Assembly (NCBI GenBank): GCA_019218415.1
Contig: JAHUUL010000001.1
Coordinates: 744,001 to 808,000, forward strand
Direction of reading: 5' to 3'
DNA length: 64,000 nucleotides
Origin: Dermabacteraceae bacterium TAE3-ERU27
Lineage (GTDB): Bacteria; Actinomycetota; Actinomycetes; Actinomycetales; Dermabacteraceae
The number at the start of each line of letters is the position of its first letter. The stretch's first letter is position 1. A program made the position numbers and the translations under genes. The notes beneath the pieces were generated by a model. It worked only from the letters and a program-made list of their open reading frames with translations, did not search any database and was not told the DNA's origin. Shown here piece after piece: positions 1 to 64,000 of this stretch.

Positions 1-23
1 CAGCTCGTGGCAGGGAGTTCTAA
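1..23 (+). CDS. 3' end of an upstream gene (partial)
   Basis: One reading frame entering the window ends in TAA at 21-23 and encodes ...ARGREF. The stop shares its last A with the ATG of the next gene (TAATG), the usual sign of translational coupling. In AbiE-type systems the antitoxin (AbiEi) precedes the nucleotidyltransferase, so this could be its C-terminus. Seven residues are too few to identify it; the assignment is inference from position. Confidence 0.3.
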
Positions 24-694
24 TGGAGCAGGATCAGGTCCGGCGGCTGATAGCTAAGACCATGTTGGAGTCCTTGCAGGAGACAACCTTCGTGCTTACG
101 GGGGCCAGTGCGCTGATGGAACACGGGCTAATCAGCCGGGAAACCAAAGACGTCGACCTGTTCGCTGCAAGCAGCAGCGGGATGCATATCCCCGATGCTA
201 TTGAGCCGGTGCGGACTGCCCTGGCGAAAATCGGTGCTGAGGTTGAGATCGAGCGAGAGCTTCCCGAATTTGTTGCCGGCAAAATCAGGTACGCAAACTA
301 CGAGATCGGATTCGACCTTGGAATTGACTGGCGGGCTTATCCTCCGGTGAATATGGAGATTGGTCCTGTGTTGGACATTCGAGACTCTGCGGGTTCGAAA
401 GTAGTTGCACTGTATAGCCGTAATGAGTTCAGGGACTACATGGACGTGGCTTCCATCGTACTCAGTGGCAGGTGGACTCCTGCCGAGGTGATCGCGCTTG
501 GGAAAAACAATGACCCCAGTCTTGATCTAGCGCAGCTTGCTAGGACTCTAGACCCAAACAACCCACGGTTCCCGCAGAGAGACGAATTTCTTAGGTTTGG
601 CTATGGGTCAGAAATTGAAGACAAGATGCGGGATGCACTAGAGGTCCTTCGCAACACTGCGCTTGGCTGCGAGAAGGGCGTAGAAAGCGCATAG
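23..694 (+). CDS. AbiEii/AbiGii-like nucleotidyltransferase
   Basis: A 223-residue protein of the minimal nucleotidyltransferase superfamily (AbiEii / DUF1814-like). The core motif is visible: a small-residue loop (LTGASALMEHG, residues 25-35) followed by KDVDLF, where D43 and D45 are the expected metal-binding acidic pair. In type IV toxin-antitoxin systems these enzymes modify tRNA acceptor ends; AbiEii acts as the toxin. An AGGGAG ribosome binding site lies 6 bases before the ATG, and the start overlaps the stop of an upstream gene that runs off the window. Function as a toxin is inference; members of this family also occur as lone genes. Its less GC-rich, varied codon use differs from the genes downstream and fits a mobile origin. 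Confidence 0.65.
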   Translation: MEQDQVRRLIAKTMLESLQETTFVLTGASALMEHGLISRETKDVDLFAASSSGMHIPDAIEPVRTALAKIGAEVEIERELPEFVAGKIRYANYEIGFDLGIDWRAYPPVNMEIGPVLDIRDSAGSKVVALYSRNEFRDYMDVASIVLSGRWTPAEVIALGKNNDPSLDLAQLARTLDPNNPRFPQRDEFLRFGYGSEIEDKMRDALEVLRNTALGCEKGVESA

Positions 695-776
695 GCGCTG
701 AGTGAGCGGCCAGCATCGATTTCTTGAAACTGCAGGTCGAATTGGCTATTCCGTGCCGTTTGGCCTAGTGGTTCTG

Positions 777-1400
777 TCATTTACCGCCACTGTTTAGCAG
801 CCGCTCCCGTCCAGCGGGGAACATGTTGAGCGCGCCCGTGTCGGCCAGCGCACGCACCAGGTAGTAGCCGCCGATGCCGGTCATGATGACACCGGAAATA
901 GCGTAAAAGCCGAACAGTTCCACCTTGTGCGGCCAGGACCATTCGCCGTAGGCCACGGTGAGCTTATAGAACCATTCGGGAATGGTGTGCAAGAAACCGC
1001 CCAGGATTGCTACAGGCAGGGTGTATTTGCGGTACATGAAAATCAGCAGCGCAATTTCGATGCCGATACCGGCGTTGAAGCCACCGATCAGGGTGCCGAC
1101 TCCCCACTGACCGCCCAGTAGCGCCTCGATGGAGGCGGCCACCAGCTCGGTGAACAGCGCGGCTCCGGGGCGGCGAATAATGAAGCCAGCGACGAGGGCG
1201 GGCAGGGACCAGAACCCGATCAGCAGGCCGATGGTCGGCGGGTGCAGCAGATACCAGGGGGCGAGCACCGAATACAGCTCGCCGTAGAGACGGAACACGA
1301 CGCCGAAGGCGACGGCGATGGTGGCGGCGGCCAGGAGGTCCTGGGTGCGGTATTTCAGCAACGGCAGGCTGGCAAGGGCGGGGGAGTGCGGGGTAGACAT
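777..1400 (-). CDS. YkoE-type ECF transporter S component
   Basis: A 207-residue integral membrane protein with about six hydrophobic segments and the pattern of YkoE-family substrate-binding (S) components of energy-coupling factor transporters, thought to bind hydroxymethylpyrimidine or thiamine precursors. Segments such as LLHPPTIGLLIGFWSLPALVAG and the glycine-rich GGQWGVGTLIGGFNAG are typical. It is an orphan here: no EcfA ATPases, EcfT, or thi genes lie beside it, and I see no TPP riboswitch in the short upstream gap, so it must share an energising module encoded elsewhere. It ends a minus-strand run behind the DUF3093-like gene (53-base gap). Substrate is inference from family. Confidence 0.7.
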   Translation of the reverse strand: MSTPHSPALASLPLLKYRTQDLLAAATIAVAFGVVFRLYGELYSVLAPWYLLHPPTIGLLIGFWSLPALVAGFIIRRPGAALFTELVAASIEALLGGQWGVGTLIGGFNAGIGIEIALLIFMYRKYTLPVAILGGFLHTIPEWFYKLTVAYGEWSWPHKVELFGFYAISGVIMTGIGGYYLVRALADTGALNMFPAGRERLLNSGGK

Positions 1401-1453
1401 GGGGGCGCTTTCTGGGGTGGGGAGAAAAAGATTCCCCCAAAGTTACCCGGTTT

Positions 1454-2062
1454 TTATCGGTTAGCGCGAATTACCTCTACCAGCGCCGCCGCCATTTCCT
1501 CCGGATTTTCCGGGGAAAACAGATAGACGCGCCCGGAATGGCCGATAACCTCTACCAGCGTTCCCGGCTTGGTGACGTACAGGGTGGCGTCGTCCATCTC
1601 CTTACCGGTGGTGCGCAGTTTGCTGCCGGGGACGGCCCGTAGTTCCGACGGTTCGGCTGCGAGCGCGGTGGCGTTTGGGCGCACCCCGTAACGGCGGATT
1701 ACCGGGCGCACTCGTTCGTGAGACAGCGTGCGTAGGTGCACGCTACGGAAGTCTGCGGCGGGAATTGCGGTGCGGGACAGAAAACCGCCCTGATAGGGGG
1801 TGATGCCGTCTTTAGTGATGCGCAGGTTGATGTGGCTGCGGCTGTATTCCCACGCCACGGCCAGCCCCAGCACGAGGGCGGCGAGCAGTCCGTACAGTGT
1901 CGATTCGGGTTCCGGGCGGGTGAAAAACCACGCCACGAAAAGCACCGATACGGCACCCGAGGTGAAGGTGCGGGTTTTTAGCATGCCGCAGGGTCGCAGC
2001 CTTGCCGTGTAGGGCAGGCGGCCGGGGGTTTCCTCCCCGGCCGCCGTCTGCTTTTCAGCCAC
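1454..2062 (-). CDS. DUF3093-like membrane protein
   Basis: A 202-residue protein starting at GTG. Residues about 30-70 form two membrane-spanning helices; the rest is a soluble beta-rich domain ending in a segment (VEVIGHSGRVYLFSPENPEEMAAAL) that resembles the C-terminus of actinobacterial DUF3093 or bacterial PH-domain proteins. It begins 12 bases after the stop of the M13 peptidase gene, so the two are almost certainly co-transcribed. No enzymatic motif is visible and the molecular function is unknown. Confidence 0.55.
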   Translation of the reverse strand: MAEKQTAAGEETPGRLPYTARLRPCGMLKTRTFTSGAVSVLFVAWFFTRPEPESTLYGLLAALVLGLAVAWEYSRSHINLRITKDGITPYQGGFLSRTAIPAADFRSVHLRTLSHERVRPVIRRYGVRPNATALAAEPSELRAVPGSKLRTTGKEMDDATLYVTKPGTLVEVIGHSGRVYLFSPENPEEMAAALVEVIRANR

Positions 2063-2074
2063 TTTGCGCGTTTC

Positions 2075-4036
2075 CTACCAGATGCTGACGCGATCCTCGG
2101 GGGCGAGGTACATGCCGTCGCCCTCCTTGACGCCGAACGCTTCGTAGAACGAATCGACGTTCTTCAGGATCTGGTTACAGCGGAATTCGGCGGGGGAGTG
2201 CGGGTCCACCGCGAGACGGTAGAGCGCATCCTCCGGGCGGGACTTGCCACGCCACACCTGCGCCCAGCCGAGGAACACGCGCTGCAGACCCGTGTAGCCG
2301 TCGATCTCCGGCGCTTCCTCGCCCTCCAGGGAGGCCAGGTACGCCTTGACGGCGATGCCCAGGCCGCCCAGGTCGCCGATGTTCTCACCGATGGTGAACG
2401 CGCCGTTTACCTTGTTTTCTTCGCTCAGGCCGCTCGGGGTGAGCTCGTCATACTGGGCGATGAGGGCCGACGTACGCTCCTCGAACGCCTTGCGGTCGGC
2501 TTCCGTCCACCAGGAACGCAGGTTGCCGTCGCCGTCGTACTTGCTGCCCTGGTCGTCGAAGCCGTGACCGATCTCGTGGCCGATTACGCCGCCCACGCCG
2601 CCGTAGTTCGCGGCGTCGTCGGCGTCGGCGTTGAAGAACGGCGGGCGCAGGAACGCGGCCGGGAACACGATTTCGTTCGCGCCGGGGTTGTAGTAGGCGT
2701 TCACGGTCTGCGGCGTCATGTGCCACTCGTCGCGATCGATCGGGCCATTCAGCTTGCCGAGCGCGTGGGCACGCTCGAAAGCGAGCGAGTTGATGCGGGT
2801 CTCGACCAGGTTCCCGGCCACTACCTCTAGGCCGCTGTAGTCGCGCCACTTAACCGGGTAGCCGATCTTCGGGGTGAACTTGGAAAGCTTTTCGAGCGCC
2901 TTTTCGCGGGTTTCGGCGGTCATCCATTCCAGGCTGCTAATCGATTCCCGGTAGGCGTCGACCAGGCGCGAAACGAGTTCCTCCATGCGCTGCTTGTGGC
3001 TGGGCGGGAAGTGCTTGGCGACGAACAGTTCGCCCACCGCTTCGCCTGCCGCGCCCTCTACGAAGTCAACGCCGCGCTTCCAGCGCACCGGGCGTTCCTC
3101 CAGGCCCTTCAGCACCTTGCCGTTGAACTCGAACGCGGCCTGCGCGATCTCGTCGGACAGGTAGGGGGCGAACGCGGCCAGGGTGTGTACGGCCAGCCAT
3201 TCCTTGATTACCGACAGGTCGGTGCGCGCGTAGAGGGCGGCGGTAGCGGGCAGGAAGTCGGGCTGGCGCACGCCGATCTTTTCGGTGTGCGCGGCGGGAA
3301 CACCCTGGGAGGCGAACATGGTGTCCCAGTCGTATTCGGGTGCCATCGCCTTGATCTCGGCGAGGCTGCGCGGGTTGTAGGTCTTGTCCGCGTCGCGCGA
3401 GCTAACCACGTCCCAGTGGTGGGTGGCCAGTTCGGTCTCGAACGCCATGACGCGCTCGGCTACCTGCGCGGGATCGCCCTGCAGCTCAGCCAGGCGTGCC
3501 ATTTCCGCGAGGTGGATCAGGTACTTGGCGCGAATGTCGGCCTTGGAATCCTCCCGGTAGAAGGACTCATCGGGCAGCCCCAGCCCGGCCTGGGAAAGGT
3601 AGAGCAGGTAGCGGGTGGAATCCTTCAGGTCGCTCCACACGTACGGCTCGAACAGGGTGATCCCCGCGCGCGGCCCGTTCATAAACGCGGTGGCGGCGGT
3701 GTGATCGGAGAGCGCGGCGATCTCCGCGAGGACGGGGCGCAACGGCGCGATCCCGGCGGCGTTGATGGCGTCCGCGTCCATGAAGGTGCTGTAGAGCGCG
3801 CCGATGAGGCGCTCGTTTGCGTTACCGGCAGCGTCCTTTTCGGCGGAGTTTTCGACGATTTCGCGAACGTCTGCCTCGGCGCGGTCGTAGACCTCGCGGA
3901 AAGCGCCGTCGCTGGCGCGGTCTGCGGGGATCTTGTAGTTCTCAAGCCAGGCGCCGTTCATGTGGCGGAACGTATCGTCCTGAATCCGCACGTTCTTGTC
4001 GCAGTGTTCGTAAGTGATACCGCTGGGGGTGGTCAT
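2075..4036 (-). CDS. M13 family metallopeptidase (PepO/neprilysin-like)
   Basis: A 653-residue zinc endopeptidase of family M13. The zinc motif HEIGH (around residues 487-491, within VIGHEIGHGFDDQG) and the downstream GENIGD motif (third ligand Glu, around residue 550) are intact, as is the C-terminal region with the CNQILKN segment that usually closes the family. No signal peptide or transmembrane anchor is seen at the N-terminus (MTTPSGITYEHCDKNVR), so this is the cytoplasmic PepO form that degrades oligopeptides, usual in actinobacteria. GGAGA lies close before the ATG. Length matches the family. Confidence 0.93.
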   Translation of the reverse strand: MTTPSGITYEHCDKNVRIQDDTFRHMNGAWLENYKIPADRASDGAFREVYDRAEADVREIVENSAEKDAAGNANERLIGALYSTFMDADAINAAGIAPLRPVLAEIAALSDHTAATAFMNGPRAGITLFEPYVWSDLKDSTRYLLYLSQAGLGLPDESFYREDSKADIRAKYLIHLAEMARLAELQGDPAQVAERVMAFETELATHHWDVVSSRDADKTYNPRSLAEIKAMAPEYDWDTMFASQGVPAAHTEKIGVRQPDFLPATAALYARTDLSVIKEWLAVHTLAAFAPYLSDEIAQAAFEFNGKVLKGLEERPVRWKRGVDFVEGAAGEAVGELFVAKHFPPSHKQRMEELVSRLVDAYRESISSLEWMTAETREKALEKLSKFTPKIGYPVKWRDYSGLEVVAGNLVETRINSLAFERAHALGKLNGPIDRDEWHMTPQTVNAYYNPGANEIVFPAAFLRPPFFNADADDAANYGGVGGVIGHEIGHGFDDQGSKYDGDGNLRSWWTEADRKAFEERTSALIAQYDELTPSGLSEENKVNGAFTIGENIGDLGGLGIAVKAYLASLEGEEAPEIDGYTGLQRVFLGWAQVWRGKSRPEDALYRLAVDPHSPAEFRCNQILKNVDSFYEAFGVKEGDGMYLAPEDRVSIW

Positions 4037-4052
4037 ACTTTCTCCTTATTTA

Positions 4053-4074
4053 TTCCCGCGCCGGGGGCCGGGAA
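4053..4074 (-). terminator. Stem-loop between the membrane protein and the M13 gene
   Basis: TTCCCG at 4053-4058 pairs with CGGGAA at 4069-4074, extended by an inner GCC/GGC with one bulge. It lies directly after the stop of the minus-strand membrane protein gene and before the ribosome binding site of the M13 gene, so it may terminate or attenuate that transcript. No U-tract is present. Confidence 0.35.
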
Positions 4075-4109
4075 CATTTGCTTCGGATGGTCTTTAACGT
4101 GTCTGGCGT

Positions 4110-4886
4110 TTAGACGATCAGGGCAAGCGCGAGGGTGAACGCGCCGACGGCGGGTGCCGCGTACACCCAGGCGCTGGTGGAGCGCTGGCGCGGCTGCTTT
4201 GCAGCCAACACTACGCGGCTTAGGCCGCTGCCGATGGCCAGTACCGCTAAGGGCATAAACATGACGGGGCTAAGCGCCGCCAGGATGCACGCGCCCAGCT
4301 GGTAGGCGAGCGTGCCCAGCAGGTCGATAAAACGCAGGGCGATCACGCGGCGGGGCGTGACCTTCTGTGCGAGCACGTTGCCGACGATCGCTTTCGACCA
4401 GTCGGACGGGGTGCGCATACGTTTCGTGGCGCTAACGAACTGCACCGTGGCGAGTACCGCCCAGGTGAGGGCCGCGCCGATGCCGAGCCACGCGCCGACG
4501 TTTGCGGGCTTCTCCGCATAGGGGGCAGCCGTAAGCACGGTGACCGCAGCCAGGGCGATCCCGACGCGCACCGATTCGTCCAGCAGCGCCCGCACGACCA
4601 CGGGGATGGGGCTGAGGCCGTAGCGCAGTTCGTCGCGCTGCACGAAACGGTTCACGCCCGCCCCGATAAGCAGGTGCAGGGCGGCGATTAGCACGCCCGC
4701 GAGCGGCAGGGCCAGGGAGCCGACGGGGCGGGTGGCCCCGAACAGTAGCAAAAGCAACGCCACCAGCGGCGTTACCAGGGAAAGCACAGCAAATCCGGTG
4801 CTCAGACCCTTAACGATCTGGGACCCGGTAAGGGTATCCTGATGATTGCAGCCGTCAGAGCTGCAGCAGGAGGGGTTTGCGGCCAA
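4110..4886 (-). CDS. Multi-spanning membrane protein of unknown function
   Basis: A 258-residue protein with about seven hydrophobic helices after a short cytoplasmic head that contains three cysteines and a histidine (CCSSDGCNH). The likely start is TTG at 4886, preceded by GAAGGGATGG. I do not recognise a family. It is divergent from the AT-rich segment to its right and has normal high GC content, so it belongs to the core chromosome on the left. The cysteine cluster could bind metal; that is speculation. Confidence 0.6.
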   Translation of the reverse strand: MAANPSCCSSDGCNHQDTLTGSQIVKGLSTGFAVLSLVTPLVALLLLLFGATRPVGSLALPLAGVLIAALHLLIGAGVNRFVQRDELRYGLSPIPVVVRALLDESVRVGIALAAVTVLTAAPYAEKPANVGAWLGIGAALTWAVLATVQFVSATKRMRTPSDWSKAIVGNVLAQKVTPRRVIALRFIDLLGTLAYQLGACILAALSPVMFMPLAVLAIGSGLSRVVLAAKQPRQRSTSAWVYAAPAVGAFTLALALIV

Positions 4887-4959
4887 AGTCCATCCCTTCT
4901 AAATCTATTAAAGTAGCAATAGTACTATATGACTCAACTTTGCTTTACGAGGGCTGCAA

Positions 4960-6135
4960 ATGGAATCTACATCAGGTAGTTCGGGGGTGCTCCCCCAAGC
5001 TGTTTCTGTATTCGATTTTTTAGATTTTAGGATTAGGAGAGCTGTCCTCTCTTGCGGGCTCTCAATCCTGATCGCAGGGCACTGCCTAATATTCTTGACC
5101 ACTGGCAAGATTAAACTTGATGATAGTGCTGCGGACACCTTGTATAAGACCGTGAAACAGGTATCCCTCTTAAATGGGTGGTTTGTTGCTACAACCGGGC
5201 TACTTATTGGGCTTTATGTTGCGCTCTGTTTCGGTAGCAGAGCCTCGGTTACTCTGCGGAAAAGGATTGGGATTCTGTCCCAATTTATTTTGGCTGGGCA
5301 GCTCGCGGTGGTGTTCCTTGTGGGGTATGCGGCTATTGGTGGACACTGGGCTTCGCTTGGGGAGGGAAAAGTTCCGTTCAGTGGGGGAGTTGCTGCAGTC
5401 GTTATTTTACCTACTTTTGTGGTTGCTTGGGCGATTGGGGTTCAAATGGGTGTCATCTTAGTGCCGATCCCTAATACGTACAAGGCTATGGAATTTAATT
5501 TCAAAGACTTTGTTATTCGCGCATGCAAAGATGCCTCATTCGTCGTAGTGTCAGTTTTCTTGCTTCTGCCATCTTTGATTTTTAAAGCGGACCTAATTTT
5601 TCATACATTAATGTCGAAATCCTTAGAGGAGACGTCACCTATTGTAGTAGAGGCTATGGCTCCCGCGCTGCTGTATATGCTTACTGGTGGGTACCTATTT
5701 ACTGTATGGTTTTACGATAAAATGCGGAAAATTAAAAATTATAAGGGCGAAGATAAAGGCTTTATGGTTAATGGGGTCACGCTCGAGGATGTCGTTATGC
5801 CCGCATGTATTACGATGCTCACCGCGATTTCGGTCGTCACTCTCGCAAGCGAGAGCAAGGTCTTAATTGCTTATGTGGCATATCTGGCACTCCCGGTTGT
5901 CTTTTTGAAAATGTATTTCTGCGTTAAAACCACGCATCCATGCTTTGATCTAGTAAAAATTCCTAAGATTTTTTATGATTCAAAGGCGTATTCCCTGCTT
6001 GCTCGTGTGGCGTTTCCTGTGTATAGATCTTCCCCTGTTTATCTTTTTCTCCCCATGTTTATTGGGCCAATTATCGCTCTAGGAGTTAATCTCACTGATT
6101 ATAGGTGGGAAAGTGGTGGCACTGCAAAGTGTTGA
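4960..6135 (+). CDS. Multi-spanning membrane protein in AT-rich DNA, unknown function
   Basis: A 391-residue protein with roughly eight to ten hydrophobic segments and no recognisable enzymatic motif. A GAGGG lies just before the ATG. Its DNA is much more AT-rich than both flanks, with codons such as TTA, ATT and TTT used freely, which indicates recent transfer. It precedes the ABC transporter pair by 47 bases on the same strand and could be co-transcribed with it. Two family guesses (an exporter accessory membrane protein, an immunity-type membrane protein) cannot be tested from the sequence alone. Confidence 0.6.
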   Translation: MESTSGSSGVLPQAVSVFDFLDFRIRRAVLSCGLSILIAGHCLIFLTTGKIKLDDSAADTLYKTVKQVSLLNGWFVATTGLLIGLYVALCFGSRASVTLRKRIGILSQFILAGQLAVVFLVGYAAIGGHWASLGEGKVPFSGGVAAVVILPTFVVAWAIGVQMGVILVPIPNTYKAMEFNFKDFVIRACKDASFVVVSVFLLLPSLIFKADLIFHTLMSKSLEETSPIVVEAMAPALLYMLTGGYLFTVWFYDKMRKIKNYKGEDKGFMVNGVTLEDVVMPACITMLTAISVVTLASESKVLIAYVAYLALPVVFLKMYFCVKTTHPCFDLVKIPKIFYDSKAYSLLARVAFPVYRSSPVYLFLPMFIGPIIALGVNLTDYRWESGGTAKC

Positions 6136-6182
6136 AATGTTAAAAGTTCAGACATTAATCACCCTTCCCTGAAATGAATTAG

Positions 6183-7967
6183 TTGAATATCGGCCATCTT
6201 ATTAAAGGGGTTATTATTTTTAGACATTTGATATGGAGTTTACTCTCTTTTCTGTCGCTAATTTGGCTTATTGGTATCATTATTTTGGTTCTTGAGTCAG
6301 TCGCACATGAAGAGTTTCCTGTACAAGATTTGCGCTGGTGCCTAATTGCTACGGTAATGCTTGCCTCCCTTGCCCAAGCCGCCCGCGCCTTCTACAGCGC
6401 CCGCTCCGCCGCCGTCGCCGAGAACCGCCATCGTGCCACCCTGGCCGCGCACAGCCTCGCCACCGACCCGGCTCCTGCCGCCCGCACCGGGGCTGCGGTT
6501 TCCCTCATGACGGAAAGCGTCGAACGTATCGCCGCCTACCGGCAGGGATTCCTGCCGCAGGCGATTGGCGCGCTCGCCCTGCCCGTCATTGTGCTGGTCT
6601 ACATCGGTATCTGGATCAACCCGTTCAGCGCCCTCGTCATCGCGGCCGCCATTCCCGGTATTCCCCTGCTGGTGCGCGGGTTCATGAAGATGTTCCGCAA
6701 AGTATCTAGCGGCTCCCGACAGCGCCGCAGCCAGCTCGCCGCCGCCTACCTAGACGCGATCGAAGGCATGGACACCCTGCAGCTCATCGGAGCCGCGCCC
6801 CGCATCGGTGCCCGCCTGGCCGAACAGGGCGAACAAAACCGGCGCAGCACCATGCAGCTCCTGGCTGGAAACCAGCTCGTCATCCTCGTTGTAGACCTGA
6901 CGTTCTCCCTCTTCATAACCGTCATCGCTGCCGCCCTCGCCATCCACCAATACGGCAACGGTACGATCACCCTCGGCCAGGCCGCCGCGCTCATCCTGCT
7001 CTCCATCATCCTGCTAGATCCGATCGACCAAATGGGCGCATTCTTCTACGTCGGCATGGGCGGCATGGCGGCAGAACGCGCCGCCCGCCGCTACCTGGCC
7101 AGCAAGAAAACCGCCGACGCCGCCCCGGCCCCGCAAGCCGCTCCCGGCAGCGCCCCCGAAAAGGATGCGCTGCTGACCCTCGAAAACATCCACTTCAGCT
7201 ACGCGCCCCAGGCAGCCCCCGTCAGCCACGGCCACTCCGAAAAACCCGGCCACCCGGTAAAAGGCGGGCACCCCGGCAAGGCAGCAGCCAAGCACGGCAA
7301 CCCCGCCCCCGAAGTCGCAGCGAAGCAGCCAGCGCCCCGCGCCGTGCTGAAAGGCGTAAGCCTGCAACTGCACCGGGGCGAGCGCCTGGCCATCACCGGC
7401 CCGTCCGGGCAGGGCAAAACCACCCTGCTGAAAATCCTCTCCGGCGAAAACGCCCCCGCGAGCGGCAGCATCAGCCTGCACGGCCAGCCAGCCAGCCTGA
7501 ACGACCTCCGCGCCGCCAGCGCCGTCGTCACCCAAAAAACCTGGCTGTTCACCGGCACCATCGCCCACAACCTGCGCCTGGTAAACCCCGCCGCCAGCGA
7601 AGCCGACATGTGGCGGGCCCTCGAACAGGCGCACGTCGCAGCGGACATCCGCGAACTGCCTGACCGGCTGGAAACCAGGGTGGGGGAGCGCGGCTACGGG
7701 CTCTCCGGCGGGCAGGCCCAGCGCATCGCTCTCGCCCGCGCACTGCTCAGCGGCCGCACCCTGCTGCTGCTGGACGAACCCACCTCGGCCGTGGACCTGC
7801 GCTCCGAGAAGCTGATAGCCGACACCCTGGCTAACCTCGGCCCCGAATACACCCTCGTCATGGTGACCCACCGGGCCGGGCTGCTCCCCGGGGCCACCCG
7901 CGCCGTGACGGTGCAAAACGGCACGCTCCAAGCAGCCGCCGAAGGCACGAAGGAGGCCCGGCAGTGA
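6183..7967 (+). CDS. CydD-like ABC transporter, permease-ATPase fusion
   Basis: A 594-residue half transporter: an N-terminal membrane domain (about residues 1-300) and a C-terminal ATPase with Walker A GPSGQGKTT near residue 405, signature GLSGGQAQR near 508 and Walker B LLLLDEPTS. The ERGYGLSGGQAQRIALARALL stretch resembles CydD of the thiol-exporting CydDC complex, but no cydAB is nearby, so the substrate is open. The likely start is TTG at 6183 with a weak upstream site. Two oddities: about the first 55 codons are AT-rich and the rest is GC-rich, with a sharp change near 6355; and a His/Gly/Pro-rich insert lies between the FSYAP aromatic loop and the next strand of the ATPase. Confidence 0.8.
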   Translation: MNIGHLIKGVIIFRHLIWSLLSFLSLIWLIGIIILVLESVAHEEFPVQDLRWCLIATVMLASLAQAARAFYSARSAAVAENRHRATLAAHSLATDPAPAARTGAAVSLMTESVERIAAYRQGFLPQAIGALALPVIVLVYIGIWINPFSALVIAAAIPGIPLLVRGFMKMFRKVSSGSRQRRSQLAAAYLDAIEGMDTLQLIGAAPRIGARLAEQGEQNRRSTMQLLAGNQLVILVVDLTFSLFITVIAAALAIHQYGNGTITLGQAAALILLSIILLDPIDQMGAFFYVGMGGMAAERAARRYLASKKTADAAPAPQAAPGSAPEKDALLTLENIHFSYAPQAAPVSHGHSEKPGHPVKGGHPGKAAAKHGNPAPEVAAKQPAPRAVLKGVSLQLHRGERLAITGPSGQGKTTLLKILSGENAPASGSISLHGQPASLNDLRAASAVVTQKTWLFTGTIAHNLRLVNPAASEADMWRALEQAHVAADIRELPDRLETRVGERGYGLSGGQAQRIALARALLSGRTLLLLDEPTSAVDLRSEKLIADTLANLGPEYTLVMVTHRAGLLPGATRAVTVQNGTLQAAAEGTKEARQ

Positions 7968-9718
7968 ACAACCGTTCCGCTAATGCCCCCGGTACCACCG
8001 GCACGGTCGCCTGGCTGCTGCGGCAGGCGCGCCCCGTGCTAAAGCCCCTGGCGATCTCCGCCGCCGCGCGCATCGCGCACATAATGATCGGCATCGCCAT
8101 GCTGATGTATCCGCTCTGGCAGCTCGGCAGTTACGCCGCCAGCGGCAGCGGCCAACCCCTCTGGCTGATCTGCCTGGTCCTGATCGTCCTGGCCCTCGCG
8201 AAAGCGGGACTGCGCTACCTGGAACAGTTCAGCGGTCACTACGTCGCGTTTAAGGCGCTGGAACTGCTGCGCGGCTACGCCTACACCCGGCTCTATCCGC
8301 AGTCTCCCGCCCTAACGCGCCGTGCCCGCTCCGGCGATCTGCTGGCCCGCCTCACCCGCGATATCGACCGGATCGAGGTGTTCTACGCGCACACCATCGT
8401 TCCCGCGCTCTCCGCCGCCGCCGTGCCGGTCCTCACCTGCGCCGCCATGTGGCTGCTCGGTGCGCCCCTGCTCGGCCTGCTCACCCTCGCCCTGCACGCG
8501 GCGGCAATCGCCCTGATTTCGCTGGCCGGGTACGGTTTCGCGCGCGGTAACGCCGGGCCTACCCTGCGCGCCCGCTCTGCGATCACCTCGCGCGTGCAAG
8601 ACATCGTGCAGGGCCACCGCGACATCGTCGGTTACGGCATCGAAAAGCCCATGCTCGAGGATCTCGACTCGCTCAATACCGACCTGCTGCGCGCCTCCCG
8701 GCCTTCTCGTGCGCTGCTCGCGCTACGCACCATGTTCGGTACGGCGGGCATGCTCGGCCTGATTGCCGCCACCGCGCTGCTCGGCGCTAACCAGTACGCC
8801 GCCGGTCAGATCGGCCTGCCCGTCCTGCTCGCCTGCATCGGCGGCGCGATGCGCAGCTGGGAAAGCGTCAAAGGGGTGGAGGACTTCTCTACCGCCCTTA
8901 CCGCCTCCCTCGCCGCCGCGAGCAGGCTACGCGAAATCACCGACGCTCCCCCCATCCCCGCAGGCGGCAGCGCCCCGGTGCCGACGGGTCCGCTCGCCCT
9001 CACCGCAGAGGGAGTCGGCTACAGCTACACCGACGGCACCGGTGCCAGGCACGAGGTACTGCGGGACGTCACCGTCCGGGTGCCCGCGGCTTCCTGGACG
9101 GCCCTCGTCGGCGCTACCGGATGCGGCAAGTCCACCCTGGCCACCCTGTGGGCGCGTTTCGAGGACCCGGAAAGCGGCCGCATCACGGTGGGCGGGGCCG
9201 ACGCGGCCACGCTGGACGTCACCGCCCTGCGCGAGGCGGTGGCATACCTGCCCCAGCGCGCCCACCTGTTCAACGACACGGTGGCGGGCAATCTGCGCCT
9301 CGCCGCTCCCGACGCCACTGACGCAGACCTGTGGCGGGTGCTCGAAATCGCGCGGATAGCCGACGAAGTGCGGGCCATGCCGAACGGCCTGGAAACCCTG
9401 GTGGGGGAGGGCGGTGAATCCGTCTCCGGCGGCCAGCGCCAGCGCCTAGCGCTCGCCCGTGCCCTGCTACGTAGCCCCCGCGCGCTGGTGCTGGACGAGG
9501 CCACTGCGCACCTGGACGATATCCTGGCGGAAGAGGTGCGTCGCAGCCTGCGCGCGGCCCTGCCCGAGGCGACGGTCGTGGAGATCACGCACCGGCTCGG
9601 CCAGCTCTCCGGGGTAGATCACCTCTACGTGATGGATTCCGGCCGCATCGTGGAACACGGTAGCGTTGAGTCATTAACGGAAGCGGGGGGCACGTTCGCC
9701 GCCCTGCTCCAACGCTGA
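7964..9718 (+). CDS. CydC-like ABC transporter, permease-ATPase fusion
   Basis: A 584-residue partner half transporter. Its GTG start at 7964 overlaps the TGA of the preceding gene (GTGA), so the two are translationally coupled and likely form a heterodimer. The membrane domain covers about residues 20-310; the ATPase has Walker A GATGCGKST near residue 383, signature SVSGGQRQR near 486, Walker B ALVLDEATAHLD and the H-loop ITHRLGQ. Domain order and length fit CydC or a lipid/peptide-type exporter half. Role by analogy with CydDC would be export of cysteine or glutathione-type thiols; this is inference. Confidence 0.8.
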   Translation: MNNRSANAPGTTGTVAWLLRQARPVLKPLAISAAARIAHIMIGIAMLMYPLWQLGSYAASGSGQPLWLICLVLIVLALAKAGLRYLEQFSGHYVAFKALELLRGYAYTRLYPQSPALTRRARSGDLLARLTRDIDRIEVFYAHTIVPALSAAAVPVLTCAAMWLLGAPLLGLLTLALHAAAIALISLAGYGFARGNAGPTLRARSAITSRVQDIVQGHRDIVGYGIEKPMLEDLDSLNTDLLRASRPSRALLALRTMFGTAGMLGLIAATALLGANQYAAGQIGLPVLLACIGGAMRSWESVKGVEDFSTALTASLAAASRLREITDAPPIPAGGSAPVPTGPLALTAEGVGYSYTDGTGARHEVLRDVTVRVPAASWTALVGATGCGKSTLATLWARFEDPESGRITVGGADAATLDVTALREAVAYLPQRAHLFNDTVAGNLRLAAPDATDADLWRVLEIARIADEVRAMPNGLETLVGEGGESVSGGQRQRLALARALLRSPRALVLDEATAHLDDILAEEVRRSLRAALPEATVVEITHRLGQLSGVDHLYVMDSGRIVEHGSVESLTEAGGTFAALLQR

Positions 9719-9742
9719 CAGGCAAGCCTAGGAAAGACGTAC

Positions 9743-10813
9743 ATGACACATACGCCCCCGCACGGGCAGCAGGAGCAGCCCGCCGCTTTCACGCGCGCAG
9801 AAAAGAACATACTGCGTTACCGCTGGCACCGCCCGCTCGTGATCGCCTCCGGGGTAGGCACGTTTATCACGGCGCTCATCCTGGGCGTAGTCGTCTACCT
9901 GGTTATCGAAAACGGCCCCGGCGTGTTTTTGCTTAGCGAAGAGGACGTTGACGACATCATCTGGATCTTCCTGCTGATCCTGTTCGGCCCGCTCGTGCTC
10001 ATGTTCGTGCGCATGGTGGCGGCCGCGAAAGCGCGCGCCACCGGGTTCGCGGCCACCCCCGACCAGTTCCCCGAGGCCTGGGCATACACCCAGCACTATG
10101 CGCGCCTGGCAGGGCTGGCAAGCGCCCCGGCACTGATCGTGGTCACCGGCAACAACCCGATGTCTACCTCGAATACGCTGCTTTCCCAGCACAGCATCAT
10201 CGTGCACAACGACCTTTTGGAGGTTTCCCGGCCGGGAGGGGACTGCGCCGCGTTCCGTTTCGCCGTCGCCCGCGAAATGGGGCATCTGGTAGCCGGTCAC
10301 CGGGGCTTTCGTTACCAGTTCTTCACCTCGCTCGCTAAGACCGTGCCCTACGTGAAGCACGCGCTGGCCAGGGCCGAGGAATACACGGCGGATCGCTATG
10401 CGACCCTGCTCGCGCCCGACGCCGCCCCGGACTATTTCGGGGTGCTCGCGGTATCGAAACTGCTGTGGCTGGAGGCGAACATGCGCGAGGTGGCGATGCG
10501 GGCGGGAACCGGCGGCAAAGCCGAGATCGTGACCGCGTTCGCGCTGATGGAACCGCCGATCACCTGGCGCGTGCGGGCCCTGACGGACCTGGGGCTTTTC
10601 AGGGCCGAGCTGCCCTGGAACGGCCTGCGCGTAAAAGATAGCGCGGACGGTCCGCGCGATCCCATGATCAGCCTGGAGCGGCTACCCGCGGACACTTTCC
10701 CGTTCCGCCAGGTGCAGGGGGCGTTTTGGCTTCCCCCGACGCCGATCAGCGGTGGCCAGATCTCGCAGCTGTGCGAGAACCTGACCACGCGGCAACGGGT
10801 CGAATCCCGCTGA
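9743..10813 (+). CDS. M48-like membrane protein with altered zinc motif
   Basis: A 356-residue protein with two N-terminal membrane helices (about 31-56 and 72-92) and an M48-peptidase-like domain. Where M48 enzymes have HEXXH, this protein reads REMGH (residues 177-181): the first zinc-binding histidine is arginine (CGC instead of CAC or CAT), while the catalytic Glu, the second His and the third-ligand region AEEYTADRYA (212-221) remain. It is therefore probably an inactive pseudopeptidase, or one that recruits zinc by another residue. It follows the ABC pair by 24 bases and is likely in the same operon, which suggests an accessory role at the membrane. Confidence 0.7.
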   Translation: MTHTPPHGQQEQPAAFTRAEKNILRYRWHRPLVIASGVGTFITALILGVVVYLVIENGPGVFLLSEEDVDDIIWIFLLILFGPLVLMFVRMVAAAKARATGFAATPDQFPEAWAYTQHYARLAGLASAPALIVVTGNNPMSTSNTLLSQHSIIVHNDLLEVSRPGGDCAAFRFAVAREMGHLVAGHRGFRYQFFTSLAKTVPYVKHALARAEEYTADRYATLLAPDAAPDYFGVLAVSKLLWLEANMREVAMRAGTGGKAEIVTAFALMEPPITWRVRALTDLGLFRAELPWNGLRVKDSADGPRDPMISLERLPADTFPFRQVQGAFWLPPTPISGGQISQLCENLTTRQRVESR

Positions 10814-10839
10814 AGCACTTTCGCTCCCGCTAACCGGCC

Positions 10840-11586
10840 CTATTCGGCGGGAATCTCGGCGGGGCTTCCCAGCAGGCTCGGATCTATCTCCGCGAACGCC
10901 TCCTGTACCTCATCCACCAGATCGCGCATGGCGGCGGCAGCGGCCTGGGGGTTGCCCCGGTAGATTTCTACCGCGATGCGGCGATGGTCCTCCATCGCGC
11001 GCGGTTCCGGGTGCGGCGGCATCAGGCCGACCTCGGTGCGCCAGGTCAGTACGGATTCGACCACGGGACTGAGCGCGGCAAACATTTCGTTTCCGCTATA
11101 TGCCAGGATCATCGTGTGAAAGGCGATGTCGGCCCGCATAAATTCCTCGCCCGATCCCTCCGCACCGAGCGCAACCACGCGCAGACCGGCGTCCAGGATC
11201 TCCTGACGTTGTTGTTTAGAAGCGAAACGCGCGGCGGAAGATACCGCCTGCGGCTCTATCGCCAAGCGCAAGGCCGTCAGGGATTCCAGCTGCCTGGCGC
11301 GGTCGGGCCCGGAAAGTCGCCAGCGGATAATCGCCGGATCGAATACCGCCCATTCCTCGCGAGGAAGCACCGTCAGGCCGACGCGGCGCTGCGCACGCAC
11401 TAGGCCAAGGCCCTCCAGCCTGCGCTGCACCTCCCGCGCGACGGTGCGTGAACAGGAAAAACGCTCCTCCAGCCCCGCTAGCGTGAGGGCGGTACCGGGA
11501 GCGTTTTCGCCGGAAACGATCTCTGGGCCGACGGTTTCGAGGATTTCCTCAAACCGGGAGGAAGGCGCGTCATTCATAGTATTCAC
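10840..11586 (-). CDS. FadR-subfamily GntR transcriptional regulator
   Basis: A 248-residue DNA-binding regulator. The N-terminal winged helix (about residues 10-75, with LAGLEERFSCSRTVAREVQRRLE as recognition helices) is followed by an all-helical FCD effector domain (about 95-230), where H and D/R residues of the metal site occur in LRADIAFHTMILA. The frame starts at GTG 11586; ATG at 11577 is also possible. Relatives commonly control gluconate or other sugar-acid genes. gntP and gntK lie about 11 kb away in this window and a palindrome of the right type lies before gntP (23684-23698), so that link is a reasonable inference. Confidence 0.82.
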   Translation of the reverse strand: MNTMNDAPSSRFEEILETVGPEIVSGENAPGTALTLAGLEERFSCSRTVAREVQRRLEGLGLVRAQRRVGLTVLPREEWAVFDPAIIRWRLSGPDRARQLESLTALRLAIEPQAVSSAARFASKQQRQEILDAGLRVVALGAEGSGEEFMRADIAFHTMILAYSGNEMFAALSPVVESVLTWRTEVGLMPPHPEPRAMEDHRRIAVEIYRGNPQAAAAAMRDLVDEVQEAFAEIDPSLLGSPAEIPAE

Positions 11587-11613
11587 AGACTACTCGGCGG
11601 TGGCTAAGGCGCA

Positions 11614-11808
11614 CTAGCAGCAGCCGGTGGAAACGTTTTCTTCATCGAAGGTATCGCGCGCCCGCCAGAATTCTTTTTCGCTCATGGGCGGATGATCGGG
11701 ATGGTGACGGGCGTGCCGTTCCAGATAACGCTCGTAGGCCGACTCCCCGGTGAAGTCGCGCCACAGCGCGCGGGCTTCGCGGGCTTTGTCCCTAATCGTC
11801 TGCCACAC
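11614..11808 (-). CDS. ybdD: YbdD/YjiX family small protein
   Basis: A 64-residue protein when started at GTG 11808, the length expected of the YbdD/YjiX (DUF466) family. The conserved features are present: WRDFTGESAYERYLERH, HHPDHPPMSEKEFWRAR and a C-terminal double cysteine. It always accompanies CstA/BtsT-type pyruvate or peptide transporters and is thought to assist them. An upstream in-frame extension exists but has no family support. It lies downstream of cstA on the same strand, separated by 132 bases that hold a strong hairpin. Confidence 0.85.
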   Translation of the reverse strand: MWQTIRDKAREARALWRDFTGESAYERYLERHARHHPDHPPMSEKEFWRARDTFDEENVSTGCC

Positions 11809-11878
11809 GGCATTGCCCTTTCGTAAACGTGTCGGGCCGATGCGGCAGGCTCCCGCGTGCGGCCAATCTACCCAGTGA

Positions 11879-11914
11879 GGGGCGGGGCACCGGAAAAATC
11901 CCGTGCCCCGCCCC
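11879..11914 (-). terminator. Strong hairpin between cstA and ybdD
   Basis: GGGGCGGGGCAC at 11879-11890 pairs with GTGCCCCGCCCC at 11903-11914, with further GG/CC pairs inside around an A-rich loop. On the minus strand it lies after the cstA stop and before ybdD, so it should reduce or end transcription out of cstA and make ybdD expression sub-stoichiometric, or else stabilise the cstA message. Confidence 0.7.
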
Positions 11915-11940
11915 AATCTAGCGCACCTGATCCGGCGCGA

Positions 11941-14304
11941 TTAGTGCGATTTCTTCAGCCCCGGCACCAGGTCGGGGTCGCCCACCTGCGCGAACTCTGC
12001 CTCCAGCTTCTTATCGAGCTTGGTGGCGAAGAGACCGGACGGAGCGAAGAACTTGGATTCCTGGTACGGGTCCTCGGAGTTCGTTTCGTCCTTGGTGGCG
12101 AGGGTGCGGTAAACCCTGATCGCCGCCGCGCCGATCACGAACGCCACCGCGAGCACGAACACTACCGACAGCGTGCCCTGGATCAGGGTGTTGCGGATGA
12201 TCGCGTTGGTAACCTCGATTTCGGCCGGGTCGGTCAGGTTCGGCAGCAGGGCCTTTGCGTCACACCACTGCTGGAAGTAGCCGATGCGAGGGTCGGTCGA
12301 GAAGATCTTCTGGTAGGAAGCCGTGAACGTAACTGCCGTATCGAACAGGAACGGCAGCAGCGGGATCCATACCCACTTCACGTAGCCCTTGCGCACCACC
12401 ATCACGGTCACCAGCAGCAGCGCCACGGCGGCGATCAGCTGGTTGGCGATACCGAACAGCGGGTAGAGGGTCTTGATGCCGCCGCGCGGGTCGGTCACGC
12501 CCATCATCAGCAGCGAACCCCAGGTGGCCACCACCAGGGCGGTGGCGAGCCAGGCGCCCGCCTTCCAGGAGGGGTCGCGGAACTTCGGCACCAGGTTGCC
12601 CAGCGCGTCGGATACCTGGAAGCGGGCCACGCGGGTCACCGCGTCTACCGCCGACAGGATGAACAGCGCCTCGAACATGATGGCGAAGTGGTACCAGAAG
12701 CCCATCATGGCGCGGCCGCCACCGATCTGGTGCAGGATGTGCGCCATGCCGACCGCCAGGGTCGGTGCGCCGCCGGTGCGGGAAACGACGGACGGTTCGC
12801 CCACGTCGTTAGCGAGCTGGCGGTAGGCCTCGGCGTCGGTGAACACCTTCGGCGCGCCCGTTTCGTCCCAGGACTCCCAGACAACGCTGATCTTGTTGCC
12901 GTGCGTGTCGGTCACTCCCAGGTTCTTCATCGCCACGGCCGTGATCTCTTCCCGGTCGGTGACGGTCTGCGTAACGGAGGTGCCCGCCAGGCTGTCGATC
13001 GAGGCGGAGGGGGTGTTCATGCCGAAGTAGATGCCGGGGTTGAGCGACACCGCCGCCGCCAGAGCCATGATCGCCACGAACGATTCCATCAGCATGCCGC
13101 CGTAGCCGATCATGCGCACGTGGGTTTCCTTCTGCACCATCTTGGGGGTAGTACCGGAAGAAACCATGGCGTGCATACCGGAGAGGGCGCCGCAGGCGAT
13201 GGTGATGAAGAGGAACGGGAACAGGGTGCCCGCGAACACGGGGCCTTCGGTGTTGCTCGCGAACTCGGTGACGGCGGGCATTTCCGCGAGCGGCTGCACC
13301 AGCACGATGCCGAGCGCCAGCACGACGATGGTGCCGACCTTCATGAAGGTGGAAAGGTAGTCACGTGGGGTAAGCAGCACCCACACCGGCAGCACGGCGG
13401 CCAGGAAACCGTAGATAACCATGGCCCACACCAGCGTTTCGGGCGAAACGTGCAGGTAGGTCTGGCCGAAATCGGATTCGCCGACCCAGCGGCCCGCGAT
13501 GATGACCAACATCAGCAGGGCGAAACCGGCAATCGAAACCTGCGTGATCTTGCCGGGCTGCACGTAACGCAGCCACAGGCCCATGCCGACGGCGATCGGG
13601 ATGGTCATGCCTACGGAGAACACGCCCCAGGGGGATTCTGCCAGGGCGTTTACGCAAACCATGGCCAGCACGGCCAGCACGATCATCAGCATTACCAGCA
13701 CAACCACGGTAGCTACGGTGCCGCCGATCTTGCCGATCTCGTCGGTCGCCATCTGGCCGAGGGAACGGCCGCCGCGCCGCATGGAGAAGAACAGCACCAG
13801 CATGTCCTGCACCGCGCCGGCGACGCAGACGCCCAGGATGATCCAGAGCGTGCCGGGCAGGTAACCCATCTGGGCCGCGAGGACGGGGCCGACCAGGGGG
13901 CCAGCACCTGCGATGGCGGCGAAGTGGTGGCCGTAAAGCACCACGCGGTTGGTCGGGTCGAAGTCTTTTCCGTTATTGATGCGCTCCGCCGGGGTGGCGT
14001 TCGCATCGTCGGGGCGCATGATCGTGCGCTGAATGTAGAGCGCGTAGAAGCGGTAGGCGATGGCGTAGGTGCAGACGGCCGTGACCACGAACCAGATCGT
14101 GTTCACTTCCTCGCCGCGCACCACGGCCAGCATCGTCCAGCCGATGGCACCCACGATGCTGATCGCCACCCAGAGGGCGATCTTCGCCGGGGTCCACTTA
14201 TTTCGCGGTTTTACCCCGACCGGAATGCCGTCCTTGTTTCTGATAATTAGTTCTTCCTCTTCCTCTGTGTAAGAGGGGAGGGCGGGCGCGGCGCTCCGCG
14301 TCAT
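11941..14304 (-). CDS. cstA: CstA-family carbon starvation / pyruvate transporter
   Basis: A 787-residue polytopic membrane protein, with about 16-18 hydrophobic segments, of the CstA family (peptide or pyruvate uptake; E. coli CstA and BtsT are proton-coupled pyruvate transporters). Family landmarks are RFYALYIQRTIMRPDD, NRVVLYGHHFAAIAGAGPLVGPVLAAQMGYLPGTLWI and SSGTTPKMV. The start is ATG 14304, because AAGGAG lies at 14312-14317; a longer frame upstream has no support. ybdD follows. A sigma-70-like promoter lies at 14369-14396, inside a large inverted repeat. Confidence 0.93.
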   Translation of the reverse strand: MTRSAAPALPSYTEEEEELIIRNKDGIPVGVKPRNKWTPAKIALWVAISIVGAIGWTMLAVVRGEEVNTIWFVVTAVCTYAIAYRFYALYIQRTIMRPDDANATPAERINNGKDFDPTNRVVLYGHHFAAIAGAGPLVGPVLAAQMGYLPGTLWIILGVCVAGAVQDMLVLFFSMRRGGRSLGQMATDEIGKIGGTVATVVVLVMLMIVLAVLAMVCVNALAESPWGVFSVGMTIPIAVGMGLWLRYVQPGKITQVSIAGFALLMLVIIAGRWVGESDFGQTYLHVSPETLVWAMVIYGFLAAVLPVWVLLTPRDYLSTFMKVGTIVVLALGIVLVQPLAEMPAVTEFASNTEGPVFAGTLFPFLFITIACGALSGMHAMVSSGTTPKMVQKETHVRMIGYGGMLMESFVAIMALAAAVSLNPGIYFGMNTPSASIDSLAGTSVTQTVTDREEITAVAMKNLGVTDTHGNKISVVWESWDETGAPKVFTDAEAYRQLANDVGEPSVVSRTGGAPTLAVGMAHILHQIGGGRAMMGFWYHFAIMFEALFILSAVDAVTRVARFQVSDALGNLVPKFRDPSWKAGAWLATALVVATWGSLLMMGVTDPRGGIKTLYPLFGIANQLIAAVALLLVTVMVVRKGYVKWVWIPLLPFLFDTAVTFTASYQKIFSTDPRIGYFQQWCDAKALLPNLTDPAEIEVTNAIIRNTLIQGTLSVVFVLAVAFVIGAAAIRVYRTLATKDETNSEDPYQESKFFAPSGLFATKLDKKLEAEFAQVGDPDLVPGLKKSH

Positions 14305-14350
14305 AGCCGTACTCCTTTGTAGTGGGCTGGTGTTACAAAGACTCAGGCGA

Positions 14351-14402
14351 AACCGTCTGACGTAAAAAATAATAGTCATTGACTAACTCTCGTCAAACGG
14401 TT
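14351..14402 (-). promoter_or_regulatory. cstA promoter flanked by a 12-base inverted repeat
   Basis: On the minus strand TTGACG (14391-14396) and TATTAT (14369-14374) are separated by 16 bases. AACCGTCTGACG at 14351-14362 and CGTCAAACGGTT at 14391-14402 form an inverted repeat matching at 11 of 12 positions, 40 bases centre to centre. One arm contains the -35 hexamer and the other covers the probable transcription start, as expected for a repressor operator. The bound protein is unknown. Confidence 0.55.
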
Positions 14403-14500
14403 TTGCGGGGATCGCTTTTCAGACTTCTACCAGGAGTTATGGAGGTTTGTCTGCGCTAGGGGCGTAAGTCCCTCGTGAGCGGCCAAAATGGGGGAGTTGT

Positions 14501-15286
14501 CTAGTGAAATAGGCGCGGCTTACGTCGGTAGAACACCTCCGCGCCCTCGCTGGCGGAGGACGGGCCGACGATGTCCAGGGTGTCGGCCTCCGTCAAAAAC
14601 GGCAGGCAGGCGGAGGCCAGGCGCTCGAAAACGTCTAGCTGTTCCCGTTCCGCGTCGGCCACCAGGGTCAGCCCGTCGCCCTTTCTGAGCAGGGCCAGGG
14701 AGCGCACCCTGTCGTCCGTGGAAGAGAGCACCGACAGGGCGTCGCACATTCCCGACGGCAAGCGGGTGGGGTGGGGTTTTTCCTCCGGGGGTGCGCCGTA
14801 GAAATCCTGGGTTGGCTTTATACGCTGCTGGCGCTGCAGCGCCGCGTCCAAGAGGAGCTGCTTTTCGAGCGGGACCGCGTGCGTGGCCGGGTCCAGGGTG
14901 GCGCCCGCAACCTGCGGATAGCGGGCGAAGAAGCGCATGATGTCGTCGAAAGTGACCACCTTCGCGTAGGTGCCGTCCCGCAGGAACGGGTGGGTGGCGC
15001 GGAAAGACGCCTCGCTGGTAAATAGCGGTAGGCGCGTATTTAGCGTGCCATCCCGGTAGATTCCCAGCCCCTCCCGATCGTGGGAGGCGGTCACGACCAC
15101 CTGGGCGCGCATGGTCAGTTCTTCCAGCAGCAGGTTGAACGTATCGAACTGTTCCGGGCCGTCCTGTTCGCAGAGCCGGGCGGCGATCTCGGCCAGGGGG
15201 CTGGCGTAGGTGAACAGGTTTCCCGTCATGGCCTCGATTATGGCACCGGGGAAGGCGTTGGCCCCGGGCCCTCCTACCCGGCTCAC
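14501..15286 (-). CDS. SseB-like protein
   Basis: A 261-residue cytoplasmic protein. The centre (about residues 60-145) reads like the SseB N-terminal domain: GIYRDGTLNTRLPLFTSEASF, then a hydrophobic strand and GATLDPATHAVPLEKQLLLDAA. SseB proteins are linked to serine sensitivity and protein secretion, but the molecular role is unknown. The frame starts at GTG 15286; an internal ATG at 15229 is an alternative. It is divergent from the methionine cluster. Confidence 0.5.
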   Translation of the reverse strand: MSRVGGPGANAFPGAIIEAMTGNLFTYASPLAEIAARLCEQDGPEQFDTFNLLLEELTMRAQVVVTASHDREGLGIYRDGTLNTRLPLFTSEASFRATHPFLRDGTYAKVVTFDDIMRFFARYPQVAGATLDPATHAVPLEKQLLLDAALQRQQRIKPTQDFYGAPPEEKPHPTRLPSGMCDALSVLSSTDDRVRSLALLRKGDGLTLVADAEREQLDVFERLASACLPFLTEADTLDIVGPSSASEGAEVFYRRKPRLFH

Positions 15287-15425
15287 GGTTTGTGAACCCC
15301 TTGCGGAAGGGTGCGCAGCCGTCTCTTACGGGGGAGTGTTAAGAAGTGAGTCGCTGTGTGAACGGTTTGGTTTGCGCCCGCCCACCGAAGGCTTAAATTA
15401 AAACCATGAACAAACGAATGCGGCG

Positions 15426-15593
15426 CTGACGAGCACGTCAGCCACCAGATGAGGGCAAGCCCGGCGCGAGAAGAGACGGCAGAGACCGACCCCGCCAGGC
15501 TAAGCAACCCGCCCGCCGCATCGGATGGAACGTCCGCGTGCCCGTCAGAGAAAAAGAACCAGGACTCACCCGTAAGTTCACTTCTGACAGGAG
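15426..15593 (+). promoter_or_regulatory. Candidate riboswitch leader of metY (SAM-type suspected)
   Basis: The 200 bases before metY are untranslated and structured. CTGACGAGCAC (15426-15436) pairs with GTGCCCGTCAG (15538-15548) with one mismatch, closing a domain of about 100 bases that contains GGGCAAGCCC, AAGCAACCC and GTGCCC elements reminiscent of the SAM-I/SAM-IV clan. The same CTGACG can instead pair with CGTCAG at 15436-15441. GTCAGAG (15544-15550) can instead pair with CTTCTGAC (15581-15588), which would hold the AGGAG (15589-15593) in a stem. Competing helices of this kind suggest ligand-controlled translation. The class is not settled. Confidence 0.5.
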
Positions 15594-15600
15594 CAAGACC

Positions 15601-16968
15601 ATGACCATCGGCCCCGATTACCTCAGCCACCCCGAATGGGGTTTCAACACCCGCCAGATCCACGCCGGCTACAGCGGCGATCTGGCCACCGGCGCGCAGA
15701 CCCCGCCGCTCTACGTCACCAACTCCTTCCATTTCCCGAGCGCGCAGTCGGCCGCAGACCGCTTCGCCCTGAAGGAACTAGGCCCCATCTACAGCAGGCT
15801 CGGCAACCCCACCAGCGAATTCCTGGAAAACCGGCTCGCAAACCTGGAGGGAGGCGTCGGCGCGCTGCTGACCTCCTCCGGGCAGGGCGCGATCACCCTG
15901 GCGCTGCTCACCCTCGCCCGGCAGGGCAGTAACATCGTGGCCTCCAATTCGATCTACGGCGGCACCTACAACCTGCTCGCGCACACCCTGCCGCGTTACG
16001 GGGTAGAGACCCGCTTTGTCACCCCGGGCGATTACGACTCGTGGCAGGAAAACACGGACGAAAACACGGTCGCCTACTTCGGTGAGGTGGTGCCGAATCC
16101 GCGCGGGGACATCCTCGACATCGAACGCATCGCCCAGACGGCCCACGAAAACGGTATTCCCCTGGTGGTAGACAGCACCGTGGCCACGCCGTACCTGTGT
16201 CGGCCCATCGCATGGGGAGCCGACATTGTGGTGCACTCCGCCACCAAATACCTGGGCGGACACGGCTCCGCGCTCGCCGGGGTGATCGTGGACGCGGGCA
16301 ATTTCGACTACGCGGCAGATGGTGCCCGCGCACGCTTCCCCGGCTTCAACACCCCGGATCCGTCCTATCACGGGCTCGTCTACGCCCGCGACCTCGGGGT
16401 GGGCTGCCCGCTGGGGGCGAACCTGGCTTTCATCCTCAAGGCCCGCGTGGAGGGCCAGCGCGATCTCGGCTTCGCCGTCTCGCCGTTCACCGTGTTCACG
16501 CTCGGTCTGGGGGTGGATACCCTCTCCCTGCGCATCGAACGGCACGTGGAAAACGCCCGCGCCGTGGCCGAACACCTTGCGAGGCTGCGCGGCAAGGGGC
16601 AGATAACCGAGGTGCGCTATTCCTCCCTGCCGGATTCCCCCTACCGGGAACTCGCGGAAAAATACCTGCCCAGGGGCGCGGGCGCGGTGCTCAACTTCGA
16701 CCTTGCCGGGGGATATCCGGCGGGTAGGGCATTCGTGGACGCGCTGGAACTGCACTCACACGTCGCAAACATCGGTGATGTGCGCTCTCTCGCCATTCAT
16801 CCCGCCTCCACCACCCATTCCCAGCTCAGCGTCGAGGAACTCGCGGCGCAGGGAATCGGCGCAGGCACGGTGCGGCTCTCGGTAGGCATAGAGGACAGCG
16901 CCGACATCATCGCCGACATCGACCGCGCGCTCGCGGCGGTCGCAGCCGACGCCACGGCCAGCGCGTAA
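15601..16968 (+). CDS. metY: O-acetylhomoserine sulfhydrylase
   Basis: A 455-residue PLP enzyme of the Cys/Met metabolism family that makes homocysteine from O-acetylhomoserine and sulfide. Start chosen at ATG 15601, 7 bases after AGGAG, rather than an in-frame upstream start inside the leader. The PLP lysine is in DIVVHSATKYLGGHGSALAG; the N-terminal GFNTRQIHAGY and the RLGNPTSEFLENRLANLEGG stretch are typical of MetY. It opens the cluster metY-metF-metE-metX, which covers sulfide incorporation, methyl donor supply, methylation and homoserine activation. Confidence 0.95.
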   Translation: MTIGPDYLSHPEWGFNTRQIHAGYSGDLATGAQTPPLYVTNSFHFPSAQSAADRFALKELGPIYSRLGNPTSEFLENRLANLEGGVGALLTSSGQGAITLALLTLARQGSNIVASNSIYGGTYNLLAHTLPRYGVETRFVTPGDYDSWQENTDENTVAYFGEVVPNPRGDILDIERIAQTAHENGIPLVVDSTVATPYLCRPIAWGADIVVHSATKYLGGHGSALAGVIVDAGNFDYAADGARARFPGFNTPDPSYHGLVYARDLGVGCPLGANLAFILKARVEGQRDLGFAVSPFTVFTLGLGVDTLSLRIERHVENARAVAEHLARLRGKGQITEVRYSSLPDSPYRELAEKYLPRGAGAVLNFDLAGGYPAGRAFVDALELHSHVANIGDVRSLAIHPASTTHSQLSVEELAAQGIGAGTVRLSVGIEDSADIIADIDRALAAVAADATASA

Positions 16969-16973
16969 ACGCT

Positions 16974-17963
16974 ATGAGCATCGCGGAAATCTATCGGCGT
17001 CGCCGAACGCCGCAGGGCTCTCGCGCCGGAAGGCCCCGGCCCACCATCTCTTTCGAGCTGTTCCCGCCCAGGGACCCGAACCCGCATTCGGCGGCCTGGG
17101 CCGGAATCAACCGACTGTTGCAGGCCGGGCCGGACTACGTGTCGGTCACCTTCGGCGCGTCCGGTGCCTCCCAGGAACTTTCCCGGCAGGCGCTCGGGCA
17201 CGTCCTGCGGCGCACGGGCAGCCCCGGCCTAGCTCACCTGACCTGTGTGGGACGGGACAAGAACGGCCTGGATCGGCTCGTCTCAGAAATGATCGCCGAC
17301 GGCACGCGCGACTTCCTGGCGCTCAGGGGCGATCCGCCCAAGGGGAGCCGGGAATGGACCCCGCAGCCGGGCGGGCTCAGCCGGGCGGCGGAACTGGTGG
17401 AACTGATCCGCGCCGTGGCGCAGCGCGAACTCGGTGACGCCCGCAGTGTTTCCATCGCGGTCGCGGCCTACCCGGCGGGAGAGGCGCTCACCCGCAAAAA
17501 CGCGGTGGCGGCGCTCGCCGACAAATACGCGGCCGGGGCCGACTTCGCGATCACGCAGGTGTTTTACCGCTCCCAGGACTATCGCGATCTGGTGGATGCC
17601 GCTGCCGAACGCGGGGTCGCGCTGCCGATAGTGCCGGGAATCATCCCGTTCACCGACGTTGCGCGGCTGCGCAGGCTCGAATCTCTCTCGGGGGTAGGCG
17701 TGCCCAGCGAACTCGCCGGACTTTCCTACATTCCCGACCCGCGCGAGCGCCTGCGGGCCACGCTGTCGGCCAGCCTTAACTTTCTGGATCAGCTGCTCCT
17801 GCTCGGTGCCGACAGCTTCCACTTCTACACCTTTAACCGGGCGCGCCCCGTGCTGGATCTGGTGGGCCACCTGCGCTCGCGCGGTTACGGCAGGGTCGGC
17901 CCGAGCGAATCGGCGCAGCTGCTCGACCTGGTTAGCGCGAACCTCGGCCGGATCAGCCCGTAA
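16974..17963 (+). CDS. metF: 5,10-methylenetetrahydrofolate reductase
   Basis: A 329-residue TIM-barrel flavoprotein reducing methylene-THF to methyl-THF, the methyl donor for MetE. Family motifs: ISFELFPPRDP near the N-terminus, DYVSVTFGASG, and DFLALRGDPPKG, then GADFAITQVFYRSQDY. It begins 5 bases after metY, so co-translation is likely. It is somewhat longer than E. coli MetF because of a short basic N-terminus (RRRRTPQGSRAGRPRP). Confidence 0.95.
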   Translation: MSIAEIYRRRRTPQGSRAGRPRPTISFELFPPRDPNPHSAAWAGINRLLQAGPDYVSVTFGASGASQELSRQALGHVLRRTGSPGLAHLTCVGRDKNGLDRLVSEMIADGTRDFLALRGDPPKGSREWTPQPGGLSRAAELVELIRAVAQRELGDARSVSIAVAAYPAGEALTRKNAVAALADKYAAGADFAITQVFYRSQDYRDLVDAAAERGVALPIVPGIIPFTDVARLRRLESLSGVGVPSELAGLSYIPDPRERLRATLSASLNFLDQLLLLGADSFHFYTFNRARPVLDLVGHLRSRGYGRVGPSESAQLLDLVSANLGRISP

Positions 17964-18025
17964 CCGCGCGCCGCAGCAAAACCCAACCTCCGCCAGACCC
18001 CTCTCCAAAAACCTAGGAATCAAAA

Positions 18026-20392
18026 ATGACAAACCAGAGCAACCCCGCAAAAGCCGCCCTGCCGGAGGCCGCTTTCCCCGCTGCCACCATCGCCGGCTAC
18101 CCCCGCATCGGGGCCGGTAGGGAACTCAAAAAGGCGCTCGAAAACCACTGGGCCGGGCGCACCGACGCCGAAACGTTGGCAGGCGACATTGCCCGCATTC
18201 GGCAGGGGCGCGCGCGTCACCTGCACGAACTGGGGCTGAGCGAGGCGGGCGCGGTACCCGCGGACTTCGTGGCCTACGATCAGGTGCTCAGCCTGACCTG
18301 CGCCCTCGGCGCCGTCCCGCAGCGCTTCGGCAACCTGGTGAGAGAGGACGGCTCCCTCGACCTGGATGGAGAGTTCACCCTGGCCAGGGGAGTGGACGAT
18401 AAGGCCGCGCTGGAAATGACCAAATGGTTCGATACGAACTATCACTACCTGGTACCGGAGATCGGCCCCTACACCGCGCTCGGCGCGGTCGCTAACCCGT
18501 GGGCGGAGCAGGTAGAAGAGGCGGCACGGAACGGCATCGCGGCGCGCCCCGTGCTGGTGGGTCCGATCACCTGGCTGCTGCTCGCCAAGGCCACCCTGGA
18601 CGCACCCGAAAACTTCCTGCCGCTGGATCGGCTGGAGGACGTCATAGCGGCCTACCGGGTACTGCTGCGCGAACTGCGAGCGGCCGGTGCCGAATGGGTG
18701 CAGCTAGACGAACCGGCGCTGGTCAGCGACACCTGGACGGTGCCGCGCAAGCGCATCCTAGAAGCCACGCGCCGGGCCTATACCGCGCTGACGGAGGAAA
18801 CCGAGCGCCCCGCGATCTACGTGCACGCGGGCTACGGCGACCTCGGAAGCGACAGCCGCAGCGCGCTCGCGCAGACCGGCATCGAAGCGATCGGCCTGGA
18901 CCTGGTCGCCGGAGCGCTGCCGGACCGGGAGGAAATCGCGGCCTGGGACGGGCGCACCATAGCCGCCGGAGTGGTGTCGGGCCGCAATATCTGGCGCACC
19001 GACCTGGCCCGTGCCCACCAGCAGCTTTGCGCCCTGCGCGAGGCCGCACCGAAAGCGCGCATTGCCGTCACCACCTCCACCTCGCTTCAGCACGTGCCAC
19101 ATGACGCCGCGCGCGAGGAAACCGTGCCCGCCGATGTGCGCTCCTGGCTCGCGTTCGCGGATCAGAAGGTGGGGGAGGTGCGTACGCTGGCGCAGGCGCT
19201 AGCCGAGGGGCGAGAGGCGGTGGCGAGCGAATTCGCAGAAAACGCCCGCATCCTGCAGGAACGCGCAAACCATCCGGGCGTGCGCCGCAGCGATATTCGC
19301 ACGGCCACGGCGAACGTGAAAGAGGAAGACCGGGAACGCCTCCCGTACGCGCAGCGCGCCGCCGCGCAGCAGGTAAGGCTTAACCTGCCGCTGCTGCCCA
19401 CCACCACCATCGGTTCGTTCCCGCAGACGGCGGAAATCCGGCGCGCCCGCGCCGACCACCGCGCCGGTCGGATAGACGAAGCTACCTACCTGCAGGCGAT
19501 GCGGGACGAGATCGCGCGCGTGGTTAAGTTGCAGGAAGAACTCGGGCTTGACGTGCTGGTGCACGGCGAGGCCGAACGCAACGACATGGTGCAGTATTTC
19601 GCGGAGAACTTGGAAGGTTTCGCCACCACCGTGCACGGCTGGGTGCAGTCCTACGGCTCCCGCTGCACCCGCCCCTCGATCCTGTGGGGCGATATCGCGC
19701 GGCCCCGCCCGATCACCGTCGCCTGGTCTGCCTACGCCGCCAGTTGCAGCGACAGGCCGGTGAAGGGCATGCTGACCGGTCCCGTCACGATCATGGCCTG
19801 GTCTTTCGTGCGCGACGACGTGCCGCGCCGCGAGGTGGCCGACCAGCTTGGCCTTGCCCTGCGGGGAGAGGTGGCCGACCTAGAAGAAGCCGGTATTCCC
19901 ATCATCCAGGTGGACGAGCCCGCGATCCGTGAGCTGCTGCCGCTCAGGGCCAGCCAGCGCGAGGACTACCTGACCTGGTCCGTCGGCGCTTTCCGGCTGG
20001 CCACGGGTGGGGCGAAGCCCGACACGCAGATCCACACCCACCTGTGCTACTCCGAGTTCGACGTGGTAATCGACGCGATCGACCGCCTGGATGCGGACGT
20101 AACCTCCATCGAGGCCTCCCGCTCCAAGATGGACATTCTGCCCGCCGTCTCCGCGCACGGTTTCACCCGCCAGCTCGGCCCCGGCATCTGGGATATTCAC
20201 TCCCCGCGTGTGCCCAAACTGGGCGAGGAAGTGGCGCTGCTGGAGGCCGCGGTCGCGGCGCTCAATCCGCGCCAGCTCTGGGTAAACCCCGACTGCGGCC
20301 TAAAGACGCGCGCCTACCCCGAAACTGTGGCCACCCTGCAAAACCTGGTGGCGGCGGCGCGGCAGGTACGCGAGCGGATAGCGGAAAAATAG
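18026..20392 (+). CDS. metE: Cobalamin-independent methionine synthase
   Basis: A 788-residue MetE with its two related barrels. The N-terminal half begins with ATIAGYPRIGAGRELKKALE; the C-terminal catalytic half starts near PLLPTTTIGSFPQT. Zinc ligands are visible in QIHTHLCYSEF (His, Cys), in the VDEPAIRE region, and in VNPDCGLKTR (Cys). It transfers the methyl group of methyl-THF-polyglutamate to homocysteine. No B12 riboswitch is seen in the 62-base gap after metF. Confidence 0.96.
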   Translation: MTNQSNPAKAALPEAAFPAATIAGYPRIGAGRELKKALENHWAGRTDAETLAGDIARIRQGRARHLHELGLSEAGAVPADFVAYDQVLSLTCALGAVPQRFGNLVREDGSLDLDGEFTLARGVDDKAALEMTKWFDTNYHYLVPEIGPYTALGAVANPWAEQVEEAARNGIAARPVLVGPITWLLLAKATLDAPENFLPLDRLEDVIAAYRVLLRELRAAGAEWVQLDEPALVSDTWTVPRKRILEATRRAYTALTEETERPAIYVHAGYGDLGSDSRSALAQTGIEAIGLDLVAGALPDREEIAAWDGRTIAAGVVSGRNIWRTDLARAHQQLCALREAAPKARIAVTTSTSLQHVPHDAAREETVPADVRSWLAFADQKVGEVRTLAQALAEGREAVASEFAENARILQERANHPGVRRSDIRTATANVKEEDRERLPYAQRAAAQQVRLNLPLLPTTTIGSFPQTAEIRRARADHRAGRIDEATYLQAMRDEIARVVKLQEELGLDVLVHGEAERNDMVQYFAENLEGFATTVHGWVQSYGSRCTRPSILWGDIARPRPITVAWSAYAASCSDRPVKGMLTGPVTIMAWSFVRDDVPRREVADQLGLALRGEVADLEEAGIPIIQVDEPAIRELLPLRASQREDYLTWSVGAFRLATGGAKPDTQIHTHLCYSEFDVVIDAIDRLDADVTSIEASRSKMDILPAVSAHGFTRQLGPGIWDIHSPRVPKLGEEVALLEAAVAALNPRQLWVNPDCGLKTRAYPETVATLQNLVAAARQVRERIAEK

Positions 20393-20401
20393 GCGGTTTA
20401 C

Positions 20402-21538
20402 GTGACGCACGGGCAAATCGTGAACGGCCTGCCGGTGAGCGGGGCCTGGCAAGACGGCGATCCGGTTGGTCGCCGCCGCTTCGGCCCCGCCACCGACCGT
20501 GCCCTGGAAGTGGGAGGCACACTGCCCGGCGCCCGGCTCGCCTACGAAACCTGGGGCGAACTGGCTCCCGGGCGCGATAACGCGGTACTGATCTGCCACG
20601 CCCTCACGGGCGACTCCCACGTGTCGGGAGAAAACGGCCCCGGCCATCCCACCCCCGGCTGGTGGCGCGGCATCGTCGGCCCCGGCCTGGCGATAGACAC
20701 CGACAGGTTCTACGTGGTCGCCCCCAACGTGCTCGGCGGCTGCCAGGGATCGACCGGCCCGGCCAGCCGCGCGCCCGATGGTAAACCCTGGGGATCGCGT
20801 TTCCCGCTGCTCACCACCCGCGATCAGGTGGCCGCCGAATACGACCTCATGCGCCACCTCGGCATTGCTCGCTGGCACGCCGTCGTCGGCCCCTCGCTCG
20901 GCGGGCAGCGTGCCCTTGAATGGGCGGTCGGCTACCCGCAGCAGGTGGGCAAGCTAGCGGTGATCGCCAGCGGTGCCTCCACCACGGCGGAACAGGCCGC
21001 CTGGTGCCACACCCAGATCCAGATACTAGAACTCGACCCGTGCTTTAACGGCGGCGACTACTACGATTTTGCGCCCGGCAACGGCCCTCACCGGGGGCTG
21101 GCCATCGCCCGGCAGGTAGCGCACACCACCTACCGCTGCCCGCGCGAACTGGAGGCGCGCTTTGGCCGTGACCCCGGCTACCGGGAGGAGCCCCTCACCG
21201 GCGGCAGGCTCGCAGTGCAGGCCTACCTGGAACACCACGGGCACAAACTGGCCCGGCGCTTCGATGCAGGCTCCTACCGGGTGCTCACGCGCACCATGCT
21301 CACCCATGACGTCGGCCGGGGCCGGGGCGGGCTGGTGCGGGCGCTCGCCGGGGTAAGCGCCGACGTGCTGGCGATCGGGGTGGACAGCGATCGCTTGTTT
21401 TACCCGGCGCAGAGCCAGCAGATAGGCCGCCTCACCCCGAGGGGCGATACGGCCATAATCCGTTCCGCGCACGGCCACGACGGTTTCCTGATCGAAAACG
21501 ACCAGGTGGCCGCGCTGCTTGCGGGCTTTATCGGTTGA
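20402..21538 (+). CDS. metX: Homoserine O-acetyltransferase
   Basis: A 378-residue alpha/beta hydrolase. The nucleophile serine is in GPSLGGQRALEW, the acid in AIGVDSDRLFYP and the histidine in SAHGHDGFLIEND, all in the usual order. It makes O-acetylhomoserine, the MetY substrate. The start is GTG, 9 bases after metE. The 3' end overlaps the convergent gluconokinase gene by 11 bases. Acetyl versus succinyl specificity cannot be read with certainty, but pairing with metY supports acetyl. Confidence 0.92.
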   Translation: MTHGQIVNGLPVSGAWQDGDPVGRRRFGPATDRALEVGGTLPGARLAYETWGELAPGRDNAVLICHALTGDSHVSGENGPGHPTPGWWRGIVGPGLAIDTDRFYVVAPNVLGGCQGSTGPASRAPDGKPWGSRFPLLTTRDQVAAEYDLMRHLGIARWHAVVGPSLGGQRALEWAVGYPQQVGKLAVIASGASTTAEQAAWCHTQIQILELDPCFNGGDYYDFAPGNGPHRGLAIARQVAHTTYRCPRELEARFGRDPGYREEPLTGGRLAVQAYLEHHGHKLARRFDAGSYRVLTRTMLTHDVGRGRGGLVRALAGVSADVLAIGVDSDRLFYPAQSQQIGRLTPRGDTAIIRSAHGHDGFLIENDQVAALLAGFIG

Positions 21539-22046
21539 GGCGAGAGATAACCTTGCGCACCAGATTTTCGGGGCTTTCGTGAATGTCCAGCCGGAAACCG
21601 TCCTCATCCGGCGCGAGCGGTTCCAGCGTCTCTAGCTGCGAATCTAGCAGCGTGGTCGGCATGAAGTGCCCGCTGCGTGAGGCCATGCGTTCCTCCAGGG
21701 TGGCGCGGTCGCCGTCCAGGTGCACGAACGTGACCCGGCCGCCCGCCTGCGAAAGCAGGTCGCGGTAGGAACGCTTCAGCGCGGAACAGGTAACGATCCC
21801 GGATCGCCCGGCCGTGGCCTGCTCATCCAGCCAGTCGCGGATGGTGGCAAGCCACGGCCAGCGGTCCTCGTCGGTGAGCGGGTGGCCCGACGCCATCTTT
21901 TCCACGTTCGCACGCGGGTGGAAGTCGTCGGCCTCCGCGCTGACGCGCCCCAGTTCCTGCGCCAGCAGCGCCGCCACCGTGGTTTTGCCGCTGCCGCACA
22001 CCCCCATCACCACCAGGTGCTGCACGGGTGTCTCGAAGCTAGACAT
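21528..22046 (-). CDS. gntK: Gluconokinase
   Basis: A 172-residue P-loop kinase phosphorylating gluconate to 6-phosphogluconate. Walker A GVCGSGKTT lies at residues 15-23; the family pattern continues with EADDFHPRANVEKMASGHPLTDEDRWPWL and CSALKRSYRDLL. It follows gntP on the same strand after 63 bases and the two form a gluconate uptake and activation operon. Confidence 0.94.
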   Translation of the reverse strand: MSSFETPVQHLVVMGVCGSGKTTVAALLAQELGRVSAEADDFHPRANVEKMASGHPLTDEDRWPWLATIRDWLDEQATAGRSGIVTCSALKRSYRDLLSQAGGRVTFVHLDGDRATLEERMASRSGHFMPTTLLDSQLETLEPLAPDEDGFRLDIHESPENLVRKVISRLNR

Positions 22047-22109
22047 GATTTCCCTTCAAATCTTTTGTCTTTTGCTAACCGCATCTTCCCAGGGAGGGAA
22101 GTTGCCGAG

Positions 22110-23573
22110 CTAGGCGAATAGGTAGACGAGCGACACCAGGGCGAACGCGGTGACGGATTCGATGGTCTGCTGGGCGGTCCACACCTGCAGGGTGGTTTTT
22201 ACGTCCATGCCCATCAAACGGCCCACCAGCCAGAAGCCGGAGTCGTTTACGTGAGAGGCGAACACGGAACCGGCGGAGGCCGCCAGCACGATGCAGGCCA
22301 GGCCCAGCGAGGACATTCCCGCCGCCTCGACCGCCGGGGCCACCAGTGCGGCGGTGGTTAGCAGCGCCACCGTGGCGGATCCCTGCGCCAGGCGCAGCGC
22401 GACGGCGATCAGGTAGGTGGCGAGCAGGAGCGGGATGCCCATGTCGGCCATGGTGGAGGAAAGTGCATCGCCGATACCGGAGGTGCGCAGCACCCCGCCA
22501 AACATGCCGCCCGCGCCGGTAATCAGGATGACCGCGCAGACCGGGCCGAGGGAGGAATTGATGGTGGCCTCGAGGGCCGTCTTATCGCGGGTGATGTAGC
22601 GGCCCAGCAGCAGCATCGCCACGATAGTGGAGATCAGCAGGGCCACGGGAGTCTGGCCGATCAGCAGCAGCGCCTGCACCAGTTCGGAGGCGGGCACCGC
22701 GTCTTTGCCCTCGCCGACGGTGGCGATGTAGCCGGTCTTTACCAGGGTGCTAAGCCCGGTGTTGCAGAATACGAGCAGGGCGGGCAGCACCAGCATGGTG
22801 ATCACCAGGCCGACGGACGGCAGTTTGCTGGGCAGTTCGCTATCGCTCATGGAGCCGAACAGCTTGGGCATCTGTACGTCCACGCGCTGGGAGATGAACT
22901 TGCCCCATAGATAACCGGAAACGTAGAAGGTGGGGATCGCGATCAGTAGGCCGACGATCATGACGGTGCCGATGTTCGCACCGAGCAGCACGCCCGCGCC
23001 GACGGGGCCGGGGTGCGGGGGAGTCAGCACGTGCATGACGGAGAACGCGGCGGCGGCGGGAATCGAGTAGAGCACGATGGAGCCGCGCAGCCGGTGGGCA
23101 ACCGCAAAGATTACCGGCAGCATCACGATTAGCCCCGCGTCGAAGAAGATCGGGAAGCCCATCAGCAGGGAGGCCACGCCGAGCGCGAGCGGGGCGCGTT
23201 TCTCGCCGAACGCGGAGATCATCGCGTCGGCCAGCACTTTCGCGCCGCCGGAGGCTTCGACCAGCTTGCCGAGCATGGCACCCAGGCCGACGAGCAGCGC
23301 CACCGAGCCGAGGGTGCCGCTGAAACCGCTCATCATGGTCGGCAGGATGTTACTGACGGGGATGCCGGTGGCGAAGGCGGTGAGCAGGGAAACCACGATC
23401 AGGGTGATGAAAGCGTGGGTGCGGAACACGATCACCGCCACCAAAATGACCGCGATAGCGGCGGCGGCAATGCCGAGCAGGGGCCCTGCCGACATGGTCT
23501 GCTGCCACTCTTGCGGCGCCATGGGCAAGGGGGCTGCGGGGAGCAGCAAGGAACTTAATTGGCTGGTAAGCAT
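22110..23573 (-). CDS. gntP: Gluconate:H+ symporter
   Basis: A 487-residue GntP-family permease with about 12-14 membrane helices. Typical segments are GLGAMLGKLVEASGGAKVLAD, LTPPHPGPVGAG and the C-terminal HVNDSGFWLVGR. Start chosen at ATG 23573, because GGAGAAAAGA lies just before it; an ATG 12 bases further upstream would place this site inside the gene. First gene of the gntP-gntK operon. Confidence 0.93.
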   Translation of the reverse strand: MLTSQLSSLLLPAAPLPMAPQEWQQTMSAGPLLGIAAAAIAVILVAVIVFRTHAFITLIVVSLLTAFATGIPVSNILPTMMSGFSGTLGSVALLVGLGAMLGKLVEASGGAKVLADAMISAFGEKRAPLALGVASLLMGFPIFFDAGLIVMLPVIFAVAHRLRGSIVLYSIPAAAAFSVMHVLTPPHPGPVGAGVLLGANIGTVMIVGLLIAIPTFYVSGYLWGKFISQRVDVQMPKLFGSMSDSELPSKLPSVGLVITMLVLPALLVFCNTGLSTLVKTGYIATVGEGKDAVPASELVQALLLIGQTPVALLISTIVAMLLLGRYITRDKTALEATINSSLGPVCAVILITGAGGMFGGVLRTSGIGDALSSTMADMGIPLLLATYLIAVALRLAQGSATVALLTTAALVAPAVEAAGMSSLGLACIVLAASAGSVFASHVNDSGFWLVGRLMGMDVKTTLQVWTAQQTIESVTAFALVSLVYLFA

Positions 23574-23683
23574 TCTTTTCTCCATTGGAAAGAGCTGTTT
23601 TTAAGGCCGGGCTGCGTAATCAGGACGGACGGGGAGTTTTCTCGTCGAGGCGCAGCCTAGATTGGGTAGTCATATACTTACAG

Positions 23684-23698
23684 AAAGGTACGACCTTT
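23684..23698. promoter_or_regulatory. Palindrome, candidate FadR-type operator
   Basis: AAAGGTACGACCTTT is a perfect 6-base inverted repeat with a 3-base centre. Its core GTACGAC fits the GTnnnAC pattern of FadR-subfamily GntR operators. It lies in the 244-base divergent region between gntP and the DUF4862 gene and could serve both. The regulator at 10840-11586 is the obvious candidate. Confidence 0.45.
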
Positions 23699-23817
23699 GC
23701 AATGGTGGTCAGTCGTAACCGTATGTAACACTTCTGGTCGCCGTAGTAACCTATTGCCCGTCGGCGTCGATACGTAGTCCACGGACGCCGCCCAAGACAA
23801 CGGTAGGAAGTCCTCAA

Positions 23818-24720
23818 ATGGCAAGTCAGAAATTCGTTCTCGGTGCTTACGCCTCGCTCCCGGCAGGGCGCGAAAATCAGGAAGACTATTACGCCCTGTT
23901 GCGGGCGCAGGAATGGGTTTCGGGCCTAGAGATTCCCTACCCCGGCGATATCGCGGACGATCCTCGCTGGCTTGCCGATCAGCTCGCCCACGAATGGGAC
24001 CAGACCAGCATTACCGTCATCCCCGGCACCATGAAACAGGTCGGCGCAAATCCGGCCTTCGGGCTGGCCAGCACGGACGAAGCCGGGCGCGCGGCCGCCC
24101 TCGAATACGTCGCTGGCGTGCGGCGCACCCTGCTCGCCATCGCGGAACGTAACGGGCGTCCCTCCGTGAGCCGCGTGCAGCTGCACTCCGCCCCCACGAA
24201 CGGGGCCGACGCGGACGCTTTCGCCCGCTCACTCGAAGAACTGCTCGGCCAGAATTGGGGCGGTGCCCGCCTGGTGGTGGAGCACTGCGACGCTCCGCGC
24301 GCGGGCCGCAAGCCCGAAAAGGGCTTCCTGGAGATCGCTGACGAGGTAGCCGTGGCCGCGAAAGTCGGCGCGGGGATCTATATCAACTGGGGGCGTTCCT
24401 GCCTGGAAGAACGCGACGCCGAGGCCCCGCTGCGCCACATCGAGCTGGCGGGCCAGGCGGGCGTGCTGGAGGGAGTGATCTTCTCCGGCGCAGGCCCCGA
24501 GGAAACCCGCTACGGCTATTCCTGGATCGACGGGCACCTGCCCGCGCGCGCCGACGAACCCTCGTCCCTGCTGGGCGATGTCGAGGTTGCCGCTTGCGCG
24601 CAGGCCGCGCGCGGGTACAACCCGGACGTCGTGCTGGGTGCGAAGATCTGCGTGCCCGAGGACGCGATCCTGGGCGAGCGGGTAGCGATGCTGAAACGCA
24701 TCTGCGACGCTGCTCGGTAG
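23818..24720 (+). CDS. DUF4862 family protein
   Basis: A 300-residue soluble protein with the layout of DUF4862, a TIM-barrel family related to sugar-phosphate isomerases (VLGAYASLP at the start, GLEIPYPGDI, TSITVIPGTMKQVGANPAFGLAS, LVVEHCDAPR). Conserved His, Glu and Asp residues could form a metal site as in xylose isomerase-like enzymes. AGGAAG precedes the ATG. It is divergent from gntP and shares its control region, so a role in sugar-acid metabolism is plausible. The reaction is unknown. Confidence 0.75.
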   Translation: MASQKFVLGAYASLPAGRENQEDYYALLRAQEWVSGLEIPYPGDIADDPRWLADQLAHEWDQTSITVIPGTMKQVGANPAFGLASTDEAGRAAALEYVAGVRRTLLAIAERNGRPSVSRVQLHSAPTNGADADAFARSLEELLGQNWGGARLVVEHCDAPRAGRKPEKGFLEIADEVAVAAKVGAGIYINWGRSCLEERDAEAPLRHIELAGQAGVLEGVIFSGAGPEETRYGYSWIDGHLPARADEPSSLLGDVEVAACAQAARGYNPDVVLGAKICVPEDAILGERVAMLKRICDAAR

Positions 24721-24760
24721 ACGCCGGTAGTTCGTTTTCCCAGACCTGTTTCTTCCCGGG

Positions 24761-25774
24761 CTAGTTCTGCCTAACGACCTCTTGCGTGCGCGCCAGCGGG
24801 TAACGTGCGAGCGTCGCAGATTCCAGGTCGGTTTTGTGCATATCCACCGCCGTGAGGGATAGGTTCTCGTAGGTGGTGTAGTAGTAGATTCCCCTGCTTA
24901 CGTCGCAGCAGCAGGAATACACGGTGTATTCGTTTGTGCCCTGCTCGTTACGGGTTGAGCCTTTCACCATCGCCACGTTCGCGAGTATGCGGAAGAACTG
25001 GCCGACCGCCGCCAGATTTTCGCCATCCGATAGTGGCTGCCCGCCCGGCAGCACATCCCGGCTATTTAACGTGGCAGAACGCAGGAACGCCGCCCGCACG
25101 AGCCGCGACGCGGGGGAGGTGTCTCCCGGCAGGCCGACGCTACCGAAGCCCACCCCGACCGGCTGTAGGGGAATCTCGGGGACGATCCGGTTCTCGGGCC
25201 AGTCGGCGCTCAAATGCAGGTACTGCTTCACGTTCTCCAGGTGATAGGGGAACGGTGGGTTATTCGTGAGCACCCCGAACGGGTTCTCGTACCAGTGCAG
25301 GCCGTCCGCCGTGGACTCGATAACCAGCGCCCCGGTGGCGTCCGCCACGAGCCAGTGCAGCGGAGCCAGTGGCATTTGGGGAGAAAACGCGATATCCGTC
25401 AGGTTAAGTTCGGCCAGCGCCGTGCGCACCTCGGCAAGGGTCGCGAAATTCCCGAGCAGCCACGGGATCAACTCGTAGGGGGAGACGTTGGTCTTGCCGG
25501 GCTTTGGCGGAAAATAGTAGGCATTTCCGGGGAAATTGAGGCCCGCTATGCTCAGCCCCTTTTCGTTGCTGCCCTCGGCGTAGAGCGGGTAGTCGTTTAC
25601 CACCGTGGCCATGCCGATCATCGCGTGGTGGCTAGCTAGGTGGGAACCGTCGCTAAACGTAAACGGATAATTGCGCGGCGTAACCACCACTTCCTCACCA
25701 AAACCACAGTTCAGATCGAGGTTGCGGCCGAAGAAAACCTCTCCGTCGAGGCTCAGGTTAAGGGCGGTGCACAT
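24761..25774 (-). CDS. Choloylglycine hydrolase family (bile salt hydrolase / penicillin V acylase type)
   Basis: A 337-residue N-terminal nucleophile hydrolase. Cys2 is exposed after removal of Met1. The other residues of bile salt hydrolases are present: R17 and D20 (GRNLDLN), N80 (IAGLNFPG), N171 (VLTNNPPFP) and R224 (GDTSPASRLVRAAF). The YAEGSNEKGLSIAGLNFPG segment is close to gut bile salt hydrolases. It cleaves linear amides: conjugated bile salts, penicillin V or acyl-homoserine lactones. Substrate cannot be decided here. A clear AGGAGA precedes the ATG, and no signal peptide is present. Confidence 0.9.
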   Translation of the reverse strand: MCTALNLSLDGEVFFGRNLDLNCGFGEEVVVTPRNYPFTFSDGSHLASHHAMIGMATVVNDYPLYAEGSNEKGLSIAGLNFPGNAYYFPPKPGKTNVSPYELIPWLLGNFATLAEVRTALAELNLTDIAFSPQMPLAPLHWLVADATGALVIESTADGLHWYENPFGVLTNNPPFPYHLENVKQYLHLSADWPENRIVPEIPLQPVGVGFGSVGLPGDTSPASRLVRAAFLRSATLNSRDVLPGGQPLSDGENLAAVGQFFRILANVAMVKGSTRNEQGTNEYTVYSCCCDVSRGIYYYTTYENLSLTAVDMHKTDLESATLARYPLARTQEVVRQN

Positions 25775-25802
25775 AGCGGTTATCTCCTATTTTTATTTCC
25801 GG

Positions 25803-27002
25803 TCAGCGCGCTAGGCGTTCTAGAAAACTCTCTACGAGTAGCTCGGTCCGCTGCGCCAGTTTTTCGCTGGGCGGTGCGAGCCACTGCAAGCCGTCCGCTA
25901 CCGGGCGCACCCCGACGAGGCGGCCATCCTGGACAATCAGCGGGCGGAACATGCCGTTGCGTGCCGGGCAGATCAGGCGGTCACCGGCGCTATCGGTCAG
26001 GCAGGTGCGGTTTGCGTAGCCGACATAGAGTTCGTCGAAAGACGGCAAAAACATTAGTTCTGATGCGGCATCGCGCTGGCTGGCAAGCAGATCGGGAAGG
26101 TTTTGGCGCATGTAAAGCAAGAGCTTGCGCTCCTGTGCGCCGCTCGCCGGAGCGCTGGGCAGCAGCCGCTCGCCCTCCAGCCGGTATCGGCCCAGGCGCG
26201 GGTCCTTTTCAACCGCGGCTTCCAGGCAGCGCGCCGCCACCGTTTTAGTCATCCCGGCCCACCAGGCCAAATCGTCTATCAGTACAGGGCCGTGGCCGTG
26301 AACGTAGCGACGGGCGATCTCCACCAGTCCCTCCACCAGGCCGTCCTCACGCTTTTCCTGCGTGAGACGAAAACCCGACGCTGGGCTGTCCGCCTCCGGC
26401 AAAGCGGTGGCATCGATAAACAGGTGCTGATTTGCCCCCATCGGACCTTCGATCACGGTGCCATCGTGGGCGCAGCGAAACATCAGCCACTGGCACCAGC
26501 TCCGCAGCTGCTTTGGTTCCAGATGGTCGGTCGCAAGATTTTGTTCCCATGCGGTAAACAAATCTTTGCGGGTAATAGCGCCACCGGCCTGTGCGATAGC
26601 GGCCTGCGCGATACTCGTAGCCTGCTCCGCCACGGCGTGATCGATGCCGAACTGCGCATAATGTTTTTCGTCCCACGCCGAATAGCGGGGTTTTAGCGCC
26701 AGCCGCATCCAGTGAAAATCGCGGGCGTGGGTGATGTGCACGGTGCCGCGCATGGGGCGATGGCGCACCAAAATACCCTGTGCAAAGGCTTTAGAGACGT
26801 CGCTGCCTAAGGTTCCCGCGCTGCGCGCGAGGAGCGCGTGCGGTAGGGCCGAAACCTGCTGTCCCTGCACCGCGAGCAGGTGCTCGACTGCCCCCGTGAC
26901 GTCGGGCGCGAACAGCTGCGGCACCAGTTTTTGGGCACAGATGCGCAGCAAGCTAATTTCGCGGGGTAAGGGGATGCTGCTTCTCGCCATGGGCACCATC
27001 AT
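25803..27002 (-). CDS. Winged-helix DNA-binding (AlkZ-like, HTH_42) protein
   Basis: A 399-residue protein of the HTH_42/AlkZ superfamily, which includes DNA glycosylases that unhook interstrand crosslinks. The LLAVQGQQVSALPHALLAR segment carries a Q-x-Q motif in the position of the catalytic motif of AlkZ enzymes, and VRHRPMRGTVHITHARDF is a family hallmark. Tandem winged-helix folds are expected. Starts at ATG 27002, 26999 or 26990 are all possible. It sits 28 bases before the Ntn hydrolase on the same strand, so co-transcription is likely. Confidence 0.8.
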   Translation of the reverse strand: MMVPMARSSIPLPREISLLRICAQKLVPQLFAPDVTGAVEHLLAVQGQQVSALPHALLARSAGTLGSDVSKAFAQGILVRHRPMRGTVHITHARDFHWMRLALKPRYSAWDEKHYAQFGIDHAVAEQATSIAQAAIAQAGGAITRKDLFTAWEQNLATDHLEPKQLRSWCQWLMFRCAHDGTVIEGPMGANQHLFIDATALPEADSPASGFRLTQEKREDGLVEGLVEIARRYVHGHGPVLIDDLAWWAGMTKTVAARCLEAAVEKDPRLGRYRLEGERLLPSAPASGAQERKLLLYMRQNLPDLLASQRDAASELMFLPSFDELYVGYANRTCLTDSAGDRLICPARNGMFRPLIVQDGRLVGVRPVADGLQWLAPPSEKLAQRTELLVESFLERLAR

Positions 27003-27072
27003 TCCACCCAATTAATCCGTTGGGGAGACAGGGGGTGGGTGCGCACATTAGTTCGGCGCTGGTCTTATTTGG

Positions 27073-27143
27073 AGCGGATGACGGGAATCGAACCCGCGTA
27101 ATCAGTTTGGAAGACTGAGGCTCTACCATTGAGCTACATCCGC
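27073..27143 (-). tRNA. tRNA-Gly (TCC)
   Basis: The reverse complement folds as a 71-base tRNA: acceptor GCGGATG/CATCCGC, D-arm with AGCTCAATGGTAGAGC, anticodon loop CTTCCAA giving TCC, and T-arm GCGGGTTCGATTCCCGT. The 3' CCA is not encoded in full. Confidence 0.97.
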
Positions 27144-27340
27144 GTGAACCGCAGTCGCCCGTCTGTGCGGGGGCGCTGAGGTTACGGCCCCACTTTAGAT
27201 TCGTTGTGGGCCGCGAGTCGAGTCGGCACCCTCCCGGGTGTCTAACCTCACGCCCAGATTGTGCCTCGCTGCGCAGGTTAGGGCGGTGCGGCTATGCCTT
27301 GCGGCCAGTGTGTGGCAAAATTAGGCAGGTTACCCGTGCA

Positions 27341-27415
<75 letters not shown>

Positions 27416-27506
27416 GTGTCCCGTACATGGGGTAACCCTTAACCGCCCCGCGCGGTGCTGCGGGACAGACGTAAACCGATACACCGATTCCGATGGAGAC
27501 CTACTG

Positions 27507-28811
27507 GTGAAGACCACTGTGGAAAAGCTCGACCCGACGCGGGCGAAGCTGAACGTCGAAGTGCCTTTCGTCGAGCTGAAGCCCAGTGTCGACAAGGCGC
27601 TGAAGAACATCTCGGAGCAGGTAAACATTCCTGGCTTCCGTAAGGGCAAGGTGCCCACTCGCCTCATCGAAGAGCGCTTCGGTCGCCCGATGATCATGCA
27701 GGAAGCCGTCAACGAGGCGCTGCCGGAGCTGTACCGCCAGGCTGCCACCGAGGCCGGCATCCGCCCGCTTGGCCAGCCCGACGTTTCGGTTGAGGCCGTC
27801 CCCGGCCTCGAGTCCGCCGACGACGAGAGCGACCTCAAGTTCACCGTCGAGGTCGACGTGCGCCCCGACATCGAGCTGCCCGAGTTCTCCGGCTACGAGG
27901 TAGAGATCGAGGAGCCCGAGGTCGGCGAGAGCGCCGTCGAGGAGCGCCTCGAGGCTCTGCGCGAGCGCTTCGGCACCCTGGTCGGCGTTGACCGCCCGGC
28001 CGCCGAGAAGGACTTCGTTTCGATCGACCTGGTTGCCACCATCGGCGACGAGGAGATCGAGACCGCCGAGGGCGTTTCCTACCGCATCGGCGAAGGCAGC
28101 ATGCTCGAGGGCCTGGACGAGGCTCTGACCGGCCTTTCCGCCGACGAAGAAACCACCTTCACCTCCAAGCTTGCCGGTGGCGAGCGTGCGGGTGAAGAGG
28201 CCACCATCAAGGTGAGCGTGAAGTCCGTCAAGGAACGTGAACTGCCCGAGGTTGACGACGAGTTCGCTCAGCTGGCATCCGAGTTCGACACCGTCGAAGA
28301 GCTGAAGGCCGACCTGGCCAAGCAGGCCGAGAAGGACGCCGAGGCCGGCCGCCTGGGCATCGCTCGCGCTGCCCTGGTCGAGAAGCTCCTCGCCGAGCTG
28401 GAGATCCCGGTTCCGCAGCGCATCGTCGACCAGGAGCTGAACAGCCACCTGGAGAACGAGGGCAAGAACAGCGACGACCCGCACCGCGAAGAGATCCGCA
28501 AGGACACCGAGGACGCGCTGCGCGCCCAGTTCCTGCTCGACGTTCTCTCGGAGACCCGCGAGGTAAACGTTACCCAGCAGGACTTCATGAACTACATGAC
28601 CCAGGCCGCTGCGCAGTACGGTATGGACACCAGCCAGTTCCTGCAGGCCATCCTGCAGTCGGGCCAGATGGAAATGATCGCCGCCGAGGTGAACCGTTCC
28701 AAGGCTCTCGATTCCGTGCTGGCTGAGGTCACCGTGAAGAACAAGGACGGCAAGGTTGTTGAGCTTGGCCTCGACACCGAAGAGGAAGAGGCCGGCGAAG
28801 AGTCCGAGTGA
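27507..28811 (+). CDS. tig: Trigger factor
   Basis: A 434-residue ribosome-bound chaperone and prolyl isomerase. The ribosome-docking signature GFRKGKVP occurs in the N-terminal domain; an FKBP-like domain (about 150-245) and a helical C-terminal substrate cradle follow, ending in an acidic tail. Start is GTG 27507, 8 bases after GGAG; the longer frame runs back through the tRNA and is not real. It precedes clpP1-clpP2-clpX as usual. Confidence 0.96.
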   Translation: MKTTVEKLDPTRAKLNVEVPFVELKPSVDKALKNISEQVNIPGFRKGKVPTRLIEERFGRPMIMQEAVNEALPELYRQAATEAGIRPLGQPDVSVEAVPGLESADDESDLKFTVEVDVRPDIELPEFSGYEVEIEEPEVGESAVEERLEALRERFGTLVGVDRPAAEKDFVSIDLVATIGDEEIETAEGVSYRIGEGSMLEGLDEALTGLSADEETTFTSKLAGGERAGEEATIKVSVKSVKERELPEVDDEFAQLASEFDTVEELKADLAKQAEKDAEAGRLGIARAALVEKLLAELEIPVPQRIVDQELNSHLENEGKNSDDPHREEIRKDTEDALRAQFLLDVLSETREVNVTQQDFMNYMTQAAAQYGMDTSQFLQAILQSGQMEMIAAEVNRSKALDSVLAEVTVKNKDGKVVELGLDTEEEEAGEESE

Positions 28812-28835
28812 CCCTTTAACGATCTTTCTTAGGCC

Positions 28836-28872
28836 GGGGCCCGCCCACCGCACGCGCGGGGCGGGTCCCTTC
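28836..28872 (+). terminator. GC-rich hairpin after tig
   Basis: GGGGCCCGCCC followed closely by GCGGGGCGGGTCCC forms a long stem with a short loop directly downstream of the tig stop. No U-tract follows, as is common for actinobacterial terminators. Confidence 0.6.
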
Positions 28873-28900
28873 CTTGTCTGCGCCGACGCGCCGTCGGCCC

Positions 28901-28916
28901 TTGCGCCAGTGGCGAA
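28901..28916 (+). promoter_or_regulatory. ClgR-like box before clpP1
   Basis: TTGCGCCAGTGGCGAA is a near-perfect palindrome 70 bases before clpP1. It resembles the CGC-n5-GCG core of sites bound by ClgR, the known actinobacterial activator of clpP1P2. One consensus position differs. The assignment is by similarity of pattern only. Confidence 0.4.
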
Positions 28917-28985
28917 CACGCGCGCGCAGGCGAACTTTTGCGCATAGAGTCAAGGTATTGCGCTCACGAATCAAGGAGATGCCCA

Positions 28986-29612
28986 GTGACCAATCCGAAC
29001 CCGATCAACGCCGCCGACGCCGGCCTGATGGGCCTGGACGACAACGTTTACCAGCGCCTGCTGAAGGAACGCATCGTCTGGCTCGGCACCGAGGTGCGCG
29101 ACGACGTGGCGAACGCGCTCTGCGCGAAGATGCTGCTGCTCGCCGCGGAAGACCCCGAAAAGGACATCTACCTATACATCAACAGCCCCGGTGGTTCGAT
29201 CACCGCCGGCATGGCTATCTACGACACGATGCAGTACATCAAGCCTGACGTCGTGACCGTCGCGATGGGTATGGCCGCATCGATGGGGCAGTTCCTGCTT
29301 TCCTCGGGTGCGCCCGGCAAGCGCTACGCGACCCCGCACACCCGTGTGCTGCTGCACCAGCCGCTCGGCGGCCTGGGCGGTACCGCGACCGAGATCAAGA
29401 TTCAGGCGGAACTGATCCTTTCGATGAAGCGCCAGCTCGCGGAACTGACCGCGCAGCAGACCGGCAAGAGCGTCGAAGAGATCACGGCCGACGCGGACCG
29501 CGATCACTGGTTCACGGCACAGGAAGCCCTCGAATACGGCTTCATCGACAAGATCGTTACCCGGGCTGGCGACGTCACCGGTGGTGGCGGTGCCGACGGC
29601 GCAAGCAACTGA
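28986..29612 (+). CDS. clpP1: ATP-dependent Clp protease proteolytic subunit ClpP1
   Basis: A 208-residue serine peptidase. The catalytic triad is Ser99 (GMAASMGQ), His124 (LLHQPLGG) and Asp173 (ADRDHWF). Start is GTG 28986, 7 bases after AAGGAG; the longer frame upstream lacks support. With ClpP2 it forms the mixed tetradecamer of actinobacteria, fed by ClpX or ClpC. Confidence 0.96.
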
Positions 29613-29635
29613 CGGCTACGGCAGGAGTATCTAGA

Positions 29636-30310
29636 GTGAATATTGACCCCCGCGCCACCTACGGCGCAGCAATGCCCGCCATGCCTAGCTCGCGCTACAT
29701 CCTCCCGCAGTACGAGGAGCGCACCGCCTACGGCTTCAAGCGCCAGGACCCGTACACCAAGCTGTTCGAGGATCGCATCATCTTCCTCGGCGTGCAGGTT
29801 GATGACGCGTCGGCTGATGACGTCATGGCGCAGCTGCTCGTGCTCGAATCGATGGATCCCGACCGCGACATCACCATGTACATCAACAGCCCCGGCGGTT
29901 CCTTCACCGCGCTGACGGCCATCTACGACACGATGCAGTACATCCAGCCCGAGGTCACCACCGTGTGCCTCGGACAGGCCGCCTCCGCCGCCGCCGTGCT
30001 GCTTGCCGCAGGCACCAAGGGCAAGCGCCTCGCCCTGCCGAACGCGCGCGTGCTCATCCACCAGCCCGCGATGGGCGGTCAAAACGGTGGCCAGGCATCC
30101 GACATCGAGATTCAGGCCAACGAGATCATGCGCATGCGCGAATGGCTCGAAGACACCCTGGCGCACCACACCGGGCGCGAAAAGGCCACGATTAGCCGCG
30201 ATATCGAACGCGACAAGATCCTGACCGCGCAGGCCGCGCTCGACTACGGCCTGGTCGACCAGGTGCTGGCGTCCCGCAAAGACACCCGCCAGGCCCCGCG
30301 CCTGCGCTAA
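29636..30310 (+). CDS. clpP2: ATP-dependent Clp protease proteolytic subunit ClpP2
   Basis: A 224-residue ClpP paralogue with triad Ser117 (QAASAAAV), His142 (LIHQPAMGG) and Asp193 (ERDKILTAQ). A 35-residue N-terminal leader probably contains a processed propeptide. It starts at GTG 23 bases after clpP1 and is co-transcribed with it. A strong terminator follows. Confidence 0.96.
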
Positions 30311-30336
30311 AGAACAAACCGCGCATGAATATCTGA

Positions 30337-30374
30337 AACGGCCCCGCCCCGAATTACTTTCGGGCGGGGCCGTT
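30337..30374 (+). terminator. Terminator after clpP2
   Basis: AACGGCCCCGCCC at 30337-30349 pairs perfectly with GGGCGGGGCCGTT at 30362-30374, closing on a short AT-rich loop. It separates the clpP operon from clpX. Confidence 0.85.
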
Positions 30375-30452
30375 CATATGCCGCGCCGCGCGGGTAGGGT
30401 GCGGTAAGTTTGCAGTAGGAAAGTTTCAGGACGGCAAGGAGCTTAGAAGGCT

Positions 30453-31727
30453 ATGGCACGAGCAGGCGACGGCGCCGACGTTTTCAAATGCTCTTTCTGC
30501 GGTAAAACTCAGAAACAGGTCGAGAAGCTGATCTCCGGCCCCGGCGTCTACATCTGCGATGAGTGCATCGAGCTTTGCAACGAGATCATCGACGAAGAGA
30601 TGCAGGCGGCGGCCCCGAAACAGCCCGAACCGCCGCGCCTGCCGCGCCCCCGCGAAATCTACGATTTCCTACAGCAGTACATCATCGGTCAGGAGGCCGC
30701 CAAGCGCGCCCTATCGGTGGCCGTCTATAACCATTACAAGCGCGTGCGCAACCAGGAAACCGCCCCTGACTCAGTGCAGGCCGAGGTTAACGTCGCGAAA
30801 TCGAACGTGCTTATCGTTGGCCCCACCGGCTGCGGGAAAACCTATCTGGCGCAGAGCCTCGCGAAGCTGCTCGACGTCCCCTTCGCGATGGCCGACGCCA
30901 CGGCCCTGACCGAGGCCGGTTACGTGGGCGAAGACGTCGAAAGCATTCTGCTGAAGCTGCTCCAGGCCGCCGACTATGACGTGAAGCGCGCCGAGCGGGG
31001 AATCATCTACATTGACGAGATCGATAAGATCGGGCGCAAGAGCGAGAACCCGTCGATCACCCGCGACGTTTCCGGCGAGGGCGTGCAGCAGGCGCTGCTG
31101 AAGATCCTGGAGGGAACGGTAGCCTCCATCCCGCCGCAGGGCGGGCGCAAACACCCGAACCAGGATTTCATTCAGCTGGACACCACCAACGTGCTCTTCG
31201 TGGTGGCGGGTGCCTTCGCCGGGATCGAGGACATCATCGGCAACCGGATCGGCAAGCGCGGCATCGGGTTCGGCGCGAACCTGCACACCCCGCTCGAAGA
31301 GGCCGACATCTACGCCGAATTGCGCCCGGAGGATCTGCTCAAGTTTGGCCTGATTCCCGAGTTCATCGGCCGCCTGCCCGTCATGACCAGCGTGACTAAT
31401 CTGGATCGCGACGCGCTGCTGCGCATCCTCACAGAGCCGCGCAACGCGCTCGTGAAGCAGTACCGGCACATGTTTGCGCTGGATGGCGTGGAACTGGACT
31501 TCGATTCCGCGGCCCTGAACGCGGTGGCGGAACTCGCCATCGAACGCGGCACCGGCGCGCGCGGGCTGCGGGCCATCATGGAAAAGGCGCTCCAGCCGGT
31601 CATGTTCGACGTTCCCTCGCGGGACGACGTCAGCAAGGTGGTAATCACCGAGGGCGTGGTGCGCGAAGGTCAGGAGCCGCTCATGCTCACCAAGCAGGAA
31701 GCGGCCCCGCAGGAAAAGTCGGCCTAA
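30453..31727 (+). CDS. clpX: Clp protease ATP-binding subunit ClpX
   Basis: A 424-residue AAA+ unfoldase. The N-terminal zinc-binding domain has Cys13, Cys16, Cys35 and Cys38; Walker A GPTGCGKT is near residue 123 and Walker [11 protein letters not shown] near 185. The pore motif GYVGED and the SRH sensor residues are present, and an ISGF-type ClpP-binding loop appears as IGKRGIGF. It delivers tagged substrates to ClpP1P2 encoded just upstream. The gene stands behind a terminator, so it has its own promoter. Confidence 0.97.
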
Positions 31728-31743
31728 GCTAGGCCGCTACTTC

Positions 31744-32433
31744 CTATTTTTCCGCGCCCTCCTGCGGCCCATCTTCCTGAGGGGGAGCCTCGCCCCTGTC
31801 CGCGTCCTGCGGGTCTATCTGACCGAGGTCCTGCGCCTGCACCAGCCAGCGCCCGTCACGGTACTCCATGCGGGCGGCAATCAGGAACTTATAGGGTGCG
31901 ACCTCCTGTTCGCTGCCCTTCGCCACATCAACGTAGCGTCGGCTCTCGTAGGCGCCGTCCACCACGTAACGGGTTTCGTCTCCCTGCGTCACCACCTCCG
32001 GATTGCTGAAGCTCAGCTTTGCGGCCGTGAAATAACCGCGTGTGCGGTGATGCTTCACCACGTCGTCCAGGCTTTCCCCGCAGAAGGAACAGTCCGGGCC
32101 GGTGATCGCGCGGGCATAGGAGGTATCGCCGGTAACCATCGCGTAGTTGTACGCGTAATGCCAGTATTCGAGCGCCTTAAAAGCACCCGCCTCGGTATTT
32201 TGCTCCATGCCGGGGAACAGGTCCGGGCTGGGGGCCAGCATGCCGGGGGAGGGGTTTAGCCCCGACGGTTGTTTGCCGTCATACCCGGCAACCGCCACCG
32301 TACCGTCGGCGGCGGGCTTAGCGGGCGCGGGCTTTTCCCCGGCAAACAGGGAACAGCCGGTGAGGGCAGTAGCGGCGAGGGCCGCGCAGGCGGTAACCCG
32401 CGCGGCCCTCCCGGAAAACAGTCGCGTCATCAC
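31744..32433 (-). CDS. DUF6318-like lipoprotein
   Basis: A 229-residue exported lipoprotein: basic start, hydrophobic core and lipobox LTGC near residue 27, then a Pro/Ala-rich linker and a globular domain resembling DUF6318 (FKALEYWHYAYNYAMVTGDTSYA, GPDCSFCGESLDDVV, with a CxxC pair). Start is GTG 32433 or ATG 32430; both overlap the valS stop, so it is coupled to valS. Function unknown; anchored on the outer face of the membrane. Confidence 0.75.
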   Translation of the reverse strand: MMTRLFSGRAARVTACAALAATALTGCSLFAGEKPAPAKPAADGTVAVAGYDGKQPSGLNPSPGMLAPSPDLFPGMEQNTEAGAFKALEYWHYAYNYAMVTGDTSYARAITGPDCSFCGESLDDVVKHHRTRGYFTAAKLSFSNPEVVTQGDETRYVVDGAYESRRYVDVAKGSEQEVAPYKFLIAARMEYRDGRWLVQAQDLGQIDPQDADRGEAPPQEDGPQEGAEK

Positions 32434-35072
32434 TTGTTGCGCGGAGCCTTAACGGGCGGCTCGCCCAGCTCCACGGACTCAAGCGTGATTTCCTCGCCAC
32501 CTGCGTTAACGGTTAGCTTCTCCGCGCGGGAAAGCGCCATCAGATCGGCCAGACCGGACTCCAGGTACTGTGCCTGTTCGGCCGGGGCCTGCAGGGTCGC
32601 GTCCAGGATCGGGGTCTTGGGGGAAACCTTCGCGTCAGTCTTGACGCGGCGCAGCCGACCGGCGGCCTCGGAAAGCGCCACCAGCACGCCGGCATCCACG
32701 CCCTGCGCCGCCGCGCGCAGCGGGTCGGCGCTCGGCCAAACTGCGTTGTGCACGCTGCCGCTGCGCCACCAGGACCAAACCTCTTCGGTAGCGAACGGCA
32801 GGAACGGTGCGAACAGGCGCAGCTGCACATCGAGCGCGATAGCCAGGGCGGCGCGTGCCGACGCCGCGGCCTCCTCGCCCTGCACGCCGTGCGCGCGATC
32901 CTTCACCAGTTCGATGTAGTCGTCGCAGAAAGTCCAGAAGAACGGCTCCGAAACCTCGATCGCGCGAGCGTAGTCGAGCTCCTCGAAAGCGGCGGTGGCG
33001 CGGGCAACCACGTCGGCCAGCCCGGCCAGCATGGCGCGGTCCACGGCCTCGGTGACGAGTGCCGGGTTAGCGGCCAGGGAGCCCGACGGGTCGGCCTCCG
33101 CGCTACCGAAACCGAGCGCGAACTTGGAGGCGTTCAGGACCTTGATCGCGAGGCGGCGGCCGATCTTCATCTGCCCCTCGTCGAACGCGGTATCCACGCC
33201 CTGGCGGGCGCGGGCGGCCCAGTAACGCACGCCGTCCGAGCCGTGCTTTTCCAGAAGCCCGATCGGGGTAACCACGTTGCCCTTGGACTTGGACATCTTC
33301 TTGCGGTCGGGGTCCAGGATCCAGCCGTTGATGGATGCCTTCTTCCACGGCAGCTGATTGTGCAGCAGGTGGGAGCGCACGATGGTGCTGAACAGCCAGG
33401 TGCGGATGATGTCGTGGCCCTGCGGGCGCAGGTCCATCGGGTAAACCAGCTCGAACAGTTCCGGATCGTCCAGCCAGCCGCTCACCAGTTCGGGGGTGAG
33501 GGAGCTGGTGGCCCAGGTGTCCAGGATGTCGGGGTCGGCCACGAAGCCGCCCGCCTGCCCGCGCTGGGATTCGCTGAAGCCCTCCGGGGCGTCCAGCGTC
33601 GGATCTACCGGCAGCTGCTCGGGGCGCGGGGTGTAAAGCTTGTCGTAATCGACCTCGCCCTCGGCGTTAACGCCGTACCAAACCGGGATCGGCACGCCGA
33701 AGAAGCGCTGGCGGGAGATCAGCCAGTCGCCTGCCAGGCCGTCCACCCAGTTCGCGTAACGCGACTGCATGAACGCCGGATACCAGGTCAGTTCCTCGCC
33801 GCGCTTTTGCAGTTCGCTGCGCAGGCCGTCCTCGCTCTTATCGCGGCCGCCGTTGGCGATGTACCACTGGCGGGAGGTCACGTATTCGAGCGGCTTATCG
33901 CCGTTCTCGTAGAACTTCACCGGGTGGCTGATCGCACGGGGCTCGCCGTCCAGATCGCCGCTCTCGGTAACCATTTCCACGACGCGCTTTTGCGCGCTGA
34001 ACACGGTGAGCCCGGCAAGCTCGGCGTAGCGGGCGCGGCCGGCCTCGGATTCGATCCAGGGGGCGTCCGCCAGCAGGCGGCCGTCGCGGCCGATCACGCA
34101 GCGGGTCGGCAGCTGCAGTTCGCGCCACCAGATAACGTCGGTCGCGTCACCGAAGGTACAGATCATGGCGATGCCCGCGCCCTTGTCCATCTGCGCCAGC
34201 GGGTGTGCCAGGACGGGCACCTCGACCTCGAACAGGGGAGAGGTTACGGTGGTGCCGAACAGGTCGCTGTAGCGCTCATCGTCCGGGTGCGCCACCAGCG
34301 CCACACAGGCGGGCAGCAGTTCGGGACGGGTGGTTTCGATGTAAAGCGGGGAACCGTCGGCCTTATGGAAAGAAATCCGATGGTAGGCGCCGGGCCGTTC
34401 GCGGTCCTCCTGCTCGGCCTGCGCCACGGCGGTACGGTAGGTGACGTCCCACTGGGTGGGGGCCTCGGACTGGTAGGCGCTGCCCGCGCTGAGGTGCTCC
34501 AGGAACGCCTTCTGGCTGGTGGCGCGTGCGCGGTCGTTGATCGTCTGGAAGGTCTGGCGCCAGTCCACGGAAAGACCGAGCTGGCGGAACACCTGCTCGA
34601 ACGACTTTTCGTCCTCGGTGGTGAGGCGTTCGCAAAGCTCAATGAAGTTGCGGCGCGAGATCGGCAGCTGATTAGCTGCCTTGGCCGACTTGTTATCGCC
34701 GCCCTCCTGCGGGGGAGTGAAGTCCTCCTGATAGGGCAGGGATGGATCGCAGCGCACGCCGAAGTAGTTCTGCACGCGGCGCTCGGTGGGCAGGCCGTTA
34801 TCGTCCCAGCCCATCGGGTAAAAGACGTTCTTGCCGCGCATGCGCATGTAACGGGCGATCATGTCGGCCTGCGAATAGCCAAAAACGTGGCCTACGTGCA
34901 GGGACCCCGACGCGGTGGGCGGGGGCGTGTCGATCGAAAAGACCTGCTCGCGCGTAGTCTCACGATCAAAGTGGTAGATACCGCCCTCAGACCAGGCGCT
35001 GTCCCATTTGGCTTCCAGGCCGTCCAGCGAGGGGCGGTCGGGCACATTCGCATTAAGTGGCGTCGACTCCAT
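32430..35072 (-). CDS. valS: Valyl-tRNA synthetase
   Basis: An 880-residue class Ia synthetase. The HIGH motif appears as HVGH (GSLHVGHVFG), the KMSKS motif as KKMSKSKGNV, with the editing CP1 domain between them. The long C-terminal coiled coil found in many ValRS is absent or very short; the protein ends soon after the anticodon-binding domain, as in some actinobacteria. No T-box is seen before this gene. The DUF6318 lipoprotein is coupled downstream. Confidence 0.95.
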   Translation of the reverse strand: MESTPLNANVPDRPSLDGLEAKWDSAWSEGGIYHFDRETTREQVFSIDTPPPTASGSLHVGHVFGYSQADMIARYMRMRGKNVFYPMGWDDNGLPTERRVQNYFGVRCDPSLPYQEDFTPPQEGGDNKSAKAANQLPISRRNFIELCERLTTEDEKSFEQVFRQLGLSVDWRQTFQTINDRARATSQKAFLEHLSAGSAYQSEAPTQWDVTYRTAVAQAEQEDRERPGAYHRISFHKADGSPLYIETTRPELLPACVALVAHPDDERYSDLFGTTVTSPLFEVEVPVLAHPLAQMDKGAGIAMICTFGDATDVIWWRELQLPTRCVIGRDGRLLADAPWIESEAGRARYAELAGLTVFSAQKRVVEMVTESGDLDGEPRAISHPVKFYENGDKPLEYVTSRQWYIANGGRDKSEDGLRSELQKRGEELTWYPAFMQSRYANWVDGLAGDWLISRQRFFGVPIPVWYGVNAEGEVDYDKLYTPRPEQLPVDPTLDAPEGFSESQRGQAGGFVADPDILDTWATSSLTPELVSGWLDDPELFELVYPMDLRPQGHDIIRTWLFSTIVRSHLLHNQLPWKKASINGWILDPDRKKMSKSKGNVVTPIGLLEKHGSDGVRYWAARARQGVDTAFDEGQMKIGRRLAIKVLNASKFALGFGSAEADPSGSLAANPALVTEAVDRAMLAGLADVVARATAAFEELDYARAIEVSEPFFWTFCDDYIELVKDRAHGVQGEEAAASARAALAIALDVQLRLFAPFLPFATEEVWSWWRSGSVHNAVWPSADPLRAAAQGVDAGVLVALSEAAGRLRRVKTDAKVSPKTPILDATLQAPAEQAQYLESGLADLMALSRAEKLTVNAGGEEITLESVELGEPPVKAPRNK

Positions 35073-35217
35073 GGGCCCATTGTCTCACTACCTAAAAGTT
35101 GGGGGAAATCATCCCTAAGTAGTAGTGATGAACCACCCCACGTCGGATGGAGACGAAGTGATCTTGTGAACAAACTTAGATCACATGGACGAACCGCCGG
35201 AGGCGGGGAAGGAGTAG

Positions 35218-35439
35218 ATGGCGATGACCACGCAGACAGTTTCCGTCACGGCAGACCGGGCGCGTTCGGGGATCCTGTTTTCCTCCCTGCTCGCCGCTGC
35301 GGTGCTGGTCCTGCTCGCCACCCTTACCGCCGCGCCCCGCATCGCGATGCACTTTTCCATCTGCGGCTGCCTGGCGGCGCTGGCGCTGGTGGCGCTCGCC
35401 TGGCTGGTTTCGCTGCCGCTGTGGCTACGCCGCAGGTAG
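35218..35439 (+). CDS. Small two-helix membrane protein
   Basis: A 73-residue protein with two hydrophobic helices (about 18-38 and 46-68) ending in basic RRR. GGAAGGAG lies right before the ATG, which supports that it is translated. It is divergent from valS and convergent with the ferredoxin gene, with a shared terminator between. No family recognised. Confidence 0.6.
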   Translation: MAMTTQTVSVTADRARSGILFSSLLAAAVLVLLATLTAAPRIAMHFSICGCLAALALVALAWLVSLPLWLRRR

Positions 35440-35493
35440 CGTCGGCCCGAAGCCGCTGCCGCAAACGGCGTCATGACTAGCGGCGGATAAAAA

Positions 35494-35529
35494 TAAGGCC
35501 CGTCCCCGGCATGCCGGGCGCGGGCCTTA
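35494..35529. terminator. Bidirectional terminator
   Basis: TAAGGCCCG (35494-35502) pairs with CGGGCCTTA (35521-35529), with an inner CCCGGCATGCCGGG palindrome. It lies between two convergent genes and can serve both. Confidence 0.8.
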
Positions 35530-35542
35530 CGCCTATCTGGGT

Positions 35543-35815
35543 TTAGATATCCAGCTCAACCACGCCGTTAGCGCGGGAAACGCAGGTAATCATGCGAGTT
35601 TCCTGCTCGTCATCCATCAGGAACTCGTCGTTGTGCTCGACGTCCCCGCTGACCAGCGGCACCACGCAGGTGCCGCACAGCCCGCCCTCGCAGGAATAGT
35701 CCATCGGGATGCCGGCATCAAGCAGCGCCTGCAGCAGGGATTGCCCCTCCTGAACCTCCACCGTGATGCCAGACTTGAGGCACTTGGCGGTGAACGGCTG
35801 TCCAAACAGCGACAT
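35543..35815 (-). CDS. Plant-type [2Fe-2S] ferredoxin
   Basis: A 90-residue electron carrier. The cluster ligands are Cys42, Cys47, Cys50 (CEGGLCGTC) and Cys78, the spacing of plant or vertebrate-oxygenase-type ferredoxins. It is a stand-alone gene with ACTCCTT (reverse of AAGGAGT) just upstream. Redox partner not visible in the window. Confidence 0.9.
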   Translation of the reverse strand: MSLFGQPFTAKCLKSGITVEVQEGQSLLQALLDAGIPMDYSCEGGLCGTCVVPLVSGDVEHNDEFLMDDEQETRMITCVSRANGVVELDI

Positions 35816-36002
35816 TTTTACTCCTTAGCGCGACTTTTACACCGCCCACAATGACACATCCGGGCCGGGTGCGCAGCGTAAAAGTCCCAACCGGAGCATC
35901 AGCGAGGGGCGGAGGTCACTATTCCCGACCCTAACCTGTGGCGGAGCTAACCAGCGGTGACGGGACCTTATCGACTGGCGCGCTTCTTCCGCCGCCGGTA
36001 CG

Positions 36003-36202
36003 CTTGTGAACGAATGGCGTTGAACCGGCAATCACCGGGGAGCCGCGGGAAGAAAAGGCTACGGCCCGAGTAGAACCCGCCGGGACCAGCCCGTTATAGC
36101 TGACGAACGAGAGGGTGGGTGCAAGCCCGCCAACCGGGGTGGTACCGCGTAGTAGCCTTCCTAAGGCGCTGCGTCCTCGGGGTAGTCCCACCCCGAAGGA
36201 GC
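36003..36202 (+). promoter_or_regulatory. T-box leader of ileS (translational type)
   Basis: The T-box core GGTGGTACCGCG lies at 36138-36149. The specifier is probably ATC (Ile) at 36031-36033, in a six-base loop closed by CCGG/CCGG, as in the ultrashort stem I leaders of actinobacterial ileS. The TGGT at 36140-36143 would pair with the NCCA end of uncharged tRNA-Ile. Downstream, CCTCGGGG pairs with CCCCGAAGG so that the AAGGAG ribosome binding site is hidden in a stem; tRNA binding would release it. The 187 bases between ferredoxin and this leader hold no gene that I can see. Confidence 0.88.
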
Positions 36203-36212
36203 ACTCATTTCC

Positions 36213-39200
36213 ATGCCTTACCCGGTGAACGGCGAGAAACTGACGCCCAGCCCGAACTTTTCTGCGCTCGAGAGCGAAATCCTGGATTTTTGGCGCAAGG
36301 ACGATACCTTCCGCGCCTCAATCAGCAACCGGGACTCGGCCGAGGAATACGTTTTCTACGACGGCCCGCCCTTCGCCAACGGCCTGCCCCACTACGGTCA
36401 CCTGCTGACCGGCTTCGTGAAGGACGTGGTGCCGCGCTTCCAGACCATGTGCGGAAAAAAGGTGGAGCGCCGCTTCGGCTGGGACAGCCACGGCCTGCCC
36501 GCCGAGCTGGAGGCCATGCGCGAGCTGGGCATCACCGAGAAGTCGCAGATCGAGTCGATGGGCCTGGAGGCGTTCAACGACGCCTCCCAAAAGAGCGTGC
36601 TCAAATACACCCGCGAATGGGAAGAGTACGTTACCCGCCAGGCGCGCTGGGTGGACTTCGAAAACGACTACAAGACCCTCGACCTGCCCTACATGGAATC
36701 GGTCATGTGGGCGTTTAAGACCCTGTGGGAAAAGGGCCTCGCCTACGAAGGCCACAGCGTGCTGCCGTACTGCTGGAAGGACCAGACCCCGCTTTCCAAC
36801 CACGAGCTGCGCATGGACGACGAGGTCTACCAGGAACGACAGGATCTGTCGGTCACCGTCACCTTCCCGCTGACCGGCGACAAGGCGCGCGAGCTTGGCC
36901 TGGAGGGCGTGCGCGCCCTGGCCTGGACCACCACCCCCTGGACCCTGCCCACCAACTTCTCGCTGGCAGTCGGCCCCGAAATCAGCTACGTCACCGTACC
37001 CGCCGGGCCGGAAGGTGCCGCCGACCAGGGCGCTGGCGCGGGCACCTACCTGCTCGCCCAGGACCTCGTCGGGGCGTTCGCGAAGGAACTCGGGTACGCC
37101 GATGCGGAAGCGGCCGTCGCGGCCTGCTCGGCCAGCACCGGCGGACGCGTCTACCGCGGTAGCGAGCTGGAATACATTACCTACCAGCCGCTGTGGGACA
37201 TTTACACCGACACCGAGAAGTACGGCACCGAAAACGCCTGGATCATCACGGTCGCGGAATACGTCTCTACCACCGACGGCACCGGCATCGTGCACCAGGC
37301 TCCCGCCTACGGTGAAGAAGACCAGAAAATCAACGCCGCCTACGGCATCCCCGTGATCGTTTCCGTGGACGAAGCCGCGCAGCTCCTGCCGCTGTTCAAG
37401 GGCACCGCGCTCGACGAGGTTGCAGGTATGCACGTGTTCGAGGCGAACCGCCCCATCGTGCGCATCCTGCGCGCCGAAAACCGGCTCTTCCGCGAAGCCA
37501 GCTATGTGCACTCCTACCCGCACTGCTGGCGCTGCCGCAACCCCCTCATCTACAAGGCGGTTTCGTCCTGGTTCGTGAAGGTCACCCAGATCCGCGAACG
37601 CATGATGGAACTGAACGAAAACATCCGCTGGATCCCCGGCAACGTCAAGCACGGCCAGTTCGGCAAGTGGCTAGAGGGCGCGCGCGACTGGTCGATCTCC
37701 CGCAACCGCTACTGGGGCAGCCCCATCCCGGTGTGGCAGAGCGACAACCCTGAATACCCGCGCACCGACGTCTACGGTTCGCTAGAGCAGCTCGAAGCCG
37801 ACTTCGGCACCCTGCCGCGCGACCCCGAAGGCAACGTAAACCTGCACCGCCCCTACATCGACGAACTGACCCGCCCGAACCCGGACGATCCGACCGGCAA
37901 GTCGGTCATGCGCCGCGTCCCCGAGGTGCTGGACTGCTGGTTCGAGTCAGGCTCCATGCCGTTCGCGCAGGTGCACTACCCGTTCGAGAACCGCGAATGG
38001 TTCGAGAGCCACTTCCCGTCCGACTTCGTGGTGGAATACATCGGCCAGACCCGCGGCTGGTTCTACACCATGCACGTGCTCGGCACCGCGCTGTTCGATT
38101 CCAACCCGTTCAAGAACGTGGTCTGCCACGGCATCGTGCTCGGTGACGACGGCTTCAAGGCCTCCAAGTCCCGCCGCAACTACCCCGACGTGGAAGAGTC
38201 CTTCAACAACTACGGGGCCGACGCGGTGCGCTGGTACCTGATGTCCACCCCGATCCTGCGCGGCGGCAACCTGGTCGTGCTCGAAAAGGGTATTCGCGAC
38301 GCGGCCCGGCATATGCTGATCCCGCTGTGGAACGTCTACTACTTCCTCGGCCTCTACGCGAACGCCTCCGGCTACCAGGCAAAGCCGCGCTACGAATCCG
38401 ACGAGGTAATGGATCGTTACCTGCTTGCCGCCACGGGCAACCTGGTGCGCGAAACCCGCGAAGCGCTCGACAACTACGACATCCCCGGTGCCGCCGAACT
38501 GATCCGCGCGCACCTGTATATGGTCACCAACTGGTACGTGCGTCGCTCCCGCGAACGCTTCTGGGAAGGCGACGAGGCCGCGTTCGATGTCCTCTACACC
38601 TGCCTGGAGACCCTGCTGCGCGTCGCCGCTCCGCTTGCGCCGATGATTACCGAAGGTATCTGGCGCCAGCTCACCGGCGGCCGCTCCGTGCACCTGTGCG
38701 ACTGGCCCGACGATTCCCTGTTCCCGCAGGACGCCAGCCTGGTCGCGCTCATGGACGAGGTGCGCAGCGTCTGCTCCGTCGCCAACGGCCTGCGCAAGAC
38801 CAGCAACCTGCGTGCCCGCCTGCCCCTGAACGAACTCGCGGTGGTGGTCGCCAACCCGACCGAGCTGGAGCCGTTCACCGCCATCATCGCCGACGAGCTC
38901 AACGTTAAGAACGTGCGCCTGGTCGACGTTGCCAGCGAAGAGGCCCAGGCGATGGGCGTGCAGCAGCGCCTCACCGTCAACGCCCGCGCCGCCGGGCCGC
39001 GCCTTGGCAAGCAGGTGCAGCAGGTCATCAAGGGAGCCAAGAGCGGCGACTGGAGCGTGGCAGAGGACGGCACCGTCACCAGCGGCGGCATCGCGCTCGT
39101 CGAGGGCGAATACACCCTCGACATGGTGGCGGGCAGCGACGTAAACACCGACGAGCAGGCCATCGGCGTGCTCAAGGGTGGCGACTTCGTGGTGCTGGAT

Positions 39201-39491
39201 ACCCGCCTCACCCCGGAGCTCGAAGCGGAAGGCCTGGCCCGCGACATCATCCGCGTCATCCAGCAGGCCCGCCGCGACGCCGGGTTCGACGTCTCCGACC
39301 GCATCAGCCTCACCGTGGACGGCGACGAAACCGTCACCGAGGCGCTCACCGCCCACCGCGAACTGGTGGCCGGGGAGGTGCTGGCGACCGCGTACGCGAC
39401 CGCTACCGCCCCCGAAGAGGGCGCCTACGTCAGCGAAGAGAAGGTGGCCGGAGGTGCCAGCGTGCGCGTCGGCGTGAAACGCGCCAACTAA
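36213..39491 (+). CDS. ileS: Isoleucyl-tRNA synthetase, eukaryote-like type
   Basis: A 1092-residue class Ia synthetase. The HIGH motif is HYGH (GLPHYGHLLTG) and the length and the CWFESGSMPFAQ and SRRNYPDV segments put it in the longer, eukaryote-like class that is often insensitive to mupirocin. The KMSKS signature reads KASKS (GFKASKSRRN), with Met replaced by Ala. The CP1 editing domain is present (TTTPWTLPTN). Control by the T-box leader is direct. Mupirocin insensitivity is inference from class. Confidence 0.95.
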   Translation: MPYPVNGEKLTPSPNFSALESEILDFWRKDDTFRASISNRDSAEEYVFYDGPPFANGLPHYGHLLTGFVKDVVPRFQTMCGKKVERRFGWDSHGLPAELEAMRELGITEKSQIESMGLEAFNDASQKSVLKYTREWEEYVTRQARWVDFENDYKTLDLPYMESVMWAFKTLWEKGLAYEGHSVLPYCWKDQTPLSNHELRMDDEVYQERQDLSVTVTFPLTGDKARELGLEGVRALAWTTTPWTLPTNFSLAVGPEISYVTVPAGPEGAADQGAGAGTYLLAQDLVGAFAKELGYADAEAAVAACSASTGGRVYRGSELEYITYQPLWDIYTDTEKYGTENAWIITVAEYVSTTDGTGIVHQAPAYGEEDQKINAAYGIPVIVSVDEAAQLLPLFKGTALDEVAGMHVFEANRPIVRILRAENRLFREASYVHSYPHCWRCRNPLIYKAVSSWFVKVTQIRERMMELNENIRWIPGNVKHGQFGKWLEGARDWSISRNRYWGSPIPVWQSDNPEYPRTDVYGSLEQLEADFGTLPRDPEGNVNLHRPYIDELTRPNPDDPTGKSVMRRVPEVLDCWFESGSMPFAQVHYPFENREWFESHFPSDFVVEYIGQTRGWFYTMHVLGTALFDSNPFKNVVCHGIVLGDDGFKASKSRRNYPDVEESFNNYGADAVRWYLMSTPILRGGNLVVLEKGIRDAARHMLIPLWNVYYFLGLYANASGYQAKPRYESDEVMDRYLLAATGNLVRETREALDNYDIPGAAELIRAHLYMVTNWYVRRSRERFWEGDEAAFDVLYTCLETLLRVAAPLAPMITEGIWRQLTGGRSVHLCDWPDDSLFPQDASLVALMDEVRSVCSVANGLRKTSNLRARLPLNELAVVVANPTELEPFTAIIADELNVKNVRLVDVASEEAQAMGVQQRLTVNARAAGPRLGKQVQQVIKGAKSGDWSVAEDGTVTSGGIALVEGEYTLDMVAGSDVNTDEQAIGVLKGGDFVVLDTRLTPELEAEGLARDIIRVIQQARRDAGFDVSDRISLTVDGDETVTEALTAHRELVAGEVLATAYATATAPEEGAYVSEEKVAGGASVRVGVKRAN

Positions 39492-39512
39492 CAGCGGCCA
39501 AGCAGCCGAAAT

Positions 39513-39543
39513 GAAAGGGGCCGGAATGTTTCCGGCCCCTTTC
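39513..39543 (+). terminator. Terminator after ileS
   Basis: GAAAGGGGCCGGAA and TTCCGGCCCCTTTC form a perfect 14-base stem with a 3-base loop, just before the folC ribosome binding site. Confidence 0.88.
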
Positions 39544-39582
39544 GCTCATACAATGGGACGCGAGCCGAGCAAAGGAACGTGA

Positions 39583-40923
39583 GTGGACGAGACACTGCGA
39601 GAGGTCTACGCGGCGCTACTGGCGCGCGCACCCGAAAATAAGATCGAACCCGATATTTCCCGCGTGCAGCGGGCGCTTAACCTGATGGGCGATCCGCACC
39701 TGGATTACCAAACGATCCATCTGGCGGGCACCAACGGCAAGACCTCCACCGCGCGCATGAGCGAAAGAATCCTGCGCGAGGCCGGGCTGCGCACGGGGCG
39801 CTTCACCAGCCCCCACCTGCACACCCCCACGGAGCGCATCGCCATCGACGGCGAACCGATCTCCGCCGCCGACTTCGCGCAGGCCTACGCCGACGTGCTG
39901 CCGTTTGTGGAAATGGTGGATGCCGAAAATGCGGTGCCGATGACCTTCTTCGAGGTAGTTACGCTCATGGCGTTCCAGGCGTTCGCCTCGGCCCCCGTGG
40001 ACGTCGCGGTAATCGAGACCGGCATGGGCGGCACCTGGGACGCCACCAACGTCGTGGCCCCCGCCGTCACCGTCATCACCCCCATCGGCTACGACCACCA
40101 GGCCTACCTGGGCAACGACATTGCCGACATCGCCGTAGAAAAGGCGGGCATCCTCAAAACCGACGCCTTCGCCGTGATCGCGGAGCAACCGTACGCGGAG
40201 GCAGCCGACGTGCTGCGCGAAAAGTTGACCTCGGTCGGCGCCAGCGCGGCCCTGGTCGGTGAACAGATCGGCGTCATCTCCCGCACCCCCGGAGTGGGCG
40301 GGCAGCTGCTCACCCTGCAAACCATGGCGGGCCGCTACGAAAACGTCTTCCTTTCCCTGCTCGGTTCCCACCAGGCGGAAAACGCCCTGCTCGCGGTGGC
40401 CGCCTGCGAAGCCTTCCTGACCGGCGGGCAGGCCCCGCTCGACGGCGACCTGCTCACGGCGGCGCTCGCCGCCGTGACCTCGCCCGGCCGCGCCGAGGTG
40501 GTGCGCCAGGCCCCGACCATCGTGGTGGATGCCGCGCATAACCCGGCCGGTGCCGAGGCCCTGGTGGAGGCGGTGCGGGAAAACTTCCGCTTCACCCACA
40601 CCGTCGGCATCGTCGGGGTGCTGGCCGACAAGGATTCGGCGGAGATCCTCGCGATCCTGGAGCCGCTGCTGGACGAAGTGGTGGTTACCCGCTCGTCCTC
40701 GCCGCGCGCCATTCCGGCCGACGAGCTGGCAGACCTGGCGCGGGACATCTTCGAAGACCCGGACAGGGTGCACGAGGCCCCGCGCCTGGACGATGCGATC
40801 CAGCTTGCCGTAGATCTCGCGGAACGGCGCGACGACCTCTTCGGCGGCGTGGTTGCCTGCGGTAGCGTCACCGTCGCAGCTGAGGTGCGCGCGCTGTTGA
40901 AGGCCCCGGAGGATCGGGCATGA
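39583..40923 (+). CDS. folC: Folylpolyglutamate synthase / dihydrofolate synthase
   Basis: A 446-residue Mur-ligase-like enzyme that adds glutamate to folates. The P-loop GTNGKTST is at residues 49-56, followed by GRFTSPHLHTPTERI; the GMGGTWDATN and DAAHNPAG motifs are typical. The start is GTG after AAAGGAACG. The next gene overlaps it by four bases (ATGA). The polyglutamated methyl-THF it provides is the substrate of MetE. Confidence 0.94.
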   Translation: MDETLREVYAALLARAPENKIEPDISRVQRALNLMGDPHLDYQTIHLAGTNGKTSTARMSERILREAGLRTGRFTSPHLHTPTERIAIDGEPISAADFAQAYADVLPFVEMVDAENAVPMTFFEVVTLMAFQAFASAPVDVAVIETGMGGTWDATNVVAPAVTVITPIGYDHQAYLGNDIADIAVEKAGILKTDAFAVIAEQPYAEAADVLREKLTSVGASAALVGEQIGVISRTPGVGGQLLTLQTMAGRYENVFLSLLGSHQAENALLAVAACEAFLTGGQAPLDGDLLTAALAAVTSPGRAEVVRQAPTIVVDAAHNPAGAEALVEAVRENFRFTHTVGIVGVLADKDSAEILAILEPLLDEVVVTRSSSPRAIPADELADLARDIFEDPDRVHEAPRLDDAIQLAVDLAERRDDLFGGVVACGSVTVAAEVRALLKAPEDRA

Positions 40924-41312
40924 GCGTTTTCGTGCCCTCCCCACGCAAGGGCGGGGCGCAGCGCATGTTTTGCGCCACGGTTTTGACCCTGGAAGCGTTC
41001 GTCGTGTTCTTCGCAGTGCTGGCCGCGCACGGCCTGGCCTACACCACCGGCCAGTCGCGGCTTATGGCCTGGGGGCTGGGCTTGACTCTGGTGCTGGCTC
41101 TGCTGCTGAGCGCCCGCAAGCTGTCCTCCGCCGTCGGCTACCAGATAGGGGCGCTGTTGCAGATAGCGGTGCTTGCTTTCGGCCTGGTGGTGCCGATGAT
41201 GTGGGGCATCGGCGCGCTGTTCGCGATCATGTACCTGGCCGGGCTGTGGCAGGGGCATCGCATCGACGCGGAGAAGGACGAGATCGATCGCCGAGTGCTG
41301 GGAGGGGAGTGA
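40920..41312 (+). CDS. DUF4233 membrane protein
   Basis: A 130-residue protein with four hydrophobic helices. Its ATG overlaps the folC stop (ATGA), and folC-DUF4233 is a conserved pair in actinobacteria, which with the TLEAFVVFFAVLAAHGL start identifies the family. Function unknown. Confidence 0.85.
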   Translation: MSVFVPSPRKGGAQRMFCATVLTLEAFVVFFAVLAAHGLAYTTGQSRLMAWGLGLTLVLALLLSARKLSSAVGYQIGALLQIAVLAFGLVVPMMWGIGALFAIMYLAGLWQGHRIDAEKDEIDRRVLGGE

Positions 41313-41394
41313 CCGCCAGCCTTGTAGCATTGCCTATGTAGCGCGCATTCGCGCGTCCCTAGCGCAATAACTTCCTTAAAGCGGTCGTATAAAA

Positions 41395-41574
41395 ATGTTC
41401 CCCATTATTTTGTTTTTCCTTTTCGCGTTGCTGACGGCAGGCGCGGTAATTCTGCTGGTGGCGCTGCCGCACATGTCGCTAAATAGCGACCAAAGCCCGG
41501 CGGAAAAGCGCCGCGGCTCCCGCAGCCGGGGGCAGCGCGCGGCACGTAAAAACGTAAAAGACTCTGAGAGCTGA
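41395..41574 (+). CDS. Small single-span membrane protein
   Basis: A 59-residue frame starting MFPIILFFLFALLTAG: one N-terminal helix (about 1-26) and a strongly basic tail (EKRRGSRSRGQRAARK). It fills the gap before ftsY and ends 3 bases before the ftsY ATG, so it should share its transcript. The upstream region has only weak ribosome-site character. The clean fit of helix plus basic tail and its position argue that it is real. No family recognised. Confidence 0.5.
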   Translation: MFPIILFFLFALLTAGAVILLVALPHMSLNSDQSPAEKRRGSRSRGQRAARKNVKDSES

Positions 41575-41577
41575 CAT

Positions 41578-42981
41578 ATGGATCCCCAGATAGTTGAAAT
41601 CCTCGTCGTCGTTGCCGGTCTGGTCGGTGCGGGCGTGCCCGCCGCCTACCTGCTGACGCGCCGGGGCCGGAAAAAGGACGATGCCGGGGCGCCGACGCCG
41701 CCCCCCGCTAAGCCTCGCCCGGACGCCCCCACCTGGGATGACGCATTCGGCCCCGCAGAGGGCGAGGATAAGCCCGAGGAGGCGGCAGAAGCGACGCACA
41801 CCGCCGCGCCTGCGGAGGCTGGCCCGGCACCGCAGCCCGCAGCCGATCCCGCGCAGGAATCCAGCCTGGAAGCGGTGGGCGAGCAGGCCGCAGAAGCGCA
41901 CCCTGTTGAGGAATCCGCGCCTGCCGCACCGGTAACGGAGGACGCGAAGGCTCCGGCGGAGACGCCGCAGCCCGAACCGGCGGCGGAAACTCCCGCCGTG
42001 GAAACCGCAGCAGTGGAGGTGCCGGAGGCTCCCGCCGATCGCATGGTGCGGCTGCGCGCCCGCCTGGCCCGCTCCGGCGGCTTCGGCAAGGGGCTGCTTT
42101 CCTTGCTCACCAGCGACAAGGTGGACGCGAACACCTGGGACGAGATCGAGGAGACCCTGCTGCTAGCGGACCTCGGCCCGCAGCTGACCGACGAACTGCT
42201 GGAAACGCTCAAGGAACGCATGCTGGTGCTCGGCAGCGACGATCCGGCGCAGGTGCGCGCCGTGCTGCGCGAGGAACTGCTGAACCTGGTGGACGTCTCG
42301 TTCAACCGCCGGATCGCGTCGCGCCGCGTCACCAACGAAGAGGGCCGCGAGGTGCCCGCCGTCGTGATGATGGTCGGCGTGAACGGCACCGGCAAAACCA
42401 CCACCGCCGGAAAACTGGCGCGCGTGCTGGTGGCGCAGGGGCGCAGCGTCGTGCTGGGCGCTGCCGACACCTTCCGCGCCGCAGCCGCAGAGCAGCTGCA
42501 GACCTGGGGTGAGCGCGTGGGCGTGCCGACGGTGCGTTCCGATAAGGACGGGGCCGACCCGGCGGCGGTCGCTTTCGACGCGGTGCGTCGCGGCGTGGAG
42601 GAAACCGCAGACGTTGTGATCGTGGATACCGCTGGCCGCCTGCAAAACAAGCGCGGTCTGATGGACGAGCTGGGGAAGGTGCGCCGCGTGGCCGAAAAGG
42701 GCCTGGGCGGCGCTGGCGTGCAGGAAGTGCTGCTGGTGATCGACGCGACCACCGGACAGAACGGTATGCAGCAGGCCCGCGTGTTTTCCGAGGTGGTGCA
42801 GATTACCGGCATTGCCCTGACGAAGCTGGACGGCACCGCCAAGGGCGGCATCGTCATGAACGTGCAGCGCGAGCTAGGCGTGCCGGTGAAACTTGTCGGC
42901 CTGGGCGAGGGCATGGATGACCTGGCCCCGTTCGACCCGTACGGATTTGTTGATGCCCTGCTGGGCGAGGAGGCGAAGTAG
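41578..42981 (+). CDS. ftsY: Signal recognition particle receptor FtsY
   Basis: A 467-residue SRP GTPase receptor. An N-terminal membrane helix (about 6-25) is followed by a long acidic Ala/Glu/Pro-rich linker (to about residue 145), then the NG domain with P-loop GVNGTGKTT near 267, DTAGRLQNK, and TKLDGTAKGG. The N-terminal anchor is the actinobacterial form. It binds the Ffh-ribosome complex at the membrane. Confidence 0.95.
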   Translation: MDPQIVEILVVVAGLVGAGVPAAYLLTRRGRKKDDAGAPTPPPAKPRPDAPTWDDAFGPAEGEDKPEEAAEATHTAAPAEAGPAPQPAADPAQESSLEAVGEQAAEAHPVEESAPAAPVTEDAKAPAETPQPEPAAETPAVETAAVEVPEAPADRMVRLRARLARSGGFGKGLLSLLTSDKVDANTWDEIEETLLLADLGPQLTDELLETLKERMLVLGSDDPAQVRAVLREELLNLVDVSFNRRIASRRVTNEEGREVPAVVMMVGVNGTGKTTTAGKLARVLVAQGRSVVLGAADTFRAAAAEQLQTWGERVGVPTVRSDKDGADPAAVAFDAVRRGVEETADVVIVDTAGRLQNKRGLMDELGKVRRVAEKGLGGAGVQEVLLVIDATTGQNGMQQARVFSEVVQITGIALTKLDGTAKGGIVMNVQRELGVPVKLVGLGEGMDDLAPFDPYGFVDALLGEEAK

Positions 42982-42986
42982 TAAAA

Positions 42987-44174
42987 ATGACTTTCCTACG
43001 CAATGTACGTATCGCGGACGGCAGCGATCCCCGCGTTACCCGCAAGGTAGATATCGAACTGGACGGCGCGAACATCGCCGCGATCACCGAAGCCGCCGGC
43101 CAGGTAGCGGAGGGCGATATCGACGGCCGCGGCCTGTTCGCCATCCCCGGCGCGGTCAACACCCACGCACACGTGGACAAGTCCTGGTGGGGCAGGGACT
43201 GGCAGAGCTACGGCGGCGAAAACACCCTCGACGGCCGCATCCAGCACGAGCGCGCCCGGCGCGGTGAACTGGGAATTCCCGGCGTAGACGTCACCTCGCA
43301 GGTGCTGGAGCAGTTCGTGCTGCACGGCACCACCGCTATGCGCAGCCACGTGGACGTCGATCCCGGAATCGGCCTCACCGGGCTGGAAGTGGTGCGCGAA
43401 GCTGTCGCTAAGGTCGCCCCCGACATGCTGTTTGAACTGGTCGCATTCCCGCAGGACGGCGTGCTGCGCCGCGACGGCGTGGACGAGCTGCTGCGCGTGG
43501 CAGCACGCGAGGGCCTGGCCGAACACATCGGCGGTCTGGACCCGGCCGGGATCGACCGCGACCCCGTCGGCCAGCTTGATCTGCTGTTCGAGATCGCGGA
43601 AGAAACCGGCTGCGGCATCGATATTCACCTGCACGACGGCGAAAGCCTGGGCGGTTTCCAGTTCGAGCTGATCCTGGACCGCGTGGAGGCGCTCGATCTC
43701 AAGGGGAAGGTGACCATCGCGCACGGCCTGGCGCTCGGCGGCCTGCCCGCCCGCCAGCAGGAGAGCATCATCGCTCGCATGGCCGAGGGCGACGTTTCGC
43801 TGACCACCGTGGCTCCCGCCTACGTGGCCCCGCTGCCGCGCCGCCTGCTGCGCGAGGCCGGGGTGCGCGTCGGCTTCGGTACCGATGGCATCCGTGACCT
43901 GTGGAGCCCCTACGGTGACGGCGACACGCTGCGGATCGCGCTCAACTACGCCCGCATGAGCGGCACCCGCTACGACGAGGAACTGGTGGAGGTGCTGGAC
44001 TGGGCGACCGGCGCGGCGCACACCTTCGTGGGCGGACAGCCGACCGGTATCAAGCCGGGGGAGCGGGCGGACATCGTGCTGCTGGACGCGGAGAACCCGA
44101 TGGACGCGCTGGTGCGCGCCCCACGCAGGGAAATGGTGCTGCTGGCGGGCAAGCTCGCGTACTCGCTCCGCTAG
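42987..44174 (+). CDS. Amidohydrolase (cytosine deaminase-like)
   Basis: A 395-residue metal-dependent hydrolase. Metal ligands are visible in HAHVDK (His60, His62), IDIHLHDGESLG, TIAHGLALG and GFGTDGIRDLWSPYG, the order of CodA-type amidohydrolases. The flanking beta-sandwich halves are at the N- and C-termini. Substrate unknown: cytosine, creatinine or N-substituted formamide deaminases all share this layout. It begins 5 bases after ftsY and ends 37 bases before ffh, an uncommon insertion between two SRP genes. Confidence 0.82.
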   Translation: MTFLRNVRIADGSDPRVTRKVDIELDGANIAAITEAAGQVAEGDIDGRGLFAIPGAVNTHAHVDKSWWGRDWQSYGGENTLDGRIQHERARRGELGIPGVDVTSQVLEQFVLHGTTAMRSHVDVDPGIGLTGLEVVREAVAKVAPDMLFELVAFPQDGVLRRDGVDELLRVAAREGLAEHIGGLDPAGIDRDPVGQLDLLFEIAEETGCGIDIHLHDGESLGGFQFELILDRVEALDLKGKVTIAHGLALGGLPARQQESIIARMAEGDVSLTTVAPAYVAPLPRRLLREAGVRVGFGTDGIRDLWSPYGDGDTLRIALNYARMSGTRYDEELVEVLDWATGAAHTFVGGQPTGIKPGERADIVLLDAENPMDALVRAPRREMVLLAGKLAYSLR

Positions 44175-44211
44175 ACTGTCACGGCACAAGCCAACCAAAG
44201 GATAAATAGGC

Positions 44212-45789
44212 GTGTTTAACAATCTTTCCGATCGCATAACCGCATCCCTGAAGGGGCTGCGCGGGCACGGCCGCCTGACCGAGGCCGACGTAGACAAGAC
44301 GGTGCGCGAGATTCGTCGCGCGCTGCTCGATGCCGACGTCGCGGTCCCGGTGGTGCGCGAGTTCGCCTCCCGCGTTAGGGAAAAGGCGCTCTCGGAGGAA
44401 GTATCGAAGGCGCTGAACCCGGCGCAGCAGGTCGTCAAGATCGTGCACGGCGAACTGGTGGAGATCCTGGGCGGGGCGAGCGGTTCGCTCACCTTTGCCA
44501 AGAACCCGCCCACCGTGATCATGCTTGCCGGTCTGCAGGGTGCCGGTAAGACCACCCTGGCGGGCAAACTCGCCAAGTGGCTGAAGGACGAGGGGCACAC
44601 CCCGATGCTGGTCGCCGCCGACCTGCAGCGCCCGAACGCCGTTAATCAGCTGCAGATCGTCGGTGAGCGCGCGGGCGTGACCGTGTTCGCCCCCGAGCCG
44701 GGCAACGGCGTCGGCGATCCGGTGCTGGTGGCGATGAACGGCGTTTCTACCGCGCAGTTCCAGCAGCACGACGTCGTGATCGTCGATACCGCGGGCCGCC
44801 TCGGTATCGACGAAGAGATGATGCAGCAGGCAAGGGACATCCGCGATGCGGTGAACCCGCACGAGACGCTGTTCGTGGTAGACGCGATGATCGGTCAGGA
44901 CGCGGCCAACGTGGCGCAGGCGTTCCGCGACGGCGTCGGCTTCACCGGCGTGGTGCTGTCCAAGCTGGACGGCGACGCGCGCGGCGGCGCCGCACTTTCG
45001 ATCACCGGCGTCACCGAGCGCCCGATCCTGTTTGCCTCCACCGGCGAGAACCTCGACGACTTCGAGCGTTTCCACCCGGACCGCATGGCGAACCGGATCC
45101 TCGACATGGGCGACGTGCTGACCCTGATCGAGCAGGCGGAAAAGAACTTCGACCAGGCCCAGGCCGAGAAGATGGCCCAGAAGCTTGCCAGCGATGAGGA
45201 CTTCACGCTGGACGACTTCCTGGTGCAGATGCAGCAGCTCAAGAACATGGGCTCGCTCAAGAAGATGCTGGGCATGCTGCCCGGTGCCGCCCAGTTCAGG
45301 GCGCAGCTCGATCAATTCGACGAGCGCGATATCACCCGGGTCGAGGCGATGATTCAGTCGATGACCCCGGCCGAACGCCAGGACCCGAAGCTGATCAACG
45401 GCTCCCGCCGCGCCCGCATCGCGAAGGGCTCCGGCACCACCGTCACCGAGATCAACCAGCTGCTGGAACGCTTCAAGCAGGCGCAGCAGATGATGCGTTC
45501 GATGAAGCGTGGCGGCGGCATGGGCGGCGGTATGCCCGCGATGCCGGGAATGCCCGGCATGGGGATGGGCAAGAAATCGCGCGGCAAGGCGCAGGCGGGT
45601 AAGAAGGGCAAGAAGTCTCGCTCCGGCAACCCGGCCAAGCGTGCCGCCGAGGAGAAGGCCGCCGCGCAGCGTTCCGCTAACGCGGGAGGCAGCGCGTTCG
45701 CCCCGCCGTCCCTGCCGCAGGGCGGACCCGCCGCGAACCTGGACGATGTGGAACTGCCCGACGCGCTGAAAAAGATGTTCGGCAAATAG
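44212..45789 (+). CDS. ffh: Signal recognition particle protein Ffh
   Basis: A 525-residue SRP54 GTPase. N domain (1-90), G domain with GLQGAGKTT near residue 107, DTAGRLG and SKLDGDARGG, then the methionine-rich M domain (about 320-440) that binds 4.5S RNA and signal peptides. The tail is Gly/Met then Lys-rich (GGGMGGGMPAMPGMPGMGMG). Start GTG after AAAGGA. Confidence 0.96.
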   Translation: MFNNLSDRITASLKGLRGHGRLTEADVDKTVREIRRALLDADVAVPVVREFASRVREKALSEEVSKALNPAQQVVKIVHGELVEILGGASGSLTFAKNPPTVIMLAGLQGAGKTTLAGKLAKWLKDEGHTPMLVAADLQRPNAVNQLQIVGERAGVTVFAPEPGNGVGDPVLVAMNGVSTAQFQQHDVVIVDTAGRLGIDEEMMQQARDIRDAVNPHETLFVVDAMIGQDAANVAQAFRDGVGFTGVVLSKLDGDARGGAALSITGVTERPILFASTGENLDDFERFHPDRMANRILDMGDVLTLIEQAEKNFDQAQAEKMAQKLASDEDFTLDDFLVQMQQLKNMGSLKKMLGMLPGAAQFRAQLDQFDERDITRVEAMIQSMTPAERQDPKLINGSRRARIAKGSGTTVTEINQLLERFKQAQQMMRSMKRGGGMGGGMPAMPGMPGMGMGKKSRGKAQAGKKGKKSRSGNPAKRAAEEKAAAQRSANAGGSAFAPPSLPQGGPAANLDDVELPDALKKMFGK

Positions 45790-45815
45790 TCGAGACGTCC
45801 GACACACCAGAGGAT

Positions 45816-45851
45816 GAGCCGCCCTTCCGGGGCTGACCCGGCGGGCGGCTC
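45816..45851 (+). terminator. Terminator after ffh
   Basis: GAGCCGCCC at 45816-45824 pairs with GGGCGGCTC at 45843-45851, with extra pairs in the loop. Confidence 0.7.
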
Positions 45852-45862
45852 TCTGGCATAAT
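45833..45862 (+). promoter_or_regulatory. Candidate rpsP operon promoter
   Basis: CTGACC (45833-45838) and CATAAT (45857-45862) are spaced by 18 bases. They overlap the ffh terminator and lie about 130 bases before rpsP. The remaining leader shows no ORF. Confidence 0.4.
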
Positions 45863-45993
45863 CTGTAACTGTATGCGTCCGTGACGGCCCTCTACTGTGT
45901 ACGGCGCGCAACCATCCGAGGATCCGGCATCCCCGCACACCCCACAGGGAAGCCGCACGTCTCACAAGCGAAACTAAGAAGGAGTCCACTACC

Positions 45994-46449
45994 GTGGCCG
46001 TCAAAATCCGCCTGAAGCGTCTTGGCAAGATCCGTGCACCCTACTACCGCATCGTTGTGGCTGACTCGCGCAAGAAGCGCGACGGCGCCGTGATCGAAGA
46101 GATCGGCAAGTACCACCCCACCGAGGAGCCCTCGTTCATCGAGGTCAAGTCTGAGCGCGCTCAGTACTGGCTGGGTGTCGGCGCGCAGCCGACCGAGCAG
46201 GTTGCCGCGATCCTGAAGATCACCGGCGACTTGCAGAAGTTCAAGGGCGAAGAGGGCGCCGAAGGCACCCTCAAGACTAAGGCTCCCAAGAAGGCTGCCG
46301 CCGAGCTGATCGCCGAGGCCGACAAGGCCGCCGCTGAGAAGCGCGCCGAGGTCGAGAAGAGCAAGGCCAGCGCTGAAGAGGCTGCCGCCGAGGAAGCGAC
46401 CGAAGAGGCCGCCTCCGAGGAGACCGCCGAAGAGGCTCAGGAGGCCTGA
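45994..46449 (+). CDS. rpsP: 30S ribosomal protein S16
   Basis: A 151-residue protein: about 85 residues of S16 core ([21 protein letters not shown]) followed by an Ala/Glu/Lys-rich tail of about 65 residues, as in other actinobacteria. GTG start after AAGGAG. First gene of rpsP-khpA-rimM-trmD. Confidence 0.97.
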
Positions 46450-46451
46450 GC

Positions 46452-46694
46452 GTGAGCGCGTCAGCGGAAGCCCTCGAGCACCTGGTGCGTGGGATCGTAG
46501 ATAACCCGGACGACGTCGTGGTGAAGGAGAAAAACCTGCGCCGCGGGCCCCTGCTGGAAGTCAGGGTGAATCCGGAGGATCTCGGTCGCGTAATCGGCCG
46601 AAGCGGTCGTACCGCACGTGCACTGCGCACCGTCACCGGCGCGCTGAGCGAGGGCGGTGTACGCGTCGATATCGTCGACGTCGACCGCCGCTGA
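46452..46694 (+). CDS. khpA: KH-domain RNA-binding protein KhpA
   Basis: An 80-residue single KH domain with the GRVIGRSGRTARALRT loop (GxxG-type). It starts at GTG 2 bases after rpsP and is part of the same operon. Members bind RNA and affect cell-wall and ribosome functions. Confidence 0.92.
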   Translation: MSASAEALEHLVRGIVDNPDDVVVKEKNLRRGPLLEVRVNPEDLGRVIGRSGRTARALRTVTGALSEGGVRVDIVDVDRR

Positions 46695-46771
46695 GCAAAC
46701 AGTTTTGGCTAGCGTAGGGCGGCATCGCACATAGTGCGGTGCCGCCCTCGCTCTTTTCTATAAGGACAAAC

Positions 46772-47299
46772 ATGAGCACTTTTGAGGTAGCCGTAGCCAC
46801 GATCGGCAAGGCCCACGGGCTAAAAGGCGAGGTGGCGCTGATTCTGCGCACCGATCAGCCGGAAGAACGGCTGGCTCCCGGCAGCGAATTCGCGGTCGAG
46901 GTGGACGGCGTAACCTACCCGCTGACCGTGGCGAAGACCCGCGTGCAGCAGGGGCGCTGGTACGTGCGCTTCGTTGAGATCACCGACCGTGGACTGGCCG
47001 AGGGGCTGCGTGGCGCCGAGCTGACCACCGAGGTGGACGAGGACGAAGAGGCGGAAGACGACGCCTGGTATCCGTCGCAGCTGCGCGGCCTGGAGGTGCG
47101 CACCCCGGAGGGGGAGGTACTGGGCAACGTGCTGGATCTGGAACATTACCCGGCGCAGGACCTGCTCATCGTGCGCACCCCGGACAAGCGCCGCGTCATG
47201 CTGCCGTTTGTGACCGCGCTCGTGCCCGAGGTGAACGTGGCAGACGGCTACCTGGTGGCGACCCCGCCCGGCGGCCTGTTCGATCCGGAAGACGCGTGA
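46772..47299 (+). CDS. rimM: 16S rRNA processing protein RimM
   Basis: A 175-residue assembly factor for the 30S head. N-terminal VAVATIGKAHGLKGEVAL and C-terminal PRC-barrel with DAWYPSQLRGLEV and VMLPFVTALVPEVNV. Start ATG 46772 after TAAGGACA; an upstream in-frame extension is not supported. Confidence 0.94.
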   Translation: MSTFEVAVATIGKAHGLKGEVALILRTDQPEERLAPGSEFAVEVDGVTYPLTVAKTRVQQGRWYVRFVEITDRGLAEGLRGAELTTEVDEDEEAEDDAWYPSQLRGLEVRTPEGEVLGNVLDLEHYPAQDLLIVRTPDKRRVMLPFVTALVPEVNVADGYLVATPPGGLFDPEDA

Positions 47300-47304
47300 G
47301 ATAA

Positions 47305-48024
47305 GTGCGCATAGACGTAATCAGCATTTTCCCCGAGTACCTGGAACCGCTCAGGCTGTCCCTGCTCGGTAAGGCCCAGCGAGAGGGCCTGCTTTCCCTT
47401 AACCTGCACAACCTGCGCGACTTCACGCACGATCGCCACCGGACGGTGGACGACACTCCGGCGGGCGGCGGAGCGGGTATGGTCATGAAGCCCGAGCCGT
47501 GGGCCGAAGCATTCGCTCACGTGCTGGCCGCGGGCCGCTCCGCGGGGCATGGCGAACCGCTGGTGATCTTCCCGAATCCCGCAGGTGAACGCTTCAGCCA
47601 GGCGCGGGCGCAGGAACTGTCGGGCCATGACTGGCTGATCTTCGCGTGCGGCCGCTACGAGGGAATTGACGAGCGGGTGTATGACTACCTGGCCGATTCC
47701 GGCATCGCGGTGGCGCTGCTTTCGCTCGGCGACTACGTGCTCAACGGCGGCGAGGTGGCGGTGCTCGCGATGACCGAGGCGATCGTGCGCCTGGTCCCCG
47801 GCGTGGTCGGCAACCCCGAAAGCGTGGTCGAGGAATCGCACAGCAACGGCCTGCTCGAATACCCGCTCTACACGAAGCCCGCCGTCTGGGTGGACCCTGC
47901 CGGCACAGAGAGGGCGGTGCCGGAGGTACTGCTCGGCGGCGACCACGGCAAGGTGGCAGCCTGGCGGCGGGAACAGTCCCTGGAGCGCACCCGGCAGCGT
48001 CGGCCCGACCTGCTAGAAAACTAA
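47305..48024 (+). CDS. trmD: tRNA (guanine-N1)-methyltransferase
   Basis: A 239-residue SPOUT methyltransferase that makes m1G37. The trefoil-knot segment [15 protein letters not shown] and [14 protein letters not shown] are diagnostic, and [18 protein letters not shown] is present. GTG start 5 bases after rimM. Confidence 0.95.
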
Positions 48025-48060
48025 GGGCCGCTGCCAGCGCGCCGCTCCCGTCACAGCGAC

Positions 48061-48089
48061 TTGGCTGACGGGTGCGTATCTGGCAGAAT
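48061..48089 (+). promoter_or_regulatory. Candidate rplS promoter
   Basis: TTGGCT (48061-48066) and CAGAAT (48084-48089) with 17-base spacing, a good actinobacterial housekeeping promoter. About 140 bases of leader follow before rplS, with no ORF seen. Confidence 0.5.
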
Positions 48090-48230
48090 CGGTTACTGAC
48101 TGTGTGTCGTGGACGCCTCTGCCTCGGGGGAGTGAGCGTCCGCTAAATCGGCACACCGCACAAGTTCCGACCGGCCACGCCGGTCACGACACAAGTCCTA
48201 TCGACCCGGGGCGAGGGATGGAGAAGATTA

Positions 48231-48581
48231 ATGCATAATCTCGATGCTATTGATGCGGCGTCGCTGCGCGACGATGTTCCCGCATTCCGCCCCGGCGACA
48301 ACGTGAAGGTTCACGTGAAGGTCGTCGAAGGCAACCGCTCCCGTGTCCAGGTTTTCCAGGGCTACGTGATCGGCCGCCAGGGCCGCGGCGTGGGCGAGAC
48401 CTTCCGCGTCCGCAAGGTTTCCTTCGGTGTTGGCGTTGAGCGCGTCTTCCCGGTACACGCCCCCACGATCGAAAAGATCGAGGTCGTTACCCGTGGCGAC
48501 GTTCGCCGCGCGAAGCTGTACTACCTGCGCAAGCTGCACGGTAAGAAGGCTCGCATCAAGGAAAAGCGCGACCATAGCTGA
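48231..48581 (+). CDS. rplS: 50S ribosomal protein L19
   Basis: A 116-residue L19 at the 30S-50S interface: [26 protein letters not shown] and the C-terminal [18 protein letters not shown] are diagnostic. It ends just before the first signal peptidase gene. Confidence 0.97.
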
Positions 48582-48627
48582 TCTTTCAGCGCAGAGGGCA
48601 AGGCCCCGCAGGCTGCTACGCGCAGCC

Positions 48628-49149
48628 GTGGGCCTTGCCCTTTTTGCTGCCTTTTTCGCGGCCGCAGTGCTGGCCTGCCGGGCCTACCTGTTCGACGTCT
48701 ACCGGGTTTCGTCGGCCTCCATGGAACCGACCCTGCCCGTCGGCACCCTGGTTGGCGTGAGCCCCGGTAGCGAGGGGGTGCAACGCGGCAGCCTGGTGGT
48801 ATTCCCCGCGTCGGCGCTGAACCTGCCAAGCACGCACCGGCACCTGATTAAACGGGTGATCGCGGTGGGCGGGGATGAGCTGATTTCCAGGGACGGCAGG
48901 CTCATCTTGAACGGCAAACCGCTAAGGGAACCGTACCTGGCCCCCGGCAGCGGCGCGGGCGCGATAGATTTCCACGTTAAGGTGCCCGCCGGGCACGTGT
49001 GGCTGCTGGGGGACAACCGCGATTCGTCGCTTGATTCCCGCGCCGCGCTCGGCCTGCCGGGAGGCGGGATGCTGGAGGTAGCGGACATCACCGGCGTAGC
49101 GCATTGGCGGCTGGAGCCTTTCAGGTTTAAAGCCGACCAGCTCAAGTAG
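48628..49149 (+). CDS. lepB: Type I signal peptidase, first copy
   Basis: A 173-residue membrane serine protease from GTG 48628. N-terminal helix (1-19), catalytic Ser31 (SSASMEPTLP) and general-base Lys75 (HLIKRVIAVGGD), then the GHVWLLGDNRDSSLDSR box. The frame is open back into rplS, but no ATG, GTG or TTG lies between the rplS stop and GTG 48628, so the start is somewhat uncertain; a longer N-terminus beginning near 48582 would need a rare codon. A second signal peptidase follows directly. Confidence 0.85.
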   Translation: MGLALFAAFFAAAVLACRAYLFDVYRVSSASMEPTLPVGTLVGVSPGSEGVQRGSLVVFPASALNLPSTHRHLIKRVIAVGGDELISRDGRLILNGKPLREPYLAPGSGAGAIDFHVKVPAGHVWLLGDNRDSSLDSRAALGLPGGGMLEVADITGVAHWRLEPFRFKADQLK

Positions 49150-49161
49150 GATAGGGACGAT

Positions 49162-49914
49162 ATGACGACGCATCCTGAGACGGAGGCCGACGCGCAAGAC
49201 GGCGCGGAGGAGGCCTCGCAAGAGACTAAGCAGAAACGGTCCTTCGGCAGGATCGTCGCCGAATACGCGCTGACGCTGTTCATCGCCCTGATCATCTCCA
49301 TGCTGATCAAAACGGTGGTGCAGCCGTTCTACATCCCCTCTTCTTCGATGGTGCCGACGCTGCAGGTGAAGGATCAGATCCTGGTTTCGCGCCTTTCGCC
49401 CGAATACATCAAGCTGCAGCGCGGCGACGTGGTTGTGTTCGAGGACCCGGACGACTGGTTAGAGGGCGTGCCCGTCAGCCATTCCTTCGGGGCCAGGCTT
49501 GCGAAGCTGCTTTCCTATGTTGGCCCGGTGATCGATCCGTCCAACCCGCACCTGGTGAAGCGCCTGATCGGACTGCCCGGTGATCACGTGGTGTGCCGGG
49601 AACGCGGCGCCGAGCTGGAAGTGAACGGCGTGGTGGTGCACGAGCCTTACATCAACCCGGACGGTTCCGCCTGCGCCCGGCCCTTCGATGTGGTGGTTCC
49701 CGCCGATCATCTTTGGGTGATGGGCGATAACCGCTACGGTTCGGCCGATTCCTCCTACCATTACGCGCAGGACCCGCGCGAGGCCGCGCGCCATGCTTTC
49801 GTTCCGATAGGGAAAGTTAGCGGGCGGGCCGAGCTGGTGATGTGGCCGATCAGCAACTGGAGACTGCTCAACCAGGGCCGGGAGGCTTTCGTGGGCGTCC
49901 CGAACCGGGGTTAA
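49162..49914 (+). CDS. lepB: Type I signal peptidase, second copy
   Basis: A 250-residue signal peptidase with an acidic cytoplasmic N-terminus (to about 25), one membrane helix (about 34-51), Ser62 (IPSSSMVPTL), Lys near 132 (LVKRLIGLPGD) and the HLWVMGDNRYGSADS box. It is longer than the first copy. Tandem paralogues probably divide substrates. Confidence 0.94.
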   Translation: MTTHPETEADAQDGAEEASQETKQKRSFGRIVAEYALTLFIALIISMLIKTVVQPFYIPSSSMVPTLQVKDQILVSRLSPEYIKLQRGDVVVFEDPDDWLEGVPVSHSFGARLAKLLSYVGPVIDPSNPHLVKRLIGLPGDHVVCRERGAELEVNGVVVHEPYINPDGSACARPFDVVVPADHLWVMGDNRYGSADSSYHYAQDPREAARHAFVPIGKVSGRAELVMWPISNWRLLNQGREAFVGVPNRG

Positions 49915-49915
49915 C

Positions 49916-50656
49916 GTGGCAGCCGTAGCGCCGACGCTGGAACTGGAACGCGCCCTCGGCGGCCGCGTGATCGGCCTGGACGAGGTGGGCAGGGGAGCGC
50001 TGGCCGGGCCGGTGGCCGTCGGCGCTTGCCTGGTGGGCACCGAACTGACGCAGTTCCCGGCGGGCGTGCGCGATTCCAAGCTGCTTACCCCGAAGCGGCG
50101 CCTGGCGCTCGCGGAGCAGATCCCGCAGTGCGCCCCCTGCGCCGTGGGCATGGCCGAACCGGGGGAGATAGACGAACTGGGCATCACTCGCGCCCTGGCG
50201 TTGGCCGCAAAGCGGGTTCTGGCGGGCCTGGGCGAAGAAGCGTTGCGGGGCGTGGACGCGATCCTACTGGACGGCAGCCACGACTGGTTGAGCGCGTACG
50301 GGGGAAGCCTGCCCGCGCCCGTGACGGTGCGGCCGAAGGCAGATCGGGACTGCCTGAGCGTGGCCGCCGCGAGCGTGGTGGCGAAGGTGGCCCGCGACGA
50401 ACTGATGGTTACGCTGGCCGCGCGGCACCCGCACTACGCGTGGGAAAGCAACAAGGGCTACGGTTCCGCCGTGCACCGGCAGGCGATCCTGGAGCACGGC
50501 GTGAGCGAGCAGCACCGGGTGAGCTGGAACCTGGGCGGTGCGGCGGCGCCGGTAGCGGCTGCGGTAGAAGTGGCTGAGGGGGACGAAGCGGTGTCGCAGG
50601 AACCATCCGCTGTGGCATACCCTGGGGCTGGACAAGAGGAAGGAACACTCTGGTGA
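49916..50656 (+). CDS. rnhB: Ribonuclease HII
   Basis: A 246-residue enzyme removing ribonucleotides from DNA. Catalytic D22 and E23 (VIGLDEVGRGALAGPVA), then DAILLDGSHDWL and KADRDCLSVAAASVVAKV. The C-terminus is about 40 residues longer than usual and acidic. Start GTG, one base after lepB. Its stop overlaps the next start. Confidence 0.94.
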   Translation: MAAVAPTLELERALGGRVIGLDEVGRGALAGPVAVGACLVGTELTQFPAGVRDSKLLTPKRRLALAEQIPQCAPCAVGMAEPGEIDELGITRALALAAKRVLAGLGEEALRGVDAILLDGSHDWLSAYGGSLPAPVTVRPKADRDCLSVAAASVVAKVARDELMVTLAARHPHYAWESNKGYGSAVHRQAILEHGVSEQHRVSWNLGGAAAPVAAAVEVAEGDEAVSQEPSAVAYPGAGQEEGTLW

Positions 50657-50958
50657 GCACGCACGACCTGGAAAACTACGAATCCGAGATGGAGCTGCAG
50701 CTCTACCGGGAATACCGGGACGTGGTGGGCTTGTTCAGCTACGTGGTGGAAACCGAAAGGCGTTTCTACCTGGCGAATCAGGTCGATTTGCAGGTGCGCA
50801 CCGCCGGCGGCGAAGTGTTCTACGAACTGACGCTGGCGGATGCCTGGGTGTGGGATGTTTACCGTTCCTCCCGCTTCGTGCGCAACGTGCGCGTGGTGAC
50901 GTTCAAGGACGTCAATATCGAGGAGCTGACCAAGCAGGAGCTGCGGATCCCGGAGTAG
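50653..50958 (+). CDS. DUF2469 protein
   Basis: A 101-residue conserved actinobacterial protein (ENYESEMELQLYREYRDVVGLFSYVVETERRFYL) that follows rnhB in most relatives. It starts at GTG overlapping the rnhB stop. Function unknown. Confidence 0.92.
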   Translation: MSTHDLENYESEMELQLYREYRDVVGLFSYVVETERRFYLANQVDLQVRTAGGEVFYELTLADAWVWDVYRSSRFVRNVRVVTFKDVNIEELTKQELRIPE

Positions 50959-50967
50959 GGAATCTTG

Positions 50968-50982
50968 GGGGTCTTTGACCCC
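50968..50982 (+). terminator. Short terminator hairpin after DUF2469
   Basis: GGGGTC, a TTT loop and GACCCC form a 6-base stem 9 bases after the stop. It may isolate the decayed yraN/comM region from the upstream operon. The following 175 bases show nothing coding. Confidence 0.5.
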
Positions 50983-51159
50983 GCCCGTGACGTTTGGGCG
51001 CAGAAACGTTAGGTAAAAGGGAGTTTTAGTAGCACTTGGTGCACCCAAATGTTCCCCAGCAAGGATGCTGTGCAAATACGAAGGTTGTGTACAGCAGTTG
51101 CCCGGAAGTCTTTCCACACACCCAATCTGCGGCGGTGACAGCGATGCAATGCTGTCGGC

Positions 51160-51656
51160 ATGGAAACCGCAATCACGCCGCCAGTCATCACCGTTTCTCA
51201 CGCCCCATGTCCGGAAACCGAGCCTCCGCCCCGTCTTTGCCGCATCTCATCGCTGAGCCGCAAAGAAACGGGTCTGCTCGGTGAATGCCTTGCCGTCCGC
51301 TACCTGTGGGGCCTGGGCTGGCAGATACTGCAAAACCAATTACCGTGATGGTAGGGGAGAGATCGACATTGTGGCACGGGACGGTGAAACGCTCGTGTTC
51401 GTGTAGGTCAAGATCCGCTGTAGCGTTCTCACGGACCCACCGTAGGAGGTGGTTACGGAGGCGAAACTGCGCAGCATTCGCAGGGTTTGTGGGGCGTTCT
51501 GTGAAGAGTTTTGCCGCGTTACCGAGATAGCCGGATAGACGTAATCGCCCTGATGCTTGCCCCCAGTTCTGGCTCGTACACGGTAGTGTCGCGTGGGATA
51601 ACGCGGAATGGTTGGAACGTATCCGCGTCAGCCACTTGCGGGGAGTCGGTGCATGA
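51160..51656 (+). pseudogene. yraN: Decayed YraN family gene
   Basis: Pieces of a YraN (UPF0102) nuclease-fold protein lie in successive frames: KETGLLGECLAVRYLWGLGWQIL, then after a one-base shift near 51337 NYRDGRGEIDIVARDGETLVFV, a TAG (51404-51406) where the conserved Glu of EVK should be, a second in-frame TAG (51443-51445), then RIDVIALMLAP in another frame, and finally AEWLERIRVSHLRGVGA ending in TGA at 51654-51656. That TGA overlaps the ATG of the comM remnant, as in intact relatives. At least three frameshifts and two nonsense changes show that it is inactive. Confidence 0.85.
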
Positions 51657-51980
51657 GCATCGGCCGCACCGCAAGCGCATATCTTCCTCGGGTCTGGTTC
51701 AGAGTCAGGGTGTTTGCGGACCAGACTGACATAGACCACCTGGGGCGCTATAGGTCAGTACGTACCCGTCAGCCTCGAAGCTGTGGCGGATGTCAGGTAG
51801 AGCAATGGGAGCATTACGTCGTGGCGAAACTGGGCCGAAGTGGCTGGGCATTCAGGCGGTATAGTGTGAAAGCACGGGCATCCTTGCCGCCCGGAGAAGC
51901 ATCGGATAGTCAATACTCAGATGAAGACGGTGCGGGGCTCTTTCTAGCGGTCGATTAACTGGCTGCTCAGTGTTCCATGG
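51653..51980 (+). pseudogene. comM: 5' remnant of comM (YifB)
   Basis: The start MSIGRTASAYL matches the invariant N-terminus of the ComM/YifB Mg-chelatase-like AAA+ helicase, and later pieces in shifting frames resemble VRVFADQTDI..., PVSLEAVADVR*SNG and SVKARASLPPG (for the PDASL...DRVR..NSG and VNLSPASLPK.G regions). Frameshifts and stops break the frame. The 3' part of comM lies 6.5 kb away, on the far side of the restriction island. Alignment beyond about 51980 cannot be made by eye. Confidence 0.7.
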
Positions 51981-52840
51981 GCTGAATCGAAGTTACAGAA
52001 CCCTAGCTGGTAGGAATATGCGTATGTTTGTGTTTGGCCGTACCGCATGATTCCACCTGCCGCCACGGAATTTAGTGGCGCCTCGCCCGCATGCCACCGC
52101 AGTGGCATAGATCGAACAGATGAATCCGATCATCGAGTCAAGCATCGAACCAGTCAGCATTTCGGGGGCTCTTTGGGGTTGCTATTACCAGAACCGGGCT
52201 CGCCCTCAGGACGGTATGTGCCTGCTCCTGCCACTCCCGGTATTAGGATCCCTCTGCTATGTCTAAATACCTCCGCTACTTTCGCCTCGCCGACCACGAC
52301 AAGTGTTACATCACCACTAGTAGAGCTGACCTTGGTAATGACGGTTCTTGGCGGGGTGCCGGGATCGCAACATTGGCCCACCGGTCTCACCGGGAACGAC
52401 GGTCGCCACCGACCTCTACGGAGCTGGGGTCTGCCCATATGGCACGTGGGGCGAGGCGACACGGTAGCCAGTGACCAAGTAGTGCCGTCGACTGTAGCCG
52501 TAAGCTACCGGATAGCGATGCTCGCACCGGAGCCGTAGTGGGGGCGGCAGGCGACTCTTGGGGGAAAGCGGCCGTTCATGAGACAGTTGGGAGAGACCAC
52601 GATGGTTGGTTGAGCTCGTTATGCTACCCGCCACGGGTACTTCTCGCCCCTCGTCAGGCGCAGCATATTAGCAATGTCAGTGCTCGTCGGTAGCATTGGA
52701 CACGCCACGGTAGTACAACTTATGACGCGCCTGAGCGCGGAGGAGAACCAGCACAGAATGACAACGCTCACGGCTAGGTGGTCGCGCGACCTCAGCACTC
52801 CCGCACATAACCTCACTTGCCGGTGCCGGAAGCGCGCCGC
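51981..52840 (+). other. Non-coding or decayed stretch, about 860 bases
   Basis: No frame here has a recognisable domain or ribosome site. Several frames of 60-160 codons are open by chance of composition, none with conserved motifs. It may hold the decayed middle of comM on its left and the left end of the island on its right. No tRNA, integrase or clear repeat is seen. Confidence 0.5.
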
Positions 52841-54538
52841 ATGAGTGCTCTCATCGATAAGGTCTCTCGCACCCACGATGCAGACGACTTACTTGAGGAA
52901 GCCGAGTGCGCCTACGGGCAGGAGGAGAAGACGCGAGGCGCCATTTTCACAAAGCCTGCTGTGGTTGACTTCATGCTGGACTTGGTTGGATACACGGTCG
53001 ACAAGCCGCTGCATCGTATGCGGCTCCTGGAGCCCTCGTTCGGTGGGGGTCGGTTCGTGCTCCATGCTGTAACCCGACTGATCGAGGCCTGGAAGCGAGA
53101 CGGCGGAATGGAGCCTTTGGAGCTTGGCGATTGTCTGCGTGCAATCGAGGTCGATACGGTGACGTTTGAGAGATTCGGCCAGACCCTGCAGCAGCATCTT
53201 ACGCGGAATGGCTTTTCGGTTGCGGATTCGCAGTCGCTGGCCGATTCATGGCTCCGCCATGAGGACTATCTTCTCGGAGGACACCTCGGTGAATTCGACT
53301 TCGTGATCGGAAATCCTCCGTACGTACGTCAGGAGTTGGTACCGAATGATCTGCTCAAGATCTACCGCGTAAAGTACTCTACGATGGTCGGCCGCGCGGA
53401 CCTCTATGTTGCGTTCATGGAACGCTCTCTAGACCTCCTCTCCGAGACCGGTATGCTCAGCTTTATTTGTGCCGATGCATGGACCCGTAACGACTATGGA
53501 CGAGGCATCCGTGAGAAGATCGCGAATAACTACGCCCTCACGCACTACGTCGATATGTACGGTCTTGATGCATTTGAGGTGCAGGTCGGGGCCTACCCAT
53601 CTATCACCGTGATGACGCGTGGTAAGTCTGTCCGCACACGCATCGCACATGCGCGAAGCGTCGACTCCCAGTACTTCCGAGCTCTCTCCTCTGACCTGCT
53701 TGCTGAGCAGCCGGGAACTTCAGAAGTGCTGGCGTTGGACGCCGTTCGTGGTTCTGCTCCATGGCTCTTGTCTGTTAGTCCGACTGTCTCGGTGATCACG
53801 CAGCTTGAAGCGCACTTCCCGACTTTGGTCGAGGCAGGTTGTCGAGTCGGTATTGGAGTCGCGACAGGGGCCGATAAGGCGTTCATCGGTGCCTTTGACG
53901 CCCTCGATGTCGAACCAGATCGGAAGCTCCCCCTTGCGACGAGCAAGGACCTGCTGGGAGGCGTACTGACCTGGGGTGGCAAGGGTGTGGTCAATCCGTG
54001 GCGTGACGAGGGGGGACTTGTAGACCTTGCTGATTACCCCCGTCTCGCCGACTACTTGGGGTCGTTTCGCGAGCAACTTAGCCGCAGGCACACCGCCAAG
54101 GGGGATACCGAGCGAAAGTGGTACAAGACGATCGACAGGATCGCGCCGAGCCTCACGTATGAGCCAAAGCTCCTGATCCCCGATATCAAGGGCAACGGTG
54201 ATGCGATCGCTTACGATCCCGGTAGGTTGTACCCGCACCACAACTTGTATTTTATCACGTCGACCACATGGGATCTTCGTGCGCTTCAGGCACTGTTACG
54301 TAGCGGTATCGCTCATCTCTTTGTTGATGCGTACTCTGTGAAGATCGGCGGAGGATACCTGCGCTTCCAGGCTCAGAACCTGAAGCGAATTCGAGTGCCG
54401 CACTGGAACGGCATCAGTGCGGAAGACCAGGCGCGGATGCGCCGGGCTGGCGAGGCGGGAGAAAAGCTATCTGCCGTACTGCTGGAGCGGATTTATCAAC
54501 TTACGCCGGGGACGTTGGCGTTCTTGGAGGAGAGCTAA
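52841..54538 (+). CDS. Type II adenine-specific DNA methyltransferase (M.PaeR7I/XhoI type)
   Basis: A 565-residue N6-adenine methyltransferase of the gamma layout: SAM-binding motif I as [11 protein letters not shown] (62-72), catalytic motif IV NPPY at 158-161 ([14 protein letters not shown]), and a long C-terminal target-recognition domain. Start is ATG 52841, 8 bases after GGAAG. It ends 2 bases before the PaeR7I-family endonuclease gene, so it should protect the same site, CTCGAG if the specificity is kept. GC content and codon use are below those of the flanking core genes. Confidence 0.88.
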
Positions 54539-54540
54539 CT

Positions 54541-55281
54541 ATGGGTATTGATCTTGCAAACTTTGAAGAGAGCACGTCGCACGCTGTACGGACATTTTGG
54601 GATACACGCGCTGCAGCCGTGGAGCGGCAGAAGCTCAATGGTGTTGTCGATCAGGGTGAACGTGCTGGCGTCACGAGCGGCAAGAACATGGACGGATTTG
54701 TAACGCTTCTTGCTGACCTCGTTGCCGCTAACGGCTTGAGAGATGCCGAGCTCTACATGACGCGAGGAGTTAACACACTGCCTGGTTACTTCCGCCCAAC
54801 CAAGGACTGGGATCTGCTTGTCATGCATCGGGGTATGCTGATCGCCGCCATCGAGTTGAAGAGCCAGGTGGGCCCGTCGTTCGGGAACAACTTCAACAAC
54901 CGCACGGAGGAGGCAATCGGCTCTGCGGTAGACCTCTGGACTGCGTTCCGAGAGGGGGCGCTCGGTGAGCAGCCAGCCCCGTTCGTGGGATGGTTGATTC
55001 ATGTTGAAGATGCCCCGAGCTCGACTCGCTCCGTACGAGTTGCAGAGCCTCACTTCGCGGTCTTCCCGGAACTGCGTAACGCGTCGTACCTGCAGCGCTA
55101 CGACCACCTCTGCCGTCGACTTGTGCTGGAGAAACACTACACCGAAGCCGCTTTGATCGTGTCGACTCGTAAAGGGGGACTCTGTGGAGAGTACGGCAAC
55201 CTCAGTGAGTCAACAAGCTTCAAGCGATTTGTCGTAGCGTTTGCTGCGCATATCGCTCAGGAGGCCGCGTTGCTTCGTTGA
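54541..55281 (+). CDS. PaeR7I/XhoI-family type II restriction endonuclease
   Basis: A 246-residue nuclease of the PaeR7I (XhoI isoschizomer) family. The block [14 protein letters not shown]...[21 protein letters not shown] is the family hallmark; D91, E105 and K107 give the D...ExK catalytic pattern. The N-terminal FWDTRAAA and TSGKNMDGF pieces also match. Expected target CTCGAG is inference from family. GGAGG lies 8-12 bases before the ATG, inside the end of the methyltransferase gene. No controller protein gene is visible. Confidence 0.92.
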
Positions 55282-55388
55282 GGCTGCTCAAGGTGCTATT
55301 GCGAGGCGAACTCGTCGCGTATAGTGGGCGGTGAGGTGGTGATGCCTAAGCTAGACACGACCCGCGCGCCGCGACACGTTACCACAGG

Positions 55389-55410
55389 ACAAGTGCGATC
55401 ATGCGCTTGT
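55389..55410 (+). terminator. Hairpin after the restriction gene
   Basis: ACAAGTGC (55389-55396) pairs with GCGCTTGT (55403-55410) with one G-T pair, loop GATCAT. It lies 108 bases after the endonuclease stop and may end the R-M transcript. The surrounding 260 bases hold no ORF of note until the short leader frame. Confidence 0.35.
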
Positions 55411-55543
55411 GGTGATGCGGCACCAGTGAACTCGCCGCTCGTGGCCGCACCGATATCTCTATGCAAGAGAGATCGATGTGCTCGTGGCATCGCGACTTAA
55501 AAGCTGTAGCACTCCAGGTATTTGCTTTGAAGGAGGCCGTCGA

Positions 55544-55594
55544 GTGAGCCCACGCTCCACTTACTGGAGGCGACAGCGATCACTCAGTACGTAA
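55544..55594 (+). CDS. Possible 16-residue leader peptide
   Basis: A GTG-started frame MSPRSTYWRRQRSLST lies 7 bases after an AAGGAGG, the strongest ribosome binding site in the neighbourhood, and ends 32 bases before the helicase start. It is rich in Arg and Ser. It could be a regulatory leader whose translation affects the downstream gene. It could also be chance. Confidence 0.35.
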   Translation: MSPRSTYWRRQRSLST

Positions 55595-55626
55595 GCAACG
55601 CACTTCTTACCGGAAGGATGTTCAGT

Positions 55627-58398
55627 ATGGCCACGGTAGAGCAGCAGGTCCTGGACTCGAGCAACGCGATCGACCAGAATATCTCGGTAATCACGACCGA
55701 CCGCGGATTCTTGTCTCAGAACCTGCTGCAATACCTGCGCCATCTAGTCGAGGGCTTGGTCGTATATGCGTACGTTCCAGATCGGACAGTAACGTACAAC
55801 TATCAGACGCAATTTAATGATGCCAGGAGCGCAGTGAATGGCGATGCCCGTTATAGACTACTGACTCGCTTCCACAGCCTGCTACAGATCAGCGTCTCAC
55901 ACTACACCCTCGACCGGGACCCCTCTGAGCGCCTGATGCTCAAGTATTACGAGTACCTGCTACGCACGCGCGACCTCGCGAAGCAGCACCTCGGCCTAGA
56001 CATCCTCCGGAATCTCGAGCAGTTCCCACTTCATGATGATCCGTCACTCCGCACGTACTACGAGAAGATCGCTGATCGGATCAATGCATCAAAGGACCGA
56101 TCGCTGACCGGTAAGACCGAGCGCTACTACATCAACACCTCTCGACCATTTTTCATTGGCGATCAAATCTACTACGAGGTCACATTCAGCCTCTCCCACA
56201 ACCGGACGAGCAAGTTCGACCGGATCATCGGCTTCACCCACATCGATGTGAGCGACTACTACGCTGCGAAACTCGAGCTTGCGAACGAATCAATCAATGT
56301 ACTCGGTCAGGAGATGCCGATCATCATCGTGCGTGACTGGTCGGTGTCGATACGTCCGTGCGAGTTCGACAACTTTGCTCGACTCCTCGGCCAGCAGACT
56401 AAGGTACAGTCAGGTCATGCCGAATACCGAAACCTGATGAAGTATCTAACGGTGACACGCCACAGTCTGCTTGACCTCATTGACTCATCAGACGCAGTGT
56501 ACAGCCAGGTGAAGGCGTCGACTCTCGCGAATGCCCAGCGAACGCCGCTGATCTTCCCCGCACTGGACGCGGCGAGGGCAATTATCCAGCAGAACGGTCC
56601 AGGCACCCGACTCCTTCGCTACCTGATGCTCCGGATGAATAACCAAATCTTGAAGGCGCAGTACGATGCTGGTCGGTGTACGCAGCTCTCCTCGCTGAAC
56701 GTATCGAGTGGGTGCCGGCCGTTCGATACCATGCCGTTCTGTACGTCACCTCGGAAACACAACCCGAGGTTTGCAGACCTTGCGGCGAGCATCGATTCAT
56801 CGACCAGGAAACACGAGCTACTTGCGCGACGGGTACGCGTCAACGTCGAGCAGCGCGGCGTAATCTACACCCCCGAATGTAACCTCGAAGATCTCGGGGA
56901 TATCGACGACCTGATCAGGCGCTACAACGACTATCTTCCGCCGATAAAGCGGCATGCCCCGCGCAGACTCCAACGCGCCAACGGCCACGTATTCATCACA
57001 GGGTACGAGGACGGTGTGGTAGAGATCATCGAGCAGCTCAAAAAGATTGCCTCGAGTGGTATCGAGGGCTACGCGGAAGATGTCGATGCATGGCTCTATG
57101 AGAATGCAAAGCTCCCAGACGGTAATCCTCAGAAGGTTGACGATGAGATCAAGGCTGATGCACTGCGAAAGCTCTTCGCCCACTCGAAGGTCGCGCTCAT
57201 TTACGGCGCAGCTGGTACGGGCAAGTCCACGATGGTCAACCACATTGCGCATTACTTCGAAAGCGAGCGGAAGCTCTTCTTAGCACACACCAATCCGGCC
57301 GTTGACAACCTGAAGCGCCGTGTCAACGCTCCCAACGCATACTTCAGCACGATCTCAAAGCATGTGCAGGGTGATTGGAACACATCGGGTCATTTCGACG
57401 TCGTAGTCATCGATGAATGCAGTACTGTCAGCAACGCTGCGTTCCTTAAGGTGCTCTCCAACACCGACTTCGATTTGCTGGTACTGGTGGGTGATGTCTA
57501 TCAGATCGAGTCCATCGAGTTCGGGAACTGGTTTGGCTCAATTCGCTCGTACATCCCGCAAGAGTCAGTACACGAACTGACACACCCGTTCCGTACGACA
57601 GACGAGGCGCTCTTGACCCTCTGGGATCGGGTGCGCGACCTTGATGACCGGATCGAGGAATCGCTATCGAAGAATGGGTACTCCAAGGAGCTAGGTGAGT
57701 CGCTCTTCACACGACACAGTACCGATGAGATCGTCCTCTGCCTAAATTACGACGGCTTGTACGGGATCAATAACGTTAACCGCTTCCGCCAAGCAAGCAA
57801 CCCGAGCCCGCCCTATATCTGGGGCGATACTGCTTACAAGGTTGGCGATCCGGTACTCTTCAATGAAACGGATCGCTTCCGTCCCCTGATTTTCAACAAC
57901 ATGAAGGGAACTATCACCGGGATCAGCCAGGAGCGCGGGAAGATCACCTTCGACGTCGATCTCGGGCTCGGGCACGACGTGACATCGATGGATGCGATGT
58001 ACTCGAATGTCCGTGCCATCGGTGGCTCCGTGGTTCAGTTCGACGTCATCGAGCGCCCAAACACAGACGAGGACGATGATTCCACGACGACCATCGTGCC
58101 ATTCCAAATCGCATATGCGGTGTCGATTCACAAGGCGCAGGGCCTCGAGTTCGACTCGGTGAAGGTCGTCATTACGGAAGCCAATGAAGAGAACGTCTCG
58201 CATAGTATCTTCTACACAGCGATTACGCGGGCTAGGAAGCATCTCGAGATCTACTGGACGCCCGACACTCAGAATCGGATCCTCAGTCGAATGGAAATTC
58301 GCGAGAACAAAAAGGACGAGAACCTGCTTCAGCAGCGTCGCGGAGTGGTTCCCGTAGCCAAGGTGCCCAAACGCCAGAAGGTGCGTCAGCGACCGTAA
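55627..58398 (+). CDS. Superfamily 1 helicase with a large unrecognised N-terminal domain
   Basis: A 923-residue protein. Start is ATG 55627, 9 bases after GGAAGG; an earlier ATG abuts that site. The C-terminal third is a clear SF1 helicase: Walker A GAAGTGKST near residue 527, VIDECST near 594, LVGDVYQIESIEFG near 621, HPFRTTDEALL near 653, SIHKAQGLEFDSV near 833 and FYTAITRARKHL near 861, the pattern of RecD/Upf1-like helicases. Residues 1 to about 510 match nothing I know; they contain INTSRPFFIGDQIYYEVTF and a Cys-rich GCRPFDTMPFC region. Placed after a restriction system, a defence role is plausible but unproven. Confidence 0.75.
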   Translation: MATVEQQVLDSSNAIDQNISVITTDRGFLSQNLLQYLRHLVEGLVVYAYVPDRTVTYNYQTQFNDARSAVNGDARYRLLTRFHSLLQISVSHYTLDRDPSERLMLKYYEYLLRTRDLAKQHLGLDILRNLEQFPLHDDPSLRTYYEKIADRINASKDRSLTGKTERYYINTSRPFFIGDQIYYEVTFSLSHNRTSKFDRIIGFTHIDVSDYYAAKLELANESINVLGQEMPIIIVRDWSVSIRPCEFDNFARLLGQQTKVQSGHAEYRNLMKYLTVTRHSLLDLIDSSDAVYSQVKASTLANAQRTPLIFPALDAARAIIQQNGPGTRLLRYLMLRMNNQILKAQYDAGRCTQLSSLNVSSGCRPFDTMPFCTSPRKHNPRFADLAASIDSSTRKHELLARRVRVNVEQRGVIYTPECNLEDLGDIDDLIRRYNDYLPPIKRHAPRRLQRANGHVFITGYEDGVVEIIEQLKKIASSGIEGYAEDVDAWLYENAKLPDGNPQKVDDEIKADALRKLFAHSKVALIYGAAGTGKSTMVNHIAHYFESERKLFLAHTNPAVDNLKRRVNAPNAYFSTISKHVQGDWNTSGHFDVVVIDECSTVSNAAFLKVLSNTDFDLLVLVGDVYQIESIEFGNWFGSIRSYIPQESVHELTHPFRTTDEALLTLWDRVRDLDDRIEESLSKNGYSKELGESLFTRHSTDEIVLCLNYDGLYGINNVNRFRQASNPSPPYIWGDTAYKVGDPVLFNETDRFRPLIFNNMKGTITGISQERGKITFDVDLGLGHDVTSMDAMYSNVRAIGGSVVQFDVIERPNTDEDDDSTTTIVPFQIAYAVSIHKAQGLEFDSVKVVITEANEENVSHSIFYTAITRARKHLEIYWTPDTQNRILSRMEIRENKKDENLLQQRRGVVPVAKVPKRQKVRQRP

Positions 58399-58540
58399 CT
58401 GTCGTCTAGATTAGATCGACGTTTGGTGCTCGCGTTTGCACCGGATGAGCATGATCTGGCCAGGGACACAAGAATCACGCTGCCCGTCACCGGACGACAT
58501 CTCGCCGCGTAGAGTAGTTTGAAGTCCCTGTACGATGGAT

Positions 58541-59164
58541 TTGTCCGTAGGGGTGCGCTTTACATCTGGCGACGAGGTCCCGGAGTTTCCCCGTTTACTG
58601 GACTCCCTCCGCCAACCGTTAGAAGACGGCCATATCACCCTGCACCGCTCCCGGAACACCGTCACCTACCCGGCCCGCTTCCAGCTGGTGCTAGCCGCGA
58701 ACCCGTGCCCGTGCGGGCTTAACGTCGGGGCACGCAACGAATGCACCTGCAGCCCACGCGAACGCACACGCTACTTCCAACGCATATCCGGCCCCGTCAT
58801 GGACCGAATAGATGTTTACTGCCGGGTGCGGGCCGTAGACCTGCGCACCGCCTCCCCGGCCGGAACCAGCACCGCGGAGATGGCTCGGCAAGTCACCGCT
58901 ACCCGCGAGCGCCAGGCAGAGCGGTACAGAAACCACCCCTTCACACTCAACTCGCAGGTTCCCGGGCCGCTACTGCGCAGCGAGTTCGCACCCGAAAAAG
59001 GAGAAGCGAAAGAACTCACGGACGCCCTAATGAACGGCCGCATCTCCATGCGCGGCTACGACCGCACCGCCCGGCTCGCCTGGACCGTCGCCGACCTGGA
59101 CGGGGCCGAACGCCCCACCCGCGAACACATCGGCACCGCCCTGTTCCTGAGAGGCCGCGCGTGA
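58541..59164 (+). pseudogene. comM: 3' remnant of comM (YifB)
   Basis: The last 200 or so codons of ComM remain in frame: DEVPEFPRLLDSLRQPLEDG (Walker B neighbourhood), ARFQLVLAANPCPCG, ECTCSPRERTRYFQRISGPVMDRIDVY and the C-terminal LAWTVADLDG. The SAM-free AAA+ core with Walker A is missing, replaced by the island. A few extra residues disrupt the GVLF.DE motif at the junction. It still overlaps the dprA start (GTGA), so it may be translated, but it cannot hydrolyse ATP. Confidence 0.88.
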
Positions 59165-60312
59165 ACGGCGCCTGGAACCACAGAGAATGGGCGGCCCGCC
59201 TCGGGGTGGCGGGGGAGAGGGCCGACTACCTGGCCTGGTCCCTGCTCGCCGAAGGCGGCGACGAGGCCGCCGGTGCACTGATCGGAAACCACGGCCCGGG
59301 CCGTGCCCTGCAAGCCATCACCACCGGGAAACTAACGGGGAAGGCAGTGCAGCGCTGGCGAGAAAAATACACGAACCCGCCGTTCCTGAGGCAGTGTGAG
59401 ACGTTTCTGAGGCGCGGCGGCAGGATACTCACCCCGGCCGACGCAGCCTGTCCCAGGCAGCTGAACGACCTGGGGGACAGCGCCCCCTGGTGCCTGTGGC
59501 TCTCCGGCCCCGGGAACCTGGCCAAACTCACGGAGCGCTCCCTAGCGATAGTCGGATCCCGCGCCGCCACCCGGTACGAGCTAGACACCGCAGCATCATG
59601 GTCGGCAGACGTCGCGGAACGCGGCATCACCGTCGTCTCCGGTGGAGCCTACGGCGTGGACGCCGCCGCGCACCGGGGAGCGCTCACCACCGGGCGCACG
59701 GTGGCGGTCTTGGCGGGCGGCCTGGACCGGCTCTATCCACGCGGTAACACGCAGGTTCTCGAGATTATCCGCGATAGGTTCCTGCTGGTTTCGGAGGCCC
59801 CGCCGGGCTCGGCGCCGACCCGCTGGCGTTTTCTTTCCCGCAACCGGCTGATAGCGGCTCTCACCTGCGGCACTGTCGTTGTGGAGGCCGCGTATCGCAG
59901 CGGCGCGCTATCAACGGTGCGGCACGCTGCGAGTCTGGGCCGACGGCTCGGCGCGGTTCCCGGCAGTGTCGAATCCCCGGCCTCCACCGGCTGTAACCTG
60001 GCGATTCGCGACCTCGGTGCCGAGTTGCTGCTCGATTCTCGCGAGGCAGCGGAGCTGGTGCCGGGCGTTTGGGACTGCGCGAATCAGACCGCGCTAGACG
60101 GGTTCGGTGGGGACCCAATTACGGCAAATGATGGCCTGGACCCCGCCATGCGCCGCGTCCTGGAGGCTATACCGCCGAGGGGAGAGATCAGCCTGGACGA
60201 ATTGATCGCACAAACCGGGATGAGCACCGCAGAGGTAACATCGGCGCTTGGTCGGCTAAACATGGCCGGGAGGAGCGCGGGAGGGCCTGGCGGATACGCG
60301 AGACAGGTATAA
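59161..60312 (+). CDS. dprA: DNA processing protein DprA
   Basis: A 383-residue single-stranded DNA-binding protein that loads RecA in transformation. The Rossmann-like core is visible: SLAIVGSRAATRYELD, VVSGGAYGVDAAAHRGAL, VLAGGLDRLYPRGN and SRNRLIAALTCGTVVVEA. A C-terminal winged helix (about 315-375) follows. GTG start overlapping the comM remnant stop. It looks fully intact despite the broken neighbour. Confidence 0.94.
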   Translation: MNGAWNHREWAARLGVAGERADYLAWSLLAEGGDEAAGALIGNHGPGRALQAITTGKLTGKAVQRWREKYTNPPFLRQCETFLRRGGRILTPADAACPRQLNDLGDSAPWCLWLSGPGNLAKLTERSLAIVGSRAATRYELDTAASWSADVAERGITVVSGGAYGVDAAAHRGALTTGRTVAVLAGGLDRLYPRGNTQVLEIIRDRFLLVSEAPPGSAPTRWRFLSRNRLIAALTCGTVVVEAAYRSGALSTVRHAASLGRRLGAVPGSVESPASTGCNLAIRDLGAELLLDSREAAELVPGVWDCANQTALDGFGGDPITANDGLDPAMRRVLEAIPPRGEISLDELIAQTGMSTAEVTSALGRLNMAGRSAGGPGGYARQV

Positions 60313-60377
60313 ACGCCAGGAACTAGCTAAATCGTTCGGCGCGCCTTCTTACGCTTTGCCGGTGGCACAATGTAGCC

Positions 60378-61316
60378 ATGCCAGAACCTCAGCAGGACGT
60401 GCTCGCCGCCTATCGGCGTGAGCTGGAGCTGGTGCGCGGCCTGTCCGAGCACACGGTGCGCGCCTACCTGCGCGAAGCCGCAAACCTGCTGACATACCTG
60501 GAAGAGGTCGAACGCCTGCCGCTGCCCGAGCTCGACGTGCACGCGCTGCGCAGCTGGCTCGCCTCCCGCGCCGCCGACGGCCTCAGCAACACCTCCCTGG
60601 CCCGCGCCGCAGCCGCCATCCGCACCTTCACCCGTTGGCTGGCCGATACCGAACGCACCCCGCACGACCCCGGCTCCGCCCTCGGCGCGCCCAAACGCGG
60701 CCAATACCTGCCCGCCGTGCTCAGCGCCGCCCAAACCAAACAAATCCTCGAACCCGGCCCCGGCGCACCCCCCGCGCATCCCGGCAACGAAAACGAAAAA
60801 AACTCCGGCCCCGACCCGCTGGCCCTGCGCGACCAGGCGATCCTGGAAACCCTCTACTCCTGCGGCCTGCGCGTCGCAGAACTCTGCGCGCTCAACCTGG
60901 ACTCGCTAAACAGCGAAAGCGCCACCCTGCGCGTTCACGGCAAAGGCGGCAAAGAACGCACCGTGCCCGTCGGTCGCCCCGCCCTCGCCGCCATAGCCGC
61001 ATACCTGTCCGCCGGCCGCCCCGCGCTAAACCCGCAGGCAGGGGAGAGCGCCCTCTACCTCGGGGCGCGCGGCAAACGCATCGGCGACCGCGCCGTGCGC
61101 ACCATGGTCAGCAAACGCGCGGCAGGTATCGGCAAACACGTCACGCCCCACACTCTGCGCCACAGCGCCGCCACCCACCTGGTAGACGGCGGGGCGGACC
61201 TGCGCAGCGTCCAGGAATACCTGGGCCACTCCTCGCTCAGCACCACCCAGATCTACACCCACGTCACCCCCGAACGCCTACGCGCCGCCTTCACCCAGGC
61301 CCACCCCCGCGCCTAA
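60378..61316 (+). CDS. xerC: Tyrosine recombinase XerC
   Basis: A 312-residue site-specific recombinase resolving chromosome dimers. Catalytic residues: Arg in SCGLRVAEL, Lys in [16 protein letters not shown] in YLGHSS and Tyr in TTQIYTHV. An extra Pro/Asn-rich loop ([19 protein letters not shown]) sits between the two domains. Being in the normal dprA-xerC position, it is the chromosomal XerC and not an integrase of the island. Confidence 0.93.
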
Positions 61317-62006
61317 CGGTTTAAGCACGATAGGCCGCCACCCGCGCAGCAAAAGCAGCGGATCGATATATTCATCCCGCCCCAGGCGCGCCCCCAAATG
61401 TAGGCAATGCGTCGCCGCGCAATGTCCCGGCTGCACCGTCCCCAGCGGCTGCCCGGCGCGCACCGGATCGCCCGCCCGCAGGTCGCTCACCACCGGCTCG
61501 TAGGTAGACAGCAGGCCGCCCGCGTGCAGCACGCTCACCACCGGCCTGCCCGCCACCATTCCCGCAAAGCGCACCGTCCCTTCCTGCACCGCGTACACCT
61601 CGGGATCGGGAGAAGAAATATCGATCCCCCTATGCCCCGGCCCGTAACGGTGAGTGGGGGCGCTGAACCCGCGCACTACCCGGTGCGGCGGGGCCGTCGG
61701 CCATAGCCACCCGGCCTTACCCGCTTTCCCGCCCCGGCCGTCCGCCCCGGCCTCACCGTAACCCGGCGAAACCCTGGGTGTTTTATGGGCTGACGCCGCC
61801 GCGCCTTGCGCCCCTACGGGTTTTATTTCCGCGCCCCGCATGTCGGCACCCCGCACTCCGGCACCCCGCACACCTGCACTGAGCAGCCGGTAAACGACCC
61901 CGCTCCCTAGCGGTCCCGTCTCGCCGCCCCACCCCTGGGCCGTGGCGGGCGTCGAGAACTGGGCGCAGCCGAGTAATAAACACGCAATAAGCAGCAGGTA
62001 TCTCAT
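61278..62006 (-). CDS. Exported M23 peptidoglycan endopeptidase
   Basis: A 242-residue protein with a signal peptide ([24 protein letters not shown]), a low-complexity Gly/Arg/Ala linker with short repeats ([15 protein letters not shown]), and an M23/LytM domain: HRGID gives the first ligands (HxxxD) and CLHLGARL the HxH-like end, where the first His of HxH appears as Leu-His. It is convergent with xerC and overlaps it by 39 bases. In relatives a gene of this kind lies between xerC and rpsB. Confidence 0.8.
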
Positions 62007-62077
62007 GGCCTAAACCCTGCCCAAGCCCCCTCCCGGCGGCTGTAAAGAGTGGAAAACCAGGTGTGATCTGAGCCACT

Positions 62078-62100
62078 AGGGACAACCGTCCCTGTTTTTT
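62078..62100 (+). terminator. Hairpin with T6 tract before eda
   Basis: AGGGAC (62078-62083) pairs with GTCCCT (62088-62093), loop AACC, followed by GTTTTTT. It has the form of an intrinsic terminator on the plus strand, yet no plus-strand gene ends nearby. It may be an attenuator for eda or a leftover of a rearrangement. Confidence 0.45.
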
Positions 62101-62124
62101 CGTTTCACTAGGCGTAGCGTGTGT

Positions 62125-62154
62125 TTTGTTGAGAGAAACGAATGTTTCAACAAA
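62125..62154. promoter_or_regulatory. Operator-like palindromes before eda
   Basis: GAAACGAATGTTTC (62135-62148) is a perfect 5-base inverted repeat and resembles the KdgR-type (IclR family) box; TTTGTTGA (62125-62132) and TCAACAAA (62147-62154) form a second 8-base inverted repeat around it. CGTTTC/GAAACG also recurs at 62101-62106 and 62155-62160. A sugar-acid regulator is the likely binder. Confidence 0.5.
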
Positions 62155-62176
62155 CGAAACTACAGGTGGAGCAAAG

Positions 62177-62812
62177 ATGTCTACTGGTCTAACGCTGCAG
62201 ACCCTCACAGAACGCAAGATCGTTCCGGTGGTAGTGGTAAACGATGCGGCCAACGCGAACGGCCTGGCCGACGCCCTGGCCGGGGGAGGTCTGCCGGTTG
62301 CCGAAGTAACCTTCCGCACCGAAGCCGCCGCAGAAAGCATCAAAATCATGGCCGCGCGCGGCGATCTGATCGTCGGAGCGGGCACCGTCATCAAGCCGCA
62401 GCAGGTGGACATCGCCGCCGATAACGGCGCGCAGTTCATCGTCAGCCCCGGCCTGCTGCCCGAGGTAATCGAACGCGCCCAGGAAAAGGGCCTAATCGTG
62501 CTCCCCGGCGCTGTCACCCCCGGCGAAATCATGCGCGCCCTCAGCCTGGGCCTGGACACCGTCAAGTTCTTCCCCGCAGCCACCTACGGTGGCCCGGCCG
62601 CCCTCAAGTCGCTGTCGGCGCCCTTCCCCGGCGTGAGCTTCCTGCCGACGGGCGGCGTGAACGCCCAGAACGCGGCCGACTATCTGGCCCTGCCGTGCGT
62701 GAACGCCGTGGGCGGTTCCTGGATGGTTCCCGCCAAGGCGGTGGACGCGGGCGATTTCGCAAACGTGGAACACCTGGTCCGCGAAGCGGTCGCGGGCGTG
62801 GCCCACCTCTGA
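62177..62812 (+). CDS. eda: KDPG/KHG aldolase
   Basis: A 211-residue class I aldolase splitting 2-keto-3-deoxy-6-phosphogluconate to pyruvate and glyceraldehyde 3-phosphate. Schiff-base Lys130 (DTVKFFPA) and Glu43 (VAEVTFRT) are in place; GAGTV and PTGGVN match the phosphate site. Start ATG 62177 after GGTGGAGCAAAG. It is followed after 43 bases by kdgK. Confidence 0.95.
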   Translation: MSTGLTLQTLTERKIVPVVVVNDAANANGLADALAGGGLPVAEVTFRTEAAAESIKIMAARGDLIVGAGTVIKPQQVDIAADNGAQFIVSPGLLPEVIERAQEKGLIVLPGAVTPGEIMRALSLGLDTVKFFPAATYGGPAALKSLSAPFPGVSFLPTGGVNAQNAADYLALPCVNAVGGSWMVPAKAVDAGDFANVEHLVREAVAGVAHL

Positions 62813-62855
62813 ACGCGCACTCGCAGAAAACTCCAGGAAAGGAAAACGGCAAGCA

Positions 62856-63959
62856 ATGAGCAACATCAACCTTCGCCCCGCAGGCGAATGTGCGTTTGAC
62901 GCGGTGAGCCTCGGTGAGGTCATGCTGCGGCTCGATCCCGGCGAGCGTCGCATCCGCACCGCCCGTCGCTTCGAGGCCTGGGAAGGCGGCGGCGAATACA
63001 ACGTCGTGCGCGGCCTGCGCCGCGTATTCGGCCTCAAGACCGGCGTCCTCACCGCCCTGGTCGATAACGAAATCGGCCGCCTGATCGAGGATTTCGTGCT
63101 GCAGGGCGGCGTGGATACCTCGCTCATCCACTGGCGCGAAAGCGACTGCATCGGCCGCACCGTCCGCAACGGCCTAAACTTCACCGAACGCGGCTACGGC
63201 GTGCGCGGCGCGGTTGGCTGCTCCGATCGCGGTAACACCGCCATCTCGCATCTCGCCCCGCAGGACATCGACTTCGATCATGTATTCGGCGAACTCGGCG
63301 TTCGCTGGCTGCACACCGGCGGGATCTACGCGGCGCTTTCCGAACAGAGTGCTGAAACCGTGCTCGCCGCCGTGAAGGCCGCGAAGAAGCACGGCACGAT
63401 CGTCTCCTACGACCTCAACTACCGCCCCTCCCTCTGGAAGGCTGTTGGCGGACAGGAAAAGGCCCAGCGGGTAAACCGAGAGATCGCCCGCTACGTGGAC
63501 GTCATGATCGGCAACGAGGAAGACTTCACCGCCTGCCTCGGCTTCGAGATCGAAGGGGCCGACGAAAACCTGACCGACCTCGACCACGATTCGTTCGCAA
63601 AGATGATCGAACAGGTCGCGCAGGAATACCCGAACTTCCAGGTCATCGCCACCACCATGCGGGGCGTGCGCAGCGCGTCCAGCAACGACTGGGGAGCGAT
63701 CGCCTGGTCGCGAAGCGAAGGCTTCGCAAACGCCATCCAGCGTGACCGGCTGGAGATTTTGGACCGCGTGGGCGGCGGCGATTCGTTCGCCTCCGGCCTC
63801 ATCTACGGGCTCATCAACGATGAACCGATCCAGAACGCGGTAGACCTCGGCGCAGCACACGGCGCCCTGGCAATGACAACCCCCGGCGACACCTCAATGG
63901 CAACGCTCAAAGAAGTGCTGAAGCTGGCGGGCGGCGGTAACGCGCGCGTAGACCGCTAA
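62856..63959 (+). CDS. kdgK: 2-keto-3-deoxygluconate kinase (PfkB family)
   Basis: A 367-residue ribokinase-fold sugar kinase. The N-terminal SLGEVMLRLDPGE...EGGGEYNV and the C-terminal PfkB signature DRVGGGDSFASGLIYG with its catalytic Asp are present. Next to eda, it should phosphorylate 2-keto-3-deoxygluconate made from hexuronates. A good AGGAAAGGAAAA site precedes the ATG. The cluster probably continues past the window edge. Confidence 0.88.
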   Translation: MSNINLRPAGECAFDAVSLGEVMLRLDPGERRIRTARRFEAWEGGGEYNVVRGLRRVFGLKTGVLTALVDNEIGRLIEDFVLQGGVDTSLIHWRESDCIGRTVRNGLNFTERGYGVRGAVGCSDRGNTAISHLAPQDIDFDHVFGELGVRWLHTGGIYAALSEQSAETVLAAVKAAKKHGTIVSYDLNYRPSLWKAVGGQEKAQRVNREIARYVDVMIGNEEDFTACLGFEIEGADENLTDLDHDSFAKMIEQVAQEYPNFQVIATTMRGVRSASSNDWGAIAWSRSEGFANAIQRDRLEILDRVGGGDSFASGLIYGLINDEPIQNAVDLGAAHGALAMTTPGDTSMATLKEVLKLAGGGNARVDR

Positions 63960-64000
63960 ACGCGCGGGGCAGAAAAATCCTTCACAAAACAACGGGCGGG

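Follow-up and report, generated by a model that had tools for sequence, protein, structure and literature searches.

PDC-S53 in a Dermabacteraceae genome: an already catalogued candidate anti-phage helicase family with a RecD2-type motor and a predicted OB fold

PADLOC lists PDC-S53 (PDLC05035; phage defence candidate, single gene 53) in PADLOC-DB 2023 under an entry without description. Such PADLOC candidates (PDCs) derive from a 'guilt-by-embedding' survey, and most await tests (PMC12988326). A literature search for PDC-S53, or for experimental tests of such a helicase, found none; the family is already catalogued and apparently uncharacterised, a candidate single-gene anti-phage family. The other described proteins closest to it are the SF1B helicase RecD2 (TIGR01448; structure 3gpl), the phage family PHROG 325 ('Dda-like helicase') and the defence SF1 helicases GajB, Nhi and AbiO. 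One member of PDC-S53 lies in the window, by which we mean the whole 64,000-nucleotide stretch of Dermabacteraceae bacterium TAE3-ERU27 that was analysed:

55627–58398, + strand: PDC-S53 family helicase gene, 923 codons (open reading frame call, PADLOC profile, homologue alignment and dN/dS)
55612–55617, + strand: GGAAGG, a likely ribosome-binding site that homologues also keep

The PDC-S53 profile matches the encoded protein over residues 4–910 (profile positions 1–896 of 900) with 1291 bits and an E-value of 0, and the architectures of the window protein and of the family show no difference. A sequence-only reading had found that residues 1–510 match no family it recognised and had seen in the gene the best candidate for something new. 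The first statement holds for Pfam, whose matches to the window protein are helicase-type families confined to residues 505–880, but not for PADLOC, where a known defence family closely matches the N-terminal half as well, a result that the reading itself had named as grounds for giving up its proposal. Since the PDC-S53 match is full length and the N-terminal half is common to the whole family, the supposedly unknown half is not novel; PADLOC-DB 2023 lists the exact family, and the window gene, though promising as a defence candidate, does not represent a new kind of protein.

The reading frame is intact, with candidate starts at 55618 and 55627 and its stop side at 58398. In an alignment of close homologues, ATG 55627 and the upstream GGAAGG are kept while the ATG at 55618 is absent; the start is therefore 55627, and the 923 residues originally read from it are right. 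Compared with four close homologues, the gene has a dN/dS of 0.13–0.14, indicating a maintained protein under purifying selection and not a chance reading frame, and the differences pile up at third codon positions. Its GC content is 55%, against 66–67% in the native flanks.

The predicted structure has a mean pLDDT of 82.6 for the whole protein and 84.7 for residues 1–496. The following parts can be distinguished:

55627–56091, + strand: residues 1–155, all-helical N-terminal domain (predicted structure)
56095–56358, + strand: residues 157–244, predicted OB fold including the INTSRPFFIGDQIYYEVTF block (structure search, Z 6.5–7.9)
56359–57138, + strand: residues 245–504, helical linker and pre-core region including GCRPFDTMPFC (predicted structure, structure search)
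57139–58266, + strand: residues 505–880, SF1B helicase core of RecD2/Pif1 type, AAA_30 and UvrD_C_2 (Pfam, structure search)
57205–57231, + strand: Walker A GAAGTGKST, residues 527–535 (homologue alignment, motif scan)
57412–57423, + strand: Walker B DECS, residues 596–599 (homologue alignment, motif scan)

Pfam and NCBIfam see the motor alone, and the nearest profiles are those of the RecD2, RecD and TraA DNA helicases, all far under their cut-offs (96.8 bits for RecD2, below its curated equivalog cut-off of 500). The best match of the whole model is RecD2 3gpl, with a Z-score of 24.0 and an rmsd of 4.4 Å over 474 residues, starting from residue 359. The ranking is headed by RecD2, TraI and RecD, with nsp13, Pif1 and UvrD behind them; matches to viral structures reflect the RecD motor. 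These comparisons point strongly to a RecD2-type SF1B fold for the motor. The SF1 motifs had been called complete, and indeed none is missing; they are invariant, or close to it, across 52 homologues, including GDVYQ (622–626), SIHKAQGLE (833–841) and YTAITRAR (863–870). The motor core and SF1B motifs are shared with RecD2, whereas residues 1–355 (the helical domain, the predicted OB fold and the helical linker) do not align to it. Ighmbp2 is also among the structural matches and, together with nsp13, would fit an RNA-directed helicase of the Upf1/nsp13 kind that blocks phage translation or transcription; given that DNA helicases lead both the structural ranking and the profile matches, we regard this as very improbable.

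Similarity to GajB, Nhi and AbiO amounts to 34–39 bits in the helicase core and is limited to the motor. Gabija (GajAB) was rejected because no gene for a GajA OLD-type nuclease adjoins the helicase gene, whose neighbours are an XhoI-type restriction–modification (R-M) system and comM/dprA. The Nhi nickase-helicase was likewise rejected, its profile matching only residues 510–632 (38.8 bits) and its nuclease part finding no match.

The set of homologues numbers about 80 and spans Actinomycetota, Proteobacteria, Firmicutes and prophages; 52 of them were aligned over their full length. The N-terminal half is conserved throughout the set and, among the 52, is nearly as conserved as the whole protein, with 36–89% identity to the window. 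In a structure search with the N-terminal model, nearly all of the 50 best PDB matches fall on residues 157–244, a five-stranded barrel in the predicted structure, and are OB folds (Z 6.5–7.9). SSB leads, and PriB, RecO, MCM and LEF-3 are also among them. The OB domain dominates the matches listed, which include none for residues 1–155 and 245–355. Foldseek of the N-terminal half against PDB and viral models returned nothing below an E-value of 0.001. Because the best OB match, at Z 7.9, falls below 8, a range in which the tool warns of common arrangements, and has a Foldseek E-value of 0.2, the assignment of residues 157–244 as an OB fold is likely, not proven; the consistency of the matches is the main argument, and we consider the support moderate.

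Two blocks of this half had been singled out as conserved-looking, and the 52 homologues bear this out for both. Block 169–187 (INTSRPFFIGDQIYYEVTF) makes up the first strands of the predicted barrel, adjoins the invariant Tyr168 and contains the invariant Glu184. The GCRPFDTMPFC block (residues 361–372), with Pro365, Phe366, Pro370 and Cys372 invariant, belongs to the part of the protein that, from about residue 359–400 on, aligns with the RecD2 and nsp13 segments preceding the motor core. A hidden nuclease in the N-terminus found no support: a Pfam search of the N-terminal halves of all 52 members gave nothing convincing and no nuclease family, and no convincing catalytic pattern was seen.

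Upstream of the helicase gene the window contains:

52817–54538, + strand: type II adenine methyltransferase of the Eco57I/N6 type (profile match)
54541–55281, + strand: XhoI-family restriction endonuclease (profile match)
55342–55547, + strand: remnant of an upstream SLFN/AlbA_2 gene, previously taken for a leader (comparison with relatives)

The helicase gene thus does lie beside a restriction system, as the sequence-only reading had stated. When these R-M genes were sought beside close homologues, they were common to none; they were therefore rejected as co-evolved partners and are probably a separate insertion. Window positions 51771–52140 show 66–71% identity to the DNA lying immediately next to the helicase unit in homologue loci L005 and L006. 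The location of the XhoI-like R-M genes between these positions and the helicase gene suggests a later insertion or rearrangement.

The supposed leader of the gene's own is instead the wreck of an SLFN/AlbA_2 gene that is intact in relatives: an internal deletion of the 468-codon gene has fused its first ~13 codons to its 3′ end. The intact SLFN_AlbA_2 gene is found ~75 bp upstream of the helicase gene in L003, L004 and L111; in the latter two loci, which have a type I R-M operon, it comes after the large HsdR-type gene of that operon. L002, L005 and L006, like the window, have no intact copy. That the gene stands alone is accordingly true in so far as the family has no constant partner (a Firmicutes prophage clade excepted), and untrue in so far as an upstream operon partner has been lost. 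Since the helicase outlived this partner, an autonomous function is supported.

The surroundings of the gene also bear on its origin:

51196–51508, + strand: yraN pseudogene, frameshifted, left edge of the island
55362–58577, + strand: segment common to the window and L002, L005 and L006, with 84–86% DNA identity, ending ...CTGGCGACGAGG
58571–59164, + strand: comM/yifB (522 codons) without its 5′ part, which the island replaces; what is left starts at about codon 322

The PDC-S53 helicase gene has been horizontally acquired, and the family travels horizontally. Among 97 relatives searched (98 genomes including the window's own), only one other carries the gene, while L002, L005 and L006, from Corynebacterium, Propioniciclava and Bowdeniella, are 94–97% identical to one another in DNA over 3.5–4.5 kb. 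The window R-M genes lie outside the segment shared with these three loci; the stretch shared with L003 and L004 is shorter, reaching to 58401. With yraN a pseudogene and comM lacking its first ~320 codons, the yraN–comM–dprA cluster is broken. One further genome of the genus was searched, and it has no match to comM.

The junction of island and comM is at the Walker-B codons of comM. In L017 (25–13233) an element interrupts comM at these codons too; a large serine recombinase with Resolvase and Recombinase domains stands at its start and a PDC-S53 helicase at its end. The same right edge lies inside another gene in L005 (12890–12940), again at a Walker-B motif; judged by the sequence of its two parts, the interrupted gene is a putative MobF-type relaxase. 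An element with a large serine recombinase appears to insert into genes for P-loop ATPases, at the codons of the Walker-B motif (DEA). We found no recombinase in the examined region of the window island, which would seem to be a copy of an L017-type element that has decayed and been remodelled. The right ends of the window (58571–58577), L002, L005 and L006 have ...CTG(G/C)CGACGAGG in common.

Defence loci contain members of the PDC-S53 family more often than expected by chance, as the gene neighbourhoods of homologues show. In Frankia sp. QA3 (L047, 4940–19925) the helicase gene is embedded between HmaA and HmaB, followed by HmaC. Among 54 bacterial loci there is no constant neighbour and no neighbour family occurs in more than six; actinobacterial and proteobacterial clades lack a constant partner, and the most recurrent neighbours are type I R-M subunits. 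Type I R-M genes are nearby in L004, L013, L019, L032, L044 and L111, and some PDC-S53 genes are the last gene of a type I R-M operon. Type IIG genes are found near the helicase gene in L014 and L038, type III genes in L010 and type IV/HEC-06-like genes in L026. Of 40 loci, 5 have an N6_Mtase gene at a distance of up to 10 kb (0.38 expected, a 13-fold enrichment) and 7 have one at up to 20 kb (0.70 expected), the largest counts in 200,000 simulations being 5 and 6, respectively; 33 of the 40 loci have no N6 methylase within 20 kb. As the test uses a single marker and a null model of uniform placement, these figures understate other defence genes and ignore the clustering of R-M genes. Both architecture and neighbourhood fit the single-gene antiphage system that the architecture had been said to typify.

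An ImmA/IrrE peptidase with an XRE-type regulator, or a shorter related reading frame, lies just upstream of the helicase gene in L008, L013, L020 and L109; these recurrent genes are possibly a regulator. In L032 (Mycobacterium arosiense), the reading frame at 12633–15824 matches the PADLOC profiles for a caspase and for a HamB-type helicase, and adjoins both the PDC-S53 helicase gene and type I R-M genes.

PHROG 325 matches the window protein including its N-terminal half (E-values of 2e-61 and 2.8e-16). The motor is shared, and residues 3–353 weakly so. The window protein scores only 209 bits, far below its PDC-S53 score, whereas the phi1605 protein reaches 608 bits, and the PHROG entry is a phage annotation only. 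Homologues occur in prophages and plasmids, one of them adjoining phage replication genes, and in two isolated phages; an alignment-based query of viral contigs retrieved 27 IMG/VR loci, a single-sequence query none. This distribution and the PHROG match would suit a selfish-element or repair helicase (Dda/RecD2-like) that aids replication, recombination or maintenance of its carrier elements and has defence neighbours merely because mobile elements gather in islands. However, in prophages the helicase gene forms a separate, oppositely oriented cassette by R-M or repressor genes, and chromosomal copies sit inside Hma and end type I R-M operons, so that we consider this explanation unlikely.

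A conserved reading frame just upstream of the helicase gene characterizes a monophyletic clade of 17 Firmicutes prophage loci (L068, L069, L077–L088, L090, L094 and L095). It has 277–464 codons, lies 16–108 bp ahead of the helicase gene, matches no Pfam family and has the conserved C-terminus RNLYVKLHPD..G.FPYDAFIDDWDDGE; a small XRE-type reading frame is often found downstream of the helicase gene. Four partners were tested, and in each the first ~140 residues match LmuA of Lamassu (E-values of 3e-12 to 9e-27); the rest of the partner is unmatched, and the window has no such gene. The LmuA-like N-terminus suggests a sensor–effector version of PDC-S53. This partner, together with the SLFN_AlbA_2 gene directly upstream in three loci, raises the question of whether the helicase is generally a sensor of phage DNA intermediates that activates a separate effector: the LmuA-like protein in Firmicutes prophages, and in the window an SLFN/AlbA_2 protein since lost or acting in trans. 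Yet the window has only a wreck of the SLFN gene, and L002, L005 and L006 lack an intact one, while the helicase is under purifying selection; most homologues, moreover, have no constant neighbour. A sensor role of this kind is unlikely.

The window gene is real and probably defensive, and its family is already catalogued and uncharacterised. We find it moderately probable that PDC-S53 is a mobile anti-phage defence gene for an ATP-driven SF1B DNA translocase or helicase that carries a single-stranded-DNA-binding OB module. The N-terminal half would provide an OB module for binding single strands, set on a helical platform, and the protein would most likely load onto single-stranded or tailed DNA from phage replication or restriction cleavage. 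The motor would then strip, unwind or expose this DNA, with the result that the phage can no longer replicate or that nucleases of the host and of R-M systems destroy the DNA. By analogy with RecD2-type SF1B helicases, and from the defence context, we infer a 5′-to-3′ polarity, a single-stranded DNA substrate and an anti-phage outcome. The helicase may co-operate with neighbouring nucleases; apparently lacking a nuclease itself, it would need another effector.

It is also conceivable, if improbable, that PDC-S53 is a modular sensor, built of an OB and an SF1B part, which responds to phage replication or DNA damage and is re-used with different effectors. It would then be paired with an LmuA-type effector in one prophage clade and with SLFN/AlbA_2 in type I R-M operons, and would work alone in the window. 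The LmuA-like partner is the most interesting lead, a natural two-gene version that occurs outside the window. PDC-S53 is widespread in Actinomycetota, Proteobacteria, Firmicutes, prophages and plasmids and uncharacterised in the literature searched. The family now has a testable architecture (a predicted OB fold and an SF1B motor, no nuclease having been found), its members have been placed in Hma and type I R-M loci, and the question of whether it acts solo or with a partner has become directly testable.
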